Assembly (NCBI RefSeq): GCF_004295485.1
Contig: NZ_CP036164.1
Location: 1,240,001 to 1,304,000, forward strand
Direction of reading: 5' to 3'
Source: Janibacter limosus
Lineage (GTDB): Bacteria; Actinomycetota; Actinomycetes; Actinomycetales; Dermatophilaceae
DNA: 64,000 bases
The notes beneath the pieces were generated by a model. That model had not been told where the DNA came from. It did no database searches and saw only the letters and a program-made list of their open reading frames with translations. This document shows positions 1 to 64,000 of this stretch, one piece after another (positions within the stretch are counted from its first letter, which is position 1; each line of letters opens with the position of its first letter). Both the position numbers and the translations under genes were made by a program.

Positions 1-362
1 ACCCCCTTCCCGCCATCAGCCTTGCCGAGTCGCACTCGTCGCTCACCGCGATCGGCAACGACTACGGCTTCGACCAGGTCTTCCTGCGCGGCGTGCAGGC
101 CTTCGCCCGGCCCGGGGACGTCCTGCTCACGATGTCGACCTCGGGCACGAGCCCCAATGTCGTCGCAGCGCTGGCCGAGGCCCGTCGACGCGGCGTGCGC
201 ACCATCCTCATGACCGGCGCGAAGGGGGCCGGCCAGGGCGATCTGGCCGACCACCTGCTGGTCGTGCCGTCCAGCGAGACCCCGCGGATCCAGGAGGTCC
301 ACATGCTGTGGGCGCACGCCTGGTGCGAGGCGGTCGACCTGGCCATGCAGGACCCGTCCTGA
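1..362 (+). CDS. gmhA: Phosphoheptose isomerase (SIS domain), 3' part
   Basis: C-terminal 119 or so residues of a SIS-fold sugar isomerase; the start lies outside the window. Visible motifs are the phosphate-binding MSTSGTSPNV loop and a C-terminal helix HMLWAHAWCEAVDL typical of GmhA, which converts sedoheptulose 7-phosphate to D-glycero-D-manno-heptose 7-phosphate. The next gene encodes a GmhB-type heptose bisphosphate phosphatase whose reading frame overlaps this one, so the pair probably belongs to a nucleotide-activated heptose locus continuing to the left. In a Gram-positive host the heptose would go to a surface glycan or glycoprotein rather than LPS; that use is inference. Confidence 0.85.
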   Translation, partial: PLPAISLAESHSSLTAIGNDYGFDQVFLRGVQAFARPGDVLLTMSTSGTSPNVVAALAEARRRGVRTILMTGAKGAGQGDLADHLLVVPSSETPRIQEVHMLWAHAWCEAVDLAMQDPS

Positions 363-916
363 CCCCGAGCCCGTGGTGGTTCGGGCCGCCGGCCCTGCAC
401 CCGCCGGCGGAGGGCACCCCCTTCGACCTCGTCCTGCTCGATCGTGACGGCACGCTCAACGTGCGCGTCCCGGACGACTACGTCACGCGCCCCGAGGACC
501 TCGAGCTGCTGCCGGGCGCGGCGCAGGCGGTCGGGCGGCTCACCCGGGCCGGGTGCCGCACGGTGCTCGTCACCAACCAACGCGGGATCGCCCGCGGCCT
601 GATGGACCGCGACGCGCTCGTGGCGGTTCACGCCCGGCTCGAGTCGCTCCTGCGGGTGGAGGGAGGACGGCTGGACGCCGTCGTGGTCTGCCCGCACGGT
701 CACGGCGAGTGCGGCTGCCGCAAGCCGCTCGACGGACTCTTCCGCGAGGCCCTGCGCCGGGCGTCCTGGGCGGACCCCGCCAGGTGCGTCATGGTGGGCG
801 ACATGCCCTCCGACCTCGAGCCGGCCGGGCGTCTCGGGATGCGGACGGAGCGGGTCGCGGTCGATCGTCCGGTGGGTGATGCGGTGACCCGACTGCTCGG
901 CCCCTCGGGGCACTGA
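308..916 (+). CDS. gmhB: D-glycero-D-manno-heptose 1,7-bisphosphate 7-phosphatase (HAD family)
   Basis: HAD-superfamily phosphatase of the histidinol-phosphatase/GmhB branch. From the GTG at 308, the nucleophile motif DRDGT is at residues 45-49, the second motif is VTNQRG near 88, the zinc loop CPHGHGECGC near 128-137 gives a Cys-His-Cys-Cys set, and the final acidic motif is GDMPSDLE. It would remove the 7-phosphate in heptose activation, the step between HddA/HldE kinase and nucleotidyl transfer. Start choice is uncertain: GTG at 308 overlaps gmhA by about 55 bases, a second in-frame GTG lies at 323, and the conserved domain begins only near residue 38. Either way it is translationally linked to gmhA. 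Confidence 0.82.
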   Translation: MGARLVRGGRPGHAGPVLTPSPWWFGPPALHPPAEGTPFDLVLLDRDGTLNVRVPDDYVTRPEDLELLPGAAQAVGRLTRAGCRTVLVTNQRGIARGLMDRDALVAVHARLESLLRVEGGRLDAVVVCPHGHGECGCRKPLDGLFREALRRASWADPARCVMVGDMPSDLEPAGRLGMRTERVAVDRPVGDAVTRLLGPSGH

Positions 917-1037
917 GCCGGGTTCGTGTTCGTCCGACGTGGTGAAGGCCACGTCCCCTACTCTGTTCTCGGACTGAGGTGGCGCTCACGAGGTGCTACT
1001 GTCCGGTAAGTTATTTAGGGCCAAGGAGGGTTCTCTC

Positions 1038-2036
1038 GTGCGCAAGTACCTGCTGCCGACGATCATCATGTGTGTCGGCGCGTTCATCCTCACCATGGGA
1101 CTGCTCTTCAAGTTCTATGCCTATCCGCGTCTGGCGGTCGTCCCCACGGACCAGAACACGACGCAGATCGTGCAGGACCCGGATGCCAAGTTCTTCGACG
1201 CCGACAACGTCAAGCCCGGTAACGGTGAGCTGACGACGACGGCGCGCATCATCGGTGACCCCGAGGCCTCCGAGCAGGCCTCCGAGGAGACCGGCGAGGA
1301 CGTCGCGATCTGGAACAGCGGCCAGGTCAGCGACAACAACGGCGACAACATCCCGATGGACGGCAGCACCGAGGTGCTCGTCTTCGACCGGCACACCGGC
1401 GAGGCCATCAACTGCTGCGGCGAGTCCAAGAACGGCGAGGCCGTCAAGCGCTCGGGCCTGCTGGTGAAGTTCCCCTTCGACACCCAGCCGGTCGACACCT
1501 ACACCTGGTGGGACAGCACGGTCGGCCAGGCCTTCCCGGTCAAGTACACGGGCGAGGAGGAGCTGCAGGGGATGAACACCTACGTGTTCACCCAGGAGGT
1601 CCCCGAGACCAAGTACGCGACGCGGGAGCTGCCCGGCAACCTCTTCGGTGGGTCCGCGAGCTCCGGCGCCGTCGACGCAGACCGCTACTACTCCAACAAG
1701 CGCACCTTCTGGGTCGACCCGGTCACCGGAGTCGTCCTGGACCGGGTCGAGGACCAGAAGCAGGAGTTCCGCTACGACGGCAAGACCCTCAACGCCCTCG
1801 AGACGACCTCCCGCTTCACCCCTGACACGGTCTCCGGCAATGTCGAGGAGTACAAGTCCAAGTCGGCGCAGCTGCACATGGTCCAGTCGACCCTGCCCCT
1901 GATCTTCACGATCCTCGGCATCCTGCTGCTCCTGGGTGGGCTGGTGCTCTCGCTCGTGATCGGTCGGCGCCGCACGGCCGACCCGGAGCCGGACCGCGAC
2001 GACGACCAGCGTGGGGACCCGGTCTTCGGACGCTGA
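1038..2036 (+). CDS. DUF3068 (PorA-like) membrane-anchored protein
   Basis: 332-residue protein of the actinobacterial DUF3068 family. An N-terminal membrane segment (about residues 4-24) is followed by a large predicted extracellular region with a vicinal INCCGES cysteine pair, then a C-terminal membrane segment (about 286-309) and a short charged tail. I start it at GTG 1038 because GAGGG at 1026-1030 gives a normal ribosome site; an in-frame start at 993 would lie upstream of that site. It stands alone between gmhB and a convergent methyltransferase. Function is unknown; family members are sometimes annotated as porin PorA family. A TACTGT box at 997-1002 is a possible -10. Confidence 0.8.
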   Translation: MRKYLLPTIIMCVGAFILTMGLLFKFYAYPRLAVVPTDQNTTQIVQDPDAKFFDADNVKPGNGELTTTARIIGDPEASEQASEETGEDVAIWNSGQVSDNNGDNIPMDGSTEVLVFDRHTGEAINCCGESKNGEAVKRSGLLVKFPFDTQPVDTYTWWDSTVGQAFPVKYTGEEELQGMNTYVFTQEVPETKYATRELPGNLFGGSASSGAVDADRYYSNKRTFWVDPVTGVVLDRVEDQKQEFRYDGKTLNALETTSRFTPDTVSGNVEEYKSKSAQLHMVQSTLPLIFTILGILLLLGGLVLSLVIGRRRTADPEPDRDDDQRGDPVFGR

Positions 2037-2053
2037 GTCACCTGCAACCCCAC

Positions 2054-2100
2054 CGGGCCGGGCCGACGTCATCCATGACGTCGGCCCGGCCCGTTTGTTG
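2054..2100. terminator. Bidirectional hairpin terminator
   Basis: Perfect 19-bp inverted repeat: arms 2054-2072 and 2075-2093, GC-rich, followed on the plus strand by TTTGTTG. It lies between the convergent DUF3068 and methyltransferase genes, so it can end both transcripts. Confidence 0.8.
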
Positions 2101-2146
2101 GTGCCCCGTGCGACCGCGCCCCGTGGGTCTGCCCCGGTGGGTCGGG

Positions 2147-2974
2147 TCAGCCCGGTCGGGTGGCCACGAAGATCGCCGTGCCCGGGAGGAGCCGACCCCG
2201 CAGCGGCGACCAGGCCCCCCACACCTCCGTGTTGTCGAGAGGCCACTCCAACTCGTGCACAGCCCGCAGGACGAGTCCCGCGTCGATGATCTCGGCGATC
2301 CGGTTGCCCATGGTGCGGTGGTGCTCCACATAGCTGGCCCGGTCCCACTCGGCCTCGACATAGGGCCGCTCGTCGAAGTAGGACATGGTCGCCGTCAGGC
2401 CCTCGGGTCCCGGCACGTCGGGGAAGGCCCACCGGATCGGGTGGGTCGTCGAGAAGGCGAGCCGGCCCCCGGGGCGCAGCACCCGGGCGAGCTCCCGCAT
2501 GAGTCCCGCGGAGTCGGCGACGAAGGGGGTGGCCCCGTAGGCGGAGAAGACGATGTCGAAGCTCGCGTCGGCGAAGGGCAGGCGCGTCGCATCCGCCTGG
2601 GCGAGCAGGGGAGCGACGCCCTCGGTGCGGGCGTCGATGGCCCGGGCCGTGGTCAGCATCCCGGCGGACAGGTCGGTCGAGACGACGCGGGCACCACGTG
2701 CAGCGCACCACCGCCCGCCCTGGGCGCCGCCGCCACCGAACTCGAGGACGGTGCGCCCCTGCAGCGCGGTCGGGTCGCCGAGCACGTGCAGGTCGTCCTC
2801 CGACCATCCCTCGGGACCCCAGACGAGGTCGGCGTCCCCGAGGAACTCGCCGTGCTCGGTCAGGTAGGCGGACGCCTCCTGGTCCCACCAGCCGCGGTTT
2901 GCCGCGACCGTCTCGGCCTGGCTGCTCGCCCGCCGACTGACCGCCTCGGTGTAGTCGACCTGCCCCTCATCCAT
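2147..2974 (-). CDS. Class I SAM-dependent methyltransferase
   Basis: 275-residue protein with a Methyltransf_11-type Rossmann core. Motif I VLEFGGGGAQGG is at about residues 76-87, followed by the acidic strand ending STDLSAG, a DATRLPF motif and SFDIVFSAYGATPFV, then the post-core RVLRPGGRLAFSTTHP. The N-terminal EAVSRRASSQAETVAANRGWWD block is typical of actinobacterial copies; the substrate is unknown. Single gene, convergent with DUF3068 and divergent from rpsA. ATG 2974 has no ribosome site but lies 7 bases from a TAGCGT -10 box, so the mRNA is probably leaderless. Confidence 0.82.
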   Translation of the reverse strand: MDEGQVDYTEAVSRRASSQAETVAANRGWWDQEASAYLTEHGEFLGDADLVWGPEGWSEDDLHVLGDPTALQGRTVLEFGGGGAQGGRWCAARGARVVSTDLSAGMLTTARAIDARTEGVAPLLAQADATRLPFADASFDIVFSAYGATPFVADSAGLMRELARVLRPGGRLAFSTTHPIRWAFPDVPGPEGLTATMSYFDERPYVEAEWDRASYVEHHRTMGNRIAEIIDAGLVLRAVHELEWPLDNTEVWGAWSPLRGRLLPGTAIFVATRPG

Positions 2975-2981
2975 GGGACGG

Positions 2982-2987
2982 ACGCTA
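2982..2987 (-). promoter_or_regulatory. -10 box TAGCGT, leaderless methyltransferase gene
   Basis: Read on the minus strand, TAGCGT is followed by 7 bases and then the ATG at 2974, so transcription would begin at or beside the start codon. No clear -35 is seen. Confidence 0.5.
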
Positions 2988-3002
2988 GTCGACGACCCGG
3001 CT

Positions 3003-3032
3003 TTGCTCCCTTCGGCCCGGACGCACTACGAT
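3003..3032 (+). promoter_or_regulatory. rpsA promoter
   Basis: -35-like TTGCTC at 3003-3008 and -10 TACGAT at 3027-3032 with an 18-bp spacer. It predicts an 85-90 base leader before rpsA that contains GC-rich inverted repeats around CACCCGGGTG, a possible site for S1 autoregulation (inference). Confidence 0.6.
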
Positions 3033-3122
3033 GGAGGAGCGTATTTGTGTGCCCACCCGGGCACCCGGGTGCGATGCACCCGTCCCGCACGATCATCTGT
3101 CCACAATCGGAGTTCCTACTAC

Positions 3123-4634
3123 ATGACTGCCAGCACGGTCGACACGACCGCCGCCCCTCAGGTTGCCATCAACGACATCGGCTCTGAGGAAGATCTTCTC
3201 GCCGCCATCGACGCCACGATCAAGGACTTCAACGATGGCGACATCGTCGAGGGCCACATCGTCAAGGTCGACCGCGACGAGGTGCTTCTCGACATCGGCT
3301 ACAAGACCGAGGGCGTCATCCCCTCGCGTGAGCTGTCCATCAAGCACGATGTCGACCCCTCGGAGATCGTCGCCGTCGGCGACCTCGTCGAGGCCCTCGT
3401 CCTCCAGAAGGAGGACAAGGAAGGCCGACTCATCCTGTCCAAGAAGCGGGCTCAGTACGAGCGCGCCTGGGGCACCATCGAGAAGATCAAGGAGGAGGAC
3501 GGCGTCGTCACCGGCACCGTCATCGAGGTCGTCAAGGGTGGACTCATCCTCGACATCGGCCTGCGTGGCTTCCTCCCCGCCTCCCTCGTGGAGATGCGTC
3601 GCGTCCGCGACCTCCAGCCGTACGTCGGCAAGGAGATCGAGGCCAAGATCATCGAGCTCGACAAGAACCGCAACAACGTGGTCCTGTCGCGCCGTGCCTG
3701 GCTCGAGCAGACCCAGTCCGAGGTCCGCACGACCTTCCTCAAGGAGCTCCAGAAGGGGCAGGTCCGCACGGGAGTCGTCTCCTCGATCGTCAACTTCGGT
3801 GCCTTCGTGGACCTGGGCGGCGTCGACGGTCTCGTCCACGTCTCCGAGCTGTCCTGGAAGCACATCGACCACCCGTCCGAGGTCGTCGAGGTCGGCGACG
3901 ACGTCACGGTCGAGGTCCTGGACGTCGACATGGACCGCGAGCGCGTCTCCCTGTCGCTCAAGGCGACGCAGGAGGACCCGTGGCAGCACTTCGCCCGGAC
4001 CCACGCGATCGGTCAGGTCGTCCCGGGCAAGGTCACCAAGCTGGTCCCCTTCGGTGCGTTCGTGCGCGTCGAGGACGGCATCGAGGGCCTGGTCCACATC
4101 TCCGAGCTGGCCGAGCGCCACGTGGAGCTGCCGGAGCAGGTCGTCAACGTCGGCCAGGAGATCTTCGTCAAGGTCATCGACATCGACCTCGAGCGTCGTC
4201 GCATCTCGCTGAGCCTCAAGCAGGCCAACGAGGACGGCGCCAACCTCACGGAGTTCGACCCCACGCTCTACGGCATGGCTGCCGAGTACGACGAGCAGGG
4301 CAACTACAAGTACCCCGAGGGCTTCGACTCCGAGACCAACGAGTGGCTCGAGGGCTACGACACGCAGCGTGAGGCCTGGGAGAAGCAGTACGCCGACGCC
4401 CACGCGCGCTGGGAGGCCCACCGGGCCCAGGTCGAGAAGGCTGCTGCGGATGACGCAGCTGCCGCCGAGGGTGGCAACGACTCCGTCGCCGCCACCTCGT
4501 ACAGCTCGGACAGCGGCAGCGGCAGCAGCAGCTCGTCCACCCCGAGCGCCGGTGCCCAGGCACCGACCAACGAGGGCACGCTGGCTTCCGACGAGGCGCT
4601 GGCCGCGCTCCGCGAGAAGCTCACGGGCAACTGA
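3123..4634 (+). CDS. rpsA: 30S ribosomal protein S1
   Basis: 503-residue S1 with four OB-fold S1 domains, at about residues 38-107, 125-191, 208-278 and 296-366, the number usual in Actinobacteria against six in E. coli. Signature segments GAFVDLGGVDGLVHVSEL and GAFVRVEDGIEGLVHISEL mark domains 3 and 4. The C-terminal tail is acidic, then Ser/Gly rich. It helps bind mRNA to the 30S subunit. Start ATG 3123 gives the MTASTVDTTAA N terminus of relatives; the frame is open upstream to 2973 but that part is the untranslated leader. Monocistronic: own promoter, and a strong hairpin after the stop. Confidence 0.97.
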   Translation: MTASTVDTTAAPQVAINDIGSEEDLLAAIDATIKDFNDGDIVEGHIVKVDRDEVLLDIGYKTEGVIPSRELSIKHDVDPSEIVAVGDLVEALVLQKEDKEGRLILSKKRAQYERAWGTIEKIKEEDGVVTGTVIEVVKGGLILDIGLRGFLPASLVEMRRVRDLQPYVGKEIEAKIIELDKNRNNVVLSRRAWLEQTQSEVRTTFLKELQKGQVRTGVVSSIVNFGAFVDLGGVDGLVHVSELSWKHIDHPSEVVEVGDDVTVEVLDVDMDRERVSLSLKATQEDPWQHFARTHAIGQVVPGKVTKLVPFGAFVRVEDGIEGLVHISELAERHVELPEQVVNVGQEIFVKVIDIDLERRRISLSLKQANEDGANLTEFDPTLYGMAAEYDEQGNYKYPEGFDSETNEWLEGYDTQREAWEKQYADAHARWEAHRAQVEKAAADDAAAAEGGNDSVAATSYSSDSGSGSSSSSTPSAGAQAPTNEGTLASDEALAALREKLTGN

Positions 4635-4652
4635 CCCGAGCAGCACCACGTC

Positions 4653-4692
4653 GAAGGGGGCGTCGCACCGATCCGGTGCGGCGCCCCCTTCG
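4653..4692 (+). terminator. rpsA terminator hairpin
   Basis: 18-bp stem with one G-U pair: arms 4653-4670 and 4674-4691, loop ATC. The base is GAAGGGGG/CCCCCTTC and there is no U tract; CGTCATG follows. The terC terminator has the same base and the same following bases. Confidence 0.7.
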
Positions 4693-4709
4693 TCATGCCC
4701 CGGGGTGCC

Positions 4710-4715
4710 TAGGAT
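4710..4715 (+). promoter_or_regulatory. -10 box TAGGAT, leaderless coaE
   Basis: TAGGAT ends 7 bases before the coaE ATG at 4723 and follows directly on the rpsA terminator. There is no Shine-Dalgarno sequence between them, so a leaderless transcript is likely. Confidence 0.55.
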
Positions 4716-4722
4716 CGGGCCC

Positions 4723-5922
4723 ATGCTGCGCATCGGACTCACAGGTGGGATCGGGTCGGGCAAGTCGACGGTCTCGCGTCGGCTGACCGAGCTCGGGGCC
4801 GTCGTCATCGACGCCGACCTCATCGCTCGGGAGGTGGTCGAGCCGGGCGAGCCGGCGCTGGAGCAGATCCGCGAGCGCTTCGGCGACGGGGTCTTCACCA
4901 GCGACGGCGCCCTCGACCGGCCAGCGCTCGGCCGCGTGGTCTTCGGCGACCCGCAGGCGCTGGCCGATCTTGAAGGGATCACGCACCCGGCGATCTGGGG
5001 TCGGACGGCGCAGCGCCTCAGGGCGGCGGAGCAGGCCGGGACGGCCGTCGCGGTGCACGACATGCCCTTGCTCGTGGAGAAGCAGATGGCGGGGGAGTAC
5101 CACCTCGTGCTCGTCGTCGACACCGATGAGGAGGAGCGGGTCCGCCGCCTCGTGGAGCTGCGGGGGATGCCGCAGGACGAGGCCCGATCGCGCATCGCGG
5201 CCCAGGCCACCGACGAGCAGCGTCGTGCCGTCGCCGACGTGCTCCTGGACAACAACGGGAGCCCCGACGACCTCGTCGTGGCGGTCGACCGGCTCTGGCA
5301 GGAGCGGCTGACCCCCTTCGCCGACAACCTGGCCACGTCGAGCCCGGTGCGGGCCCCGCAGGAGCTGACCCTGCTCGACCCGGACCCTGCCTGGGCCGGC
5401 CGGGCCGCGCGAGAGATCGCCCGGCTGCGCCATCGCCTCGGTGATCTCGCGGTCACGGTCGACCACATCGGCTCGACGGCGGTGCCGATGTACGCCAAGC
5501 CGATCATCGACCTGCAGGTGGGCGTCGCCGACCTCGCCGTGGCGGACTCCGCTGCCTTCACGCGCGCCATGGACCAAGGGGGGTGGCCCCGCATCGAGGG
5601 CGTCGACCAGGACGCGTCCAAGGACGGACAGCACTGGCCCAAGCGCTACCACCTCGGCTGCGACCCCGCGGTGCCCATCCACCTGCACGTGCGTGAGGTC
5701 GACTCACCCGGCTGGCGGTGGGCGTTGCTCTTTCGCGACTGGCTGCGCGCCGACGAGTCGGCGCGCACGGGCTACCGCGCCGAGAAGCACCGACTGGCCG
5801 CAGCCGGCCTGCGGCGCGCCGAGTACGCCGACGCCAAGGAGCCGTGGTTCGACGCGGTGTCCGAGCGGATCGAGGCGTGGGCGCGCGAGACCGGGTGGTC
5901 TCCCGACGTCGAGGGGGCCTGA
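4723..5922 (+). CDS. coaE: Dephospho-CoA kinase fused to GrpB (UPF0157) domain
   Basis: 399 residues with two domains. Residues 1 to about 200 are dephospho-CoA kinase, the last step of coenzyme A synthesis, with P-loop GGIGSGKS (8-15), the acceptor segment DADLIAREVVEPG and HPAIWGRTAQRL. Residues about 215-390 form a GrpB/UPF0157 domain, a nucleotidyltransferase-like fold, with HIGSTAVPMYAKPIIDLQVGV. The fusion is known from mycobacterial CoaE, where the extra domain has been proposed to aid folding or activity. The start at 4723 is fixed by the kinase N terminus MLRIGLTGG; the upstream open frame runs antisense-like through rpsA. The next gene begins at the base after the stop. Confidence 0.95.
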   Translation: MLRIGLTGGIGSGKSTVSRRLTELGAVVIDADLIAREVVEPGEPALEQIRERFGDGVFTSDGALDRPALGRVVFGDPQALADLEGITHPAIWGRTAQRLRAAEQAGTAVAVHDMPLLVEKQMAGEYHLVLVVDTDEEERVRRLVELRGMPQDEARSRIAAQATDEQRRAVADVLLDNNGSPDDLVVAVDRLWQERLTPFADNLATSSPVRAPQELTLLDPDPAWAGRAAREIARLRHRLGDLAVTVDHIGSTAVPMYAKPIIDLQVGVADLAVADSAAFTRAMDQGGWPRIEGVDQDASKDGQHWPKRYHLGCDPAVPIHLHVREVDSPGWRWALLFRDWLRADESARTGYRAEKHRLAAAGLRRAEYADAKEPWFDAVSERIEAWARETGWSPDVEGA

Positions 5923-6276
5923 GTGCCCTCCTACCGTGTCGCGGTCGACGTCCACGGGGTCTCGCCCGGGATCCCGCCCGAGAGCCTGCTGCCCCGGGCC
6001 GAGGAGCTGCTCGCCCTCGGTCACCGGGTCGAGGACCGCTCCGTCGAGATCGTGCGCGGGCAGCCGCAGATCCACCTGCGCTTCCTCGTGTCGGGGACGC
6101 ACGACGCCGCCGAGGACGACGAGGCGCAGGACGCCGTGCGCGGCCTGGTGATGGCGCTGGCGCCCATCGCGCGGCTGGGGCGGTGGACCCTGCGCCGCGG
6201 CCCGGGCGGGCACTGGAGAGTCATCCGCAGTGGTGACGCCCGCGAGGGTCTGACCGAGCACCCGGTCGACTTCTGA
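5923..6276 (+). CDS. Small conserved hypothetical protein
   Basis: 117 residues, GTG start directly abutting the coaE stop (TGAGTG), so translation is probably coupled. The sequence MPSYRVAVDVHGVSPGIPPESLLPRAEELLALG and a C-terminal LGRWTLRRGPGGHWR look like a small alpha/beta protein; I see no signal peptide, membrane segment, metal site or known motif. I do not recognise a characterised family. A link to CoA synthesis is suggested only by position after coaE. Confidence 0.7.
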   Translation: MPSYRVAVDVHGVSPGIPPESLLPRAEELLALGHRVEDRSVEIVRGQPQIHLRFLVSGTHDAAEDDEAQDAVRGLVMALAPIARLGRWTLRRGPGGHWRVIRSGDAREGLTEHPVDF

Positions 6277-6296
6277 GCGTTGTCGGTGGGGTGACA

Positions 6297-6302
6297 TACG
6301 GT
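6297..6302 (+). promoter_or_regulatory. -10 box TACGGT, leaderless uvrB
   Basis: TACGGT ends 7 bases before the uvrB ATG at 6310; no Shine-Dalgarno sequence intervenes. No LexA-like GAAC-N4-GTTC palindrome is visible nearby. Confidence 0.55.
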
Positions 6303-6309
6303 TGACGTC

Positions 6310-8397
6310 ATGCGCCCGGTGACCGATCTGCAACGTACGGTGGCTCCCTTCGAGGTCGTCTCGGACTTCGAGCCCGCGGGGGACCAGCCCACGGCGATCG
6401 CCGACCTCACCCGGCGGGTCCGGGCCGGGGAGCAGGACGTCGTCCTCCTCGGTGCCACCGGTACCGGCAAGTCCGCGACGACGGCCTGGCTCATCGAGCA
6501 GGTCCAGCGCCCCACCCTGGTGATGGCACCCAACAAGACGCTGGCGGCGCAGCTGGCCAACGAGTTCCGTGAGCTGCTGCCCAACAACGCCGTCGAGTAC
6601 TTCGTCAGCTACTACGACTACTTCCAGCCCGAGGCCTACGTGCCGCAGTCGGACACCTACATCGAGAAGGACAGCTCGGTCAACGAGGAGGTCGAGCGGC
6701 TGCGGCACAGCGCCACCAACAGCCTGCTGACCCGACGCGATGTCATCGTCGTCGCCTCGGTCTCCTGCATCTACGGCCTCGGCACCCCCCAGGAGTACGT
6801 CGACCGGATGGTCACGCTCGAGGTCGGGGCCGAGATCGACCGGGACGAGCTGCTGCGCAAGTTCGTCACGATGCAGTACACGCGCAACGACTTGGCCTTC
6901 ACCCGTGGCACCTTCCGGGTTCGGGGCGACACCGTCGAGATCATCCCGGTCTACGAGGAGCTCGCCGTGCGGATCGAGTTCTTCGGCGACGAGATCGAGC
7001 GCATCCACACCCTCAACCCCCTGACCGGCGAGGTCGTGCGCGAGGAGGAGCAGATGCACATCTTCCCGGCGACCCACTACGTCGCCGGTCCGGAGCGCAT
7101 GGAGCGCGCCATCGCCGGCATCGAGGCCGAGCTCGAGGACACCCTGGCCGGCATGGAGCGCCAGGGCAAGATGCTCGAGGCCCAGCGGCTGCGCATGCGC
7201 ACGACCTACGACATCGAGATGATGCGGCAGGTCGGCAGCTGCGCCGGGATCGAAAACTACTCGATGCACATCGACGGCCGGCTGCCCGGGACCGCCCCCA
7301 ACTGCCTGCTCGACTACTTCCCCGAGGACTTCCTCCTCGTCATCGACGAGTCGCACCAGACCGTGCCGCAGATCGGTGCCATGTACGAGGGCGACGCCTC
7401 GCGCAAGCGCACCCTCGTCGAGCACGGCTTCCGGCTGCCCAGCGCGATGGACAACCGCCCGCTGACGTGGGAGGAGTTCCTCGAGCGCACCGGGCAGACG
7501 GTCTACCTCTCGGCGACCCCGGGTGACTACGAGCTGGCCAAGTCCGACGGCTACGTCGAGCAGGTCATCCGCCCGACCGGCCTGATCGACCCCGAGGTCG
7601 TCCTCAAGCCGACCAAGGGGCAGATCGACGACCTGCTGCACGAGATCCGCCAGCGTGCCGATCGCGACGAGCGGGTGCTCGTGACGACCCTGACCAAGAA
7701 GATGGCCGAGGACCTCACCGACTACCTCCTCGACAAGGGGGTCCGGGTGCGCTACCTGCACTCCGACATCGACACCCTGCGCCGGGTCGAGCTGCTGCGC
7801 GAGCTGCGGCTGGGCGAGTACGACGTGCTCGTGGGGATCAACCTGCTGCGCGAGGGCCTCGACCTGCCCGAGGTCTCCCTCGTGAGCATCCTCGACGCCG
7901 ACAAGGAGGGCTTCCTGCGCAGCGCACGGTCGCTCATCCAGACGATCGGCCGCGCCGCGCGCAATGTGTCGGGCCAGGTGCACATGTACGCCGACAAGGT
8001 CACCCCCTCCATGCAGCAGGCTCTCGACGAGACACATCGTCGTCGGGTCAAGCAGATCGCCTACAACCGCGAGCGCGGACTGGACCCCCAGCCGCTGCGC
8101 AAGAAGATCGCGGACATCACGGACATGCTGCGGCGAGAGGACGCCGACACGGCCGAGCTGCTCGGGTCCGGTCGCAGCCAGTCCCGGGGCAAGAGCCGCA
8201 GCGCCAAGGCTGACGCGGACTCCAGCGAGCGCGGTCGGGACCTGCCGGCCACCGAGCTGGCTCGCCTCATCCAGGAGCTCACCGACCAGATGCACCAGGC
8301 GGCGACCGACCTGCACTTCGAGCTGGCAGCCCGGTTGCGCGACGAGATCGGTGACCTGAAGAAGGAGCTGCGGCAGATGACCGCCGCGACCCGCTGA
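6310..8397 (+). CDS. uvrB: Excinuclease ABC subunit B
   Basis: 695-residue UvrB, the damage-verifying helicase-like subunit of nucleotide excision repair. Walker A GATGTGKS is at 48-55, the beta-hairpin segment [21 protein letters not shown] at about 98-118, the DEAD-type box IDESH near 345, the helicase motif [18 protein letters not shown] near 510, motif [11 protein letters not shown] near 540, and the C-terminal UVR motif [19 protein letters not shown] that binds UvrC. Length and order are those of the family. A Ser/Lys-rich linker (about 615-640) precedes the UVR motif. Expressed from its own leaderless promoter; uvrA and uvrC lie 5.5 and 15 kb away. Confidence 0.97.
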
Positions 8398-8461
8398 CGG
8401 ACCACCTTCGTCCTGTCATGCGGCGCATCCGGTCGCGCGGCGTGAGACACTCGAGACAACG

Positions 8462-8574
8462 GAGGGGAGTATCCCCGCAGCGCTGTCTCGTCAGCACGGT
8501 TGGTTCGTCCGACCCGGGGCAGTGGCCTGACCCAGGTGGGAGAGACCTCCGGACGTGTTCCCCTGTCCGGAAGG
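8462..8574 (+). ncRNA. yybP-ykoY manganese riboswitch upstream of terC
   Basis: The leader holds the hallmark GGGGAGTA at 8464-8471, the internal CTCGTCAGCACGG at 8486-8498 and the closing GAGAGACCTCC at about 8540-8550, which I recognise as the yybP-ykoY (Mn2+) riboswitch core found before TerC and other Mn exporters. It is followed by a 7-bp hairpin (8548-8554 with 8565-8571) whose 3' arm contains the GGAAGG ribosome site (8569-8574) of terC. Mn binding would then be expected to open this hairpin and allow translation. The core call is from conserved sequence; the switching model is inference. Confidence 0.75.
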
Positions 8575-8580
8575 TTCCTC

Positions 8581-9618
8581 TTGTCCACCCTCTCCACCCT
8601 CCAGCCCGCGATCATCAGCGGCGGCACCATGGTCGTGCCGACCTGGGTCTGGCTGCTGACGCTCGCCGTCGCTGCAGCCGTCCTGACCTTCGACGTGATC
8701 ATGGTGGCCCGACGGCCGCACGTGCCCACGACCAGGGAAGTCTCGATCACCCTCGGCATCTACGTCGCGGCGGCCGTCATCTTCGGCATCGCCTTGTGGC
8801 TGACCGAAGGCGGTGATCGGGGCACCGAGTTCTTCGCCGGCTGGTTGACCGAGTACTCGCTCTCGGTCGACAACCTCTTCATCTTCATCATCATCATGGC
8901 GAAGTTCAGCGTCCCGCAGAAGTTCCAGCAGACGGCTCTGCTGTGGGGCATCATCATCGCCATCGTGCTGCGGACGATCTTCATCTTCGTCGGCGCGGCG
9001 GCCATCAACCAGTTCGCCTGGGTGTTCTACATCTTCGGCGCCTTCCTCATCTACACCGCGGTCAAGCTGGCGACCGGCAGCGACGACGAGGAGGAGGACT
9101 GGGAGCCCAACGGCGTCGTCAAGTGGTTCCAGAAGTCCGTGCCGAGCACGAGCGAATGGTCCTCCAAGCTCTTCACCAAGGAAAACGGCAAGCGGGTCGC
9201 GACCCCGATCTTCATCGTGGTCGTCGCGCTCGGGATGACCGACCTGCTCTTCGCCCTCGACTCGATCCCGGCGATCTACGGCCTGACCAAGGAGCCGTAC
9301 ATCGTGCTCACGGCCAACCTCTTCGCCCTCATGGGTCTGCGACAGCTGTACTTCCTCATCGGCGGTCTGCTGAAGAAGCTGGTCTACATGAGCCTGGGCC
9401 TGTCGGTGCTGCTCGCCTTCATCGGCGTCAAGCTCATCCTGCACGCGCTCCACGAGAACACGCTCCCCTTCATCAACGGCGGCGAGCAGGTGGCGGTCCC
9501 GGAGATCTCCACCGTCTTCTCGCTCGGCGCCATCGTCGTCATCCTCGGGGTCACCACGATCGCCAGCCTCTGGAAGTCCAACAAGGACGCCAAGGCGGGT
9601 ATCGACTCGCGGCACTGA
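8581..9618 (+). CDS. TerC family membrane transporter (probable Mn2+ exporter)
   Basis: 345-residue TerC-family integral membrane protein with about nine hydrophobic segments and the family's acidic membrane motifs SVDNLFIFIIIMAKF and FALDSIPAIYGLTKEPYI. A charged cytosolic insert (DDEEEDWEPNGVV) sits mid-protein. TerC members export manganese and help metallate exported proteins; the Mn riboswitch directly upstream supports that role here. I choose TTG 8581 since GGAAGG lies 6 bases upstream at the end of the riboswitch hairpin; ATG 8629 is an alternative with no ribosome site. Single gene with a strong terminator. Confidence 0.9.
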   Translation: MSTLSTLQPAIISGGTMVVPTWVWLLTLAVAAAVLTFDVIMVARRPHVPTTREVSITLGIYVAAAVIFGIALWLTEGGDRGTEFFAGWLTEYSLSVDNLFIFIIIMAKFSVPQKFQQTALLWGIIIAIVLRTIFIFVGAAAINQFAWVFYIFGAFLIYTAVKLATGSDDEEEDWEPNGVVKWFQKSVPSTSEWSSKLFTKENGKRVATPIFIVVVALGMTDLLFALDSIPAIYGLTKEPYIVLTANLFALMGLRQLYFLIGGLLKKLVYMSLGLSVLLAFIGVKLILHALHENTLPFINGGEQVAVPEISTVFSLGAIVVILGVTTIASLWKSNKDAKAGIDSRH

Positions 9619-9636
9619 GCCGGCGTTCCTCCCGGC

Positions 9637-9675
9637 GAAGGGGGCTGGTCACCACCGCGGTGACCAGCCCCCTTC
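9637..9675. terminator. Hairpin terminator between terC and EamA gene
   Basis: Perfect 17-bp stem: arms 9637-9653 and 9659-9675, loop ACCGC, base GAAGGGGG/CCCCCTTC. No U tract. Placed between convergent genes, so likely used from both sides. Confidence 0.75.
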
Positions 9676-9684
9676 GTCATGCCG

Positions 9685-10569
9685 TCAGACCGGCAGCTCC
9701 GCACGGGGCCGGCGCGCCCCCAGACCCAGCACGAGGACGCTGGCGAGGACCACGAGGACCATCCCCAGCAGCTGGACCGGGGAGAGGCGCTGCCCGAGGA
9801 CGACGAGGCCGGCGAGCGCCGCCACGGCGGGCTCGAGGCTCAGCAGGATGCCGAAGACGGCCGGGGCCAGGCGGCGCAGTGCCAGCAGCTCGAGCGAGTA
9901 GGGCAGGACCGATGACAGCACGGCGATGCCCACGCCCTTGAGCAGGACCTCCGCGTCCCACGCAGCGGTGCCGTGCCGCGCGACATCCCACAGGCCGAAG
10001 GGCAGGACGACCACCGTTGCCACGACCATGGCCAGGGCCAGGCCCTCGAGCCGAGGGAAGGCTGCGCCCGTGCGACCCGAGAAGATGATGTAGGCGGCCC
10101 AACAGGCCCCGGCCGCGAGCGCCAGCAGGATGCCCGTCCCCTCGAGCTGGTCCAGGGGCAGGCTCAGGGCGCGCGAGATGAGGAGGACGCCGATCGCGGC
10201 AGCGCCGACGGCAACCAGGTCACGGGGGCGCCGGGAGAGCACGGCGGCGAGGGTGAGCGGTCCGACGAACTCGATCGTCACCGCGACGCCGATGGGCAGG
10301 TGACCGAGCGAGCCGTAGAAGGCGAAGTTCATCAACCCCATCGCCAGGCCGAAGCAGAGGATCGTCCCGAGGTCTCGACGACTGTGGCCGCGCCACCTCG
10401 GACGGGCGATGGCGACGAGCAGCACCGTGGCGATGCCCAGCCGCAGGACCACCGATCCCGCGGCACCGATCTCGGGGACGAGAGTCGCGGCCAGGGCTCC
10501 GCCGAACTGCACCGACAGCACCCCCGCGAGGACCAGGACCGGCGCTGGGACGGCATCGACACGACTCAC
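9685..10569 (-). CDS. EamA/DMT family transporter (RhtA-like)
   Basis: 294-residue drug/metabolite-superfamily exporter with about ten membrane helices in two EamA repeats (residues about 10-140 and 150-280). Motifs such as LSVQFGGALAATL and the second-half PYSLELLALRRLAPAVFGILLSLEPAVAALAGLVVLGQ are those of RhtA-like threonine/homoserine exporters. GTG start at 10569. It is divergent, with only 24 bases between, from a LysE-family exporter; the pair shares overlapping -10 boxes, suggesting co-regulation of two amino-acid exporters (inference). The substrate is not set by sequence. Confidence 0.85.
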   Translation of the reverse strand: MSRVDAVPAPVLVLAGVLSVQFGGALAATLVPEIGAAGSVVLRLGIATVLLVAIARPRWRGHSRRDLGTILCFGLAMGLMNFAFYGSLGHLPIGVAVTIEFVGPLTLAAVLSRRPRDLVAVGAAAIGVLLISRALSLPLDQLEGTGILLALAAGACWAAYIIFSGRTGAAFPRLEGLALAMVVATVVVLPFGLWDVARHGTAAWDAEVLLKGVGIAVLSSVLPYSLELLALRRLAPAVFGILLSLEPAVAALAGLVVLGQRLSPVQLLGMVLVVLASVLVLGLGARRPRAELPV

Positions 10570-10575
10570 GGCGTC

Positions 10576-10585
10576 ACCCTAGTCT
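10576..10585. promoter_or_regulatory. Overlapping divergent -10 boxes (EamA / LysE)
   Basis: Plus strand TAGTCT at 10580-10585 lies 8 bases before the LysE GTG (10594), with a -35-like TCGACA at 10556-10561 (18-bp spacer). Minus strand TAGGGT occupies 10581-10576 and lies 6 bases before the EamA GTG (10569). The two boxes share the TA at 10580-10581, and both transcripts would be leaderless. Confidence 0.55.
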
Positions 10586-10593
10586 TCGCTCTC

Positions 10594-11223
10594 GTGACCA
10601 CCTATCTGTCCTTCCTCGCGCTGGTCCTGATCATCACGATCGCGCCCGGCCCTGACTCCGCCCTGACGCTGCGTGCCGCGCTCGTGCGTGGTCGCGTGGC
10701 CGGACTGGTGACCATGGCCGGAGTGACCGCCGCCGGTGCCGTCCAGGGACTGCTCGCGGCCGGTGGCCTGGGGGCGATCATCGTCGCGAGCGAGCCGCTC
10801 TTCCTCACGGTGAAGTGGGTCGGCGCGGCCTACCTCCTCTGGCTCGGCGCGCACGCGCTGTGGACGGCATGGAAGGGGGACTTCGCTGCGGAGGTCGAGG
10901 AGGGGGCGAGCGGGGAGCGCCCTCGGGCGGGCCGCGGCCGGGTCTTCGCCCAGGGGTTCCTGTGCAACATCACCAACCCCAAGGTGCTTGCCTTCAACCT
11001 CGCGGTCCTGCCGCAGTTCGTCGGCGACGGTGCGGGGGTGCCAGTGCTCGCGCTCTACGCGTTGAGTCTCGTCGCGCTCGGCGCGCTCTGGCTCACCGGC
11101 CTGGTCGTCCTGGCAGACCGGGCCCGCGCGGTGCTGTCCGCGCCCGCCGTGCGTCGCCGGATCGAGGCGGGCATGGGGGCCGCGATGCTCGGGTTCGGCG
11201 TGAAGGTCGCGACGACGCACTGA
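10594..11223 (+). CDS. LysE/RhtB family amino acid exporter
   Basis: 209-residue LysE-family exporter with about five to six membrane segments. The N terminus has the family signature APGPDSALTLRAALVRGRVAGL (about residues 18-39), followed by AAYLLWLGAHALWTAWKG and the central FAQGFLCNITNPKVLAFNLAVLPQFV. GTG 10594 is chosen because it precedes the first hydrophobic helix and follows a -10 box by 8 bases; the longer open frame upstream is antisense to the EamA gene. The family exports lysine, homoserine, threonine and others; no clear choice here. Confidence 0.87.
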   Translation: MTTYLSFLALVLIITIAPGPDSALTLRAALVRGRVAGLVTMAGVTAAGAVQGLLAAGGLGAIIVASEPLFLTVKWVGAAYLLWLGAHALWTAWKGDFAAEVEEGASGERPRAGRGRVFAQGFLCNITNPKVLAFNLAVLPQFVGDGAGVPVLALYALSLVALGALWLTGLVVLADRARAVLSAPAVRRRIEAGMGAAMLGFGVKVATTH

Positions 11224-11226
11224 AGA

Positions 11227-11243
11227 GGCGGCCCGGCGCCGCC
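11227..11243. terminator. Short hairpin between convergent genes
   Basis: 6-bp all-GC stem (11227-11232 with 11238-11243, loop CCGGC) in the 30-base gap between the convergent LysE and MBL-fold genes. Weak as a terminator: no U tract and a short stem. Confidence 0.35.
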
Positions 11244-11253
11244 AAGGCTCAGG

Positions 11254-11922
11254 TCACCAGCCGCGCTCGCGCCACTCGTCGAGGTGTGGTCGCTCTGCGC
11301 CCAGCGTCGTGTCCGACCCGTGGCCCGGGTAGACCCAGGTGTCGTCGTCGTACACGTCGAAGACCCGCTGGGTGACATCGGCGAAGAGCGCCGCGAAGCT
11401 CTGGCCCGGCATCTTGGTGTTGCCGACACCACCGGGGAAGAGGCTGTCGCCGCTGAAGAGGTGGACGTGACCCTCGGGGTCGTCGTAGGCCAGCGCCACC
11501 GACCCGGGGGTGTGGCCGCGCAGGTGGACGACGTCGAGCGCCACGTCGCCGAAGGTGATCCGGTCACCGTGGCGGAGCCGGTGGTCAGGCAGCTGGGGCA
11601 GGGACGACGCGTCGTCCTCACCTGCGTGGGTCTCGGGAGCCAGTTCCTTGGTGACGTCGACGAGCGCTCGCACGTGGTCCCAGTGCTGGTGGGTCGTCAC
11701 GAGGTGGTCCAGGCCGGCGCCGCCGGCCGTGACGAGATCGCGGATCCTGGCGGCGTCGTCGGCCGCGTCGATCAGCAGCTGCTCCCCGCTCGTGCGGCAG
11801 GTGAGCAGGTAGACGTTGTTGTGCATCTCGGACACGGACATCTTGCGGATCGTCAGCCCCACGAGCTCACGGGTGGACCACGGCCCGCCGGGGGAGACGT
11901 CGGGGTCGTAGGTGGTGGTCAT
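11254..11922 (-). CDS. MBL-fold metallo-hydrolase (glyoxalase II-like)
   Basis: 222 residues with the metallo-beta-lactamase fold. The metal motif THQHWDHV (H-x-H-x-D-H) is near residue 77, followed by LRGHTPGSVAL with the third-ligand His, an FSGDSLFPGGVGNT segment with the bridging Asp, and YPGHGSDTTLG with the last His. This arrangement is that of GloB-like thioesterases; the real substrate is unknown. Its ATG (11922) overlaps the stop of the upstream GH15 gene by four bases, so the two form an operon, perhaps joining carbohydrate breakdown to detoxification (inference). Confidence 0.85.
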   Translation of the reverse strand: MTTTYDPDVSPGGPWSTRELVGLTIRKMSVSEMHNNVYLLTCRTSGEQLLIDAADDAARIRDLVTAGGAGLDHLVTTHQHWDHVRALVDVTKELAPETHAGEDDASSLPQLPDHRLRHGDRITFGDVALDVVHLRGHTPGSVALAYDDPEGHVHLFSGDSLFPGGVGNTKMPGQSFAALFADVTQRVFDVYDDDTWVYPGHGSDTTLGAERPHLDEWRERGW

Positions 11923-13775
11923 GAGGGGTCTCCTTCGACGGGGTGGATCGGGGTGGCGGTGTTGTCGGTCTCGGGCTCGTGGCCGCGTTGGTCCGCGGCC
12001 TCGGCGTCACGGAGGGCGTAGGCGGCGCCGATGAGGGTGAGGTGGCTGAAGGCCTGCGGGAAGTTGCCGGCCTGGCGTTGTCCGCCCACGTCGTACTCCT
12101 CGGCGACGAGGCCCACGTCGTTGAGCAGACCGCACAGGCGCTTCATGAGGGCATGGCCCTTGTCGAGCTGACCGGTGAGGGCATAGGCGCTGACCAGCCA
12201 CCACGAGCAGGCGAGGAAGGGGTGCTCGTCGCCCTCGAGGCCGTCGACACCGCTCTCGGTGCGATAGCGCAGGAGGAATCCGTCACGCATGAGATCGCGC
12301 TCGACGGCGGCCACGGTGCTCAGCACCCGGGGGTCGTCGGGCGGCAGGAAGCCGACCATGGGGATCAGCAGCAGGGAGGCGTCGACCTCGTCGGTCTCGT
12401 AGTGCTGCGTGAAGGTCTGCCGGTCCTCGTTCCAGCCCTTGTCGAGGACGTCCGCGTGCACCCGCTCGCGCAGGTCCCGCCACCGCTCCACGTCCCCTTC
12501 GTACCCGTGCAGCTCCACCCCCCGGATCGCCCGGTCGAAGGCCGCCCACACCATGACCCGGGAGTGCGTGAAGTGGCGCAAGGGTCCGCGGATCTCCCAC
12601 AACCCGTTGTCGGCCTGGTCCCAGTGCTCGGCGAGGTTGTTCACGAGGGCGCGCTGGACGGCCCACGACTGGGGTGACTCCTTCAGGCCCTGGGAGCGCG
12701 CGTCCTCGAGGGCGATCATGACCTCGCCGAGCACGTCGGTCTGCTTCTGGTTGACGGCACCGTTGCCGATGCGCACCGGGCGGCTGTCCGCGTAACCGGG
12801 CAGGTGGTCGAGCTCACGCTCGGGCAGCTCGCGTCCACCGTCGACCGCGTACATGATCTGCATGTCCTCGGGGTCGCCGGCGATGGCCCGCACCAGCCAG
12901 TCGCGCCACAGCTTGGTGGCGCCGACGTAGCCGGACTTGAGGAGGGACTCAAGGGTCAGCGACGCGTCGCGCAGCCAGCAGTAGCGGTAGTCCCAGTTGC
13001 GGCCGCCGCCGAAGTCCTCCGGCAGGCTCGTGGTGGCCGCCGCGACGATGCCGCCGCGCCGGGTGTCGGTGAGCAGCCGCAGGGTGAGCAGCGAGCGCAC
13101 CACCTCGGCACGGTAGGGGCCCTCGTAGGTGCAGCGGGAGGCCCACTGCGACGAGCGCGCGTGCGTGGACTCGATCCGGGAGTGGATGTCCAACGGCGGG
13201 GGGATGGGCTTGTAGGACGCGACCCAGGTCGTCGAGAAGTTGTAGTGCTCGCCAGCCCTCACCGTCCAGCGGTCCCGGTGGTGCGGGCCGTCGGGGCGGG
13301 GGAGGCGGGACCCGCGGAAGACCAGCATGTCGTTGCCGGCGATGGCCGTGATGACCTCGGTGTCCTCCTCGTGGCCGGGCGAGTGGGCGACCCAGGGCCG
13401 GATGCGGCCGTAGCCGAAGCGCACGACCCACTCCTGCAGCATCTCCACCTCACCCTCCAAGCCCTCGACGACGCGCACGAGGTCGGCCCGGCCGTCGCCG
13501 AGGGGCATCAGGTCGGTGACCTTGACCGAGCCGGTCGACGTCGTGTGGACCGTCTCGAGGACGAACGAGTCACCGCGGTAGGCGCGCGTCGTGGTGGCCT
13601 CGCCGACGGGGCCGATCAACCACCGGCCGTGCTCCGGGGTGCCCAGGAGCGCGGTGAAGCAGGAGGAGGAGTCGAAGCGGGGCAGGCAGAGCCAGTCGAC
13701 GGATCCCTCCCTCGACACCAGGGCAGCGGTCTCGGTGTCGCCGATGGCGGCATAGTCCTCGATGGGAGTGCTCAT
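11919..13775 (-). CDS. Glycoside hydrolase family 15 protein (trehalase/glucoamylase-like)
   Basis: 618-residue cytosolic protein of the actinobacterial GH15 group, which includes mycobacterial alpha,alpha-trehalases and glucoamylase-like enzymes. An N-terminal beta-rich domain beginning [32 protein letters not shown] is followed by an (alpha/alpha)6 barrel with [15 protein letters not shown] at about 258-272 and the C-terminal [28 protein letters not shown] containing the likely catalytic Glu. No signal peptide. I take ATG 13775 rather than GTG 13778 because a TAGCCT box lies 6 bases before it. Trehalose is the likeliest substrate, but maltosyl or isomalto substrates are possible. Confidence 0.88.
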
Positions 13776-13781
13776 CACGTC

Positions 13782-13787
13782 AGGCTA
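13782..13787 (-). promoter_or_regulatory. -10 box TAGCCT, leaderless GH15 gene
   Basis: On the minus strand TAGCCT is followed by 6 bases and ATG 13775. No ribosome site is present. Confidence 0.5.
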
Positions 13788-13842
13788 GGCCTTGGGGACC
13801 GTGCCCGCCCGGAGGGTGGGGTGGGCTGTCGGTGGCGGCACT

Positions 13843-13848
13843 TAAGGT
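13843..13848 (+). promoter_or_regulatory. -10 box TAAGGT, leaderless uvrA
   Basis: TAAGGT ends 7 bases before the uvrA GTG at 13856. A GGAGGG run at 13849-13854 is only one base from the start and too close to act as a ribosome site. Confidence 0.5.
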
Positions 13849-13855
13849 GGAGGGC

Positions 13856-16948
<3,093 letters not shown>

Positions 16949-16964
16949 CGGACAGGAGAAGGCG

Positions 16965-17087
16965 ATGGATGAGGTGCCGCCCAACGAAGGGACTTCGGCG
17001 CGCGACACCCCACCCATCGCCGCCCCGCAGCCCATCGCCGCACCGCGCCGCACGTGTCCCTTGGCACGACGAAGGGAGAGGCCCTGA
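16965..17087 (+). CDS. Possible 40-residue small protein after uvrA
   Basis: ATG 16965 is preceded by AGGAG at 16954-16958 with 6-base spacing, a better ribosome site than most genes here have. It encodes a Pro/Ala/Arg-rich peptide with the repeated phrase PIAAP and ends inside the left arm and loop of the uvrA terminator. No domain is recognised. It may be chance; the good ribosome site is the only positive evidence. Confidence 0.25.
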   Translation: MDEVPPNEGTSARDTPPIAAPQPIAAPRRTCPLARRRERP

Positions 17088-17102
17088 GGGCCCCTCCCTT
17101 CG
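17070..17102. terminator. Hairpin terminator between uvrA and livF
   Basis: 15-bp stem with one mismatch or wobble: arms 17070-17084 and 17088-17102, loop TGA, base CGAAGGG/CCCTTCG. It lies between convergent genes. Confidence 0.65.
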
Positions 17103-17137
17103 AAACGGACTGCGTCGCAGACCAAGTCCTACCCAGC

Positions 17138-17851
17138 TCAGTCCTCGCCGAGGTAGGCCTTGCGGACCTCGTCGCTGTGCAGCAGCTCGTGGCCGGTGCC
17201 CTGGGTGACGATCTTGCCGACCTCGAGCACGTAGCCCGTGGTCGCCAGGCGCAGGGCGGCGCGGGCGTTCTGCTCGACGAGCAGGATCGTCGTGCCCTGG
17301 GACTGCAAGGTCTTCACCGTGGACATGATCTTCTTCATCATGATCGGCGAGAGGCCCATCGAGGGCTCGTCGAGCATGAGCAGCTTGGGCCGGGAGAGCA
17401 TGGCCCGGCCCATGGCGAGCATCTGCTGCTCACCACCGGAGAAGGTGCCGGCCGGCTGGTTGCTGCGCTCACCCAGGATCGGGAAGAGCTCGTAGGCCGC
17501 GTGGATGTCCTTGGTGATCTCCTTGTCCCGACGCCCGAAGGCGCCCAGACGCAGGTTTTCCTCCACGGTCATCTTCGGGAAGATGCGCCGACCCTCGGGG
17601 GAGTGGGCCAGCCCCATGGTGACGATCTCGTGCGCGGGCATGCTGTCGATCCGCTTGCCCTGGAAGGTGATCTCACCGCCGCTGGGCCGCAGCAGGCCGG
17701 AGATCGTGCGCAGGGTGGTCGTCTTGCCGGCACCGTTGGTCCCGATGAGGGTGACGACCTCCCCTTCGTCGACGGAGAAGGAGATGCCCTTGACCGCGAC
17801 GATCTTGCCGTAGGAGACCTCGAGGTCCTTGATCTCGAGCATCGAGCTCAT
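17138..17851 (-). CDS. livF: Branched-chain amino acid ABC transporter ATPase LivF
   Basis: 237-residue ABC ATPase. Walker A GTNGAGKTT is at 37-45, HSPEGRRIFPKMTVEENLRLGAF in the Q-loop region is a LivF hallmark, FSGGEQQMLAMGRAM is the signature and LLMLDEPSMGL the Walker B. It powers the LivHM permease together with LivG. ATG 17851 overlaps the livG stop by four bases; longer open frame upstream belongs to livG in another frame. Last gene of the liv operon, followed by a hairpin. Confidence 0.95.
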   Translation of the reverse strand: MSSMLEIKDLEVSYGKIVAVKGISFSVDEGEVVTLIGTNGAGKTTTLRTISGLLRPSGGEITFQGKRIDSMPAHEIVTMGLAHSPEGRRIFPKMTVEENLRLGAFGRRDKEITKDIHAAYELFPILGERSNQPAGTFSGGEQQMLAMGRAMLSRPKLLMLDEPSMGLSPIMMKKIMSTVKTLQSQGTTILLVEQNARAALRLATTGYVLEVGKIVTQGTGHELLHSDEVRKAYLGED

Positions 17852-18735
17852 CGGCCGTCCTCCTCGTCGTGGGTGGCGGCACTGAAGGTGGTCTCGAGCT
17901 CGAGCGCCTCGACCTCTTCGTCCTCGTCGTCGGCCGCGCCGATGTAGGCCTCGATGACCCGGGGGTCGGACTGCACCTCCCCGGGGGTGCCCTGCACGAG
18001 GACCTCCCCACGCACGAGGCACAGGACGCGGTCGCACAGGGTGAAGATGAACCGCATGTCGTGCTCGATGACGACGACCGCCAGGCCGGAGTCGCGGATC
18101 TTGAAGATCAGCTCCATGGCCTGCTCGGTCTCCTTGGGGTTCATCCCCGCGGTGGGCTCGTCGAGCAGCAGGACCTTGGGATCGGTCGCGAGGGCGCGCG
18201 CGATCTCCAGCCGGCGCTGGTCGCCGTACGGCATGTTGCGTGCGAGGACGTGTGCGCTGGCGCCGAGCCCGACGTACTTGAGCAGCTCGTGGGCGCGCTC
18301 GGTCGTCTCCCGCTCCTCCCGTCGGAACTTCGGGCCGCGGATGATCGAGGTGAAGGCCCCCGAGGAGGTGCGGCAGAAGCGTCCGACCATGACGTTCTCC
18401 AGCGCCGTCATGTTGCCGAAGAGGCGGATGTTCTGGAAGGTGCGGGCCATCCCTGCCTTGACCACTGCACGGGGCTTCGGCGGGATCGTCGTGCCGAAGA
18501 GCGAGACCTGCCCCTCGGTGGGCTTGTACATCCCCGTGAGGCAGTTGAAGAAGGTCGTCTTGCCGGCGCCGTTGGGGCCGATGAGGCCGACGATCTCGCC
18601 CTCTCGCACCTCCATCGACACGTCGCCGACGGCGACGAGGCCACCGAAGCGCATGGTGACGTTGCGGGCGTCGAGGATCAGCTTGGGCGCCCCCTTCGCC
18701 TCGGCGTCGGGTGGGGTGACGGTAGCGGTACTCAT
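17848..18735 (-). CDS. livG: Branched-chain amino acid ABC transporter ATPase LivG
   Basis: 295-residue ABC ATPase. Walker A GPNGAGKTT is at 53-61, the LivG-specific MARTFQNIRLFGNMTALENVMVG follows, the signature is the family variant MPYGDQRRLEIARAL, and Walker B is VLLLDEPTAGMNP. It has an extra acidic C-terminal tail of about 30 residues (AADDEDEEVEALELE) not common in the family. Start overlaps livM by four bases. Confidence 0.95.
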   Translation of the reverse strand: MSTATVTPPDAEAKGAPKLILDARNVTMRFGGLVAVGDVSMEVREGEIVGLIGPNGAGKTTFFNCLTGMYKPTEGQVSLFGTTIPPKPRAVVKAGMARTFQNIRLFGNMTALENVMVGRFCRTSSGAFTSIIRGPKFRREERETTERAHELLKYVGLGASAHVLARNMPYGDQRRLEIARALATDPKVLLLDEPTAGMNPKETEQAMELIFKIRDSGLAVVVIEHDMRFIFTLCDRVLCLVRGEVLVQGTPGEVQSDPRVIEAYIGAADDEDEEVEALELETTFSAATHDEEDGR

Positions 18736-20399
18736 TTGGCTGCCTCCAGCTCGTCCATGACCACTGTCTCGGCCAGGTCCTCGTCGTCGTCGTGGAACTC
18801 CAGCTGACGGCGCTTGCTCGCGATGAGTCCCTCGGGACGCACTCGCATCATGACGACGAGCACGAGCCCGAACATCAGGAGGCGGTAGTCATCGAGGAAG
18901 CGCAGCTTCTCAGGGAGGAACTTCAGGATCGCTGCACCCACGAGGACACCGCCCACGGTGCCCATGCCGCCGAGGACGACGGCAGCCAGCAGGAAGGCGG
19001 ACTCGAGGAAGATGTAGCTGTCGGGGGAGACCGCCTGGTCCATGTGTGCCTTGACCGTGCCCGCCATGCCGGCGAGCGAGGCGCCACCGGCGAAGGCAAG
19101 GATCTTGAGGCCGAAGACGTTGACGCCCATGGCCTCTGCGGCCCGCTCGTCCTCGCGGATCGCCACCCAACCGCGCCCGATGCGGGAGTTGTTGAGGTGG
19201 GTGAAGACGACGATGACGAAGACGATGAGGGCGATGAGGACGAAGTAGTAGTTGCCCGCCCGCGGGATGTCGATGCCGAGGATGTTGTGGGTGTCCCCGA
19301 AGTTGAACCCGAAGAAATTCAGGTCCGGGATGGCGTTGATGCCATTGGACCCACGGGTGATCATCGGGCCGGACTGGCCGTCGAGGTTGAACATCGCCAG
19401 ACGGAAGATCTCACCGAAGGCGAGCGTCACGATGGCCAGGTAGTCACCGGACACCCGCAGCGTGGGGGATCCGATGATCAGGCCGAGGACGCTCGAGACG
19501 AGGCCACCGATGACCATCACGACGAGGAAGGGGGGCTTCCACCCGATCGTCGCGAAGGCCGAGTAGGACATCGTCGCGCCGACGTAGGCACCGGCACCGA
19601 GGAAGGCGATGTAGCCCAGGTCGAGCAGGCCGGCGAGACCGACCACGATGTTGAGCCCCAGGGCCGTGGCCGCGAAGATCAGCACGTTGCCGGCGATGTT
19701 GAGGTTGGCCTCGGACCCGCTCTGGGTGAAGGGGAAGGCCAGGACGACGACGAAGGTCGCGAGCATGAAGACCCGGTGGTGGCGCATCGTGACGCCACCG
19801 ATATACGACGCCATGTTGGAGCGGGTCGCCGTCAGCGTGACGCCGATCAGCATGCCGACGAGCAGCACGAGCACCCACGGGTCCTCTTGCTTGAGGGCGT
19901 ACTGGGCCGTGTAGAGAGCGACGCCGACGAGCACGGCGATGACGATGATCTCGAGCCACGCAGGCAGCGCGATCGCGGCCGGGTCGAGGACCTTGGCCTC
20001 GGGCCGCAGGTAGCCGCCGGCGGTGATGAGCAGGGCGCCGAGGAGCGCGACCCACACGCCTTCGTTGGCGTTGATCAGCCCACCGGTCTCGTGCGTGATG
20101 GCCACGAGCGTCGCGACGGCGAAGAGCGTGGCCGTGACGCCGATCGTGCGCAGCCCGCGAGCGGCGTCGATGTGGTCCGACCAGCGACCCAGCGGGCCGG
20201 CGGCGACGAGCGCGAGCAGCAGGGCGAGAGCGCCCATGACGATGGCGTACACCTGCAGGGTGACCGGCCAGAACCGGACCGAGATGTCACCGAGGATCGG
20301 CTCGTAGCTCCAGGACAGGAGCCCGGAGACGACGAGGAGGACGGAGCCCGCCAGTGCGAGGGGGCCGGTGAGACGGGGATTGCGGGACAGCGAGCTCAT
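18732..20399 (-). CDS. livM: Branched-chain amino acid ABC permease LivM, long form
   Basis: 555-residue permease. The canonical LivM part starts near residue 206 and contains ALGLNIVVGLAGLLDLGYIAFLGAGAYVGA, GDYLAIVTLAFGEIFRL, GRGWVAIREDERAAEAMGVN and AGTVKAHMDQAVSPDSYIFLESAFLLAAVVLGGMGTVGG. The first 205 residues add about six further hydrophobic segments separated by charged loops. ATG 20399 overlaps livH by four bases. The C-terminal tail is acidic. Works with LivH to form the membrane channel. Confidence 0.93.
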   Translation of the reverse strand: MSSLSRNPRLTGPLALAGSVLLVVSGLLSWSYEPILGDISVRFWPVTLQVYAIVMGALALLLALVAAGPLGRWSDHIDAARGLRTIGVTATLFAVATLVAITHETGGLINANEGVWVALLGALLITAGGYLRPEAKVLDPAAIALPAWLEIIVIAVLVGVALYTAQYALKQEDPWVLVLLVGMLIGVTLTATRSNMASYIGGVTMRHHRVFMLATFVVVLAFPFTQSGSEANLNIAGNVLIFAATALGLNIVVGLAGLLDLGYIAFLGAGAYVGATMSYSAFATIGWKPPFLVVMVIGGLVSSVLGLIIGSPTLRVSGDYLAIVTLAFGEIFRLAMFNLDGQSGPMITRGSNGINAIPDLNFFGFNFGDTHNILGIDIPRAGNYYFVLIALIVFVIVVFTHLNNSRIGRGWVAIREDERAAEAMGVNVFGLKILAFAGGASLAGMAGTVKAHMDQAVSPDSYIFLESAFLLAAVVLGGMGTVGGVLVGAAILKFLPEKLRFLDDYRLLMFGLVLVVMMRVRPEGLIASKRRQLEFHDDDEDLAETVVMDELEAAK

Positions 20400-21355
20400 G
20401 CGCGGTCCACCACCTTTGCGCCCATGATTCCTTGGGGCCTGAAGACGAGAACGAGGATGAGGATCGAGAAGGCCCAGATGTCCTTCCACGGGGAGCCGCC
20501 GGGCATGTACTGGATGGCCATCGACTCGAGGACTCCGAGGACCAGGCCACCGACGACGGCGCCCTGGATGTTGCCGATGCCTCCGAGGACGGCGGCGGTG
20601 AAGGCCTTCAGTCCGTAGATGAAGCCCATCTTGAAGTTGATGTTGGTCGTCTGGAGCCCGTAGGCGACGCCGGCGACGGCAGCGAGCGCGGCGCCGATCG
20701 CGAAGGCGGTCACGATGATGCGGTCGACGTTGATGCCCATCAGCCGAGCCGTGTCCGGGTCCTGCGAGACGGCCTGCATCGCGCGGCCGCTGCGGGTGCG
20801 GTTGATGTAGTACCAGAGGCCGACGGCACTGAGGACCAGGCACACGATGGTGAAGATGGCGGGGCGCTGCAGGATGATGCCGCCGACGTCGAAGGACTCG
20901 CCGGAGATGCCGTCGACCTGGGGGAAGACGACCTTCTGCTTGGCCGACGGGAAGTCGAAGGGGTTGGCCTGCGAGATGAAGAGGGTCGGGTCGTTGTAGC
21001 CGACCCGGACGAGCTCCTGCAGGAAGACCGAGATGCCGATGGCCGTGATGAGGGGCGCCAGTCGCGGGGCATTGCGGAGGGGGCGGTAGGCGATCCGCTC
21101 CATGATGACGGCGACCGCGACGGACGCGGCGATGGCCCCGATCAGGATGAGCGGCAGGGTCCACAACGCCGTCTGCCCCGGGAAGAGGATCAGCGAGGTG
21201 GAGAGCGCACCGAAGGCGCCGATCATGAAGATCTCGCCGTGCGCGAAGTTGATGAGCTGGATGATGCCGTAGACGACTGTGTAGCCGACAGCGATCAGGG
21301 CGTACAAGGAGCCGATGGTCAGACCGTTGACGATCTGCTGGGCGACGAGTTCCAC
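20396..21355 (-). CDS. livH: Branched-chain amino acid ABC permease LivH
   Basis: 319-residue permease with about eight membrane helices. Signature stretches are QQIVNGLTIGSLYALIAVGYTVVYGIIQLINFAHGE near the N terminus and AVAGVAYGLQTTNINFKMGFIYGLKAFTAAVLGGIGNIQGAVVGG towards the end. GTG 21355 is chosen because AGGAGG lies 4 bases upstream on the minus strand and the family N terminus begins there; an upstream open stretch to 21481 runs through the intercistronic hairpin. Confidence 0.94.
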   Translation of the reverse strand: MELVAQQIVNGLTIGSLYALIAVGYTVVYGIIQLINFAHGEIFMIGAFGALSTSLILFPGQTALWTLPLILIGAIAASVAVAVIMERIAYRPLRNAPRLAPLITAIGISVFLQELVRVGYNDPTLFISQANPFDFPSAKQKVVFPQVDGISGESFDVGGIILQRPAIFTIVCLVLSAVGLWYYINRTRSGRAMQAVSQDPDTARLMGINVDRIIVTAFAIGAALAAVAGVAYGLQTTNINFKMGFIYGLKAFTAAVLGGIGNIQGAVVGGLVLGVLESMAIQYMPGGSPWKDIWAFSILILVLVFRPQGIMGAKVVDRA

Positions 21356-21447
21356 GCGTCCTCCTGGGACGTGGCCGCAGGTTGTGCGGCCACCACGTGT
21401 CGAGGGAAGTGTCGAGAGGTGTGTCGACTGACGTCGAGGTCGTGCTC

Positions 21448-21490
21448 GCCATTGGGGTGGGGATGCATGGTGCGTCCCCACCCCAATGGC
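21448..21490 (-). terminator. Intercistronic hairpin between livK and livH
   Basis: Perfect 16-bp arms 21448-21463 and 21475-21490, extendable inward by about four pairs with a G-U. It starts about 30 bases after the livK stop. No U tract, so more likely a partial terminator or an RNA-stabilising hairpin that makes livK mRNA more abundant than livHMGF (inference). Confidence 0.65.
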
Positions 21491-21521
21491 GGATCTGACC
21501 GAGCGGGTCAGATCAGGTCGA

Positions 21522-22751
21522 TCACTTGAACTCCTCGGTGTTGACGTCCTTCCAGGCGCCGCCCTTGACCTCGTAGACCGTCAGGATGCGGGTGGTCGTG
21601 TCGCCGTACTCGTCGAAGGCGACCTTGCCGGTGACGCCGTCGAAGGAGACGTCCTTCATGGCGTCGATGGTGCCCTGGCGGGCGTCCTCGACCGTCTCGG
21701 CGTCCTTGAGGGAGACCTTCATCGCCTCGATGATCGCAGTGGCGGCGTCGTAGGAGTAGGCGCCGTAGGCCTCGGCCGGGTCGCTGTAGCCAGCCGCCTC
21801 GTAGTCGTCGAGGAACTTCTTGCCGGCGTCGAGGCTTGCCGTGGGAGCGCCCACCGAGGTGGCGAGGTCGCCGGCGGCGTCCTTTCCGGCGAGCTTGATG
21901 AACTCTGGCGAGAAGATTCCGTCTCCGCCCATGAGGGGCACGTCCAGGCCGCCGGCCTTCATCTGCTGGCTCAGCGGTGCGGCCTGCGGGTACTCGCCGC
22001 CGTAGTAGACCGCCTTGGGCTTCTTGGCCTTGAGCGAGGAGACGACGGCCGAGAACTTGTCCTCGTCCGGGTTGATCGTCTCGGCCGCGACGATCTTGCC
22101 GCCGAGCTTCTTGTACTCCGCGGAGAAGGCGTCGACCAGACCCTGGCCGTAGGTCTTCTTGTCGTGGACCGTCGCGAGCTCCTTGATGCCAGCCTTCTCG
22201 TACAGGTAGCGGGCGGCGAAGGGGCCCTGGATGGCATCCGTGGTGCAGGTGCGGAAGTAGCTGTCGTAGACGCGCTCGGGGGCGTCGGCGGGCTTGGCGC
22301 CGCGGGTCAGCGTCGGGTTGGTGTTGGCCGGCGAGACCATGGTGATCTTCGCCTTGTCGAGGATCGGCTGGACCGGACCGGCGACGGAGGAGTTCAGGGT
22401 GCCGACGACACCGATGACGTCCTTGTCGGAGGCGAGCTTGGAGGCGGCATTCTTGCCGACCTCGGGCTTGCCCTCGTCGTCCTCGGGGACGACCTCGATC
22501 TTCCAGTCGCCGAGGTCCCCGGAGTCGTTGGCCTGCTTGGCAGCAAGCTCGACGGAGTGCTGGATGCCGAGTCCGAGGGCCGAGAGGTCACCGGAGAGTG
22601 GCGAGATGACACCGATCTTGACGACCTTGTCTCCGCTGCCGGCTCCGTCGCTGGAGCCGCCACTGTCGCCGCCGCGGGTTCCGCATGCGGTCAGGGCCAT
22701 GGATGCGACGAGGAGCGTCGCACCGGTTGAGATGACGGAACGCCTGTTCAC
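21522..22751 (-). CDS. livK: Branched-chain amino acid ABC transporter substrate-binding lipoprotein
   Basis: 409-residue periplasmic-binding-fold type I protein. The N terminus MNRRSVISTGATLLVASMALTACG is a lipoprotein signal with lipobox LTAC, Cys23 being the lipidated residue. A Gly/Ser linker precedes VVKIGVISPLSGDLSALGLG, the start of the Leu/Ile/Val-binding domain, and the body has FDGVTGKVAFDEYGD near the end as in the family. GTG 22751 is set by AGGAGG just upstream on the minus strand and by the signal peptide. First gene of the liv operon; specificity among Leu, Ile, Val or related amides is not set by sequence. Confidence 0.94.
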   Translation of the reverse strand: MNRRSVISTGATLLVASMALTACGTRGGDSGGSSDGAGSGDKVVKIGVISPLSGDLSALGLGIQHSVELAAKQANDSGDLGDWKIEVVPEDDEGKPEVGKNAASKLASDKDVIGVVGTLNSSVAGPVQPILDKAKITMVSPANTNPTLTRGAKPADAPERVYDSYFRTCTTDAIQGPFAARYLYEKAGIKELATVHDKKTYGQGLVDAFSAEYKKLGGKIVAAETINPDEDKFSAVVSSLKAKKPKAVYYGGEYPQAAPLSQQMKAGGLDVPLMGGDGIFSPEFIKLAGKDAAGDLATSVGAPTASLDAGKKFLDDYEAAGYSDPAEAYGAYSYDAATAIIEAMKVSLKDAETVEDARQGTIDAMKDVSFDGVTGKVAFDEYGDTTTRILTVYEVKGGAWKDVNTEEFK

Positions 22752-22821
22752 GTGTCCTCCTGTTAGGGGTCTGGCCGTGGGGCCGCGGCCGGCAACGTCG
22801 GTGTCGCAGGCTGTGGAGGGG

Positions 22822-22827
22822 AATCTA
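22822..22827 (-). promoter_or_regulatory. Candidate livK -10 box TAGATT
   Basis: On the minus strand TAGATT lies about 70 bases upstream of the livK start, giving a leader of about 60 bases. No good -35 match was found. Confidence 0.35.
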
Positions 22828-22960
22828 AGCCCCCTGAGGAGGTGATCGGTCTCACTTGGCGAGACCGTGTCCGGCTCGTTACCAACTTCTGACCTTCCGC
22901 CACGAGGCGGCGGTGGTGGGAGGATGGCACCCCCAGCCACCACCCCTCTCGGAGGCCATC

Positions 22961-23335
22961 GTGACGACAACTCGCCGTACAGCCATCTGCCTCACGGCCG
23001 CATGCGTGGGCGGGGTCGGCGCCCTGGGCGCCTGCTCGTCCCAGGAGGAGACCACGGGGGCCCGGATCGCCACGAGCGACGTGCCCGAAGGGGGCGGCGT
23101 GATCCGTGACGGGGTGGTCATCACACAGCCACGGCCCGGTGAGTTCAAGGCCTTCGACGCGCGTTGTCCCCATCAGGGTTGCGCCGTCGACCGGGTGACG
23201 ACCGAGGCGATCGCCTGCCCGTGCCACGGCAGTCAGTTCGCACTGGCGGACGGTGCCGTGACCAACGGGCCGGCGACCACGGGCCTCACGCCGAGGACCG
23301 CAACCGTCGACGGGGCTGACGTGGTCGTCTCGTAG
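22961..23335 (+). CDS. Rieske (2Fe-2S) lipoprotein with Tat-like signal
   Basis: 124 residues. The signal has twin Arg (TTRR, residues 3-6), a hydrophobic core and lipobox LGAC with Cys25. The mature part is a minimal Rieske domain: C69-P-H71 and C86-P-C88-H89 supply the Cys2His2 cluster ligands, and C74 with C88 can form the usual disulfide. GTG 22961 follows GGAGG (22951-22955) by 5 bases. It stands alone, without a partner oxygenase or cytochrome gene, so the redox partner is unknown. Its TAG stop forms the first three bases of the uvrC -10 box. Confidence 0.87.
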   Translation: MTTTRRTAICLTAACVGGVGALGACSSQEETTGARIATSDVPEGGGVIRDGVVITQPRPGEFKAFDARCPHQGCAVDRVTTEAIACPCHGSQFALADGAVTNGPATTGLTPRTATVDGADVVVS

Positions 23336-23338
23336 GCT
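23333..23338 (+). promoter_or_regulatory. -10 box TAGGCT overlapping a stop codon, leaderless uvrC
   Basis: TAGGCT begins with the TAG stop of the Rieske gene (23333-23335) and ends 6 bases before the uvrC GTG at 23345. No ribosome site intervenes. Confidence 0.5.
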
Positions 23339-23344
23339 CGGGGG

Positions 23345-25288
23345 GTGGCAGACCCGGCAACCTACCGACCCGCTCCGGGCTCGATCCCGACGGACCCCGG
23401 GGTCTATCGATTCCGGGACGAGCACGGCCGGGTCATCTACGTCGGCAAGGCCAAGTCGCTGCGCTCGCGCCTCTCGTCCTACTTCCAGGACATCGGCGCA
23501 CTTCACCCCCGTACCTCGCGCATGGTGCGCACCGGCGCGAGCGTGGAGTGGACGGTCGTCTCCACCGAGGTCGAGGCACTGCAGCTCGAGTACTCCTGGA
23601 TCAAGGAGTACGACCCGCGCTTCAACGTCAAGTACCGCGACGACAAGTCCTATCCCTACCTTGCGGTGACCATGGGCGAGGAGTACCCGCGAGCCCAGGT
23701 CCTGCGCGGGGCCAAGCGCAAGGGGACGCGGTACTTCGGTCCGTACACCCACGCCTGGGCGATCCGCGAGACCCTGGACCTGCTCCTGAGGGTCTTCCCC
23801 GTACGCACCTGCAGCGCAGGGGTCTTCAAGCGCGCCGAGCAGTCGGGGCGTCCCTGCCTCCTCGGCTACATCGACAAGTGCTCGGCGCCCTGCGTGGGTC
23901 GGGTCAGCGCGCAGGAGCACCGCGAGCTGGCCCAGGAGCTCTGTGACTTCCTGGCCGGCGACACGGCGCGCTTCGTGCGGCGCCTGGAGCGTCAGATGAA
24001 GGCCGCGGCCGCGGACCTCGACTTCGAGCAGGCTGCGCGGCTGCGCGACGACGTCGCCGCGCTGACCAAGGCCCTCGAGAAGTCCGCGGTCGTCCTGCCG
24101 GACGGCACGGACGCCGACGTCTTCGCGCTCGCCGACGACGAGCTCGAGGTGGCCATCCAGGTCTTCCACGTGCGCGGCGGACGTATCCGGGGTCAGCGCG
24201 GCTGGGTCGCCGAGAAGGACGCCGAGGACCTGCCGGGCCTCGTCGAGCACCTCCTCCAGCAGGTCTACGGTGGCGAAGGCGGCGAGAACGTCCCCAAGGA
24301 GGTCCTCGTCCCGGTGCTCCCACCCGACGCCGAGCTGGTCGCCGCGTGGCTGGGTCAGCGACGGGGGAGCAGCGCCGACCTGCGCGTCCCTCAGCGCGGT
24401 GACAAGCGGTCCTTGATGGAGACCGTCGCCCGCAACGCCCAGCAGTCCTTGGCTCGCCACAAGGTGGCCCGCGCGGGCGACCTGACGGCACGCAGCCAGG
24501 CCCTGCAGGACCTGCAGGAGATCCTCGGTCTGGACGACGCCCCCCTTCGTATCGAGGGGTACGACATCAGCCACATCCAGGGCAGCGACGTGGTCGGGTC
24601 GATGGTCGTCTTCGAGGACGGGCTGGTCCGCAAGGCGGAGTACCGCAGGTTCATCGTGCGGGGCGACGTCGACGGGCGCACCGACGACACGGCGGCGATG
24701 CACGAGGTCCTCACCCGTCGCTTCCAGAGACACCTGAAGGACCGCGAACGCGATGCGACCGACCCCGACACGGGGGAGACGCGTCGCTTCGCCTACCCGC
24801 CCAACCTCGTGGTCGTCGACGGTGGGGCCCCGCAGGTCGCAGCCGCGCAGCAGGTGCTCGACGAGCTGGGGATCGACGACGTGGCCATCGTCGGACTGGC
24901 CAAACGACTCGAGGAGGTCTGGGTGCCCGGCGACGAGCACCCCGTGATCCTCCCGAGGACCAGCGAGGCGCTCTACCTGCTGCAGCGTCTGCGCGACGAG
25001 TCGCACCGCTTCGCCAACACCTTCCACCGCGAGCGTCGCAGCAAGTCGATGACGCGCAGTGCACTCGACGGGATCCCCGGTCTCGGCGAGGCCAGGCGTG
25101 GGGCCCTGCTGGCGCGCTTCGGCTCCGTCAAGCGGATCCGCGCCGCCAGCCCGGAGGAGATCGCCACCACCGTGGGCATCGGACCTGCACTGGCGCAGCG
25201 GATTGCGGCAGAGTTGGCAGGGGAGTCCCCGACACCCGCCGTGAACCTCACCACCGGTGAGGTCCTCGACGAAGGAGAGCAGCCGTGA
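23345..25288 (+). CDS. uvrC: Excinuclease ABC subunit C
   Basis: 647-residue UvrC, which makes both incisions in excision repair. An N-terminal GIY-YIG nuclease ([30 protein letters not shown], about 18-47), a Cys-rich region around [16 protein letters not shown], a UVR motif (residues about 210-245) that binds UvrB, an RNase H-like C-terminal nuclease with [22 protein letters not shown] near 405, and tandem helix-hairpin-helix at about 575-625. Its stop overlaps the rapZ GTG by four bases, starting the uvrC-rapZ-yvcK-whiA run conserved across Actinobacteria. Confidence 0.97.
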
Positions 25289-26199
25289 GTGAAGTCGACA
25301 CCGTGATGCGTGAGCCGGGTGACCCCGGGCCCGAGATCGTCGTCGTGACCGGCATGAGCGGAGCCGGCCGGTCGACGGTCGGCAAGGTCATGGAGGACCA
25401 GGGCTGGTACGTCATCGACAACCTGCCCATCAGCCTGCTGCCGGACCTCCTGCACATCTCGGCAGAGCGCGAGGGCAAGCTCGTCGGCGACAGCCCCGTC
25501 AAGCGCATCGGCATCGTCCTCAACGTCCGGGCCCAGGGCTTCGACACGCTCGCCGAGTCGATCCGGCTGCTCACGGAGCGGGGTTGGCGCACCCACCTGA
25601 TCTTCCTCGACGCCACCAACGAGGCCCTCGTGCGGCGCTTCGAGAGCGTGCGGCGCCCGCACCCCCTCCAGGGCACGGGCCGGCTGCTCGACGCGATCGT
25701 GCGCGAGCGCGAGGTACTGGCCGACCTGCGGGCCACGGCCGAGAGCGTCGTCGACACCTCGGGCCTCAACGTCCACCAGCTCAGCCGCAAGGTCGGCCCC
25801 CTCTTCATGACGGGGTCCGACGAGCGACTGCGGCTGGCAGTGCTGTCCTTCGGCTTCAAGTACGGGGTTCCCCTCGACGCGGACTTCGTCTTCGACATGC
25901 GCTTCCTGCCCAACCCCTTCTGGGTGCCCGAGCTGCGCCCCCACACGGGCCGCGAGACCCAGGTCGCTGACTTCGTGCTCTCCCAGCCCGGTGCCCAGGA
26001 GTTCATCGACGGCGTGGAGACCCTGATGGACCCGGTGATCGCGGGCTACCTTCGGGAGAACCGCCGGTACGTCACGCTCGCGGTCGGGTGCACCGGTGGC
26101 AAGCACCGGTCGGTCGCCATCGCCGAGGCAGTGGCCGCGCGACTGTCCTCGGACGAGGTCACGACCTTCGTGGTCCATCGTGACCTGGGGCAGGAGTGA
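25285..26199 (+). CDS. rapZ: RNase adapter protein RapZ (YvcJ family)
   Basis: 304-residue P-loop protein of the RapZ/YvcJ family. Walker A is GMSGAGRST (23-31), with Arg in place of the usual Lys as is common in actinobacterial copies; a C-terminal [10 protein letters not shown] marks the RapZ domain that binds metabolites or small RNA in E. coli. In Gram-positives its exact role is less clear, with links to competence and cell envelope in Bacillus. GTG start overlaps uvrC, and the stop overlaps yvcK, so it is tightly co-translated. Confidence 0.94.
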
Positions 26200-27149
26200 T
26201 GGTGGATGCCCTGAGGTCCGCCAAGGTCGTCGCCCTCGGCGGTGGCCACGGCCTCGCGGCGAGCCTGTCCGCCCTTCGCCTCGTCTGCGACCAGGTCACC
26301 GCGATCGTGACCGTCGCGGACAACGGCGGGTCCTCGGGTCGGCTGCGCACCGACTACGGGGTCCTGCCACCGGGCGACCTGCGGATGGCACTGACCGCGC
26401 TGTGCGACGACAGCGAGTGGGGCCAGACGTGGAGCGACGTCCTTCAGCACCGCTTCACGGGCGACGGCGAGATGTCCGGTCACGCGCTGGGCAACCTGCT
26501 CATCGTCGCCCTCTGGCAGCTGCACGAGGACCCGGTGAGCGGCCTGGACCTCGTCGGTCGGCTGCTCAGCACCCGGGGGCGGGTGCTGCCGATGGCCGCA
26601 GAGCCCCTCGATCTCGTCGCCGAGGTCAGCGGTCTGGACCCGACGGACCCTGCGGCGCTCACGACGGTCCGTGGCCAGGTGGCGGTGGCCGGCACGACGG
26701 GCCTCGTCGAGTCGATCTCGCTCGTCCCCGAGAACCCCGCGGTCCGTCACGAGTCGATCGAGGCGGTCGAGGAGGCCGACCACATCATCCTGGGGCCCGG
26801 GTCCTGGTACACGTCGGTCCTGACCCACCTGCTGGTCCCGGAGCTTCGCGACGCCCTGACCCGGGCGAGCGCACGCAAGGTGCTGACGCTCAACCTGGAG
26901 ATGCACACCGCGGAGACGCGCGGGTTCTCCGCCACCCGGCACCTGGAGACCCTGCACGCCGTGGCGCCGGAGCTGCGCTTCGACACCGTCCTGGCCGACC
27001 CGTCCACCATCGAGGAGCGCGACCGGCTCGAGAGCGCCTGCGTCCAGCTCGGTGCAGAGCTGGCCGTGGCCCCGCTCGCACGGCTGGACCGGGCGGGGGA
27101 GCATGACGCACTGCGACTCGCGGCGGCCTATCGTGACATCCTCTCGTGA
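26199..27149 (+). CDS. yvcK: Gluconeogenesis factor YvcK (CofD-like fold)
   Basis: 316-residue YvcK/CuvA-family protein. VVALGGGHGLAASLSALR opens the nucleotide-sugar-binding Rossmann fold, followed by TVADNGGSSGRLRTDYGVLPPGDLRMAL and the late LGPGSWYTSVLTHLLVPEL. It binds UDP-sugars and affects cell wall synthesis and growth on gluconeogenic carbon in Bacillus and mycobacteria. Start is ATG 26199, within the TGATG overlap with rapZ; GTG 26196 directly before is the alternative. Confidence 0.93.
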   Translation: MVDALRSAKVVALGGGHGLAASLSALRLVCDQVTAIVTVADNGGSSGRLRTDYGVLPPGDLRMALTALCDDSEWGQTWSDVLQHRFTGDGEMSGHALGNLLIVALWQLHEDPVSGLDLVGRLLSTRGRVLPMAAEPLDLVAEVSGLDPTDPAALTTVRGQVAVAGTTGLVESISLVPENPAVRHESIEAVEEADHIILGPGSWYTSVLTHLLVPELRDALTRASARKVLTLNLEMHTAETRGFSATRHLETLHAVAPELRFDTVLADPSTIEERDRLESACVQLGAELAVAPLARLDRAGEHDALRLAAAYRDILS

Positions 27150-27206
27150 AGCCGGTGACGCAGCAGCGATGACGGGACGAGCAGACGACGTGGAAGGGAC
27201 CCACCG

Positions 27207-28190
27207 ATGGCGATGACCGACAAGGTCAAGGACGAGCTGAGCCGAGTCGAGGTGACCAAGACCTGCTGCCGCAAGGCGGAGGTCGCCAGCCTGCTCCGCT
27301 TCGCCAACGGTCTGCACCTCGTCAACCGCCAGATCGTCATCGAGGTCGAGCTCGACAGCGCGCAGACGGCCCGACGCCTGCGCAAGAACATCAAGGAGCT
27401 CTACGGCTACGACTGCGACCCGATCGAGCAGCTGGCCGCAGGTGGCCTGCGTCGGGGCAGCCGGTACCTGGTCCGGGTCAGCAAGGACGGGCAGGCCCTG
27501 GCCCGCCAGACCGGGATCATCGATGCCGACGGGCGTCCGGTCCGCGGGTTGCCCCCGAGGGTCGTCGGAGGCTCCCAGTGCGACGCCGAGGCCGCGTGGC
27601 GCGGAGCCTTCCTCGCGCACGGGTCGCTCACCGAGCCGGGCCGCAGCTCCTCGCTCGAGATCACCTGCCCGGGTCAGGAGGCCGCGCTGGCCCTCGTCGG
27701 CGCGGCGCGGCGTCTGGACATCCCCTCCAAGGCCCGTGAGGTGCGGGGGATCGACCGGGTCGTCATCCGTGACGGTGACGCGATCGGTGCCATGCTCACG
27801 CGCCTGGGCGCCCACGAGGCCGTGCTGGCCTGGGAGGAGCGCCGCATGAGGCGCGAGGTGCGTGCCACGGCCAACCGCCTTGCCAACTTCGACGATGCCA
27901 ACCTGCGCCGCTCGGCGCGTGCCGCGGTCGCGGCCGGTGCCCGCGTGCAGCGTGCACTCGAGATCCTCGGGGACGACATCCCCGACCACCTGCGCGAGGC
28001 CGGGCAGCTCCGGCTGGAGCACAAGGAGGCCTCGCTCGAGGAGCTCGGCCAGCGAGCCGACCCGCCCATGACCAAGGACGCGGTCGCCGGCCGCATCCGG
28101 CGCCTGCTCGCCATGGCCGACAAGCGTGCCGAGGACGACGGCATCCCCGGGACCGAGTCCACGCTCACCTCGGACATGCTCGACGGCTGA
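27207..28190 (+). CDS. whiA: DNA-binding regulator WhiA
   Basis: 327-residue WhiA. The N-terminal two-thirds has the LAGLIDADG-like fold without the endonuclease acidic residues, beginning [38 protein letters not shown], and the C terminus is a helix-turn-helix ([25 protein letters not shown], about 275-300). In Streptomyces WhiA acts with WhiB to control sporulation septation; in non-sporulating relatives it tunes cell division genes. ATG 27207 is used; a GGAAGGG at about 27190 is the ribosome site. Confidence 0.96.
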
Positions 28191-28238
28191 TCGTCGACCG
28201 GGCGCCGTCCCCCCGGCGTGATGCAGGCCATAGGGTGA

Positions 28239-29303
<1,065 letters not shown>

Positions 29304-29340
29304 ACCACTGCACGCACCACCCCGAAAGGCATCCCACCTC

Positions 29341-30549
29341 GTGAAGACCCTCGCTGAGCTCGGCGACCTGCGCGGCAAGCGCGTCCTCGTCCGCTCCGAC
29401 CTCAACGTCCCGCTGGACGGCCAGACCATCACCGACGACGGTCGGATCCGCGCGTCGCTCCCCACGATCACGCAGCTGACGCAGGCGGGGGCGCGCGTCG
29501 TCGTCTGCGCGCACCTCGGGCGGCCCAAGGGAGCACCCGACCCGCAGTTCTCGCTGGCGCCGGTCGCGGCCCGTCTCGGTGAGCTCCTCGGCACGGACGT
29601 CGCCTTCGCCGACGACACCGTCGGGGAGTCGGCCCGGTCCACGGTCGAGGCGCTGCAGGACGGGCAGGTCGCGCTGCTGGAGAACCTGCGCTTCAACCCC
29701 GGCGAGACGAGCAAGGACGAGGCCGAGCGGGGCGCCTTCGCCGACCAGCTGGCGCAGCTCGCGGACGCCTACGTGTCCGACGGCTTCGGGGTGGTGCACC
29801 GGGCGCAGGCATCCGTCTACGACATCGCCACCCGGCTGCCGGCCGCGATGGGTGGCCTGGTGCAGACCGAGGTGGACGTCCTGCAGCGTCTGACGAGCGA
29901 CCCGGAGCGTCCCTATGCCGTGGTCCTCGGCGGCGCCAAGGTCAGCGACAAGCTGGGCGTCATCGACAACCTCCTCGGCACCGCCGACCGGCTGCTCATC
30001 GGTGGCGGCATGGTCTTCACCTTCCTCAAGGCCCAGGGGCACGAGGTGGGCAAGAGCCTGCTCGAGGAGGACCAGCTCGCCACGGTGACGGAGTACCTCG
30101 AGCGGGCCGAGCGCGACGGCGTCGAGATCATCCTCCCGACCGATGTCGTGGCCGCCACGGAGTTCTCCGCGGACGCGGAGCACGAGGTCGTCGCCGCTGA
30201 TGCGATCCCGGCCGACCGGATGGGCCTGGACATCGGCCCCGACTCGGCCAAGCACTTCGCCGACAAGCTCGCCGACTGCCGGACCGTCTTCTGGAACGGA
30301 CCGATGGGGGCCTTCGAGATGGCTCCCTACGCGTCCGGGACCGAGACCGTGGCCCGTGCCCTCGTCGAGGCGACGAAGGGAGGAGCCCTCACCGTCGTCG
30401 GTGGTGGCGACTCGGCCGCCGCGGTGCGCCAGCTCGGCTTCGCCGACAGCGACTTCGGCCACATCAGTACCGGTGGCGGTGCCAGCCTCGAGTACCTCGA
30501 GGGCAAGGAGCTCCCGGGTCTGTCCGTCTTCGATGGTGAGGAGGGCTGA
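29341..30549 (+). CDS. pgk: Phosphoglycerate kinase
   Basis: 402-residue two-domain kinase. [14 protein letters not shown] and [10 protein letters not shown] form the 3-phosphoglycerate site, [21 protein letters not shown] and the late [15 protein letters not shown] form the nucleotide domain. Makes ATP from 1,3-bisphosphoglycerate. GTG 29341 lies 37 bases after gap with AAAGG upstream. Confidence 0.97.
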
Positions 30550-30550
30550 C

Positions 30551-31345
30551 ATGGCCCAGGCACGCACCCCGCTCATGGCGGGCAACTGGAAGATGAACCT
30601 CGACCACCGCCAGGGCACCCACCTGGTGCAAAAGCTCGACTGGACGCTGCGCGATGCCAAGCACGACATGGCCAGCGTCGAGGTCGTCGTGGTTCCCCCC
30701 TTCACCGATCTGCGCTCGGTCCAGACCCTCGTCGAGGGCGACCGGCTCGCGCTGCGCTACGGCGCCCAGGACCTCAGCCCCCACGACGAGGGCGCGTACA
30801 CCGGTGACATCTCGGGTGCCTTCCTCGCCAAGCTGGGCTGCACCTATGTCGTGGTCGGTCACAGCGAGCGACGTGACGGGCACGGCGAGAGCGACGAGCT
30901 CGTCGCGAGCAAGGCCGTGGCGGCCTACCGCCACGGGCTCGTGCCGATCGTCTGCGTGGGCGAGGGCCTCGAGGTGCGACAGGCCGGCGAGCACGTCGCC
31001 CACGTCCTGGCGCAGGTCGAGGGAAGCCTGGCGGGCATCACGCCGGAGCAGGCGCAGACCGTCGTCGTCGCCTACGAGCCCGTGTGGGCCATCGGCACCG
31101 GTGAGGTCGCGACGCCCGAGGACGCGCAGGAGGTCTGTGCGGCGATCCGCGGGAAGCTGGCAGAGCTCTACTCGGTCGAGACGGCGGACAAGGTCCGGGT
31201 CCTGTACGGCGGCTCGGTGAAGTCCGGCAACGTCGCCTCGATCATGGCCGGCGCCGATGTCGACGGGGCCCTGGTCGGCGGGGCGTCGCTCCAGCCCGAG
31301 GAGTTCGCCGCGATCTGCCGCTACCAACAGCACCTCACCGCCTGA
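30551..31345 (+). CDS. tpiA: Triose-phosphate isomerase
   Basis: 264-residue TIM barrel. [10 protein letters not shown] has the Lys, GHSERR the electrophilic His104 and [11 protein letters not shown] the catalytic base Glu176; [10 protein letters not shown] is the phosphate loop. ATG 30551 sits one base after the pgk stop with GAGGAG upstream. Third gene of the glycolytic operon. Confidence 0.97.
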
Positions 31346-31439
31346 GTCGTGGACGCAGGCTCAGGAGGTATCCTGACGCCGGCGTCACCACCACAGTGGC
31401 ACCACACCCGAATGCTTCGACCGACAAGGACCTGATCGC

Positions 31440-31685
31440 GTGAACGCCGTCCGCATCGGACTGCAGGTGATCCTCGTGATCACCGGCTTGATCCTCACCC
31501 TGCTCATCCTCATGCACAAGGGGAAGGGCGGTGGCATGTCCGACATGTTCGGGGGCGGCATGTCCGCGTCCTTGGGCAGCTCCTCCGTCGCCGAGCGCAA
31601 CCTCTCGAGGTTCACCGTGGTCATGGGCCTGATCTGGTTCACGGCCGTCGTCGGCATCGGCCTCATCGACCGCTTCGACGCCTGA
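31440..31685 (+). CDS. secG: Preprotein translocase subunit SecG
   Basis: 81 residues with two membrane helices (about 4-23 and 57-76) separated by a Gly/Ser-rich loop GKGGGMSDMFGGGM, the SecG pattern. It assists SecYE in protein export. GTG 31440 with AAGGA upstream. A TATCCT at 31369-31374 in the 94-base gap after tpiA may be its own -10. Location after gap-pgk-tpiA is the usual actinobacterial order. Confidence 0.93.
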   Translation: MNAVRIGLQVILVITGLILTLLILMHKGKGGGMSDMFGGGMSASLGSSSVAERNLSRFTVVMGLIWFTAVVGIGLIDRFDA

Positions 31686-31712
31686 CGCGTCACTCACACA
31701 CCAGGAGCTCGC

Positions 31713-32063
31713 ATGGCAGGTGGCAGCGCGATCCGCGGCAGCCGTATCGGGGCCGGACCCATGGGCGAGGCCGAGCGCGGCGACGCGGCCCCGCGGGTCT
31801 TCGTGACCTACTGGTGCGCCAACGGCCACGAGGTCACGCCGTCCTTCTCCGTCGACGACAGCGTCGAGATCCCGCAGGAGTGGCGCTGCCAGCGCTGCGG
31901 ACTCCCCGCAGGGCAGGACAAGGACAACCCGCCCGCCGCTCCGACGGCTGAGGTCTACAAGACCCACCTCGCCTACGTCAAGGAGCGTCGCTCCGAGACC
32001 GAGGGCGACGCCATCCTCGAGGAGCGACTGGGCGAGCTGCGTGACCGCGGCCTGATCCAGTGA
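31713..32063 (+). CDS. rbpA: RNA polymerase-binding protein RbpA
   Basis: 116 residues. A disordered N-terminal tail (GGSAIRGSRIGAGPMGEAERG) contacts the polymerase, the core zinc-binding fold uses C35, H39, C59 and C62 (WCANGH and CQRC), and a C-terminal helix (THLAYVKERRSETEGDAILEERL) is the sigma-interaction domain. RbpA stabilises open complexes with the housekeeping sigma factor and exists only in Actinobacteria. AGGAG lies 6 bases before ATG 31713. Confidence 0.96.
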   Translation: MAGGSAIRGSRIGAGPMGEAERGDAAPRVFVTYWCANGHEVTPSFSVDDSVEIPQEWRCQRCGLPAGQDKDNPPAAPTAEVYKTHLAYVKERRSETEGDAILEERLGELRDRGLIQ

Positions 32064-32078
32064 CTCGCTGACCACAGC

Positions 32079-32126
32079 ACGACGAAGGGCGGCCACCTCC
32101 CGCGGGAGGTGGCCGCCCTTCGTCGT
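32079..32126. terminator. Bidirectional hairpin terminator rbpA / pgl
   Basis: Perfect 23-bp stem: arms 32079-32101 and 32104-32126. Base ACGACGAAGGG/CCCTTCGTCGT. It lies between convergent operons and has no U tract. Confidence 0.75.
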
Positions 32127-32170
32127 GCCCACGTGATGGCGACGGTGCCCTGACCAGCACCGACAGCAGG

Positions 32171-32905
32171 TCAGACCAGGCGGGCGGCGGCGGGCTCGTC
32201 GACCAGCCAGAGGGTGCGCTCGAGGCCCCGGACCTGTGCCGCGCTGCTCTCGGCGGCCGGTGCCCCGGCGACGCCTCGGGCCACGGCATCGGCCTTGTCC
32301 CCACCGGACACGACGAACCAGACCCCACGCGAGTTGGACAGGCAGTCGATCGTGATCGACACGCGCACGGGCGGCGGCTTGGGGGAGTCGTGCACCGCGA
32401 CGACGAGGGCGTCGTCGCGCAGCTGCGCTGGGTGCCCGGGGAAGAGGGAGGCGACGTGCCCGTCAGGGCCCACGCCGAGCAGGACGACGTCCCACAGCCC
32501 GGACCCGTGCTCCCGCAGCGCCCGCTCGTAGGCAGCGGCCGACTCCTCCGCGGATGCCGAGGTGTCGGGTCCGGCGACCCGGTGCACGTGCTCCGGCACC
32601 AGGCCGAGGGAGGTCAGGCCGGCACGGTCGTTCTGGGTGTCGTTGCGGTCGTCGTCGCCGGCCGGCAGGTACCGCTCGTCGCCCCACCAGACGTGGACGC
32701 GGGACCAGTCCACGACGCCTCGCTGGCGGTGCTCTGCCAGCGCGCCGACCAGGGCCGACCCCATCGAGCCACCGGTCAGTGCCACGTGGGCGACGCCCCG
32801 CTCGACGACGGCATCCTGGACGGCCGCAAGCAACCGGCCGGCCGTCATGGCGGCCACGCTCGCTGCGTCAGGGTGGCGCAGGACCAGCGGGGCCGCCCCG
32901 CTCAT
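32171..32905 (-). CDS. pgl: 6-phosphogluconolactonase
   Basis: 244-residue PGL of the NagB-like fold: ALTGGSMGSALVGAL at the phosphate loop, VHVWWGDERYLPAGDDDRN with active-site residues, and DVVLLGVGPDGHVASLFPGHPAQ. Hydrolyses 6-phosphogluconolactone, the product of Zwf encoded two genes upstream. ATG 32905 overlaps opcA. Last gene of the pentose phosphate operon. Confidence 0.94.
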   Translation of the reverse strand: MSGAAPLVLRHPDAASVAAMTAGRLLAAVQDAVVERGVAHVALTGGSMGSALVGALAEHRQRGVVDWSRVHVWWGDERYLPAGDDDRNDTQNDRAGLTSLGLVPEHVHRVAGPDTSASAEESAAAYERALREHGSGLWDVVLLGVGPDGHVASLFPGHPAQLRDDALVVAVHDSPKPPPVRVSITIDCLSNSRGVWFVVSGGDKADAVARGVAGAPAAESSAAQVRGLERTLWLVDEPAAARLV

Positions 32906-34026
32906 GACGGATCCGCCGAGTCGAGTCGGTCGAGCACGGCCGACTTGACCGCATCGGCGCTGGAGCTGGCCTCCTCGGGTGCGGCCTCCACCATGGCGCT
33001 GCGCAGGGCCTTCTTGGAGGTCTCCGAGAGCTTCTCGGCCACGCGCCGGGCATCACTGGGGGAGGGGACCAGCCCGTCCTCCACCGCATCGGTCATCGTC
33101 ATCCGACGCCGCGTGACCTTGGGCAGGCCTCGGGTGAGGGCGTCCTCGTAGACCTCGTCGGGGTCCAGGCGGCGCAGCTCGTCGGCAAGGCACTCGGCAT
33201 CGGAGCGCGGTGCCAGAGCGATGGCCCGACGTGGCTGGCCGGCCTGATCGAGCGTCGCCGTGTCGTCGGAGAGCGGTCGCACGAGGTCGATCGGCCCGGA
33301 GCCTCGCTCCAGACGCACGCTGACCAGCCCGGAGCCCGTGCGTGAGCGCACGAGGGAGACCGGGCAGCGCAAGCGGTGCTGCAGCCACCCGGCGAGCAGG
33401 TCGGCCGAGGGGGAGTCCTCACCGCCGACGACCGTCGCGGCGGTGACCTGCTCGAAGGGCGCCTGGTCGAGCGTCGTCGCGAGCAGCCCACGCCACAGCG
33501 TGATCCGGCTCCACGCGAGATCGGTGTCACCCGGTGCGTAGGTGCGGGCCAGCCGCTTGAGTGTCGCCGAGATGCCTTCTGCCGCAGCGCAGTCGGTGAC
33601 CCGACGTTGTGCCATGGCCCCCACGGGGTCCGCCGCGGGGTCCTTGGGCGTCTCGGTGGGCCACCAGGCGACCACCGGCGAGTCGGGCAGCATGAGTGGC
33701 GTCACGACGCTGCGCGCGTGCCGGGTCAGCTCGCCGAAGAGCCGCAGGACGACCACCTCGGACGCCCCGGCATCGCCCCCGACCCTGATCTGGGCATCGA
33801 GACGAGCCTTGCCGCGCGGGTTGGCGATGATCACGCAGATGATCCGCGCCGGATGCTGGTGGCTCGCCGAGTTGGCGACCGCCAGCGCCGCCTCGGCGTC
33901 GTCCTCGGGGACGACGACCACGAGGGTGAGCACGCGGCTGAGGGCCATGGCCCCCACGTCCTCACGGATCTCGATCAGCCGCTGGTTGACGGCGGAGGTG
34001 CTGGCGTTGGGCAGGTCGACGATCAC
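32902..34026 (-). CDS. opcA: Glucose-6-phosphate dehydrogenase assembly protein OpcA
   Basis: 374 residues of the OpcA family, an allosteric partner of Zwf in cyanobacteria and Actinobacteria. Recognisable segments are MIVDLPNASTSAVNQRLIEIREDVGAMALSRVLTLVV and VVTPLMLPDSPVVAWWPTETPKDPAADPVGAMAQRRVTDC. It overlaps zwf and pgl by four bases each. The C-terminal 50 residues are Ala/Ser/Glu-rich and less conserved. Confidence 0.93.
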   Translation of the reverse strand: MIVDLPNASTSAVNQRLIEIREDVGAMALSRVLTLVVVVPEDDAEAALAVANSASHQHPARIICVIIANPRGKARLDAQIRVGGDAGASEVVVLRLFGELTRHARSVVTPLMLPDSPVVAWWPTETPKDPAADPVGAMAQRRVTDCAAAEGISATLKRLARTYAPGDTDLAWSRITLWRGLLATTLDQAPFEQVTAATVVGGEDSPSADLLAGWLQHRLRCPVSLVRSRTGSGLVSVRLERGSGPIDLVRPLSDDTATLDQAGQPRRAIALAPRSDAECLADELRRLDPDEVYEDALTRGLPKVTRRRMTMTDAVEDGLVPSPSDARRVAEKLSETSKKALRSAMVEAAPEEASSSADAVKSAVLDRLDSADPS

Positions 34027-35567
34027 GGCATCCTCCAGGTACGTCCGTCACGCTGCATCATCGCGTCGGCCGAGGGCGGACCCCACGTGCCGGCACCGTA
34101 CTGCTCGACGGGGCCCTTCTGCTTGCTCCAGTAGCGCTCGATCGGGTCGAGGATCTTCCAGGACAGCTCGACCTCCTCGTGGCGGGGGAAGAGCGGCGGG
34201 TCACCCAGCAGCACGTCGAGGATGAGGCGCTCGTAGGCCTCGGGACTGGACTCGGTGAAGGCGCGCCCGTAGCCGAAGTCCATCGTCACGTCCCGCACCT
34301 CCATCTGGTTGCCCGGGACCTTCGCACCGAAGCGCATGGTCACCCCTTCGTCCGGCTGAACGCGGATGACGACGGCGTTCTGCCCCAGCTCCTCGGTCTC
34401 GGTGTCGGTGAAGGGGAGGTGCGGCGCCCTCTTGAAGACGACCGCGATCTCCGTCACCCGACGGCCGAGCCGCTTGCCCGTCCGCAGGTAGAAGGGGACA
34501 CCCGCCCAGCGACGGGTCTCGATGTCCAGGCGCAGGGCCGCGTAGGTCTCGGTCGTCGAGTCGGCGGCCACGCCGTCCTCGTCGAGGTAGCCGATGACCT
34601 TGTCACCGCCCTGCCAGCCGGCCGCGTACTGCCCCCGGACCGTGCCGCGGCCGAGGTCGTCGGGGACCCGGACTGCCTCGAGGACCTTCTCCTTCTCGGT
34701 GCGCAGGGATCCTGCCGCAAAGCTCGTGGGCTCCTCCATCGCGGTGAGGGCGAGCAGCTGGAGGAGGTGGTTCTGGATGACGTCACGAGCGGCGCCGATG
34801 CCGTCGTAGTAGCCCGCGCGGCCACCGATGCCGATGTCCTCGGCCATGGTGATCTGCACGTGGTCCACGTAGTGGCTGTTCCACACCGGCTCGAACATCT
34901 GGTTGGCGAACCGCAGGGCGAGGAGGTTCTGGACCGTCTCCTTGCCGAGGTAGTGGTCGATGCGGAAGATGGCGTCCGGGGGGAAGACCTCCTCGACGAT
35001 CGCGTTGAGCTCCTGCGCGCTCACCAGGTCGTGGCCGAAGGGCTTCTCGATGACGACCCGACGCCACGAGTCCTCCGTCGCCGTCGCCAGCCCCGACCTC
35101 TGCAGCTGCTGGCAGACGGTGGAGAAGAACCCCGGGGGGATGGACAGGTAGAAGGCGTGGTTGCCTCCCGTCCCGCGCTGCTCGTCGAGCTCCTGGACGG
35201 TCTGGGCCAGCAGGTCGAAGGCGTCGTCGTCGTCGAAGGTGCCCGGCACGAAGCGGAATCCCTCCGAGAGGCTGCGCCACACCTCCTCGCGGAAGGGGGT
35301 GCGCGCGTGCTCGCGCACGGCGTCGTAGACGACCTTGCCGAAGTCCTGGTCGGCCCAGTCCCGCCGGGCGAAGCCGACGAGGGAGAAGCCCGGCGGCAGC
35401 AGGCCGCGGTTGGCCAGGTCGTAGATCGCCGGCATGAGCTTCTTGCGGGCGAGATCGCCCGTCACCCCGAAGAGGACGAGGCTGCACGGGCCGGCGATGC
35501 GCGGCAGGCGCTTGTCGCGCGGGTCACGCAGCGGGTTGGTCTCGGCGGTGACGCGGGCCGGGCTCAT
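34023..35567 (-). CDS. zwf: Glucose-6-phosphate 1-dehydrogenase
   Basis: 514-residue G6PDH. LVLFGVTGDLARKKLMPAIYDL is the NADP fingerprint, RIDHYLGKETVQNLLALRFAN holds the catalytic His and substrate Lys, and the C terminus ends with the beta+alpha domain. First committed step of the oxidative pentose phosphate pathway. ATG 35567 overlaps pgi by four bases. Paired with OpcA. Confidence 0.97.
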   Translation of the reverse strand: MSPARVTAETNPLRDPRDKRLPRIAGPCSLVLFGVTGDLARKKLMPAIYDLANRGLLPPGFSLVGFARRDWADQDFGKVVYDAVREHARTPFREEVWRSLSEGFRFVPGTFDDDDAFDLLAQTVQELDEQRGTGGNHAFYLSIPPGFFSTVCQQLQRSGLATATEDSWRRVVIEKPFGHDLVSAQELNAIVEEVFPPDAIFRIDHYLGKETVQNLLALRFANQMFEPVWNSHYVDHVQITMAEDIGIGGRAGYYDGIGAARDVIQNHLLQLLALTAMEEPTSFAAGSLRTEKEKVLEAVRVPDDLGRGTVRGQYAAGWQGGDKVIGYLDEDGVAADSTTETYAALRLDIETRRWAGVPFYLRTGKRLGRRVTEIAVVFKRAPHLPFTDTETEELGQNAVVIRVQPDEGVTMRFGAKVPGNQMEVRDVTMDFGYGRAFTESSPEAYERLILDVLLGDPPLFPRHEEVELSWKILDPIERYWSKQKGPVEQYGAGTWGPPSADAMMQRDGRTWRMP

Positions 35568-37180
35568 CCGCGGGTCCCGCGCAGCGCGTCGGTGACCTGG
35601 GCGAGCCCGGCGTCGTGGTCGGTGAGGTGCAGGACCAGGACCGGTCGGCCCTGGTCGGCAAGCACCCGGGCATCGCCGCCGGACTGCGCGTCGATGAACT
35701 CGCCGAGGGTGAAGTCGCGCCCGGGGACCGGCAGGTCCTGCTGCGGCACGTCGGTGACCTGGATGTACACGCCCGTCGCCGGACCACCCTTGTGGTACTG
35801 CCCCGTCGAGTGCAGGAAGCGAGGACCCCAGCCGAAGGTGACCGGGCGCTGCACCCGCTCTGCGAGCGCGTCCGCCACCTCGGCGAAGGGGGTGTCCGCC
35901 TCCCGGTCGAGGTAGGCCATGACGGCCACGTAGCCGTGCTCGGGGTCGAGCTGGCCCAGGAGTGCCTCGACGGCGCCGTCGAGCGTCGTCGCGCCACCCA
36001 GCCAGTCGCCACCGTGGTGGGCGATCGTCACCGCACCGTCGCTGGCGTCGGTGCTGGTCGCGGCCGCGCCGTCACCGGACATCAGGTCACGAGCGGCCTG
36101 CTTGGCGCTCTCGACGTCGGGCTGGTCGAAGGGGTTGATGCCCAGGAGCCGGCCGGCAACCGAGGTCGCCGTCTCCCACAGGAGGAACTGCGCACCGAGG
36201 GAACCTCCGACATCGACGGTCGAGGCCGCCCCGGGGGCCGACTCGTCGCCGTCGTCGGGCACGAGCCGCACGATCGTCGCGTCCGCGGGGGGCGCGCTGT
36301 GACCGGGGGAGCGCAGGACGACGGGCAGCAGTCCCTTGCCCTGCTTGCCCGTGGACTCGGCGATGAGCTGCTCCGCCCAGTCGCCCAGGCCGCGGGCCGT
36401 GGTCCCGTGGTCGACCAGGTAGATCTTGTCGCGGAGGGGATCGGTCCCGCCCATGGCTGCTCCCAGACGCAGCGCCGGGTTGGCCTCGTCGTCCTCGGCG
36501 AGCAGGTCGGCGACCGACTCGGCGTCGTCGAGCAGGACCTCGATGTCGACGCCGGCCAGACCGGAGGGGACGAGGCCGAAGGCGGTGAGGGCCGAGTAGC
36601 GACCGCCCACGTCGGGGTCGGCGTTGACGACCCGCTGGCCCTTGGACCGGGCGTCCTGCTCGAGCGGGCTGCCGGGGTCGGTGACCACGACGATCCGCTG
36701 CGCGGGGTCGATCCCCGCGTCGCTGAAGGCCTGCTCGAAGATCCTGCGCTGGCTGTCGGTCTCGACGGTGGAGCCCGACTTGCTCGAGACGACGACGACG
36801 GTGCGTCCCAGGTCGACGGCGGCCGCGCGCACCTGGTCGGGGTGGCTCGAGTCGAGGACGACGAGGGGGACGCCGGCGGTGGCGCAGATGACCTCGGGGG
36901 CGAGCGAGGACCCACCCATGCCGCACAGCACGACGCGATCGACCCCCTGCTCACGCAGCTCCTCGCGCAGGGCCGCGACCTCGCCGACGAGGTGGCGGGA
37001 GGAGCGCGGCAGTCCGACCCACGACAGGCGCTTGCCGGCCTCCTCCTGCGCGTCGGGACCCCACAGGGTGGCGTCCCGCGCGAAGATCCGGCTCGCGACG
37101 GCGTCGGTGACGAGCGACGGCACGTGCCCGGTGACGGCGTCGGCGGCGGCTCCTGCAGCCGTGACCGTCAGGCTGGTCAC
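35564..37180 (-). CDS. pgi: Glucose-6-phosphate isomerase
   Basis: 538-residue PGI of the actinobacterial form found inside pentose phosphate operons. Two SIS domains: [17 protein letters not shown] (about 85-101) and [14 protein letters not shown], with late [26 protein letters not shown] containing the active-site Lys/His. GTG 37180 overlaps the tal stop by four bases; the open frame to 37495 is a shadow of tal. Interconverts glucose 6-phosphate and fructose 6-phosphate and so feeds Zwf next door. Confidence 0.94.
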
Positions 37181-38307
37181 TTGCCGGCCGCCTTCGACAG
37201 CTCGGCCTCGACCCCGCCCAGCAGCTCGGCCCATGCCTTCTCGAACTTCTCCACGCCTTCCTTCTCGAGCTTGGCCGTGACCTCGGTGTAGCTGATGCCC
37301 AGGTCCTCCAGGGCGTCGAGGACCTGCTGCGACTCGGCATAGGTGCCGGTCACCGCGTCCCCGGTGATCTCGCCGTGGTCGATGGTCGCGACGAGCGTCT
37401 TCTCCGGCATGGTGTTGACGGTGTTGTCGACGGCCAGCTCGGTGACGTACAGCGTGTCGGGGTAGGCCGGGTCCTTGACGCCGGTGGAGGCCCACAGCGG
37501 ACGCTGGCGGCGCCCCCCTTCGCTCTCGAGACGCTGCCAGCGCGGCGTGGCGAAGACCTCCTCGTAGGCCTGGTAGGCGAGGCGGGCGTTGGCCACGCCG
37601 GCCTTGCCCCGCAGCGCCGTGGCGTCGCTCGTGCCGATCGCGTCGAGCCGGGCGTCGACCTCGCTGTCGACGCGGGAGACGAAGAAGGACGCGACCGAGT
37701 GGATCGTGGAGATGTCCTTGCCGGCGGCGAGGGCCTGCTCGATGCCCTCGACGAAGGCGTTCATCACCGCGCGGTAGCGCTCGAGGCTGAAGATCAACGT
37801 GACGTTGACGCTGATGCCCTCGGCGAGGGTCGCGGTGATGGCGGGCAGGCCCGCCTCGGTCGCGGGGATCTTGATGTAGACCTGCGGACGGTCGACGGTC
37901 TCGGAGAGCTGCTTGGCCACGACGGCCGTCTGCTCGGCGTCCTGCGCCAGGCGCGGGTCGACCTCGATGGAGACCCGGCCGTCGACGCCGTCGGTGGCCT
38001 CGTAGATCGGGGCGAAGACGTCGCAGGCCTCGCGCACGTCGTCGGTGGTCAGGGCGAAGACGACCTCGTCGACGTCCTTGCCCTCGCTGGCCAGCTGGGT
38101 CAGCTGCTCGGTGTAGGCGTCACCCTCGGCCAGGGCGGCCTGGAAGATCGACGGGTTCGTCGTGACACCGACGATCCCGCTCGTGTCGATCAGCTCCTGC
38201 AGGTTGCCCGAGCGCAGACGCTCACGGCTGAGGTCGTCGAGCCAGACCGAGACCCCGGCCTCGCGCAGCGCGGCGATGGGTGCGGGTGCGGTGGGTAGCT
38301 GTGCCAT
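37177..38307 (-). CDS. tal: Transaldolase
   Basis: 376-residue transaldolase. The N-terminal [22 protein letters not shown] and [11 protein letters not shown], the Schiff-base Lys in [11 protein letters not shown], and [14 protein letters not shown] are all family marks. ATG 38307 is taken because an AAGGG lies 9 bases upstream; ATG 38316 would abut that site. Five bases after tkt. Confidence 0.95.
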
Positions 38308-38312
38308 GTCGA

Positions 38313-40553
38313 TCATCCCTTCGCGTTCTTGATGGACGCCTTGGCAGCCTTGACGACGGCGGCGGGCGTGATGCCGAACTTCTCGTAGAGGGTCGCGGCG
38401 TCGGCGGAGGCGCCGAAGTGGTCGATGGCCACGCTCTCGCCCGCGTCGCCGATGATGTCGCGCCAGCCGAAGGGGGTGGCCGCCTCGACGGAGACACGCG
38501 CCCGGACACCGGCGGGCAGGACCTTGTCCTTGTACCCCTTGCTCTGCTGGTCGAACCACTCGCGGCAGGGCATCGAGACCACGCGGGTGCCGATCTTGAC
38601 CTTCTCGAGGGTGGTGCGCGCCTCCATGGCGATGGCCACCTCGGTGCCGGTGGCGACGAGGATGACGTCGGGGACGTCGGTCGACGACTCGGCGAGGACG
38701 TAGGCGCCCTTGGCCGCTCCCTTCGCCGCAGCGAACTCGGACCGGTCGATGGTCGGGGTGCCCTGGCGGGAGAGTGCGAGCGCCGCGGTCGAGGTGTTCT
38801 TGAGGATCTGGCCCCAGCAGACACTCACCTCGTTGGCGTCGGCCGGACGCACGACGTCGAGCCCGGGCATGGCACGCAGCGCGGCGAGGTGCTCGATCGG
38901 CTGGTGGGTGGGACCGTCCTCGCCGAGACCGATCGAGTCGTGGGTCCACACATAGGTGACGGGCAGCTGCTGCAGCGCCGCCAGGCGGACCGCGGGACGC
39001 ATGTAGTCGGAGAAGACGAGGAAGGTGCCGCCGTACACGCGGGTCAGTCCCTCGAGGGCGATGCCGTTCATGGCCATGCCCATGCCGTTCTCACGGATCC
39101 CGAAGTGGAGTGTGCGGCCGTACTCGCTGCCCTTCCACGTGCTGGTCTGCTTGCCCTTGGGGATGAAGGAGGGCTGGCCCTCCATCGTCGTGTTGTTGGA
39201 GCCGGCGAGGTCGGCGGAGCCGCCCCACAGCTCGGGCATGACGTCGGCGAGGGCGGTGAGGACCTTGCCCGACGCAGCCCGCGTGGCGAGGCCCTTGTCA
39301 GACGCCTCGAAGGTCGGGAGCGCCTTGTCGAGGCCGGCCGGGAGCTTGCCGTCGACGATCCGGTCGAGCATCGTGGCCCGCTCCGGGTGGGCCTTGCGCC
39401 ACGCCGCGAACTTCTTGTCCCAGTCCTTGCGGGCCGCCTTGCCGCGCTTCTTGACCTCGCGGGTGTGGTCGAGCACGGACTTCTCGACCGCGAAGTTCTT
39501 CTTCGGGTCGAAGCCGAGCAGCTCCTTGGTCGCCGCGACCTCGTCCGCGCCGAGCGCAGAGCCGTGCGAGGCGCCGGTGTCCTGCTTGGTCGGGGCCGGC
39601 CACGCGATGATCGTGTGCAGGACGATCAGGGTCGGCGCCTTGGTGTTCTTCTTCGCCTGCTGGGTCGCCGCGTAGAGCGCGTCGACGTCCTCGACGTAGG
39701 CGTTGCCGTCGCCGGTCTTGCGCCAGTCGACGTCGATGACCTCCCAGCCGTAGGCCCGGTAGCGGGCGCCCACGTCCTCGGTGAAGGCGATGTCGGTGTC
39801 GTCCTCGATGGAGATCTGGTTGGCGTCGTAGATGACGTTGAGGTTGCCGAGCTCCTGGTGACCGGCCAGCGAGCTGCCCTCCGAGGAGACGCCCTCCTGC
39901 AGGTCACCGTCGGAGGCGAAGCACCAGATCGTGTGGTCGAAGGGGGAGGTCCCCGCCGCGGCCTCGGGGTCGAAGAGCCCGCGCTGGCGACGCTGGGCCA
40001 TCGCCATGCCGACGGCGGAGGCGATGCCGGACCCGAGGGGGCCGGTGGTGATCTCGACGCCCGGCGTGTGGTGGACCTCCGGGTGGCCAGGGGTCAACGA
40101 GCCCCAGGTGCGCAGCGCCTTGAGGTCGCTCAGCTCGAGGCCGTAGCCGGAGAGGAAGAGCTGGATGTACTGGGTGAGCGAGGAGTGCCCGATCGACAGC
40201 ACGAAGCGGTCACGACCCAGCCAGGTCGGATCGGACGGGTCGTGCGTCAGGACCTGCTGGTAGAGCAGGTAGGCGGCCGGCGCGAGACTCATCGCCGTCC
40301 CGGGGTGACCGCTGCCGCACTCCTGCACCGCATCCGCGGCGAGCAGACGGACCGTGTCGACCGCGCGGACGTCCAGGTCCTTCCAACCGACCTTCTTGGC
40401 GATCGGCATCGGCAGGTCTGCTGACCGGGAGGAGGTCCCGGCCTTCCCGCCGGGGTTCGCGGAGGCCACGGTGCGAGTGGTGCCCTTGGGGGCAGCACTA
40501 TCGGCTGCCTTCTTCGCGGGAGCCTTGGGGGAGGTGTCGGTGTCCGTGCTCAC
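38313..40553 (-). CDS. tkt: Transketolase with N-terminal extension
   Basis: 746 residues. The catalytic part starts near residue 56 ([21 protein letters not shown]). [11 protein letters not shown] and the thiamine-diphosphate motif [33 protein letters not shown] are present, as are GSLTPGHPE and GASHGSAL. The first 55 residues are Lys/Ala/Ser/Pro-rich low complexity. GTG 40553 is chosen because AAAGG lies 6 bases upstream and the promoter's -10 at 40594-40599 excludes longer starts. First gene of the six-gene pentose phosphate operon, divergent from ctaB. Confidence 0.95.
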
Positions 40554-40593
40554 GGAGGACCTTTCTGCTGCGGAGGCGTGCGTGCTCACCTCC

Positions 40594-40599
40594 ACACTA
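40594..40599 (-). promoter_or_regulatory. -10 box TAGTGT of the pentose phosphate operon
   Basis: TAGTGT on the minus strand about 40 bases upstream of the tkt GTG; predicts a leader of about 34 bases containing the AAAGG ribosome site. No strong -35. Confidence 0.45.
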
Positions 40600-40638
40600 G
40601 TGCGCACGTGATGTGCGCGACGCTCCGTGGGGGCGGGC

Positions 40639-40666
40639 CTGACCGACTCCGGGGCCCGGGTAGAGT
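40639..40666 (+). promoter_or_regulatory. ctaB promoter
   Basis: -35-like CTGACC (40639-40644) and -10 TAGAGT (40661-40666) with a 16-bp spacer, giving a leader of about 50 bases before the ctaB GTG. Confidence 0.5.
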
Positions 40667-40723
40667 GAGGCCCAGGCCAGCGCCCGGCGCGGCCCGACCA
40701 ACCCCCTTCGGCAAAGGCAGTCC

Positions 40724-41677
40724 GTGACCACTCTCGAGTCGACGCGCGAGCTGTCGCCGGCGACCCGCCCGTGGCGTCGCACCGTGCGTGCGTACGTTGC
40801 CCTCACGAAGCCTCGGATCATCGAGCTGCTCCTCGTGACGACGGTCCCGGTGATGTTCCTCGCCCAGCGCGGCATCCCCTCCCTCTCGCTCATCGTGCTC
40901 ACCCTCGTCGGTGGCAGCCTGAGCGCCGGGGCGGCCAACACCTTCAACATGGTCTACGACCGTGACATCGACGCGCAGATGGGTCGCACGCAGAACCGCC
41001 CGCTCGTCACCGGCGAGGCCTCGGCCCGCGGCGCGCTGATCTTCGCCTTCGTGCTCACCGCCCTGTCGACGGCCTGGCTGTGGCTGCTCGTCAACCCGCT
41101 CTCGGCGATGCTCTCGCTGGCCGCCATCGTGCTCTACGCGGTCATGTACACGATGATCCTCAAGCGCCGCACCTCCCAGAACATCGTCTGGGGCGGGATC
41201 GCCGGCTGCATGCCCACCCTCATCGGCTGGTCCGCCGTGACCAACGAGGTCGGCCTGCCCGCGATCATCCTCTTCCTCGTCATCTTCTTCTGGACCCCGC
41301 CGCACTACTGGCCCCTGTCCATCGGCTTCTCCGCCGACTACGCCGCAGCCGGCGTGCCGATGCTGCCCGTCGTCAAGCAGATGACCACCGTGGCCCGGCA
41401 GATCGTCGCCTACTCGTGGGTGATGGTCCTGACCTCGCTCGCGCTCGTCCCCGTCGCAGACATGGGCTGGATCTACCTCGTGGCGGCCGTCGCCTCAGGG
41501 GCGCTCTTCGTCGCCGAGGCACACCGCCTGCTCGCCGTCGCCAAGCGCGGCGAGACCAAGCAGTCGGTGCTCAAGCCGATGCGGCTCTTCCACTTCTCGA
41601 TCACCTACGTGACGCTGCTCTTCCTCGGTGTCGCGATCGACCCGCTGCTGCACCTGCCGCTGCCCGGCCTGGCCTGA
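40724..41677 (+). CDS. ctaB: Heme O synthase (protoheme IX farnesyltransferase)
   Basis: 317-residue UbiA-family prenyltransferase with about nine membrane helices. The first Asp-rich motif is [23 protein letters not shown] and the second lies in [21 protein letters not shown]. Converts heme B to heme O for cytochrome oxidase. GTG 40724 follows AAAGG by 6 bases. The heme A synthase gene ctaA lies convergent beyond a repeat-rich gap, and SURF1 is 18 kb away. Confidence 0.96.
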
Positions 41678-41743
41678 GTCTTTCGGCTCGGCACAACCCG
41701 CGTGGTCGGGTGTCGTGGATGCCATCGCTCCCGAAGGGGGCAG

Positions 41744-41820
41744 GTCGGCGCGCTGCCGAAGTCCTTCGTTCTCGTTCGGTCACCTCGTCCTTCTCGACTT
41801 CGGCTTGATGCTGCGCCGAC
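41744..41820. repeat. Palindromic intergenic element, type A (copy 1)
   Basis: 77-bp element with near-inverted ends: GTCGGCGC...GCCGAAGTC at the left and GACTTCGG...GCGCCGAC at the right. Further copies are at 51737-51850 (inverted, with a type B element nested inside), 62779-62856 and 62932-63009. This copy opens the 387-base gap between ctaB and ctaA, which contains no gene that I can support. Confidence 0.8.
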
Positions 41821-41823
41821 CTC

Positions 41824-41986
41824 CCCCCTTCGTCCGCTGGTCTCGTGGGCGACCGTCCCGCCCCCTTCGTCCGTTGGTCTCGTAGGCGAGCGTCCCGACC
41901 CCTTCGTCCGCTCGCGCCGACCTCCCCCCTTCGTCCGCTGGTCTCGTAGGCGAGCGTCCCGCCCCCTTCGTCCGCTCGCGCCGACC
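41824..41986. repeat. Tandem array of 37-bp and 25-bp units
   Basis: Full 37-bp units start at 41824, 41861 and 41925 (CCCCCTTCGTCCGCTGGT then TCTCGTAGGCGAGCGTCCCG), each full or degenerate, and truncated 25-bp units at 41898 and 41962. The segment 41861-41922 recurs at 41925-41986 with about three differences. Within each unit TCGTAGGCGA is a near-palindrome. Not a CRISPR: units abut with no spacers. Confidence 0.8.
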
Positions 41987-42000
41987 CGCCCCGGCCGCCC

Positions 42001-42046
42001 ATTCGAAGAAGGACCGCGACCTCGGGGTCGCGGTCCTTCTTCGAAT
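42001..42046. terminator. Bidirectional hairpin terminator ctaB / ctaA
   Basis: Perfect 21-bp stem (42001-42021 with 42026-42046) closed by the tetraloop TCGG, between convergent ctaB and ctaA, 18 bases from the ctaA stop. Confidence 0.8.
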
Positions 42047-42064
42047 CAGGCTGTGTGGTGGGAC

Positions 42065-42979
42065 TCAGTCGGTCGAGGGGAGGGGCTCAGGGCTTCTCGA
42101 CAGGACGATCGCCCGGACGATGACGACGACGAGGGCACTGGCGCCGAACATGTGGGCCAGGACGAGGACCTCTGGGAGGTCGGTCAGGTACTGCACATAG
42201 CCGATCAGGCCCTGCGCGAGCGTCACCATCAGGACGACCCACCAGGCGCGGGCCGGGCCGGCGGCGCGCTCGGTGAGCTTCGCCCCCAGCCAGACGGCCA
42301 CGCAGATCCCGATGAAGAGCATCACCGCGTCGGCGTGCAGCCACGAGATGGTGCGCGGGTCGAAGCCGGTGCGGGCCGGGGTGTCGGCGTCGCCCGAGTG
42401 CGGTCCGGAGCCGGTGACGATGGTGCCGAGCACGAGGACCACCGCGGCGACCGTGGCCAGCACCCACTGCAGCCTCCCGACGAGCGGGTGGAGCATCGAG
42501 CGGGTCGCCCCACCGGGCTGCTGGTGACGCCAGTACAGCCAGGCGGAGACCGTCACGAGAGCCATCGAGCACAGGAAGTGGAAGGCCACGATCCACGGGT
42601 TGAGGCCGGTGAGCACCGTGATGCCGCCGACGATCGCCTGGGCGCCGACGCCGGCCAGCACGACCCACGCGGCCCGGATCAGCTCAGGACGCTCACGGGC
42701 CCAGCGGTAGAGACCCCACAGCACGAGCAGGGCCAGGAACCCGACCACGCCGGTGAGCGTGCGGTTGCCGAACTCGATGATCTTGTGGATGCCCTGCTCC
42801 TGCTCCACGGTCGGCACGTACGACCCGGGCACGCATTGCGGCCAGGTCGGGCAGCCGAGGCCCGAGCCGGTCAGGCGGACGAGCCCACCCGTGACGACGA
42901 TGCCGACCTCGGCGATCAGGTTGAGCAGGAGCAGGCGGGGCAGCCACCTGCGGGCTGCCGAGGAGAGGGTCTGTGACAC
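42065..42979 (-). CDS. ctaA: Heme A synthase (COX15/CtaA)
   Basis: 304-residue COX15/CtaA with about eight membrane helices. VVTGGLVRLTGSGLGCPTWPQCVPG with its Cys pair, HKIIEFGNRTL with a heme-ligand His, WIVAFHFLCSM and SWLHADAVMLFIG carry the conserved His residues. Oxidises heme O from CtaB to heme A. GTG 42979 is chosen since a TACCGT -10 lies 6 bases upstream; another in-frame GTG at 43018 would lie upstream of that promoter. Confidence 0.9.
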   Translation of the reverse strand: MSQTLSSAARRWLPRLLLLNLIAEVGIVVTGGLVRLTGSGLGCPTWPQCVPGSYVPTVEQEQGIHKIIEFGNRTLTGVVGFLALLVLWGLYRWARERPELIRAAWVVLAGVGAQAIVGGITVLTGLNPWIVAFHFLCSMALVTVSAWLYWRHQQPGGATRSMLHPLVGRLQWVLATVAAVVLVLGTIVTGSGPHSGDADTPARTGFDPRTISWLHADAVMLFIGICVAVWLGAKLTERAAGPARAWWVVLMVTLAQGLIGYVQYLTDLPEVLVLAHMFGASALVVVIVRAIVLSRSPEPLPSTD

Positions 42980-42985
42980 GCCACT

Positions 42986-42991
42986 ACGGTA
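42986..42991 (-). promoter_or_regulatory. -10 box TACCGT, leaderless ctaA
   Basis: On the minus strand TACCGT is followed by 6 bases and the ctaA GTG. No ribosome site is present. Confidence 0.45.
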
Positions 42992-43033
42992 TGTCGTAGC
43001 CGAAGGGGAGATGACCACGGGTGGCGAAGGGGG

Positions 43034-43789
43034 TCAGTCCCGCCAGCGGAAGGTCCGCACCACCGCGAGGCTGAGCACGGCACCCCACACGACGAGCACG
43101 GCCCAGGGCAGCAGGGGCACGCCGGAGCCGGTCAGCCCGTCGCGGAAGGCATCGCCCAACGCACCGGAGGGCAGCCACCGCACGATCGCGTCGAGGCCGC
43201 CGATCGTCGTGCCGGGCAGGAGCAGACCACCGACGCCGGCGAGCAGGACCCAGACGAGGTTGGCCAGGGCCAGGACGGCCTCGGCCCGCAGCGCTCCGGC
43301 CAGGAGCAGCGCGAGGGAGACGAAGACCCAGACGCCCAGCGCCGCGGACACGGGTGCCAGAAGCAGGCCGAGCAGGTCCGGCCGCCATCCGAGGGCCGCC
43401 CCGAGGGCACCGAGGACGACGAGCTGGACGAGCGCGACCACGGCCACCGCCACGGCCTTGCCGGCGAGCAGCCCGTCGCTGCCGACGGGTGTCGTCGCGA
43501 GGAGCCGCAGCACGCCGTAGCGACGGTCGAAGGCGGTCTGGATCGCCTGCCCGGTGAAGGCCGTCGAGACGACGGCCAGGGCGAGCACGCCCGGGACGAC
43601 GAGGGCCACGCGGGGCTCCGCCAGGTCCGGGTAGGGCGAGGCGATCAGGGCGACCATGGCCAGGGCGGGCAGCACGAGCGAGACGAGCAGCTGCTCGCCG
43701 TTGCGGGCGAGGATCTCTGCCTCGAAGCGCGCCTGGGCGAGGATGCGGCGCCCCTGCGGCTCCGCGGGGGAGAGGGTGGTCTCAGCCAC
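43034..43789 (-). CDS. ABC-2 type exporter, permease subunit
   Basis: 251-residue membrane protein with about six helices in ABC-2 arrangement; TAFTGQAIQTAFDRRYGVLRLLATTPVGSDGLLAGKA is the conserved cytosolic loop. It overlaps the upstream ATPase gene by eight bases and forms a two-gene exporter. Substrate unknown; its place beside ctaA is common in Actinobacteria and might indicate a role in heme or respiratory assembly (inference). Confidence 0.85.
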   Translation of the reverse strand: MAETTLSPAEPQGRRILAQARFEAEILARNGEQLLVSLVLPALAMVALIASPYPDLAEPRVALVVPGVLALAVVSTAFTGQAIQTAFDRRYGVLRLLATTPVGSDGLLAGKAVAVAVVALVQLVVLGALGAALGWRPDLLGLLLAPVSAALGVWVFVSLALLLAGALRAEAVLALANLVWVLLAGVGGLLLPGTTIGGLDAIVRWLPSGALGDAFRDGLTGSGVPLLPWAVLVVWGAVLSLAVVRTFRWRD

Positions 43790-44489
43790 GGGTTCCTCCG
43801 GTCAGGGCGAAGTAGGCGTCCTCGAGCCGGCCCCCGCCAGCGATGGCGGCGGGCGTGTCGTCCGCAACGACCGTGCCGCGGTCGAGGATGACGATCCGGT
43901 CGGCCAGGCGCTCGGCCTCGTCGAAGCCGTGGGTGGTGACGACCAGGGCGACGCCCTCGTCCCGACGCTCCCGGATCAGGTCCCAGACCGCGAGCCGTGC
44001 GTGCGGGTCCAGCCCGGCGGTCGGCTCGTCGAGGAAGGCGACCTCGGGGTCGCCGAGCAGCGCGGCGGCCAGGGCGACCCGCTGGCGCTGCCCGCCGCTC
44101 AGGCGGCGCACCGGCGTCCGGGCGAAGGGGGTGATGTCCAGGCGGTCGACCAGCTCGTCGATGCGGTGGCTCCGGTAGAGCCGCTGCAGGTGCCCGAGGA
44201 GACGCGCCGCCGAGACGCTCTGCGGCAGGCCGCCGTCCTGGAGCATGACCCCGACCCGGGCGCGGTGGTCGGCGCCGGCCTGCCACGGGTCGACGCCGAG
44301 GACGCGGCAGCTCCCGGAGTCGGGACGTTGGAGGCCCTCGAGGCACTCGATGGTCGTCGTCTTGCCGGCCCCGTTGGGGCCGAGGACGCAGGTGATCTGG
44401 CCCGTCTCGGCAGCCCATGTGGCCCCGTCGACGGCGCGAGTGTCACCGAAGACGCGGCGCAGGTCCTCCACGACGACGGCACGTGTCAC
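43782..44489 (-). CDS. ABC exporter, ATP-binding subunit
   Basis: 235-residue ATPase. Walker A GPNGAGKTTT near residue 40, signature RLSGGQRQRVALAAALLG, Walker B VAFLDEPTAGLD and TTHGFDEAERLAD as H-loop. GTG 44489 lies 8 bases from a TAGACT -10. Divergent from the suf operon. Longer upstream frame is a shadow of sufR. Confidence 0.88.
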   Translation of the reverse strand: MTRAVVVEDLRRVFGDTRAVDGATWAAETGQITCVLGPNGAGKTTTIECLEGLQRPDSGSCRVLGVDPWQAGADHRARVGVMLQDGGLPQSVSAARLLGHLQRLYRSHRIDELVDRLDITPFARTPVRRLSGGQRQRVALAAALLGDPEVAFLDEPTAGLDPHARLAVWDLIRERRDEGVALVVTTHGFDEAERLADRIVILDRGTVVADDTPAAIAGGGRLEDAYFALTGGTRG

Positions 44490-44497
44490 GAGAGGCG

Positions 44498-44503
44498 AGT
44501 CTA
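44498..44503 (-). promoter_or_regulatory. -10 box TAGACT, leaderless ABC ATPase gene
   Basis: On the minus strand TAGACT is followed by 8 bases and GTG 44489. Confidence 0.45.
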
Positions 44504-44542
44504 GGCAGCACGATCGACGGACCCGGGTTAGGGCTCCCTTTG

Positions 44543-44570
44543 TTGCCTTGTCGGGGTAATTACGTAACAT
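44543..44570 (+). promoter_or_regulatory. suf operon promoter and candidate SufR operator
   Basis: -35 TTGCCT (44543-44548), 16-bp spacer, -10 TAACAT (44565-44570), then 6 bases to the sufR GTG (44577), so leaderless. The palindrome TTACGTAA (44560-44567) overlaps the -10; a bound regulator there would block polymerase. SufR autoregulation is known in mycobacteria and cyanobacteria; this particular site is inference. Confidence 0.5.
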
Positions 44571-44576
44571 GGGTGT

Positions 44577-45305
44577 GTGGTTAATTCCTCGCACGTCGAC
44601 AAGGCGCCGTCGGTACCCGACGACGTCAGTCGTGATGCGCGAACCCGTGACCGCGTCCTGGCCGTCATCAGCGAGCAGGGGCCGATCACCGCGGCTGCGC
44701 TGGCCGCACAGCTGGGGCTGACCGCCACCGGCGTGCGCCGCCACCTCGACCAGCTCGCCGAGACGAGTGCCGTGACGAGTCGCGCGCCCCACGCGGGCAA
44801 GCGTGGCCGGGGCCGTCCCGCCAAGGAGTGGGTCGTCGGTGACACCGGTCACGAGCACCTGACCGCCGACTACGACGAGCTGGCTGCTGATGCCATGCGC
44901 TTCCTGCGCCAGACCGGCGGCGAGGACGCCGTGCGCGCCTTCGCCGACCAACGCATCCGCTCCCTCGAGGAGCGGTGCGAGAGCCAGATCGCGGCGGCGG
45001 GCGACGATCCGCACGCCCGCACCGAGGCCCTCGTCGAGGCCCTGCGTGTCGAGGGCTACGCTGCCAGCGCCCGCACGGTCGGCGACGACGTCGTCGTCGG
45101 TCTGCAGCTGTGCCAGGGCCATTGCCCGGTCCAGCACGTCGCCGCGGAGTTCCCCGAGCTGTGCGAGGCGGAGACCGATGCCTTCTCCCGTCTCCTCGGC
45201 GTCCACGTCCAACGCCTGGCCACCCTGGCCCAGGGCGACCACGTCTGCACCACCTTCGTCCCCACCCCGGGGGCGCGTCCCCACACAGAGAGGTCCACCC
45301 GATGA
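44577..45305 (+). CDS. sufR: Fe-S sensing transcriptional repressor SufR
   Basis: 242 residues. A winged helix-turn-helix at about 24-70 ([37 protein letters not shown]) and a C-terminal cluster domain with C179, C183 and C196 ([19 protein letters not shown]), the expected [4Fe-4S] or [2Fe-2S] ligands. Holo-SufR represses the suf operon when clusters are plentiful. Its stop overlaps the sufB ATG (ATGA), so repressor and operon are co-transcribed. Confidence 0.93.
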
Positions 45306-46723
45306 GCACCAACATCGAAGAGCTCAACCCCGGGCTCAAGGACATCGGCCGGTACGAGTACGGCTGGTCCGACAGCGACGCCGCGGGCGCGACGGCCAAG
45401 CGTGGCCTCAACGAGGATGTCGTGCTCGACATCAGCAACCGCAAGAGCGAGCCGCAGTGGATGCGCGACCTGCGCCTGAAGTCCCTGCGCCTCTTCGGCA
45501 AGAAGCCCATGCCGAGCTGGGGGAGCGACCTCACCGGGATCGACTTCCAGAACATCAAGTACTTTGTGAAGTCCACCGAGAACCAGGCCGCCTCGTGGGA
45601 GGAGCTCCCGGAGGACATCCGCAACACCTACGACCGTCTGGGCATCCCGGAGGCGGAGAAGCAGCGCCTCGTCGCCGGCGTCGCCGCCCAGTACGAGTCC
45701 GAGGTCGTCTACCACCAGATCCGCGAGGACCTGGAGCAGCAGGGCGTCATCTTCGTCGACACCGACACCGGGCTGCGCGAGCACGAGGACCTCTTCCGCG
45801 AGTACTTCGGCACCGTCATCCCCGCCGGTGACAACAAGTTCGCCGCGCTCAACACCGCCGTGTGGTCGGGTGGGTCCTTCATCTACGTCCCGCCGGGCGT
45901 GCACGTCGACATCCCGCTGCAGGCCTACTTCCGGATCAACACCGAAAACATGGGCCAGTTCGAGCGGACGCTGATCATCGCCGACGAGGGCTCCTCGGTC
46001 CACTACGTCGAGGGGTGCACCGCGCCCATCTACAGCACCGCGTCGCTGCACAGCGCGGTCGTCGAGATCGTCGTGAAGAAGAACGCCCGGGTGCGCTACA
46101 CGACCATCCAGAACTGGTCCAACAACGTCTACAACCTCGTCACCAAGCGCACCACGGTCGCCGAGGGCGGGACGATGGAGTGGGTCGACGGCAACATCGG
46201 CTCCAAGGTGACGATGAAGTACCCCGCGTGCTTCCTCATGGGCGAGTACGCGAAGGGGGAGACCCTCTCGATCGCCTTCGCCGGCGAGGGCCAGCACCAG
46301 GACGCGGGCGCCAAGATGGTGCACGCCGCCCCCAACACCTCCAGCTCGATCATCTCCAAGTCGGTGGCACGTGGTGGCGGTCGCACCTCCTACCGGGGCC
46401 TCGTGCAGGTCCTCGAGGGCGCGACCAACAGCAAGTCCAATGTCGTCTGCGACGCACTGCTCGTCGACACGATCAGCCGGTCCGACACCTACCCCTACGT
46501 CGACGTCCGCGAGGACGAGGTGCAGATGGGTCACGAGGCCACGGTCTCCAAGGTGTCCGCCGACCAGCTCTTCTACCTCATGTCCCGCGGGCTCAACGAG
46601 GAGGAGGCCATGGCGACGATCGTGCGTGGCTTCGTCGAGCCCATCGCGCGCGAGCTGCCGATGGAGTACGCCCTCGAGCTCAACCGTCTCATCGAACTCC
46701 AGATGGAAGGAGCCGTCGGCTGA
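45302..46723 (+). CDS. sufB: Fe-S cluster assembly scaffold SufB
   Basis: 473-residue SufB with the beta-helix core: [20 protein letters not shown] [39 protein letters not shown] with a conserved Cys, and [36 protein letters not shown] carrying the second Cys. No intein is present, unlike in M. tuberculosis. Works in the SufBC2D complex. ATG 45302 overlaps sufR. Confidence 0.97.
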
Positions 46724-47892
46724 TGAGCCTGCTGGCTGACTCGGGCCCCAAGGCCCATACCCATTCCGCGGACACACTTGTCCCCGACCAGTCCCGCGCG
46801 GAGCGCACCCGCTCCTGGCAGGTCTCCGACTTCGACGTGCCCACCGGGCGCGAGGAGGACTGGCGCTTCACCCCGGTCGGTGAGCTGACCGACCTCTTCA
46901 GCGACGCCGGGGACAGCTCCTCGCTCAGCGTCACGCACGAGCTGCCCGAGGGCGTGACCCGCACGAGCGTCTCGGCCGACGAGTTCCGGGGCGCGGGCGT
47001 CCCGCTGCCGGCCGACCGCGCCGCGGCCGTCGCCGCGAGCGGCGACTCGGTGGTCGTCATCGACGTCCCGGCCGAGGCCGAGCTCACCGAGCCGGTGCGC
47101 ATCCGGCTCGACGGTGCGAGTCGAGAGACCGTGCGGTCGCACCACGTCGTGCGCGTCGGTGCCTTCGCCAAGGCGACGGTCGTCGTCGAGCACTCGGGCA
47201 CCAGCGACTACACCGAGCTGCTCTCCGTGGTCTCCGGCGACAGCTCACAGCTGACGATCGTCTCGCTGCAGGACTGGGCCGACGACGCCCACCACCTCGG
47301 CCAGCACGACGTCGTCGTGGGTCGTGACGCCAGCGTGCGGCACATCGCCATCACCATCGGTGGCGGCATCGTGCGACTCAACACCAACGCGACCTACGCC
47401 GGTCCCGGCGGCTCCTTCGAGGGCCTGGGTGTCTACTTCGCCGACGCCGGGCAGCACCTCGAGCACCGGCTCTTCGTCGACCACGAGGCGCCGCACTGCA
47501 CGAGCAATGTCGAGTACAAGGGCGCGCTCCAGGGCGAGACCGCGCACACCGTGTGGGTCGGCGACGTCCTCATCCGCGCGGCGGCCGAGGGCACCGAGAC
47601 CTACGAGCTCAACCGCAACCTCGTGCTGACCGACGGCGCCCGTGCCGACTCCGTCCCCAACCTCGAGATCGAGACGGGCGAGATCATCGGCGCCGGTCAC
47701 GCATCGACGACGGGCCGCTTCGACGACCAGCAGCTGTTCTACCTGCAGTCGCGCGGCATCCCCGAGGACGAGGCCCGTCGCCTCGTCGTGCGCGGCTTCT
47801 TCAACAGCATCGTCCAGCGGGTCGGTGACCCGGAGATCAGCGAGCGCATCATGGCGGCGATCGACGTCGAGCTCGAGGGCGGCGCGGCATGA
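46723..47892 (+). CDS. sufD: Fe-S cluster assembly protein SufD
   Basis: 389-residue SufD, paralogous to SufB: PTGREEDWRFTPV near the N terminus, beta-helix middle, and TGRFDDQQLFYLQSRGIPEDEARRLVVRGFFNSIV at the C terminus. The conserved His of the SufB-D interface is probably in the HLEHRLFVDHEAPHCTSNVEYKG stretch. TGATG overlap with sufB, overlapping ATGA with the next gene. Confidence 0.95.
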   Translation: MSLLADSGPKAHTHSADTLVPDQSRAERTRSWQVSDFDVPTGREEDWRFTPVGELTDLFSDAGDSSSLSVTHELPEGVTRTSVSADEFRGAGVPLPADRAAAVAASGDSVVVIDVPAEAELTEPVRIRLDGASRETVRSHHVVRVGAFAKATVVVEHSGTSDYTELLSVVSGDSSQLTIVSLQDWADDAHHLGQHDVVVGRDASVRHIAITIGGGIVRLNTNATYAGPGGSFEGLGVYFADAGQHLEHRLFVDHEAPHCTSNVEYKGALQGETAHTVWVGDVLIRAAAEGTETYELNRNLVLTDGARADSVPNLEIETGEIIGAGHASTTGRFDDQQLFYLQSRGIPEDEARRLVVRGFFNSIVQRVGDPEISERIMAAIDVELEGGAA

Positions 47893-48224
47893 GTGCCGTC
47901 GCCGAGCCGGACTTCGTCCGGGTCTGCCACCTCGACGAGCTGACGACCGGGGAGGCCGCCAAGGCGGAGGTCTCCGGTCGGGTCATCGCCGTGGTCCGCA
48001 CCGAGGACGGCACCGTCCACGCGATCGACGACGAGTGCACCCACGGCAAGGTCTCGCTCTCCGAGGGCGAGGTCGAGGGCTGCACCATCGAGTGCTGGCT
48101 GCACGGCTCCCGCTTCGACCTGCTCTCCGGCCGGCCCACCAGCCTCCCGGCGACCGTCCCCGTCAGGGTGCACACCGTCCAGGTGAGCGCCGACGGTGAC
48201 GTCCTCGTCGCGCTGGCCGACTGA
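47889..48224 (+). CDS. Rieske-type ferredoxin of the suf operon
   Basis: 111-residue non-heme Rieske ferredoxin: ECTHGKVSLSEG supplies C-x-H and CTIECWLHGSRFDL supplies C-x-x-H, ligands for a [2Fe-2S] cluster. Inserted between sufD and sufC in most actinobacterial suf operons; it may supply electrons for cluster assembly. Overlaps sufD by four bases. Confidence 0.92.
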   Translation: MSAVAEPDFVRVCHLDELTTGEAAKAEVSGRVIAVVRTEDGTVHAIDDECTHGKVSLSEGEVEGCTIECWLHGSRFDLLSGRPTSLPATVPVRVHTVQVSADGDVLVALAD

Positions 48225-48255
48225 CCACACACTTCACGAAGGAAAGACGACGAAC

Positions 48256-50317
<2,062 letters not shown>

Positions 50318-50318
<1 letters not shown>

Positions 50319-50788
50319 TGGACCTCTACCAAGAGCTCATCCTCGACCACTCCAAGCGTCAGTTCGGTCACGGCCTGCGTGAGGGCCACCTGGCCGAGGT
50401 GCACCACGTCAACCCCACCTGTGGTGACGAGGTGACGCTGCGCGTCCACCTCGACGGCACCGGGCACGACGCGACGATCACCGACATCTCCTACGAGGCG
50501 TTGGGCTGCTCGATCTCCATGGCGAGCACCTCGATCCTCGCGGAGGAGGTCACCGGTGACAGCATCGACGACGCGATGGTCGTGCACGAGGCGATGCGTC
50601 AGATGCTCACCAGCCGCGGCAAGAACTCTGGAGACGAAGAGGTCATCGGCGACGGCGTCGCCCTGGCCGGCGTCGCCCAGTACCCGGCACGCGTGAAGTG
50701 TGCTCTGCTGGGCTGGATGGCCCTCACCGACGCGCTGGCCCAGGCCGGCGTCGACATCGCGACCACATCCCAAGGAGAGACCGCATGA
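50318..50788 (+). CDS. sufU: Sulfur relay / scaffold protein SufU
   Basis: 156-residue SufU with zinc ligands C35, D37, C64 and C128 (NPTCGD, LGCSIS, VKCALLGW), and the Gram-positive insertion relative to IscU (DDAMVVHEAMRQML). Accepts persulfide sulfur from SufS. TGATG overlap with sufS. Confidence 0.95.
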
Positions 50789-51114
50789 CTGCCCAGGCAC
50801 CCACCCCGAGCAATGTCGCTGATGTCGAGGAGGCGCTGCGCGACGTCGTCGACCCCGAGCTGGGGATCAACGTCGTCGACCTCGGCCTCGTCTACGGCAT
50901 CACCGTCGACCCGCAGAACCACGCGGTCATCGACATGACCCTCACCTCCGCGGCCTGCCCGCTCACCGACGTCATCGAGGACCAGGTCAACCAGGCGCTC
51001 ACCGACCTGGTCACGGACGCGCGGATCAACTGGGTCTGGATGCCGCCGTGGGGACCGGACAAGATCACCGACGACGGGCGCGAGCAGCTGCGCGCCCTCG
51101 GCTTCAACATCTGA
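50785..51114 (+). CDS. sufT: SufT-like MIP18-family Fe-S assembly factor
   Basis: 109-residue DUF59/MIP18 protein: DVVDPELGINVVDLGLVYGI and LTSAACPLTDVIEDQVNQAL with the conserved Cys. Last core gene of the suf operon; relatives help Fe-S maturation under high demand. ATGA overlap with sufU and AAGGAG upstream. Confidence 0.92.
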   Translation: MTAQAPTPSNVADVEEALRDVVDPELGINVVDLGLVYGITVDPQNHAVIDMTLTSAACPLTDVIEDQVNQALTDLVTDARINWVWMPPWGPDKITDDGREQLRALGFNI

Positions 51115-51125
51115 GTCACCCCAGC

Positions 51126-51701
51126 ATGTCCCGCACCGTCGAGGTGGCCCCGGCCCGCCTCGAGCGGTGGGTCGAAGGCTTTGCAGCCCGGCACGACGGC
51201 GCCACGCGCGCCGACGTGCCGGGCTCCTTCGTGCTCACCGGCGGTGATGGCTCGACGGCCACGGGGGAGCCCTTCGACCATGCCCGCATCGGCGTGGTCC
51301 TCGTGCGCCGCGGAGGTCACGCGGTCGGCCGTGACGAAGGGGGCGACCTCGTCGCCCACACCTGCGGCACCGCCTATGTGCAGGGCAGGACCAAGAAGGG
51401 CGGTTGGTCACAGCAGCGCTACGCCCGGCGGCGCGGCAACCAGGCCGACGGCGTGATCGACAAGGTGAGCGAGCTCGCCCTTCGGCATCTGGAGCCAGGG
51501 AGCGTGGACGCCCTGGTGCTCGGAGGCGACCGGCGCATGGCCGAGCAGGTGCTCGACGACGACCGCCTCGCCCACCTGCGCGACCTGCCGCGCCGGACCC
51601 TGTGGGACCTCCCCGACCCCAGGTTTGCTGTCCTCGAGGAAGCCGCCCGGAGGGCGCGCGCCATACGCATCACCCTCGAGGACGCCAGCGACCGAGGTTG
51701 A
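51126..51701 (+). CDS. acVLRF1-family peptidyl-tRNA hydrolase (Vms1/eRF1-like)
   Basis: 191-residue member of the actinobacterial Vms1-like release factor group. The catalytic loop KKGGWSQQRYARRRGNQA (about 90-107) replaces eRF1's GGQ with GxSQ; Q96 or Q97 would be the hydrolytic Gln. In ribosome-associated quality control, Vms1 relatives cleave peptidyl-tRNA on stalled large subunits; the bacterial role is predicted from structure and family. It starts 11 bases after sufT, so it is probably co-transcribed with the suf genes, a link that is not obvious functionally. Confidence 0.85.
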   Translation: MSRTVEVAPARLERWVEGFAARHDGATRADVPGSFVLTGGDGSTATGEPFDHARIGVVLVRRGGHAVGRDEGGDLVAHTCGTAYVQGRTKKGGWSQQRYARRRGNQADGVIDKVSELALRHLEPGSVDALVLGGDRRMAEQVLDDDRLAHLRDLPRRTLWDLPDPRFAVLEEAARRARAIRITLEDASDRG

Positions 51702-51736
51702 TGGCCGGCACGTGACACCAGCGACGGGCGGTGAGG

Positions 51737-51850
51737 GTCGGCGCAGCATCAAGCCGAAGTCGAGAACGACAACGCGACCACACGACGACGACCCTTCGAG
51801 ACGCTTGCTGCGCAAACTCCTCAGGGACCGGACTTCGGCAGCGCGCCGAC
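51737..51850 (-). repeat. Type A palindromic element carrying a nested type B element
   Basis: Reverse-oriented copy of the type A element: left end GTCGGCGCAGCATCAAGC, right end CTTCGGCAGCGCGCCGAC. A type B element (51791-51829) is inserted in its middle. Together with the next entry it fills the 235-base gap between convergent acVLRF1 and metallopeptidase genes. Confidence 0.8.
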
Positions 51851-51895
51851 CGTCATCGCCGGGAGCGGCCCTTCGACGCCGGCCCTTCGAGACGG

Positions 51896-51933
51896 CCCTT
51901 CGAGACGCTTGCTGCGCAAGCTCCTCAGGGACC
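51896..51933 (-). repeat. Type B hairpin element
   Basis: Read on the minus strand: GGTCCCTGAGGA, hairpin GCTTGC-GCA-GCAAGC, then GTCTCGAAGGG. Partial CCCTTCGAGAC half-copies lie just before it at about 51880-51895. The last bases touch the metallopeptidase stop at 51937. Confidence 0.8.
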
Positions 51934-51936
51934 GGG

Positions 51937-52866
51937 TCAGATGTTGTTGGGGTCGCTGACCTCGAAGGTGTCGCACTGGTTGACGGAGGTGGCGTTCATC
52001 CCGCGCAGCAGCCAGGCCTGACGGGCCTTGGCCGAGCCGTGGGTCCAGGACTCGGGCTGGACGCCACCACCGGACTTCTTCTGGATCTCGTCGTCGCCGA
52101 CGGACTTGGCCGCACCCATGGCGTTGGTGACATCGGCGTCGCTGATGTCGGTGAGCAGCGCCTGGCCCTGGGCGTCCTTGGTCTCGGTGGCGTGCTGGAT
52201 CCACATGCCGGCGAAGCAGTCGGCCATCAGCTCCACGCGTACGGCACCGGAGTCAGCGCCCTGCGGGTCCTTCTGGGCCTCGCCGAGCACACCGTAGACA
52301 TTCTGGATGTGGTGGCCGTACTCGTGCGCGAGGACGTACAGCTCGGCGAGCACGCCGTCCTGGGCCCCGAGCTGCCGCTCCATGATGTCGAAGAAGTCGG
52401 TGTCGATGAAGATCTGCTCGTCGACGGGGCAGTAGAAGGGACCGACCTGGTTGCTCGCGGTGCCGCACTGGGACTGGGTCTGCCCCGTGTAGACGACGAC
52501 CTTGTCGGGTCCGCGGAACTGCTGGTTGGCGTCCTGGAGGGCCTTGGCCAGGTCGGGCTGGTCGCTCCAGAAGTCCTGGAGGCTGTTCTCGCCGAGGACC
52601 ATGAGGCACTCGCGATCGTTCTTGGCATCGGCGCCCGTCTTGCACTTCTCCGCCAGGCGCTGGTCGCTCTGGCCCTGGCCGGTGTCCTGCGGCGCACCAC
52701 CACCGCCGAGCATGTCGCCGTTGCCGGTCAGGACGAGGATCACGGCGATGATCAGGCCGACGATTCCGCCACCTCCGGCGATCACAGGGCCCCGCCCTCG
52801 GCCGCCACCGCCACCGCCGCCGCCCATGCGCGAGGTGTCGAGCGAGGCGTTGTCGTTGATGCTCAT
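51937..52866 (-). CDS. Neutral zinc metallopeptidase (YpfJ family)
   Basis: 309 residues. A Gly-rich cytosolic N terminus (GGGGGGGGRGRG, residues 15-26), one membrane helix at about 29-47, then an extracellular zinc metallopeptidase domain with HEYGHH (H181, E182, H185) and the third-ligand region MADCFAGMW. PEDQ-like CPVDEQIFIDTDFF precedes the motif as in YpfJ proteins. ATG 52866 follows GGAGGA by 7 bases. Function unknown; divergent from the ABC-F gene. Confidence 0.9.
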   Translation of the reverse strand: MSINDNASLDTSRMGGGGGGGGRGRGPVIAGGGGIVGLIIAVILVLTGNGDMLGGGGAPQDTGQGQSDQRLAEKCKTGADAKNDRECLMVLGENSLQDFWSDQPDLAKALQDANQQFRGPDKVVVYTGQTQSQCGTASNQVGPFYCPVDEQIFIDTDFFDIMERQLGAQDGVLAELYVLAHEYGHHIQNVYGVLGEAQKDPQGADSGAVRVELMADCFAGMWIQHATETKDAQGQALLTDISDADVTNAMGAAKSVGDDEIQKKSGGGVQPESWTHGSAKARQAWLLRGMNATSVNQCDTFEVSDPNNI

Positions 52867-52934
52867 GGGTGGTTCCTCCATGGGGCTCGGTCCGGGGGAC
52901 CGGGACGGATGCGGTGACCCGAGGGTCTGCGACT

Positions 52935-52941
52935 TACACTA
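52935..52941. promoter_or_regulatory. Overlapping divergent -10 boxes (metallopeptidase / ABC-F)
   Basis: TACACT on the plus strand (52935-52940) and TAGTGT on the minus strand (52941-52936) overlap by five bases, forming a near-symmetric TACACTA. Leaders of about 35 and 60 bases would result, both with Shine-Dalgarno sequences before the starts. Confidence 0.5.
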
Positions 52942-52980
52942 ACCGGCGACCCACCGTTCGTACGTGCAGGAGAACCACCC

Positions 52981-54579
52981 GTGATCACAGCAAGCAGCAT
53001 CGAGCTGCGGGCAGGCTCGCGGATCCTCCTGGATGGCGCGTCCTTCCGCATGGCGGCAGGAGACCGGGTCGGACTCGTGGGCCGCAACGGCGCCGGCAAG
53101 ACCACCCTCACCAAGGTGCTGGCCGGTCAGGCGCAGGCCGCCTCGGGGCAGGTCACCTCCACCGGGGGCATCGGCTACCTGCCGCAGGACCCGCGCACCG
53201 GCGACCTCTCCGTCACCGGCCGTCAGCGCATCCTCTCCGCGCGCGGTCTGGACCGCATCGTCACCGACCTGCGCGCCACCGAGAAGAAGATGGCCAGCGC
53301 GGACCCGGAGACCCTGGAGAAGGCGATGGGGCGCTTCGGTCGGCTGCAGGAGGAGTTCGACGCGGCCGGCGGGTACGCCGCCGAGTCCGAGGCCGCGAGC
53401 ATCGCCTCGGCCCTCGGGATCGACGAGGGGCGTCTGGACCAGAGCCTCGAGACGCTCTCGGGTGGCCAACGACGAAGGGTGGAGCTCGCCCGGATCCTCT
53501 TCTCCGGCAACGAGACCCTCCTGCTCGACGAGCCGACCAACCACCTCGACGCCGACTCGATCGGCTGGCTGCGCGAGCACCTGAAGAACTACAAGGGCGG
53601 GCTGATCATCATCAGCCACGACGTCGAGCTGCTCGAGGTCGTCGTCAACCGGGTCTTCCACCTCGACGCCAACCGGTGCGAGCTGGACATCTACAACATG
53701 GGCTGGAAGAACTACCTCCAGCAGCGCGAGACCGACGAGCGCCGCCGCAAGCGTGAGGTGCAGAACGCCACCAAGAAGGCGACCGTCCTGCTCGAGCAGG
53801 CCGACAAGATGCGCGCCAAGGCCACCAAGGCCACTGCGGCGCAGCAGATGATCAAGCGCGCCGAGCGGATGCTCGCCGGAGTCGAGGGGGAGCGCACCCA
53901 GGACCGGGTGGCCAAGCTGCGCTTCCCGGACCCGGCTCCCTGCGGGCGGACCCCCCTTCGTGCCTCTGGCCTGTCCCGCTCCTACGGGAGCCTGGAGATC
54001 TTCACCGACGTCGACCTGGCCATCGACCGGGGGACCAAGGTCGTCGTCCTCGGGCTCAACGGCGCCGGCAAGACGACGCTGCTGCGGATGCTCGCCGGGG
54101 TCGACGCACCGGACACCGGGCAGGTCGAGCCGGGGCACGGGCTGAAGCTCGGGTACTACGCCCAGGAGCACGAGAACCTCGACGTCGACCGGTCGGTGCT
54201 GGCCAACATGAAGTCGGCCGCACCCGACCTGGGCGAGACCGAGGTCCGCAAGGTGCTCGGCTCCTTCCTCTTCAGCGGCGACGACGTCAACAAGCCTGCC
54301 GGTGTGCTCTCCGGTGGCGAGAAGACCCGTTTGTCCCTCGCGCTGCTCGTCGTCTCCAGCGCCAACGTCCTGCTCCTCGACGAGCCGACCAACAACCTCG
54401 ACCCCGCCAGCCGCGAGGAGATCCTCGGCGCGCTGTCGACCTTCAAGGGTGCCGTCGTCCTCGTGACCCACGACGAGGGCGCCGTCGACGCACTGCAGCC
54501 CGAGCGGATCCTGCTCCTGCCCGACGGCGTCGAGGACTTCTACAGCCCGGACTACCGGGACCTGGTCACCCTGGCCTGA
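52981..54579 (+). CDS. ABC-F family ATPase (ribosome-associated)
   Basis: 532-residue protein with two ABC domains and no membrane segment. Walker A GRNGAGKTT (34-42) and GLNGAGKTT (second half), signatures LSGGQRRRVELAR and LSGGEKTRLSLAL, and a charged inter-domain linker (QQRETDERRRKREVQNATKKATVL) of the ABC-F type. ABC-F proteins act on ribosomes in translation factors or antibiotic protection; nothing in the linker indicates resistance. GTG 52981 has AGGAG 8 bases upstream. Confidence 0.93.
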   Translation: MITASSIELRAGSRILLDGASFRMAAGDRVGLVGRNGAGKTTLTKVLAGQAQAASGQVTSTGGIGYLPQDPRTGDLSVTGRQRILSARGLDRIVTDLRATEKKMASADPETLEKAMGRFGRLQEEFDAAGGYAAESEAASIASALGIDEGRLDQSLETLSGGQRRRVELARILFSGNETLLLDEPTNHLDADSIGWLREHLKNYKGGLIIISHDVELLEVVVNRVFHLDANRCELDIYNMGWKNYLQQRETDERRRKREVQNATKKATVLLEQADKMRAKATKATAAQQMIKRAERMLAGVEGERTQDRVAKLRFPDPAPCGRTPLRASGLSRSYGSLEIFTDVDLAIDRGTKVVVLGLNGAGKTTLLRMLAGVDAPDTGQVEPGHGLKLGYYAQEHENLDVDRSVLANMKSAAPDLGETEVRKVLGSFLFSGDDVNKPAGVLSGGEKTRLSLALLVVSSANVLLLDEPTNNLDPASREEILGALSTFKGAVVLVTHDEGAVDALQPERILLLPDGVEDFYSPDYRDLVTLA

Positions 54580-54605
54580 GGCCCGCGCTCCACCACGTGA
54601 GACAC

Positions 54606-54646
54606 ATAACGGTGAGTTATGAGTTCCATAAGTGAGTCCCTACTAT
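54606..54646 (+). promoter_or_regulatory. Promoter and double inverted-repeat operator of the sulfite reduction operon
   Basis: Two overlapping inverted repeats with 5-base spacers: ATAAC-N5-GTTAT (54606-54620) and TTATG-N5-CATAA (54617-54631), followed by -10 TACTAT (54641-54646). GTGAG occurs in each (54612, 54632). The layout suggests cooperative binding of a dimeric repressor or activator over the -35 region; the regulator is not in this window. Confidence 0.5.
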
Positions 54647-54653
54647 GGGTCGT

Positions 54654-56312
54654 GTGACTGTGACGACCCGACCCACGCGCACCAAGTCCAACGGAGCCTG
54701 GGCTGATGGTGACCGGACCCCGCTGAACCCCAACGAGGCGTTCAAGCAGGAGGACGACGCGCTCAACGTTCGTGCGCGCATCATCGACACCTACTCCCAC
54801 GAGGGCTTCGACTCCATCGCCGAGGACGACCTCACGGGGCGCTTCCGCTGGATGGGTCTGTACACGCAGCGCAAGCCCGGCCTCGACGGAACCCACACCG
54901 GCGAGGATGACATCTCCGACTCGCGCTTCATGATGCGCGTCCGCAGCGACGGCGGCCAGCTGACCACCGAGCAGGTGCGCACCATCGCCGGGATCAGCAC
55001 GGACTTCGCCCAGGACACCGCTGACATCTCCGACCGGCAGAACATCCAGCTGCACTACGTGCAGATCGAGGACGTGCCCGAGATCTGGCGCCGGCTCGAG
55101 TCGGTCGGTCTGTCGACGACCGAGGCCTGCGGTGACTGCCCTCGCACGATGATCGCCTCCCCGGTGGCGGGCATCGAGAAGGACGAGATCGTCGACGGCA
55201 CCCCCGCCCTGCAGGAGATCAAGCGCAAGTTCATCGGCAACCCCGAGTTCTCCAACCTGCCGCGCAAGTACAAGACGGCGATCTCCGGATCCCCGACACA
55301 CGACATCGCCCACGAGATCAACGACATCTCCTTCGTCGGCGTGGTCCACCCCGAGCTCGGTCCGGGCTTCGACGTGTGGGTGGGCGGTGGCCTCTCGGTC
55401 AAGCCGATCTTCGCCCAGCGTCTGGGCGTGTGGGTCTCGGTCGACGAGGTGCCCGAGATCTGGGAGGGCGTGACGAGCATCTTCCGCGACCACGGCTACC
55501 GTCGTCTGCGCAACAAGGCCCGGCTGAAGTTCCTCATGGCCGACTGGGGCCCGGAGAAGTTCCGCGAGATCCTCGAGAACGACTACCTCGGCCGTCGCCT
55601 GCCCGACGGACCGGAGGCGACGGTCGCTCCCGGCACTCGTCGCGACCACGTGGGGATCCACGAGCAGAAGGACGGTCGGGTCTGGGTCGGTGCGGCCCCC
55701 ATCGCCGGGCGCATGACCGGCACCAAGCTCACCCGCCTGGCCGAGCTGGCAGAGGCCGTCGGCAGTCAGCGCATCCGATTCACCCCGCACCAGAAGGTGC
55801 TCGTCCTCGATGTGCCGCGAGCAGCTGCCGACCAGCTCGCCGTCGACCTCAAGGAGCTCGACCTCGAGGTCCACCCGAGCGAGTGGCGTCGCAATGTCCT
55901 GGCCTGCACGGGTCTGGAGTTCTGCAAGCTGGCCCTGACGGACACCAAGAACCGCGCCCGCTGGACCGTGGAGGAGCTCGAGAAGCGCCTGCCGGACATG
56001 GACGTCCCCTTCAGCATCCACCTCAACGGCTGCCCCAACGCCTGCGCCCGCAGCCAGGTCGCCGACGTCGGCCTCAAGGGCATGTTGGAGCAGAAGGAGG
56101 ACGGCACCTACATCGAGGTCTTCCAGGTGCTGCTCGGTGGCTCGCTCGCCGAGGACACCGCGTTGGCCCGCAAGACCCGAGCGCTCAAGGTTGCCGGCGA
56201 CGACCTGCCCGACTACATCGAGCGCCTGGCCCGCACCTACCTCGCCCAGCGCGCCGACGGCGAGTCCTTCGCCAGCTGGGTGCGACAGGCCGACGAGGAC
56301 GACATCCGATGA
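54654..56312 (+). CDS. sir: Ferredoxin-type sulfite (nitrite) reductase
   Basis: 552-residue siroheme/[4Fe-4S] reductase of the NirA/SirA family. Cluster ligands C418, C424, C460 and C464 (CTGLEFC and GCPNAC) and the two half-domains with FRWMGLYTQRKPG and FTPHQKVLVLDVP. Since cysH and a sirohydrochlorin chelatase follow, sulfite is the likelier substrate than nitrite. I choose GTG 54654, which is 7 bases after the TACTAT -10; ATG 54645 lies inside that box and would be outside a transcript from it. Confidence 0.93.
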   Translation: MTVTTRPTRTKSNGAWADGDRTPLNPNEAFKQEDDALNVRARIIDTYSHEGFDSIAEDDLTGRFRWMGLYTQRKPGLDGTHTGEDDISDSRFMMRVRSDGGQLTTEQVRTIAGISTDFAQDTADISDRQNIQLHYVQIEDVPEIWRRLESVGLSTTEACGDCPRTMIASPVAGIEKDEIVDGTPALQEIKRKFIGNPEFSNLPRKYKTAISGSPTHDIAHEINDISFVGVVHPELGPGFDVWVGGGLSVKPIFAQRLGVWVSVDEVPEIWEGVTSIFRDHGYRRLRNKARLKFLMADWGPEKFREILENDYLGRRLPDGPEATVAPGTRRDHVGIHEQKDGRVWVGAAPIAGRMTGTKLTRLAELAEAVGSQRIRFTPHQKVLVLDVPRAAADQLAVDLKELDLEVHPSEWRRNVLACTGLEFCKLALTDTKNRARWTVEELEKRLPDMDVPFSIHLNGCPNACARSQVADVGLKGMLEQKEDGTYIEVFQVLLGGSLAEDTALARKTRALKVAGDDLPDYIERLARTYLAQRADGESFASWVRQADEDDIR

Positions 56313-57049
56313 GTGCCGCTCACTCGCAGGATCGGTTGCAGGAGATCGCCCGAGCCGGTGAGCAGCAGTTCGCCGCGCTCGAGGCCGAGCTCGGGGACAC
56401 GCACGAAGGGCGGATCGAGCTCGGTCGTCGCGCGCTGGCCTGGGCGCAGGAGACCTTCGGCGACGGGCTCACCGTGGCCAGCTCGATGGGCGACGAGGTG
56501 CTCGTGCACCTCGTCGGCACGACCCTCGAGGGTGCCGACGTCTTCTTCCTCGACACCGGCTATCACTTCGCCGAGACGCTCGGCACGCGGGACGCGTACG
56601 ACGCGATGCTGCCGATCACCATCCGGACGATCTACCCGCGCCTGACGGTGGCCGAGCAGGACGCGGAGCACGGTCCGCAGCTGCACGACCGTGACCCCAA
56701 CCTGTGCTGCGCCATGCGCAAGGTCGAGCCGCTCAACCGCGCGCTCGATGAGCACGACGCCTGGGTGACCGGCATGCGTCGCGAGGACGCGCCGACCCGC
56801 ACCGACATCACCATCGTCGGCTGGGACGAGCGCCGCGGCATGGTCAAGCTCAACCCGATCGCGGGCTGGACCCAGGACGATGTCGACCAGTACGCGGCCG
56901 AGAAGTCGGTCTTCCTCAACCCCCTTCGCCAGAGTGGCTACGCCTCCATCGGGTGCGCCCCCTGCACCCGACCCGTCGCCGAGGGCGAGGACGCACGGGC
57001 CGGACGCTGGTCGGGCACGGACAAGGTGGAGTGCGGACTCCACACGTGA
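56309..57049 (+). CDS. cysH: Adenylyl-sulfate (APS) reductase, CysH family
   Basis: 246-residue reductase. The four cluster cysteines C133, C134, C216 and C219 (NLCCAMRK and GCAPC) mark the [4Fe-4S] APS-reducing type rather than the cluster-free PAPS type, and C242 in the C-terminal ECGLHT is the nucleophile. Makes sulfite for Sir encoded upstream, with ATGA overlap. Its TGA also overlaps the ATG of a 29-codon repeat ORF. Confidence 0.94.
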   Translation: MSAAHSQDRLQEIARAGEQQFAALEAELGDTHEGRIELGRRALAWAQETFGDGLTVASSMGDEVLVHLVGTTLEGADVFFLDTGYHFAETLGTRDAYDAMLPITIRTIYPRLTVAEQDAEHGPQLHDRDPNLCCAMRKVEPLNRALDEHDAWVTGMRREDAPTRTDITIVGWDERRGMVKLNPIAGWTQDDVDQYAAEKSVFLNPLRQSGYASIGCAPCTRPVAEGEDARAGRWSGTDKVECGLHT

Positions 57050-57138
57050 TGCACGACCTTGAGGAGATGCGCCGTCGAGCGCACGACCTTGAGGAGATGC
57101 GGCCTCGGGCGCACGACCTTGAGGAGATGCGGCCGTGA
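57049..57138 (+). CDS. 29-residue repeat peptide bridging cysH and chelatase gene
   Basis: ATG 57049 shares bases with the cysH TGA (TGATG), and its TGA (57136-57138) shares bases with the chelatase GTG (57135). The ORF is three tandem in-frame copies encoding HDLEEMR(R/P)RA, highly charged and probably helical. Each copy contains GAGGAG; the last one sits 8 bases before the chelatase GTG and serves as its ribosome site. It may be a real peptide or only a translational bridge. I know of no family. Confidence 0.45.
   Translation: MHDLEEMRRRAHDLEEMRPRAHDLEEMRP
57051..57134 (+). repeat. Three tandem 30-bp repeats
   Basis: Units begin GCACGACCTTGAGGAGATGC at 57051, 57081 and 57111 (last truncated to 24 bases); units 2 and 3 match in the 24 bases, unit 1 differs at a few. 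Fills exactly the space between cysH and the chelatase gene. Confidence 0.9.
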
Positions 57139-57782
57139 CGACCGTGCTGCTTGCCCACGGGTCCCCGGACCCGAGGCACGCAGCGACTCTCGAGCGTCTG
57201 CGGGAGCGGGTGGCCGGACCGCTGCGCGACGCGGCGAAGGGGGAGACCCGCCTCGTCTACATCGAGCACGACCACCCGCGCCCGCACGATCTCGGCCCGA
57301 CCCTGACCGACGAGGTCACCGTCGTGCCGATGCTCGTCACCCCGGCCTTCCACGCGCGTGTCGACGTGCCCGCTGCGGTGCGAGCCCTCGGCGCGGCAGG
57401 TGCGCCGGTCCGGGTCGCTCCCGCGCTCGGGGGAGACCCGCTGCTGCTCGTCGCCGTCGACGAGCGCCTGGTGGCCGCGGGGCACGCCGTCGACCAGCCG
57501 GTGCTGCTCGTCGCCGGGGGTTCGAGCTCCGGCCAGGCCGGCCAGAGCATCCGGACCCTGCTCGACACGCACCCCCGGGCGGGCTGGCTGACCATGACCC
57601 TCGCCGCGCCACGCGCCGGCGCCACGACCGGCCGGGTCGTGGTCCCGGCGACCCTCGCGGAGGGCGTCCTCCACGACAAGGTGGCCGCCCTCGCGCAGGC
57701 CGCGGGGTCCCCCTTCGTCGCCGGAGGGCTGGCGGACACCGCCGCTGTCGCGTCGCTCGTGCTGCGCCGGGCACTCGGCTGA
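57135..57782 (+). CDS. Sirohydrochlorin chelatase (CbiX/SirB family)
   Basis: 215 residues, two CbiX-type half domains. LLAHGSPDPRHAATL carries the first metal-binding His and VVPMLVTPAFHARVDVPAAV the second. It would insert Fe2+ into sirohydrochlorin to form siroheme for Sir, two genes upstream. GTG 57135 with GAGGAG 8 bases upstream. CobA/precorrin enzymes are not in this window. Confidence 0.88.
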   Translation: MTTVLLAHGSPDPRHAATLERLRERVAGPLRDAAKGETRLVYIEHDHPRPHDLGPTLTDEVTVVPMLVTPAFHARVDVPAAVRALGAAGAPVRVAPALGGDPLLLVAVDERLVAAGHAVDQPVLLVAGGSSSGQAGQSIRTLLDTHPRAGWLTMTLAAPRAGATTGRVVVPATLAEGVLHDKVAALAQAAGSPFVAGGLADTAAVASLVLRRALG

Positions 57783-57851
57783 CACACCCGTAGGGAATCC
57801 TGAGGGGACCGGCGGGGTTGTCGCCACCGGACCGACGAGGAGCACACACGG

Positions 57852-59744
57852 ATGACGATGAACAACGCATGGGGCCTGATGCGCTCGATGAGCAGCGACG
57901 AGACGACGCGCGCACCCCTGCCGCCCGGGACCGCTCGGCGGGTGATGGGCTATGCCCGGCCCTTCAGCCGGATCATCGCCGGGTTCCTCGTGCTCGTCGC
58001 TGTTGGCTCGCTCACCGTGGTCGCCGTGCCGCTGCTGCTGCAGCGACTCATCGACGACGGCGTCATCCCGCAGGACCGCCGCGTCGTCGTCACGATCGCC
58101 CTCCTCGTCGCGCTCATCGCGCTCGTCGAGGCTGGCACCACGCTCGTGCAGCGATGGCTCTCCGCCCGCATCGGTGAGGGGCTGATCCACCACCTGCGCA
58201 CCGAGGTCTTCGCGCACGTGCTACGTCAGCCGATCGCCTTCTTCACCCGGGCCCAGACCGGGGCGCTGGTCAGCCGGCTCAACAACGACGTGATCGGCGC
58301 TCAGCAGGCCTTCACGACCGTGCTGTCCTCCGTCGTCAGCAATGTCATCTCGCTCGTGCTCATCCTCGGTGCGATGTTCGCCCTGTCGTGGCAGCTGACG
58401 CTCGCCGCGCTCGTGCTGGTGCCCTTCTTCATCCTCCCGGCGAAGTGGATGGGCCGACGCCTGGCTTCGCTGTCGGCCGAGCAGATGAACCTCAACGCGG
58501 ACCTGGGCAACCAGATGACCGAGCGCTTCAACGTTGCCGGTGCCCTGCTCGTCAAGATCTTCGGCCAGCCCGCGCGAGAGGTCGCCCTGTACGACCAGCG
58601 CGCCGCCCGGGTACGCGACATCGGCGTGCGGATCGCGGTCAACCGGGCCGTCTTCTTCATCATGCTCACCCTGCTGGCCTCGATCGCCACCGCGATGGTC
58701 TACGGCTTCGGCGGCGTCATGGCCGTCGAGGGGACCCTGACGGTCGGCACGCTGCTGGCCCTCGCGGCGCTGCTGGCCCGGCTCTACGGTCCGCTGACCG
58801 CGATCTCCAACGTCCACGTCGACATCCTCACCGCGCTCGTCTCCTTCGCCCGTCTCTTCGAGCTGCTCGACAAGCCCTCGAGCATCCAGGAGGCGCCCGA
58901 CGCCCGGCCGCTCCCCTCGGGTGAGGCGCTGTCCGTCGAGATGGACGACGTCCACTTCACCTACCCGGGAGCCGACTCGATCTCGCTGCGCTCCCTCGAG
59001 GGTGCGACCACCGGCGACCGCGACCAGGGCGGTCCCGTCCTGCAGGGAGTCAGCCTGCGGGCCGAGCCCGGGCAGCTCATCGCCCTGGTCGGGCCGAGCG
59101 GCGCCGGCAAGAGCACGATCACCTCGCTCGTCACGCGCTTCTACGACCCGACGAGCGGCGCAGTGCGCATCGGCGGCCATGACCTGCGCAGCGCGACGCT
59201 GGAGTCGGTCGGAGCGACCGTGGGGATGGTGACCCAGGAGGCGCACCTCTTCCACGACACCCTGCGCGCCAACCTGGCCTACGCACGCCCGGACGCGACC
59301 GAGGCCGAGATGTGGGAGGCGCTCGAGGCGGCCCGCATCGGCCATCTCGTCCACACGCTGCCGGCGGGACTGGACACCGTGGTCGGCGATCGCGGTCACC
59401 GGCTCTCCGGTGGCGAGAAGCAGCGCTTCGCCATCGCGCGCCTGCTGCTGAAGTCACCCGCCGTACTCATCCTCGACGAGGCCACCGCCCACCTGGACAG
59501 CGAGTCGGAGGTGGCCGTCCAGCGTGCGCTCGACACCGCGCTCGAGGGCCGTACCGCGATCGTCATCGCCCACCGCCTGTCCACGATCCGCGCCGCCGAC
59601 CAAATCCTCGTGGTGGACGACGGCCGGGTCGTCGAGCGCGGCACCCACGAGGAGCTGCTCGCGGCCGCCGGCCTCTACGCCACCCTCTACGCCACGCAGT
59701 ACGACGGCGGGGTCTCGCAGGACACGGCCGAGGTCGCGGGCTGA
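57852..59744 (+). CDS. ABC exporter with fused membrane and ATPase domains
   Basis: 630-residue half-transporter: type I six-helix membrane domain (about 40-330; the EF-like loop contains NADLGNQMTERFNVAGALLVKIFGQP), then an ATPase with Walker A GPSGAGKST, signature LSGGEKQRFAIARLLL, Walker B AVLILDEATAHLD and IAHRLSTIRAAD. Such proteins dimerise to export lipids or drugs. ATG 57852 has GAGGAG 9 bases upstream. Single gene; substrate unknown. Confidence 0.9.
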   Translation: MTMNNAWGLMRSMSSDETTRAPLPPGTARRVMGYARPFSRIIAGFLVLVAVGSLTVVAVPLLLQRLIDDGVIPQDRRVVVTIALLVALIALVEAGTTLVQRWLSARIGEGLIHHLRTEVFAHVLRQPIAFFTRAQTGALVSRLNNDVIGAQQAFTTVLSSVVSNVISLVLILGAMFALSWQLTLAALVLVPFFILPAKWMGRRLASLSAEQMNLNADLGNQMTERFNVAGALLVKIFGQPAREVALYDQRAARVRDIGVRIAVNRAVFFIMLTLLASIATAMVYGFGGVMAVEGTLTVGTLLALAALLARLYGPLTAISNVHVDILTALVSFARLFELLDKPSSIQEAPDARPLPSGEALSVEMDDVHFTYPGADSISLRSLEGATTGDRDQGGPVLQGVSLRAEPGQLIALVGPSGAGKSTITSLVTRFYDPTSGAVRIGGHDLRSATLESVGATVGMVTQEAHLFHDTLRANLAYARPDATEAEMWEALEAARIGHLVHTLPAGLDTVVGDRGHRLSGGEKQRFAIARLLLKSPAVLILDEATAHLDSESEVAVQRALDTALEGRTAIVIAHRLSTIRAADQILVVDDGRVVERGTHEELLAAAGLYATLYATQYDGGVSQDTAEVAG

Positions 59745-59752
59745 CGCCTCGG

Positions 59753-59800
59753 CCGGGCCTCTGGGCGGCCAGTCAGCCGGGCCTCCGGGCGGCCGGTCAG
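59753..59800. repeat. 24-bp direct duplication at SURF1 3' end
   Basis: Two adjacent 24-bp units, 59753-59776 and 59777-59800, differ at two positions. The SURF1 stop codon (59797-59799) lies in the right unit. They span the gap between the convergent ABC exporter and SURF1 genes and can fold through GGCCGGGCC-like arms. Confidence 0.75.
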
Positions 59801-60567
59801 CCGTCCTCCTCGTCCCAGATGCGCACCTTCTTGGGGCGGGGCGAGCGCTCGGAGCCGTCCTGCACCTCGCGCCGCAGCGCCATGACCAGGAAGATCCAGA
59901 ACGCGGGGATGGCCAGCCACCACTGGACGGCGTAGGCCATGTGCGGCCCGGTGCCGGTGTCGGGGACCTCGAGCGGGGCCGGCCGGGGGACCGTGGGGTC
60001 CTCCGACTGCAGCGAGAGATAACCGCCGAGCAGCTGGCCGTCGACCTCCGCGGCGGCCTCCTGCAGGTTGATGCTCGCGAGCTGGCCCGGCTGCATGCGT
60101 CGACCCAGGCTCTTCTCACCCAGACGGACCCAGCCGGTGGCCGTGACCTCGCCCTCGGGTGCCGGCGGGACCTCGGGGGCGACGTCGGCTCCCTTCGGGC
60201 TGTTGTCGACCCACCCCCGATCGACGAGCAGGACCTGCCCACCCGTGAGGCGAAGGGGGACGAGCACCTCGTAGCCGTAGGCCCCGTCGAGCGGTCGGTT
60301 GCGCACGAGCAGCTGCTCGTCGGCCAGGTACTCACCGGTGGCGGTGACCCGGGTCCACTCGTCGGTGACGGGCGCCGGCGAGTCCGACAGGACCTCGGTG
60401 ACCGGGACCGGTGTGGCCGTGTAGTGGCTGTCGATCCGGTCGGCGCGGGCGGCCTTGTCCTCGTACCTGCCCCACTGCCACTGGCCCAGCCAGACGAAGG
60501 CGATCGAGACCACGAGGGCGACGGCGAACCACCCGAGCCACCTCGGGGTGAGGGCACGACGCAGCAT
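59797..60567 (-). CDS. SURF1 family cytochrome oxidase assembly protein
   Basis: 256 residues with the SURF1 layout: membrane helix 1 at about 11-30 (LGWFAVALVVSIAFVWLGQWQW), an external domain with TGEYLADEQLLVRNRPLDGAYGYEVLVPL and GGQVLLVDRGWV, and helix 2 at about 213-231 (QWWLAIPAFWIFLVMAL). Helps insert heme A into cytochrome oxidase, in line with ctaA and ctaB here. ATG overlaps the stop of the next gene upstream (TGATG). Confidence 0.92.
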   Translation of the reverse strand: MLRRALTPRWLGWFAVALVVSIAFVWLGQWQWGRYEDKAARADRIDSHYTATPVPVTEVLSDSPAPVTDEWTRVTATGEYLADEQLLVRNRPLDGAYGYEVLVPLRLTGGQVLLVDRGWVDNSPKGADVAPEVPPAPEGEVTATGWVRLGEKSLGRRMQPGQLASINLQEAAAEVDGQLLGGYLSLQSEDPTVPRPAPLEVPDTGTGPHMAYAVQWWLAIPAFWIFLVMALRREVQDGSERSPRPKKVRIWDEEDG

Positions 60568-60782
60568 CAGCCGGCGTCAGCAGGGATCTCGTCGACCGCG
60601 CAGGTCGTCACGGGGAAGCCGCGGACGGCCAGGTGGTCGCGCAGGACCTCCTCGTGGTCGTCGCACGCCAGCCACACCTTGCGGCGGGACTCGTCGTGGA
60701 TGCGCGGGTTGCGCCACAGGACAGCCCGGGTCGCCTGCTGCCGGCACGCCTTGCGGCTGCAGACCAGGTCGTCGCTGCTCAC
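60567..60782 (-). CDS. Small Cys-rich, probable zinc-binding protein
   Basis: 71 residues. C8, C13, C40 and H43 (VCSRKAC and LACDDH) form a likely zinc site; the middle ATRAVLWRNPRIHDESRRKVW is conserved in actinobacterial relatives that are at times misnamed acetone carboxylase. GTG 60782 overlaps the DUF3099 stop and its own stop overlaps the SURF1 ATG, so it is translated between them. Function unknown. Confidence 0.72.
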   Translation of the reverse strand: MSSDDLVCSRKACRQQATRAVLWRNPRIHDESRRKVWLACDDHEEVLRDHLAVRGFPVTTCAVDEIPADAG

Positions 60783-61057
60783 TGGTGGACCACCTGTCGT
60801 CGCGGGTCGTCCACGGGGGTCATCGACGTGTCGTCGGACCGGGGTCGCACGGCGTTGACGAGCACGACCGCGATGTAGGGCAGGACGACCGCCAGGGCGA
60901 CGCACACCCACCGCAGCCACCCCTCGAAGAAGTAGGCACCGATGAAGCAGGCCGTCCGCAAAGCCATCGTCGCCAGGTACTGACGCATGCGTCCGGCCTG
61001 CTCGTCGTGGAGCGAGATCGGGGCGGTCGTGACTGACGGGACGGACGTGTGTTGCAC
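60779..61057 (-). CDS. DUF3099 membrane protein
   Basis: 92 residues. Two membrane helices (about 29-46 and 48-66) after the conserved HDEQAGRMRQYLATMALRTACF, which matches DUF3099. GTG 61057 lies 6 bases from TAGGCT. First gene of the DUF3099 / zinc protein / SURF1 operon, so probably an envelope or respiratory accessory (inference). Confidence 0.85.
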   Translation of the reverse strand: MQHTSVPSVTTAPISLHDEQAGRMRQYLATMALRTACFIGAYFFEGWLRWVCVALAVVLPYIAVVLVNAVRPRSDDTSMTPVDDPRRQVVHQ

Positions 61058-61063
61058 CTCTTC

Positions 61064-61069
61064 AGCCTA
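61064..61069 (-). promoter_or_regulatory. -10 box TAGGCT, leaderless DUF3099 gene
   Basis: On the minus strand TAGGCT is followed by 6 bases and GTG 61057. Confidence 0.5.
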
Positions 61070-61188
61070 CGCCGCACCACCTGTCGGGAGTTCCACGGGG
61101 CGGTCCCGGTGCGACGTACCGAGCGGTAGTGCTCTAGCGTCGTGCGCAGACGTGATCTGACGCACATGACCCACGACGAAGGAGCAGG

Positions 61189-61899
61189 ATGACACCGCGC
61201 CGAGTGCTCGTCACCGGAGGCAATCGAGGCATCGGCGAGGCCATCGCCCGCCGCCTGAAGGAAGACGGCCACACGGTCGTGGTCACGTCCCGGTCGGGCG
61301 ATCCAGTCGACGGGATCGACGCCGTCGCCTGCGAGATCACCGACAGCGACTCGGTCGATGCCGCCTTCGTGGAGGCCAAGGAGCGACTGGGTGGCGACGT
61401 GGAGGTGCTCGTCGCCAACGCGGGCATCACCAAGGACACCCTGCTGATGCGGATGACCGACGACGAGTTCGCCTCGGTCGTCGACACCAACCTGCACGGC
61501 ACCTTCCGGTGCGTGCGCCGTGCGGCGACCCCGATGGTCAAGGCCCGCTTCGGTCGGGTCGTGCTCATCTCGAGCGTCGTCGGTCTCTACGGGTCACCCG
61601 GTCAGGCCAACTACGCCGCGTCCAAGGCCGGTCTGGTCGGCCTCGCCCGCTCGATGACGCGTGAGCTCGGCGCCCGGGGCATCACCGCCAATGTCGTGGC
61701 GCCCGGGTTCATCGAGACCGACATGACGGCCGAGCTGCCCGACAAGACCAAGGCCGAGTACCAGGCCGCCATCCCGGCCCGTCGCTACGGCGGCGCCGCC
61801 GAGGTGGCTGCGGCCGTCTCCTTCCTCGCCTCCGACGACGCGGCCTACATCTCCGGCGCGGTCATCCCCGTCGACGGCGGCCTCGGCATGGGCCACTGA
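61189..61899 (+). CDS. fabG: 3-oxoacyl-ACP reductase
   Basis: 236-residue short-chain dehydrogenase: TGGNRGIGEAIA NADP motif (about 8-19), NAGITKDTLL, catalytic Ser in LISSVVG and YAASKAG with Tyr and Lys. The pair with fabI just downstream matches the mabA-inhA arrangement of mycobacteria, acting in type II fatty acid synthesis. AAGGAG lies before ATG 61189. Confidence 0.94.
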   Translation: MTPRRVLVTGGNRGIGEAIARRLKEDGHTVVVTSRSGDPVDGIDAVACEITDSDSVDAAFVEAKERLGGDVEVLVANAGITKDTLLMRMTDDEFASVVDTNLHGTFRCVRRAATPMVKARFGRVVLISSVVGLYGSPGQANYAASKAGLVGLARSMTRELGARGITANVVAPGFIETDMTAELPDKTKAEYQAAIPARRYGGAAEVAAAVSFLASDDAAYISGAVIPVDGGLGMGH

Positions 61900-61937
61900 C
61901 CCACCCCTTCTTCCTCCCGCAGAACGAAAGGCAGCAG

Positions 61938-62693
61938 ATGCTCACCGGAAAGACCTTCCTCATCACGGGCGTCCTCATGGAGTCCTCGATCGCCTTCCAC
62001 GTCGCCAAGCTGGCGCAGGAGCAGGGGGCCAAGGTGATCCTCACCAGCTTCGGCCGGACGATGAAGATCACCAGGACCATCGCCAAGCGGCTGCCGCAGG
62101 AAGCCCCGGTCATCGAGCTCGACGTCACCAGCGAGGAGGACCTCGCCGCACTGTCCGACCGCATCGGTGAGCACGCCGAGCGCCTCGACGGGGTCCTGCA
62201 CTCCATCGGCTTCGCCCCCGAGGGTGCCTTCAACTTCCTCGAGGCGAAGTGGGAGGACGTCGCCACCGCCGTCCACGTCTCGGCCTACTCGCTCAAGGCC
62301 CTCGGCGTCGCCGCGCTCCCGCGGATGAGCGAAGGCGGCTCGATCGTCGGACTGACCTTCGACGCCTCCTATGCCTGGCCGGTCTACGACTGGATGGGGG
62401 TCGCCAAGGCGGCCTTCGAGTCCACCAACCGCTACCTCGCGCGTGACCTCGGCCCGAAGGGAGTCCGCTGCAACCTCGTCGCCGCCGGACCGATCCGCAC
62501 CACCGCGGCCAAGTCGATCCCCGGGTTCGAGCAGTTCGAGGAGTCCTGGGACACCCGCTCGCCCATCGGCTGGGACGTCAACGACCCGGTACCGACCGCC
62601 AAGGCCTGCACGATGCTCCTGTCCGACTGGTTCCCCGCCACGACCGGCGAGATCCTGCACGTCGACGGTGGCGTGCACGCGATGGGGATCTGA
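61938..62693 (+). CDS. fabI: Enoyl-ACP reductase (InhA/FabI type)
   Basis: 251-residue enoyl-ACP reductase. LTGKTFLITGVLMESSIAFHVAK is the atypical NAD loop of FabI/InhA, HSIGFAPEGAF follows, and the catalytic Tyr-X6-Lys is YDWMGVAK. Reduces enoyl-ACP in the last step of each elongation cycle. ATG 61938 with AAAGG upstream, 38 bases after fabG. Confidence 0.95.
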   Translation: MLTGKTFLITGVLMESSIAFHVAKLAQEQGAKVILTSFGRTMKITRTIAKRLPQEAPVIELDVTSEEDLAALSDRIGEHAERLDGVLHSIGFAPEGAFNFLEAKWEDVATAVHVSAYSLKALGVAALPRMSEGGSIVGLTFDASYAWPVYDWMGVAKAAFESTNRYLARDLGPKGVRCNLVAAGPIRTTAAKSIPGFEQFEESWDTRSPIGWDVNDPVPTAKACTMLLSDWFPATTGEILHVDGGVHAMGI

Positions 62694-62710
62694 GCCCTCC
62701 CGCTCCCTGA

Positions 62711-62856
62711 GGTCCCTGAGGAGGCCGCGCCGCGGCCGTCTCGAAGGGTCGGCTCTCGCTCTCGCTCCCGGTGAGGACGGCCGGCGCGCTGCCGAAGTCC
62801 TTCGTCCTCGTCGGGTGGGGTTGTCGTTCTCGACTTCGGCTTGATGCTGCGCCGAC
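62711..62856 (+). repeat. Type B + type A element, first tandem copy
   Basis: Type B at 62711-62750 with hairpin GGCCGC-GCC-GCGGCC, then type A at 62779-62856. Followed at a 165-base period by a second B + A pair. The two copies fill the 350-base gap between convergent fabI and serB; I see no gene in it. Confidence 0.8.
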
Positions 62857-62875
62857 CCTCCTCACCGTCCGCTCC

Positions 62876-63009
62876 GGTCCCTGAGGAGGCCGCCCCGCGG
62901 CCGTCTCGAAGGGTCCGCCCCCGGTGTGGACGGCCGGCGCGCTGCCGAAGTCCTTCGTCCTCGTCGGGCGTGGTTGTCGTTCTCGACTTCGGCTTGATGC
63001 TGCGCCGAC
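62876..63009 (+). repeat. Type B + type A element, second tandem copy
   Basis: Type B at 62876-62915 with hairpin GGCCGC-CCC-GCGGCC and type A at 62932-63009; both copies run on into CCTCCTC(A/G)CCGTCCGCTC, so the whole block was duplicated. Confidence 0.8.
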
Positions 63010-63043
63010 CCTCCTCGCCGTCCGCTCGGCTCTGGGCGGCGGG

Positions 63044-63775
63044 TCAGGTCAGGGGGTGGCCGCCCTCGTCGTCGGGCTGGGGGAGCGGGTCGATGCCGAG
63101 GATGTCCAGGACGCGGCGCAGGTCCGGCTCGTCGATCGAGACGTCGGCCTGCTCGCGCACGGCGGGCTTGGCGCAGAAGGCGATCCCGAGCTGGGCGGCG
63201 GCCATCATGTCGAGGTCGTTCGCCCCGTCACCGACGGCCACGGTCCGGTCCATCTCGATGCCGGAGGCAGCGGCGAGGCGGATGACGAACTCCGCCTTGG
63301 CAGCACGGTCGACCACATCGCCGAGCACCTTGCCGGTGAGGTGACCGTCGATGATCTCCAGGTGGTTGGCCCGAGCCTGGGCGATGCCCAGCTCGCTGGC
63401 CAGGTCGTCGACGACCTCGGTGAACCCACCGCTGACGAGACCCACGGTGTGGCCGGACTCGACGAGGGTCGTGACGAGGGTGCGGGCGCCGGGCGTCAGC
63501 CGAACGGCGGCGCGGACCCGGTCGAGGACCTCGACGGGCAGTCCCTCGAGGGTGGCCACCCGTGCGTGCAGGCTCTGCGCGAAGTCCAGCTCGCCCCGCA
63601 TCGCGGCCTCGGTGACGGCCGCGACCTGCTCACGGGTTCCCGCGTGCTCGGCGATGAGCTCGATGACCTCGTCACGGATGAGCGTGCTGTCGACGTCCAT
63701 CACGAGGACCAGTGGTCCCTCGCCCGGGAGAGCGGGTGCCGGTGCCTGGTCGGTGCTGCCCGGGGTGCGTGCCAT
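63044..63775 (-). CDS. serB: Phosphoserine phosphatase SerB
   Basis: 243-residue HAD phosphatase: nucleophile motif DVDST at 27-31, LVSGGFTEVV as motif II, Lys in DVVDRAAKAEF, and GDGANDLDMMAAA as motif III/IV. Last step of serine synthesis. It lacks the ACT domains of mycobacterial SerB2. ATG 63775 lies 7 bases from TAGACT, which is built on the glgC stop. Confidence 0.93.
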   Translation of the reverse strand: MARTPGSTDQAPAPALPGEGPLVLVMDVDSTLIRDEVIELIAEHAGTREQVAAVTEAAMRGELDFAQSLHARVATLEGLPVEVLDRVRAAVRLTPGARTLVTTLVESGHTVGLVSGGFTEVVDDLASELGIAQARANHLEIIDGHLTGKVLGDVVDRAAKAEFVIRLAAASGIEMDRTVAVGDGANDLDMMAAAQLGIAFCAKPAVREQADVSIDEPDLRRVLDILGIDPLPQPDDEGGHPLT

Positions 63776-63782
63776 GGGCAGG

Positions 63783-63788
63783 AGTCTA
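63783..63788 (-). promoter_or_regulatory. -10 box TAGACT overlapping a stop codon, leaderless serB
   Basis: On the minus strand TAGACT begins with the TAG stop of glgC (63788-63786) and ends 7 bases before serB ATG 63775. Confidence 0.5.
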
Positions 63789-64000
63789 GGTCTGGTCGAA
63801 GACGTATCCCTTGCCCACCACGGTGATACCCGACTCGGTCACGTGCAGGCCGCGAGCCCGGTCCTCGTCGTGGTCGTGCCCGAGGCGGATCCCCTCTGGC
63901 AGGTGCACCCCCTTGTCGACGATGACCCTGTTCAGATGTACGTACCGGCCCACGTCCACACCGTCGAGCAGGACGCTGTCCAGCACGTCGCTGTAGCTGT
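63786..64000 (-). CDS. glgC: Glucose-1-phosphate adenylyltransferase, C-terminal part
   Basis: 71 C-terminal residues; the rest is beyond the window. The left-handed beta-helix part SVLLDGVDVGRYVHLNRVIVDKGVHLPEG and the ending ESGITVVGKGYVF are those of actinobacterial GlgC, which makes ADP-glucose for glycogen or maltosyl phosphate synthesis. Ends 10 bases before the serB ATG. Confidence 0.85.
   Translation of the reverse strand, partial: SYSDVLDSVLLDGVDVGRYVHLNRVIVDKGVHLPEGIRLGHDHDEDRARGLHVTESGITVVGKGYVFDQT

Follow-up and report, generated by a model that had tools for sequence, protein, structure and literature searches.

The four hairpins in the window (the whole 64,000-nucleotide stretch of Janibacter limosus DNA that was analysed) are dispersed copies of a large mobile family of the REP type, which is common to actinobacteria and alphaproteobacteria. 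In both phyla, copies that mostly belong to a single class usually flank a small gene for a GIY-YIG nuclease of one particular subfamily. The family appears to own its nuclease gene, and this may be how the hairpin repeats arise and spread. Judging from sequence comparison, we consider it probable (about 0.7) that this nuclease recognises and spreads the hairpins, in the part of RAYT.

Four hairpin copies and their family

The four copies lie at 51 kb on the minus strand and at 62 kb on the plus strand, where the first-pass annotation had placed them (Table 1). Each hairpin is bounded by CCCT and AGGG, with a 4-nt foot ahead of its 5' arm. The annotation had also described compensatory changes in the stem and an outer CCCT/AGGG pairing; three stem positions do differ among the copies with pairing kept throughout, and the outer arms pair and are invariant among the four. 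The pattern GAGGAN{4,30}GTCTCGAA matched five times in the window (two matches overlap), compared with 0.13 expected and with 0 of 100 shuffles reaching five. Genome-wide it matched 75 times, compared with three for the backwards pattern. Folding as single-stranded DNA gave z values of -0.86, -3.06, -2.23 and -2.54 for copies 1 to 4. The DNA fold favoured by ViennaRNA pairs GAGG with TCTC and differs from the covarying register described below, which counts against our preferred explanation.

Table 1. Hairpin element copies, element A and neighbouring genes in the window
Feature	Position	Strand	Details
acVLRF1 release-factor-like gene	51126..51701	+	PF18859 E 1e-45, ORF model; 3' end towards copies 1 and 2
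Element A (longer palindromic repeat), split by element copy 1	51727..51860	-	limits approximate, from inverted arms
Element copy 1	51792..51830	-	foot CGGT 51827-51830; hairpin 51792-51826; stem GTTTGC/GCAAGC, one G-T
Element copy 2	51896..51934	-	foot CGGT 51931-51934; hairpin 51896-51930; stem GCTTGC/GCAAGC
Putative neutral zinc metallopeptidase gene	51937..52866	-	PF04228 E 6.3e-62; convergent with acVLRF1 gene
Enoyl-ACP reductase gene	61938..62693	+	PF13561 E 2.5e-71; 3' end towards copies 3 and 4
Element copy 3	62710..62748	+	foot AGGT 62710-62713; hairpin 62714-62748; stem GGCCGC/GCGGCC
Element A, two unbroken copies	62763..63032	+	62763-62879 and 62916-63032; 94% alike; element copy 4 between
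Element copy 4	62875..62913	+	foot CGGT 62875-62878; hairpin 62879-62913; stem GGCCGC/GCGGCC
HAD-family hydrolase gene	63044..63775	-	PF12710 E 9e-23; convergent with enoyl-ACP reductase gene

The window's genome holds 66 copies, one of them without the 3' outer arm, and two more with a longer core; 50 of the 66 are intergenic and 16 lie within predicted ORFs. The features by which REPs are recognised were found: a short palindrome (20-40 nt) in many copies, mainly extragenic, with an unpaired conserved tag at one end. Pattern matches per genome numbered between 2 (neither of them a hairpin) and 135 within one genus, and one 31-base copy is identical between Janibacter and alphaproteobacteria. 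Of the 50 copies that lie between genes, 38 have a 3' end as the nearest gene end (p 0.0003 for departure from an even split). Convergent gaps made up 16 of the 39 distinct gaps with copies, compared with 8 of 31 window gaps of at least 30 bp, a weak excess. Copies showed no significant preference for either orientation towards the nearest 3' end (26 opposite, 16 same, p 0.16), and replication-strand bias was not evident in a plain count over the copy list with the origin taken as the contig start. Rfam gave no match in the window at the gathering score. An intrinsic terminator was rejected, since T-rich columns did not follow the hairpin in the 67 matches.

Hairpin elements have inserted at new sites, as seen at two clean filled/empty insertion sites, the only two of that quality. 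Copy 1 is a nested insertion in element A, as judged from element A copies that lack it, both in the window and in sister genomes. Insertions hit nearly the same spot of element A in the line of G000 and G011 and independently in G012, with no visible target duplication.

Hairpin fold conserved by covariation

The element consists of an unpaired 5' foot, an outer stem, a bulged core (TGAGNAG/CGTN'TCGA) and an inner stem, the hairpin being ~35 nt long; in general it reads outer stem - YGAG N .. N' TCGAR - outer stem, an inner stem usually being present as well. The foot is mostly unpaired CGNT in the actinobacterial copies read and CCTCA in most of the alphaproteobacterial copies read. Among 67 matches, one of them false, the CGNT 5' of the hairpin had its G in 66, its T in 58 and its C in 54, and the 3' side was without such conservation. 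GAG and TCGA were preset in the search patterns, so that their constancy is not itself a tested result.

In an R-scape-like test on 203 unique relatives, all eight proposed variable pairs covaried at E < 0.05 without the pairing filter and seven of the eight with it, and no column pair outside the proposed eight covaried. When the 64 unique copies of the window's genome were taken by themselves, three inner pairs lay above every one of the 344,400 null values, and the outer pairs fell short of significance (E 2-3). Significant pairs were found in the covariation check across genome copies that the first-pass annotation had put forward. One correction to its fold lies within the seemingly constant part, where the N of GAGNAG pairs with the N' of CGTN'TCGA. 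This core pair is G-C, T-A or C-G among relatives, and in the GIY-YIG loci described below it was G-C 72 times, T-A 17 times, C-G eight times and C-C four times (once with outer pairs), with no other combination.

At least seven stem types, all with the same flanks, occur in the window's genome, and the outer stem is swapped from CCCT/AGGG to GGCT/AGCC in 4 of the 67 matches; two unrelated subfamilies, the refuting case named by the annotation, do not account for the changes. The annotation's proposal of selection on the hairpin, not on the sequence alone, is supported by covariation both in the genome and in the superfamily. The compensatory changes would reflect a constraint on the hairpin, as DNA or as RNA, beyond its sequence, and hairpin-templated mutation may share in the cause.

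A GIY-YIG nuclease gene usually flanked by element copies

The partner gene encodes a ~95-aa single-domain GIY-YIG nuclease of one subfamily present in the two phyla. In the window's genome it lies at G000:C1:2240682-2240963, within the densest copy cluster seen. All five proteins scanned matched PF01541 (E 1e-15 to 1e-16), and Y15, G17, R25, H29 and E62 were invariant in all seven aligned; the conserved Tyr, Arg, His and Glu of the GIY-YIG domain have a catalytic role.

In the first set, in which many genomes had been picked for holding elements, elements lay on both sides of the gene at 39 of 44 loci and on at least one side at 43. When the five profile-seeding loci were removed, these counts were 34 and 38 of 39. 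A second alphaproteobacterial sample gave 9 of 12 and 11 of 12 by the general element rule, which was widened from a narrower rule after viewing the first-set flanks and second-set hairpins, and 2 of 12 and 4 of 12 by the narrower rule. The reversed-sequence control gave 0, and only 10 of 514 ordinary genes in element-bearing loci were flanked by elements. Element density was 6.22 per kb within 300 bp of the gene and 0.38 per kb beyond 500 bp. Locus L206 (same species as L205) was left out of the flanking counts, class matching and tree test, and L233 out of the flanking counts, class matching and the Actinobacteria-only tree test; both were kept in the 46 loci of the core-pair table and CGTC REP count. 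Two genes of G013 belong to a single duplicated region, with one copy close to each end of the contig (99.97% alike over 3.27 kb).

The same element class was found on the two sides of 32 of the 39 both-flanked genes, compared with 10.1 by shuffling, and unlike classes flanked the other seven; in the Nocardioides-side subset the match was 14 of 19, compared with 2.8. One genome (G461) carries five paralogues, which lie beside GAGCAG, GAGGTG, GAGTAG, GAGGAG and a longer GAGCAG-like class. Element class clusters on the GIY-YIG protein tree, with 7 changes compared with 14.1 in shuffles, and none of 500 shuffles had as few. Cassette-like copies in a Reyranella MAG have the gene and its flanking elements 89-92% alike, with unaligned flanks beyond the repeat arrays. 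Among Janibacter genomes, copy number was associated with gene class for GAGGAG elements (p 0.036) and GGTG elements (p 0.047; n 5 and 5), to which we give little weight because many coding sites, too, match the GGTG pattern.

The neighbour-gene scan of loci with copies ranked an oxidoreductase cluster first (18 proteins, 14 loci) and placed the GIY-YIG cluster in 4 loci. In G009 (69 matches), G012 (32), G002 (13) and G003 (13), elements were present and no GIY-YIG gene was detected, and the gene is therefore not needed for persistence. Five of the seven Nocardioides-side genomes without the window's element type carry the GIY-YIG gene, beside other types.

Candidate mechanism, rival explanations and known repeats

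The nuclease may recognise the bulged hairpin when the DNA is folded as a single strand or extruded as a cruciform; the outer foot and the invariant bases of the bulges would then be the natural sites of contact and cutting. A cut next to the hairpin, followed by strand transfer or repair copying, could place the hairpin elsewhere, and the GIY-YIG nuclease would take the role proposed for the Y1 transposase RAYT in classical REPs. Those copies that lie near 3' ends would persist either from doing little harm there or from acting as mRNA 3'-end hairpins.

Three other explanations have to be weighed. Template-switch correction is known for quasi-palindromes, and if template switching in the hairpin keeps the palindrome symmetric, compensatory changes need no selection, a process with which the sharply discrete inner-stem types agree. 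However, templating should erase asymmetry, and both phyla have recurrent copies with the GA bulge and an unpaired G on either side, while the foot is kept on one side only. The conserved bulges speak against templating being the only cause, and we regard it as the least probable of the three. Somewhat less improbable, though still unlikely, is that a Y1 transposase, since lost, spread the family, the GIY-YIG gene merely residing in permissive intergenic DNA rich in REPs. The REP-like anatomy, the 3'-end placement and the four genomes in which elements persist without a detected nuclease gene are consistent with this. Yet the Y1 transposase (PF01797) was found in none of 39 genomes (the window's and 38 relatives; the E. 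coli control was positive), none of 15 Nocardioides-side genomes and 4 of 19 further genomes, these four not being among the six genomes with the most matches, and RAYT was rejected as the partner. In addition, distant GIY-YIG paralogues in element-rich alphaproteobacterial genomes have no element within 300 bp and often have CGTC REPs, ordinary genes are rarely flanked, and the classes match on both sides of a gene but differ between paralogues of one genome.

Alternatively, the hairpins may be kept because they stabilise mRNAs at the 3' end or terminate transcription in both directions, with the copies by the nuclease gene regulating it. The excess of nearest 3' ends and the weak excess of convergent gaps agree with such a device, but 3'-end placement is reported for other REPs too (PMC3733652). 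The hairpin has no T-run, match numbers differ as widely as stated above between sister species, and a terminator needs neither invariant bulges nor an unpaired foot. Since the device would also leave unexplained why element classes match on the two sides of genes from one nuclease subfamily, we give it a small chance, between those of the other two.

The family resembles the GTAG REPs with RAYT (TnpA-REP) of E. coli, Pseudomonas and Stenotrophomonas in several respects. Those are hairpins of 20-40 nt too, and carry a short tag left unpaired at the 5' end and, in some groups, a conserved bulge; they are intergenic, of high copy number, single or paired, and have a cognate nuclease gene between copies. 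In contrast, the tag here is CGNT or CCTCA rather than GTAG, the core is TGAGNAG/CGTN'TCGA, and the gene between copies encodes a GIY-YIG nuclease and not an HUH/Y1 enzyme. Br-REP1 and Br-REP2 of Bradyrhizobium are likewise alphaproteobacterial REPs in 3' UTRs, but by their consensus (PMC5082802) their sequences differ from the present family.

CGTC REPs are also REPs without a RAYT partner, and Di Nocera et al. 2013 (PMC3733652) report them to lack a dedicated transposase; as described there, they have an 8-9 bp stem, a 4-5 nt loop and a CGTC tag, and are without the core seen here. They flanked distant GIY-YIG paralogues on both sides at 7 of 20 loci and on either side at 9 of 20. We see an even chance that there is a second kind of REP system, independent of the first and driven by GIY-YIG nucleases, in which small genes bracketed by class-matched bulged hairpins encode the enzymes that recognise and spread them. 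This kind would cover the TGAG..TCGA superfamily of Actinobacteria and Alphaproteobacteria together with the CGTC REPs.

REPs are common bacterial repeats, CGTC REPs being among those without a known mobiliser, and with a nuclease partner that matches element class in both phyla, the mobiliser question becomes one for a binding and cleavage assay. If the proposal is true, a nuclease fold unrelated to HUH enzymes joins the agents acting on folded DNA hairpins, and a use is suggested for widespread "hypothetical" GIY-YIG proteins. Among the literature matches listed (open-access PMC titles and abstract starts), none linked GIY-YIG genes with REPs or described the hairpin, and none linked UPF0213 proteins with repeats. 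The partner resembles these single-domain UPF0213 GIY-YIG proteins, matching PDB 1zg2 (E 1.2e-18) and 1ywl (E 1.3e-14), both of which are entries named hypothetical.

Anatomy and covariation of the hairpin

Re-reading of the window sequence placed the four hairpin copies where the first-pass annotation had put them. The pattern GAGGAN{4,30}GTCTCGAA produced 5 matches in the window (0.13 expected) and 75 in the 3.545-Mb J. limosus genome (G000), versus 3 for the backwards pattern. A stem filter applied to the 75 matches, extracted with their flanks, kept 67 and rejected 8. One kept match (465079) was false, giving 66 true copies, of which one has no 3' outer arm. Among the eight rejected matches, two (170185 and 513046) were element copies with a longer core. 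From 5' to 3', the element comprises a foot, an outer stem, GAGGA, an inner stem, a 2-4 nt loop, GTCTCGA and the outer arm. The foot, CGNT, is unpaired and lies 5' of the hairpin (C in 54/67, G in 66/67 and T in 58/67 of the G000 hits), and no conserved bases were found 3' of AGGG among these 67 hits. Since the foot occurs on one side only, the element resembles a REP and not a terminator. Membership of the hairpins in the REP family is near certain. The outer stem was CCCT/AGGG in 55 of the 67 hits, TCCT/AGGG in 6 and GGCT/AGCC in 4, and at least seven types of inner stem, with their complements, were present in G000 (GCTTGC, GGTTGC, GGCCGC, GGTCGC, GCTCGC, GGCGC and others). Partial copies adjoin full ones in the window (see table).

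The first-pass annotation had read the base changes between copies as compensatory, and a covariation test across copies upheld this. The test was R-scape-like (G-statistic with average-product correction), with a null in which substitutions were re-dealt over a FastTree tree. The 64 unique rows from G000 alone placed three inner pairs (15-27, 16-26 and 17-25) above all 344,400 null values, and the remaining variable pairs, inner and outer, were below significance (E 0.95-3.1). We then aligned the superfamily of TGAG..TCGA elements, fixing the letters of GAGNAG and CGTNTCGA alone and applying no pairing filter (203 unique rows), leaving out 153 hits with a pattern-prescribed stem and 18 with short cores. 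Significance at E < 0.05 was reached by all eight designated variable pairs and by none of the other column pairs; with the pairing filter on (190 rows), 7/8 designated pairs were significant. One of the eight, newly recognised here, links N of GAGNAG with N' of CGTN'TCGA. At strong loci of the GIY-YIG gene, the proposed partner, N-N' was G-C in 72 cores, T-A in 17, C-G in 8 and C-C in 4 (one of which has outer pairs), with no other combination. This pair implies unpaired G residues beside it and a GA bulge; ViennaRNA favours a different register for the GAGGAG type.

Distribution across genomes

Within the genus of G000, pattern hits ranged from 2 to 135 per genome; the two in G001 were rejected as element copies, not being hairpins. 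A tighter pattern hit 21/394 genomes of the class, with genus codes g1 and g260 richest. We infer that g1 is Janibacter because the GIY-YIG coordinates of genus member G008 coincide with those of Janibacter terrae (G709); g260 is probably Nocardioides, judging from outer arm and abundance. A scan of named genomes with one 31-base variant containing four two-way positions matched at least 120 stretches, and the matches listed included Janibacter, Nocardioides, Marmoricola and Agromyces (Actinobacteria) and Methylocystis, Microvirga, Bradyrhizobium, Reyranella, Pelagibius, Rhodospirillales and others (Alphaproteobacteria). Microvirga (L097) and Janibacter hoylei (L101) do not differ at any of the 31 bases. 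Among the alphaproteobacterial copies read, most had CCTCA as foot, and adjacent copies were often inverted. The 20 genomes reached via loci contained 9 to 220 hits each (backwards controls, 0). Nocardioides agariphilus has tandem hairpin arrays.

Association with a GIY-YIG gene

Y1 transposase (PF01797) was found in 0/39 genomes including G000 and in 0/15 on the Nocardioides side; it was present in 4/19 further genomes and absent from the six with most element hits. Clustering of proteins encoded near element copies yielded a GIY-YIG protein of 92-113 aa (PF01541, E 1e-15 to 1e-16; PDB relatives 1zg2 and 1ywl, UPF0213), whose gene lay between inverted copies in 7/8 loci first seen. A profile search covered 57 chosen genomes, many picked for holding elements, counterweighted by seven Nocardioides-side genomes that lack the window's type and by eight from further genera of the family. 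It hit 40/57 at E <= 1e-6, of which 36 were at E <= 1e-20; the remaining four of the 40 carry only more distant paralogues. Five of the seven Nocardioides-side genomes have the gene, which there adjoins other element types. The search did not find it in four element-bearing genomes (G009, with 69 hits, G012, G002 and G003) or in G014, which has one hairpin; in G001 neither element nor gene was found. Two G013 loci, near both ends of its single contig, are 99.97% identical over 3.27 kb, through either overlap in the assembly or a genuine duplication of the ends.

Under exact-type rules (<=400 bp), 33/46 strong loci were flanked on both sides and 38/46 on at least one, versus 0/21 weaker GIY-YIG loci. 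A general rule required YGAG N..N' TCGAR, with N' complementary to N and four Watson-Crick pairs in the outer stem, within 300 bp of the gene; applied to 44 loci with duplicates L206 and L233 left out, it gave 39/44 and 43/44, or 34/39 and 38/39 without the five profile-seeding loci. In the weaker set it gave 1/21 on both sides and 3/21 on either; among these 21 is L249, a borderline member at 77 bits that is flanked on both sides. A second alphaproteobacterial sample was drawn evenly, and of its 114 genomes other than G703 ten had the gene (12 loci), flanked on both sides in 9/12 and on either in 11/12 (narrower rule, 2/12 and 4/12). Because the general rule was widened after the flanks of both samples had been viewed, the weight rests on the reversed-sequence and distance controls: reversed GIY-YIG loci gave 0, and element density was 6.22 per kb within 300 bp of the gene versus 0.38 beyond 500 bp. 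In the window, the rule recovered the four known copies plus two more sites (reversed window, 1). Ordinary genes of element-bearing loci were flanked on both sides in 10/514 cases and on either in 142/514. Specific association of the elements with one GIY-YIG subfamily is strongly supported. At L271, L275-L277, L281, L282 and L241 the gene is flanked by a minimal element that lacks the inner stem (TGAGCTTGTCGAA or a similar sequence).

The same element class, named by its core letters, stood on both sides of 32/39 both-flanked genes (shuffled mean 10.1, maximum 18), and of 14/19 in the Nocardioides-side subset (2.8, maximum 9). Of five paralogues in G461, four adjoin the GAGCAG, GAGGTG, GAGTAG and GAGGAG classes, respectively; the fifth adjoins a longer GAGCAG-like form with slightly unlike sides. 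On the protein tree (47 rows, 93 columns, 26/44 inner forks open; class known for 39 rows), class changed 7 times versus 14.1 with shuffled labels (0/500 as few), and among the Actinobacteria alone (25 rows) 7 versus 12.4 (0/500). A Reyranella MAG (G703) contains three units of gene plus flanking elements that are 89-92% alike and whose flanks past the repeat arrays do not align, its short contigs advising caution. The likeliest explanation of these sequence patterns is that the GIY-YIG nuclease mobilises the hairpins. Homing enzymes and the structure-specific Slx1 contain GIY-YIG domains (PMC1564403), and E. coli TnpA-REP recognises REPs by foot tag and bulge (PMC8266576). Both precedents make it plausible that the GIY-YIG protein recognises the bulged hairpin.

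CGTC-tagged hairpins flanked distant alphaproteobacterial GIY-YIG paralogues on both sides at 7/20 loci and on either at 9/20, with 2.22 per kb near versus 0.40 far (reversed control: 0.09 near, both sides 0, either 1). At the first subfamily they showed no near-gene excess (both sides 0/46, either 8/46). CGTC REPs were reported without a dedicated transposase by Di Nocera et al. (PMC3733652), in whose main text "GIY-YIG" does not appear.

Mobility and placement

Copy 1 is nested in element A, a longer repeat known in empty form from the window and sister genomes, with further copies elsewhere in G000 and in the sister genomes. This insertion is common to G000 and G011, and G012 has a separate insertion at almost the same point. 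In these two clean filled/empty cases, the only ones recovered, no target duplication was visible and the joins differed by 1-2 bases. A further intergenic repeat lies at the window position tabulated below.

Coordinates of features (window positions unless a genome or locus is named)
Feature	Coordinates	Description
GIY-YIG gene of the window's genome	G000:C1:2240682-2240963	within densest cluster of element copies
More distant GIY-YIG paralogues, 7 of 20 with CGTC-tagged REP hairpins on both sides	L250-L269, e.g. L260, L261, L264, L266-L269	
Element A	62763-62879; 62916-63032; about 51727-51860	palindromic repeat, roughly 117 bp
Partial element copies	51883-51894; 62701-62712	3' half; 5' half
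N. agariphilus arrays	L079 5485-6300; L113 4782-5454	period 131 bp; 105-108 bp
G013 near-identical loci	G013:C1 74624 (L233); 3479305 (L213)	
Intergenic repeat	57051-57133	~83 bp; at least 9 further G000 matches, 86-90% identity

With gene calls from a home-made gene finder, 50 of the 66 G000 copies were intergenic and 16 lay within predicted ORFs. Convergent gaps made up 16/39 distinct copy-bearing gaps versus 8/31 window gaps of >=30 bp. The nearest gene end was a 3' end for 38/50 intergenic copies (p 0.0003 versus an even split), and known REPs are also reported near gene 3' ends (PMC3733652).
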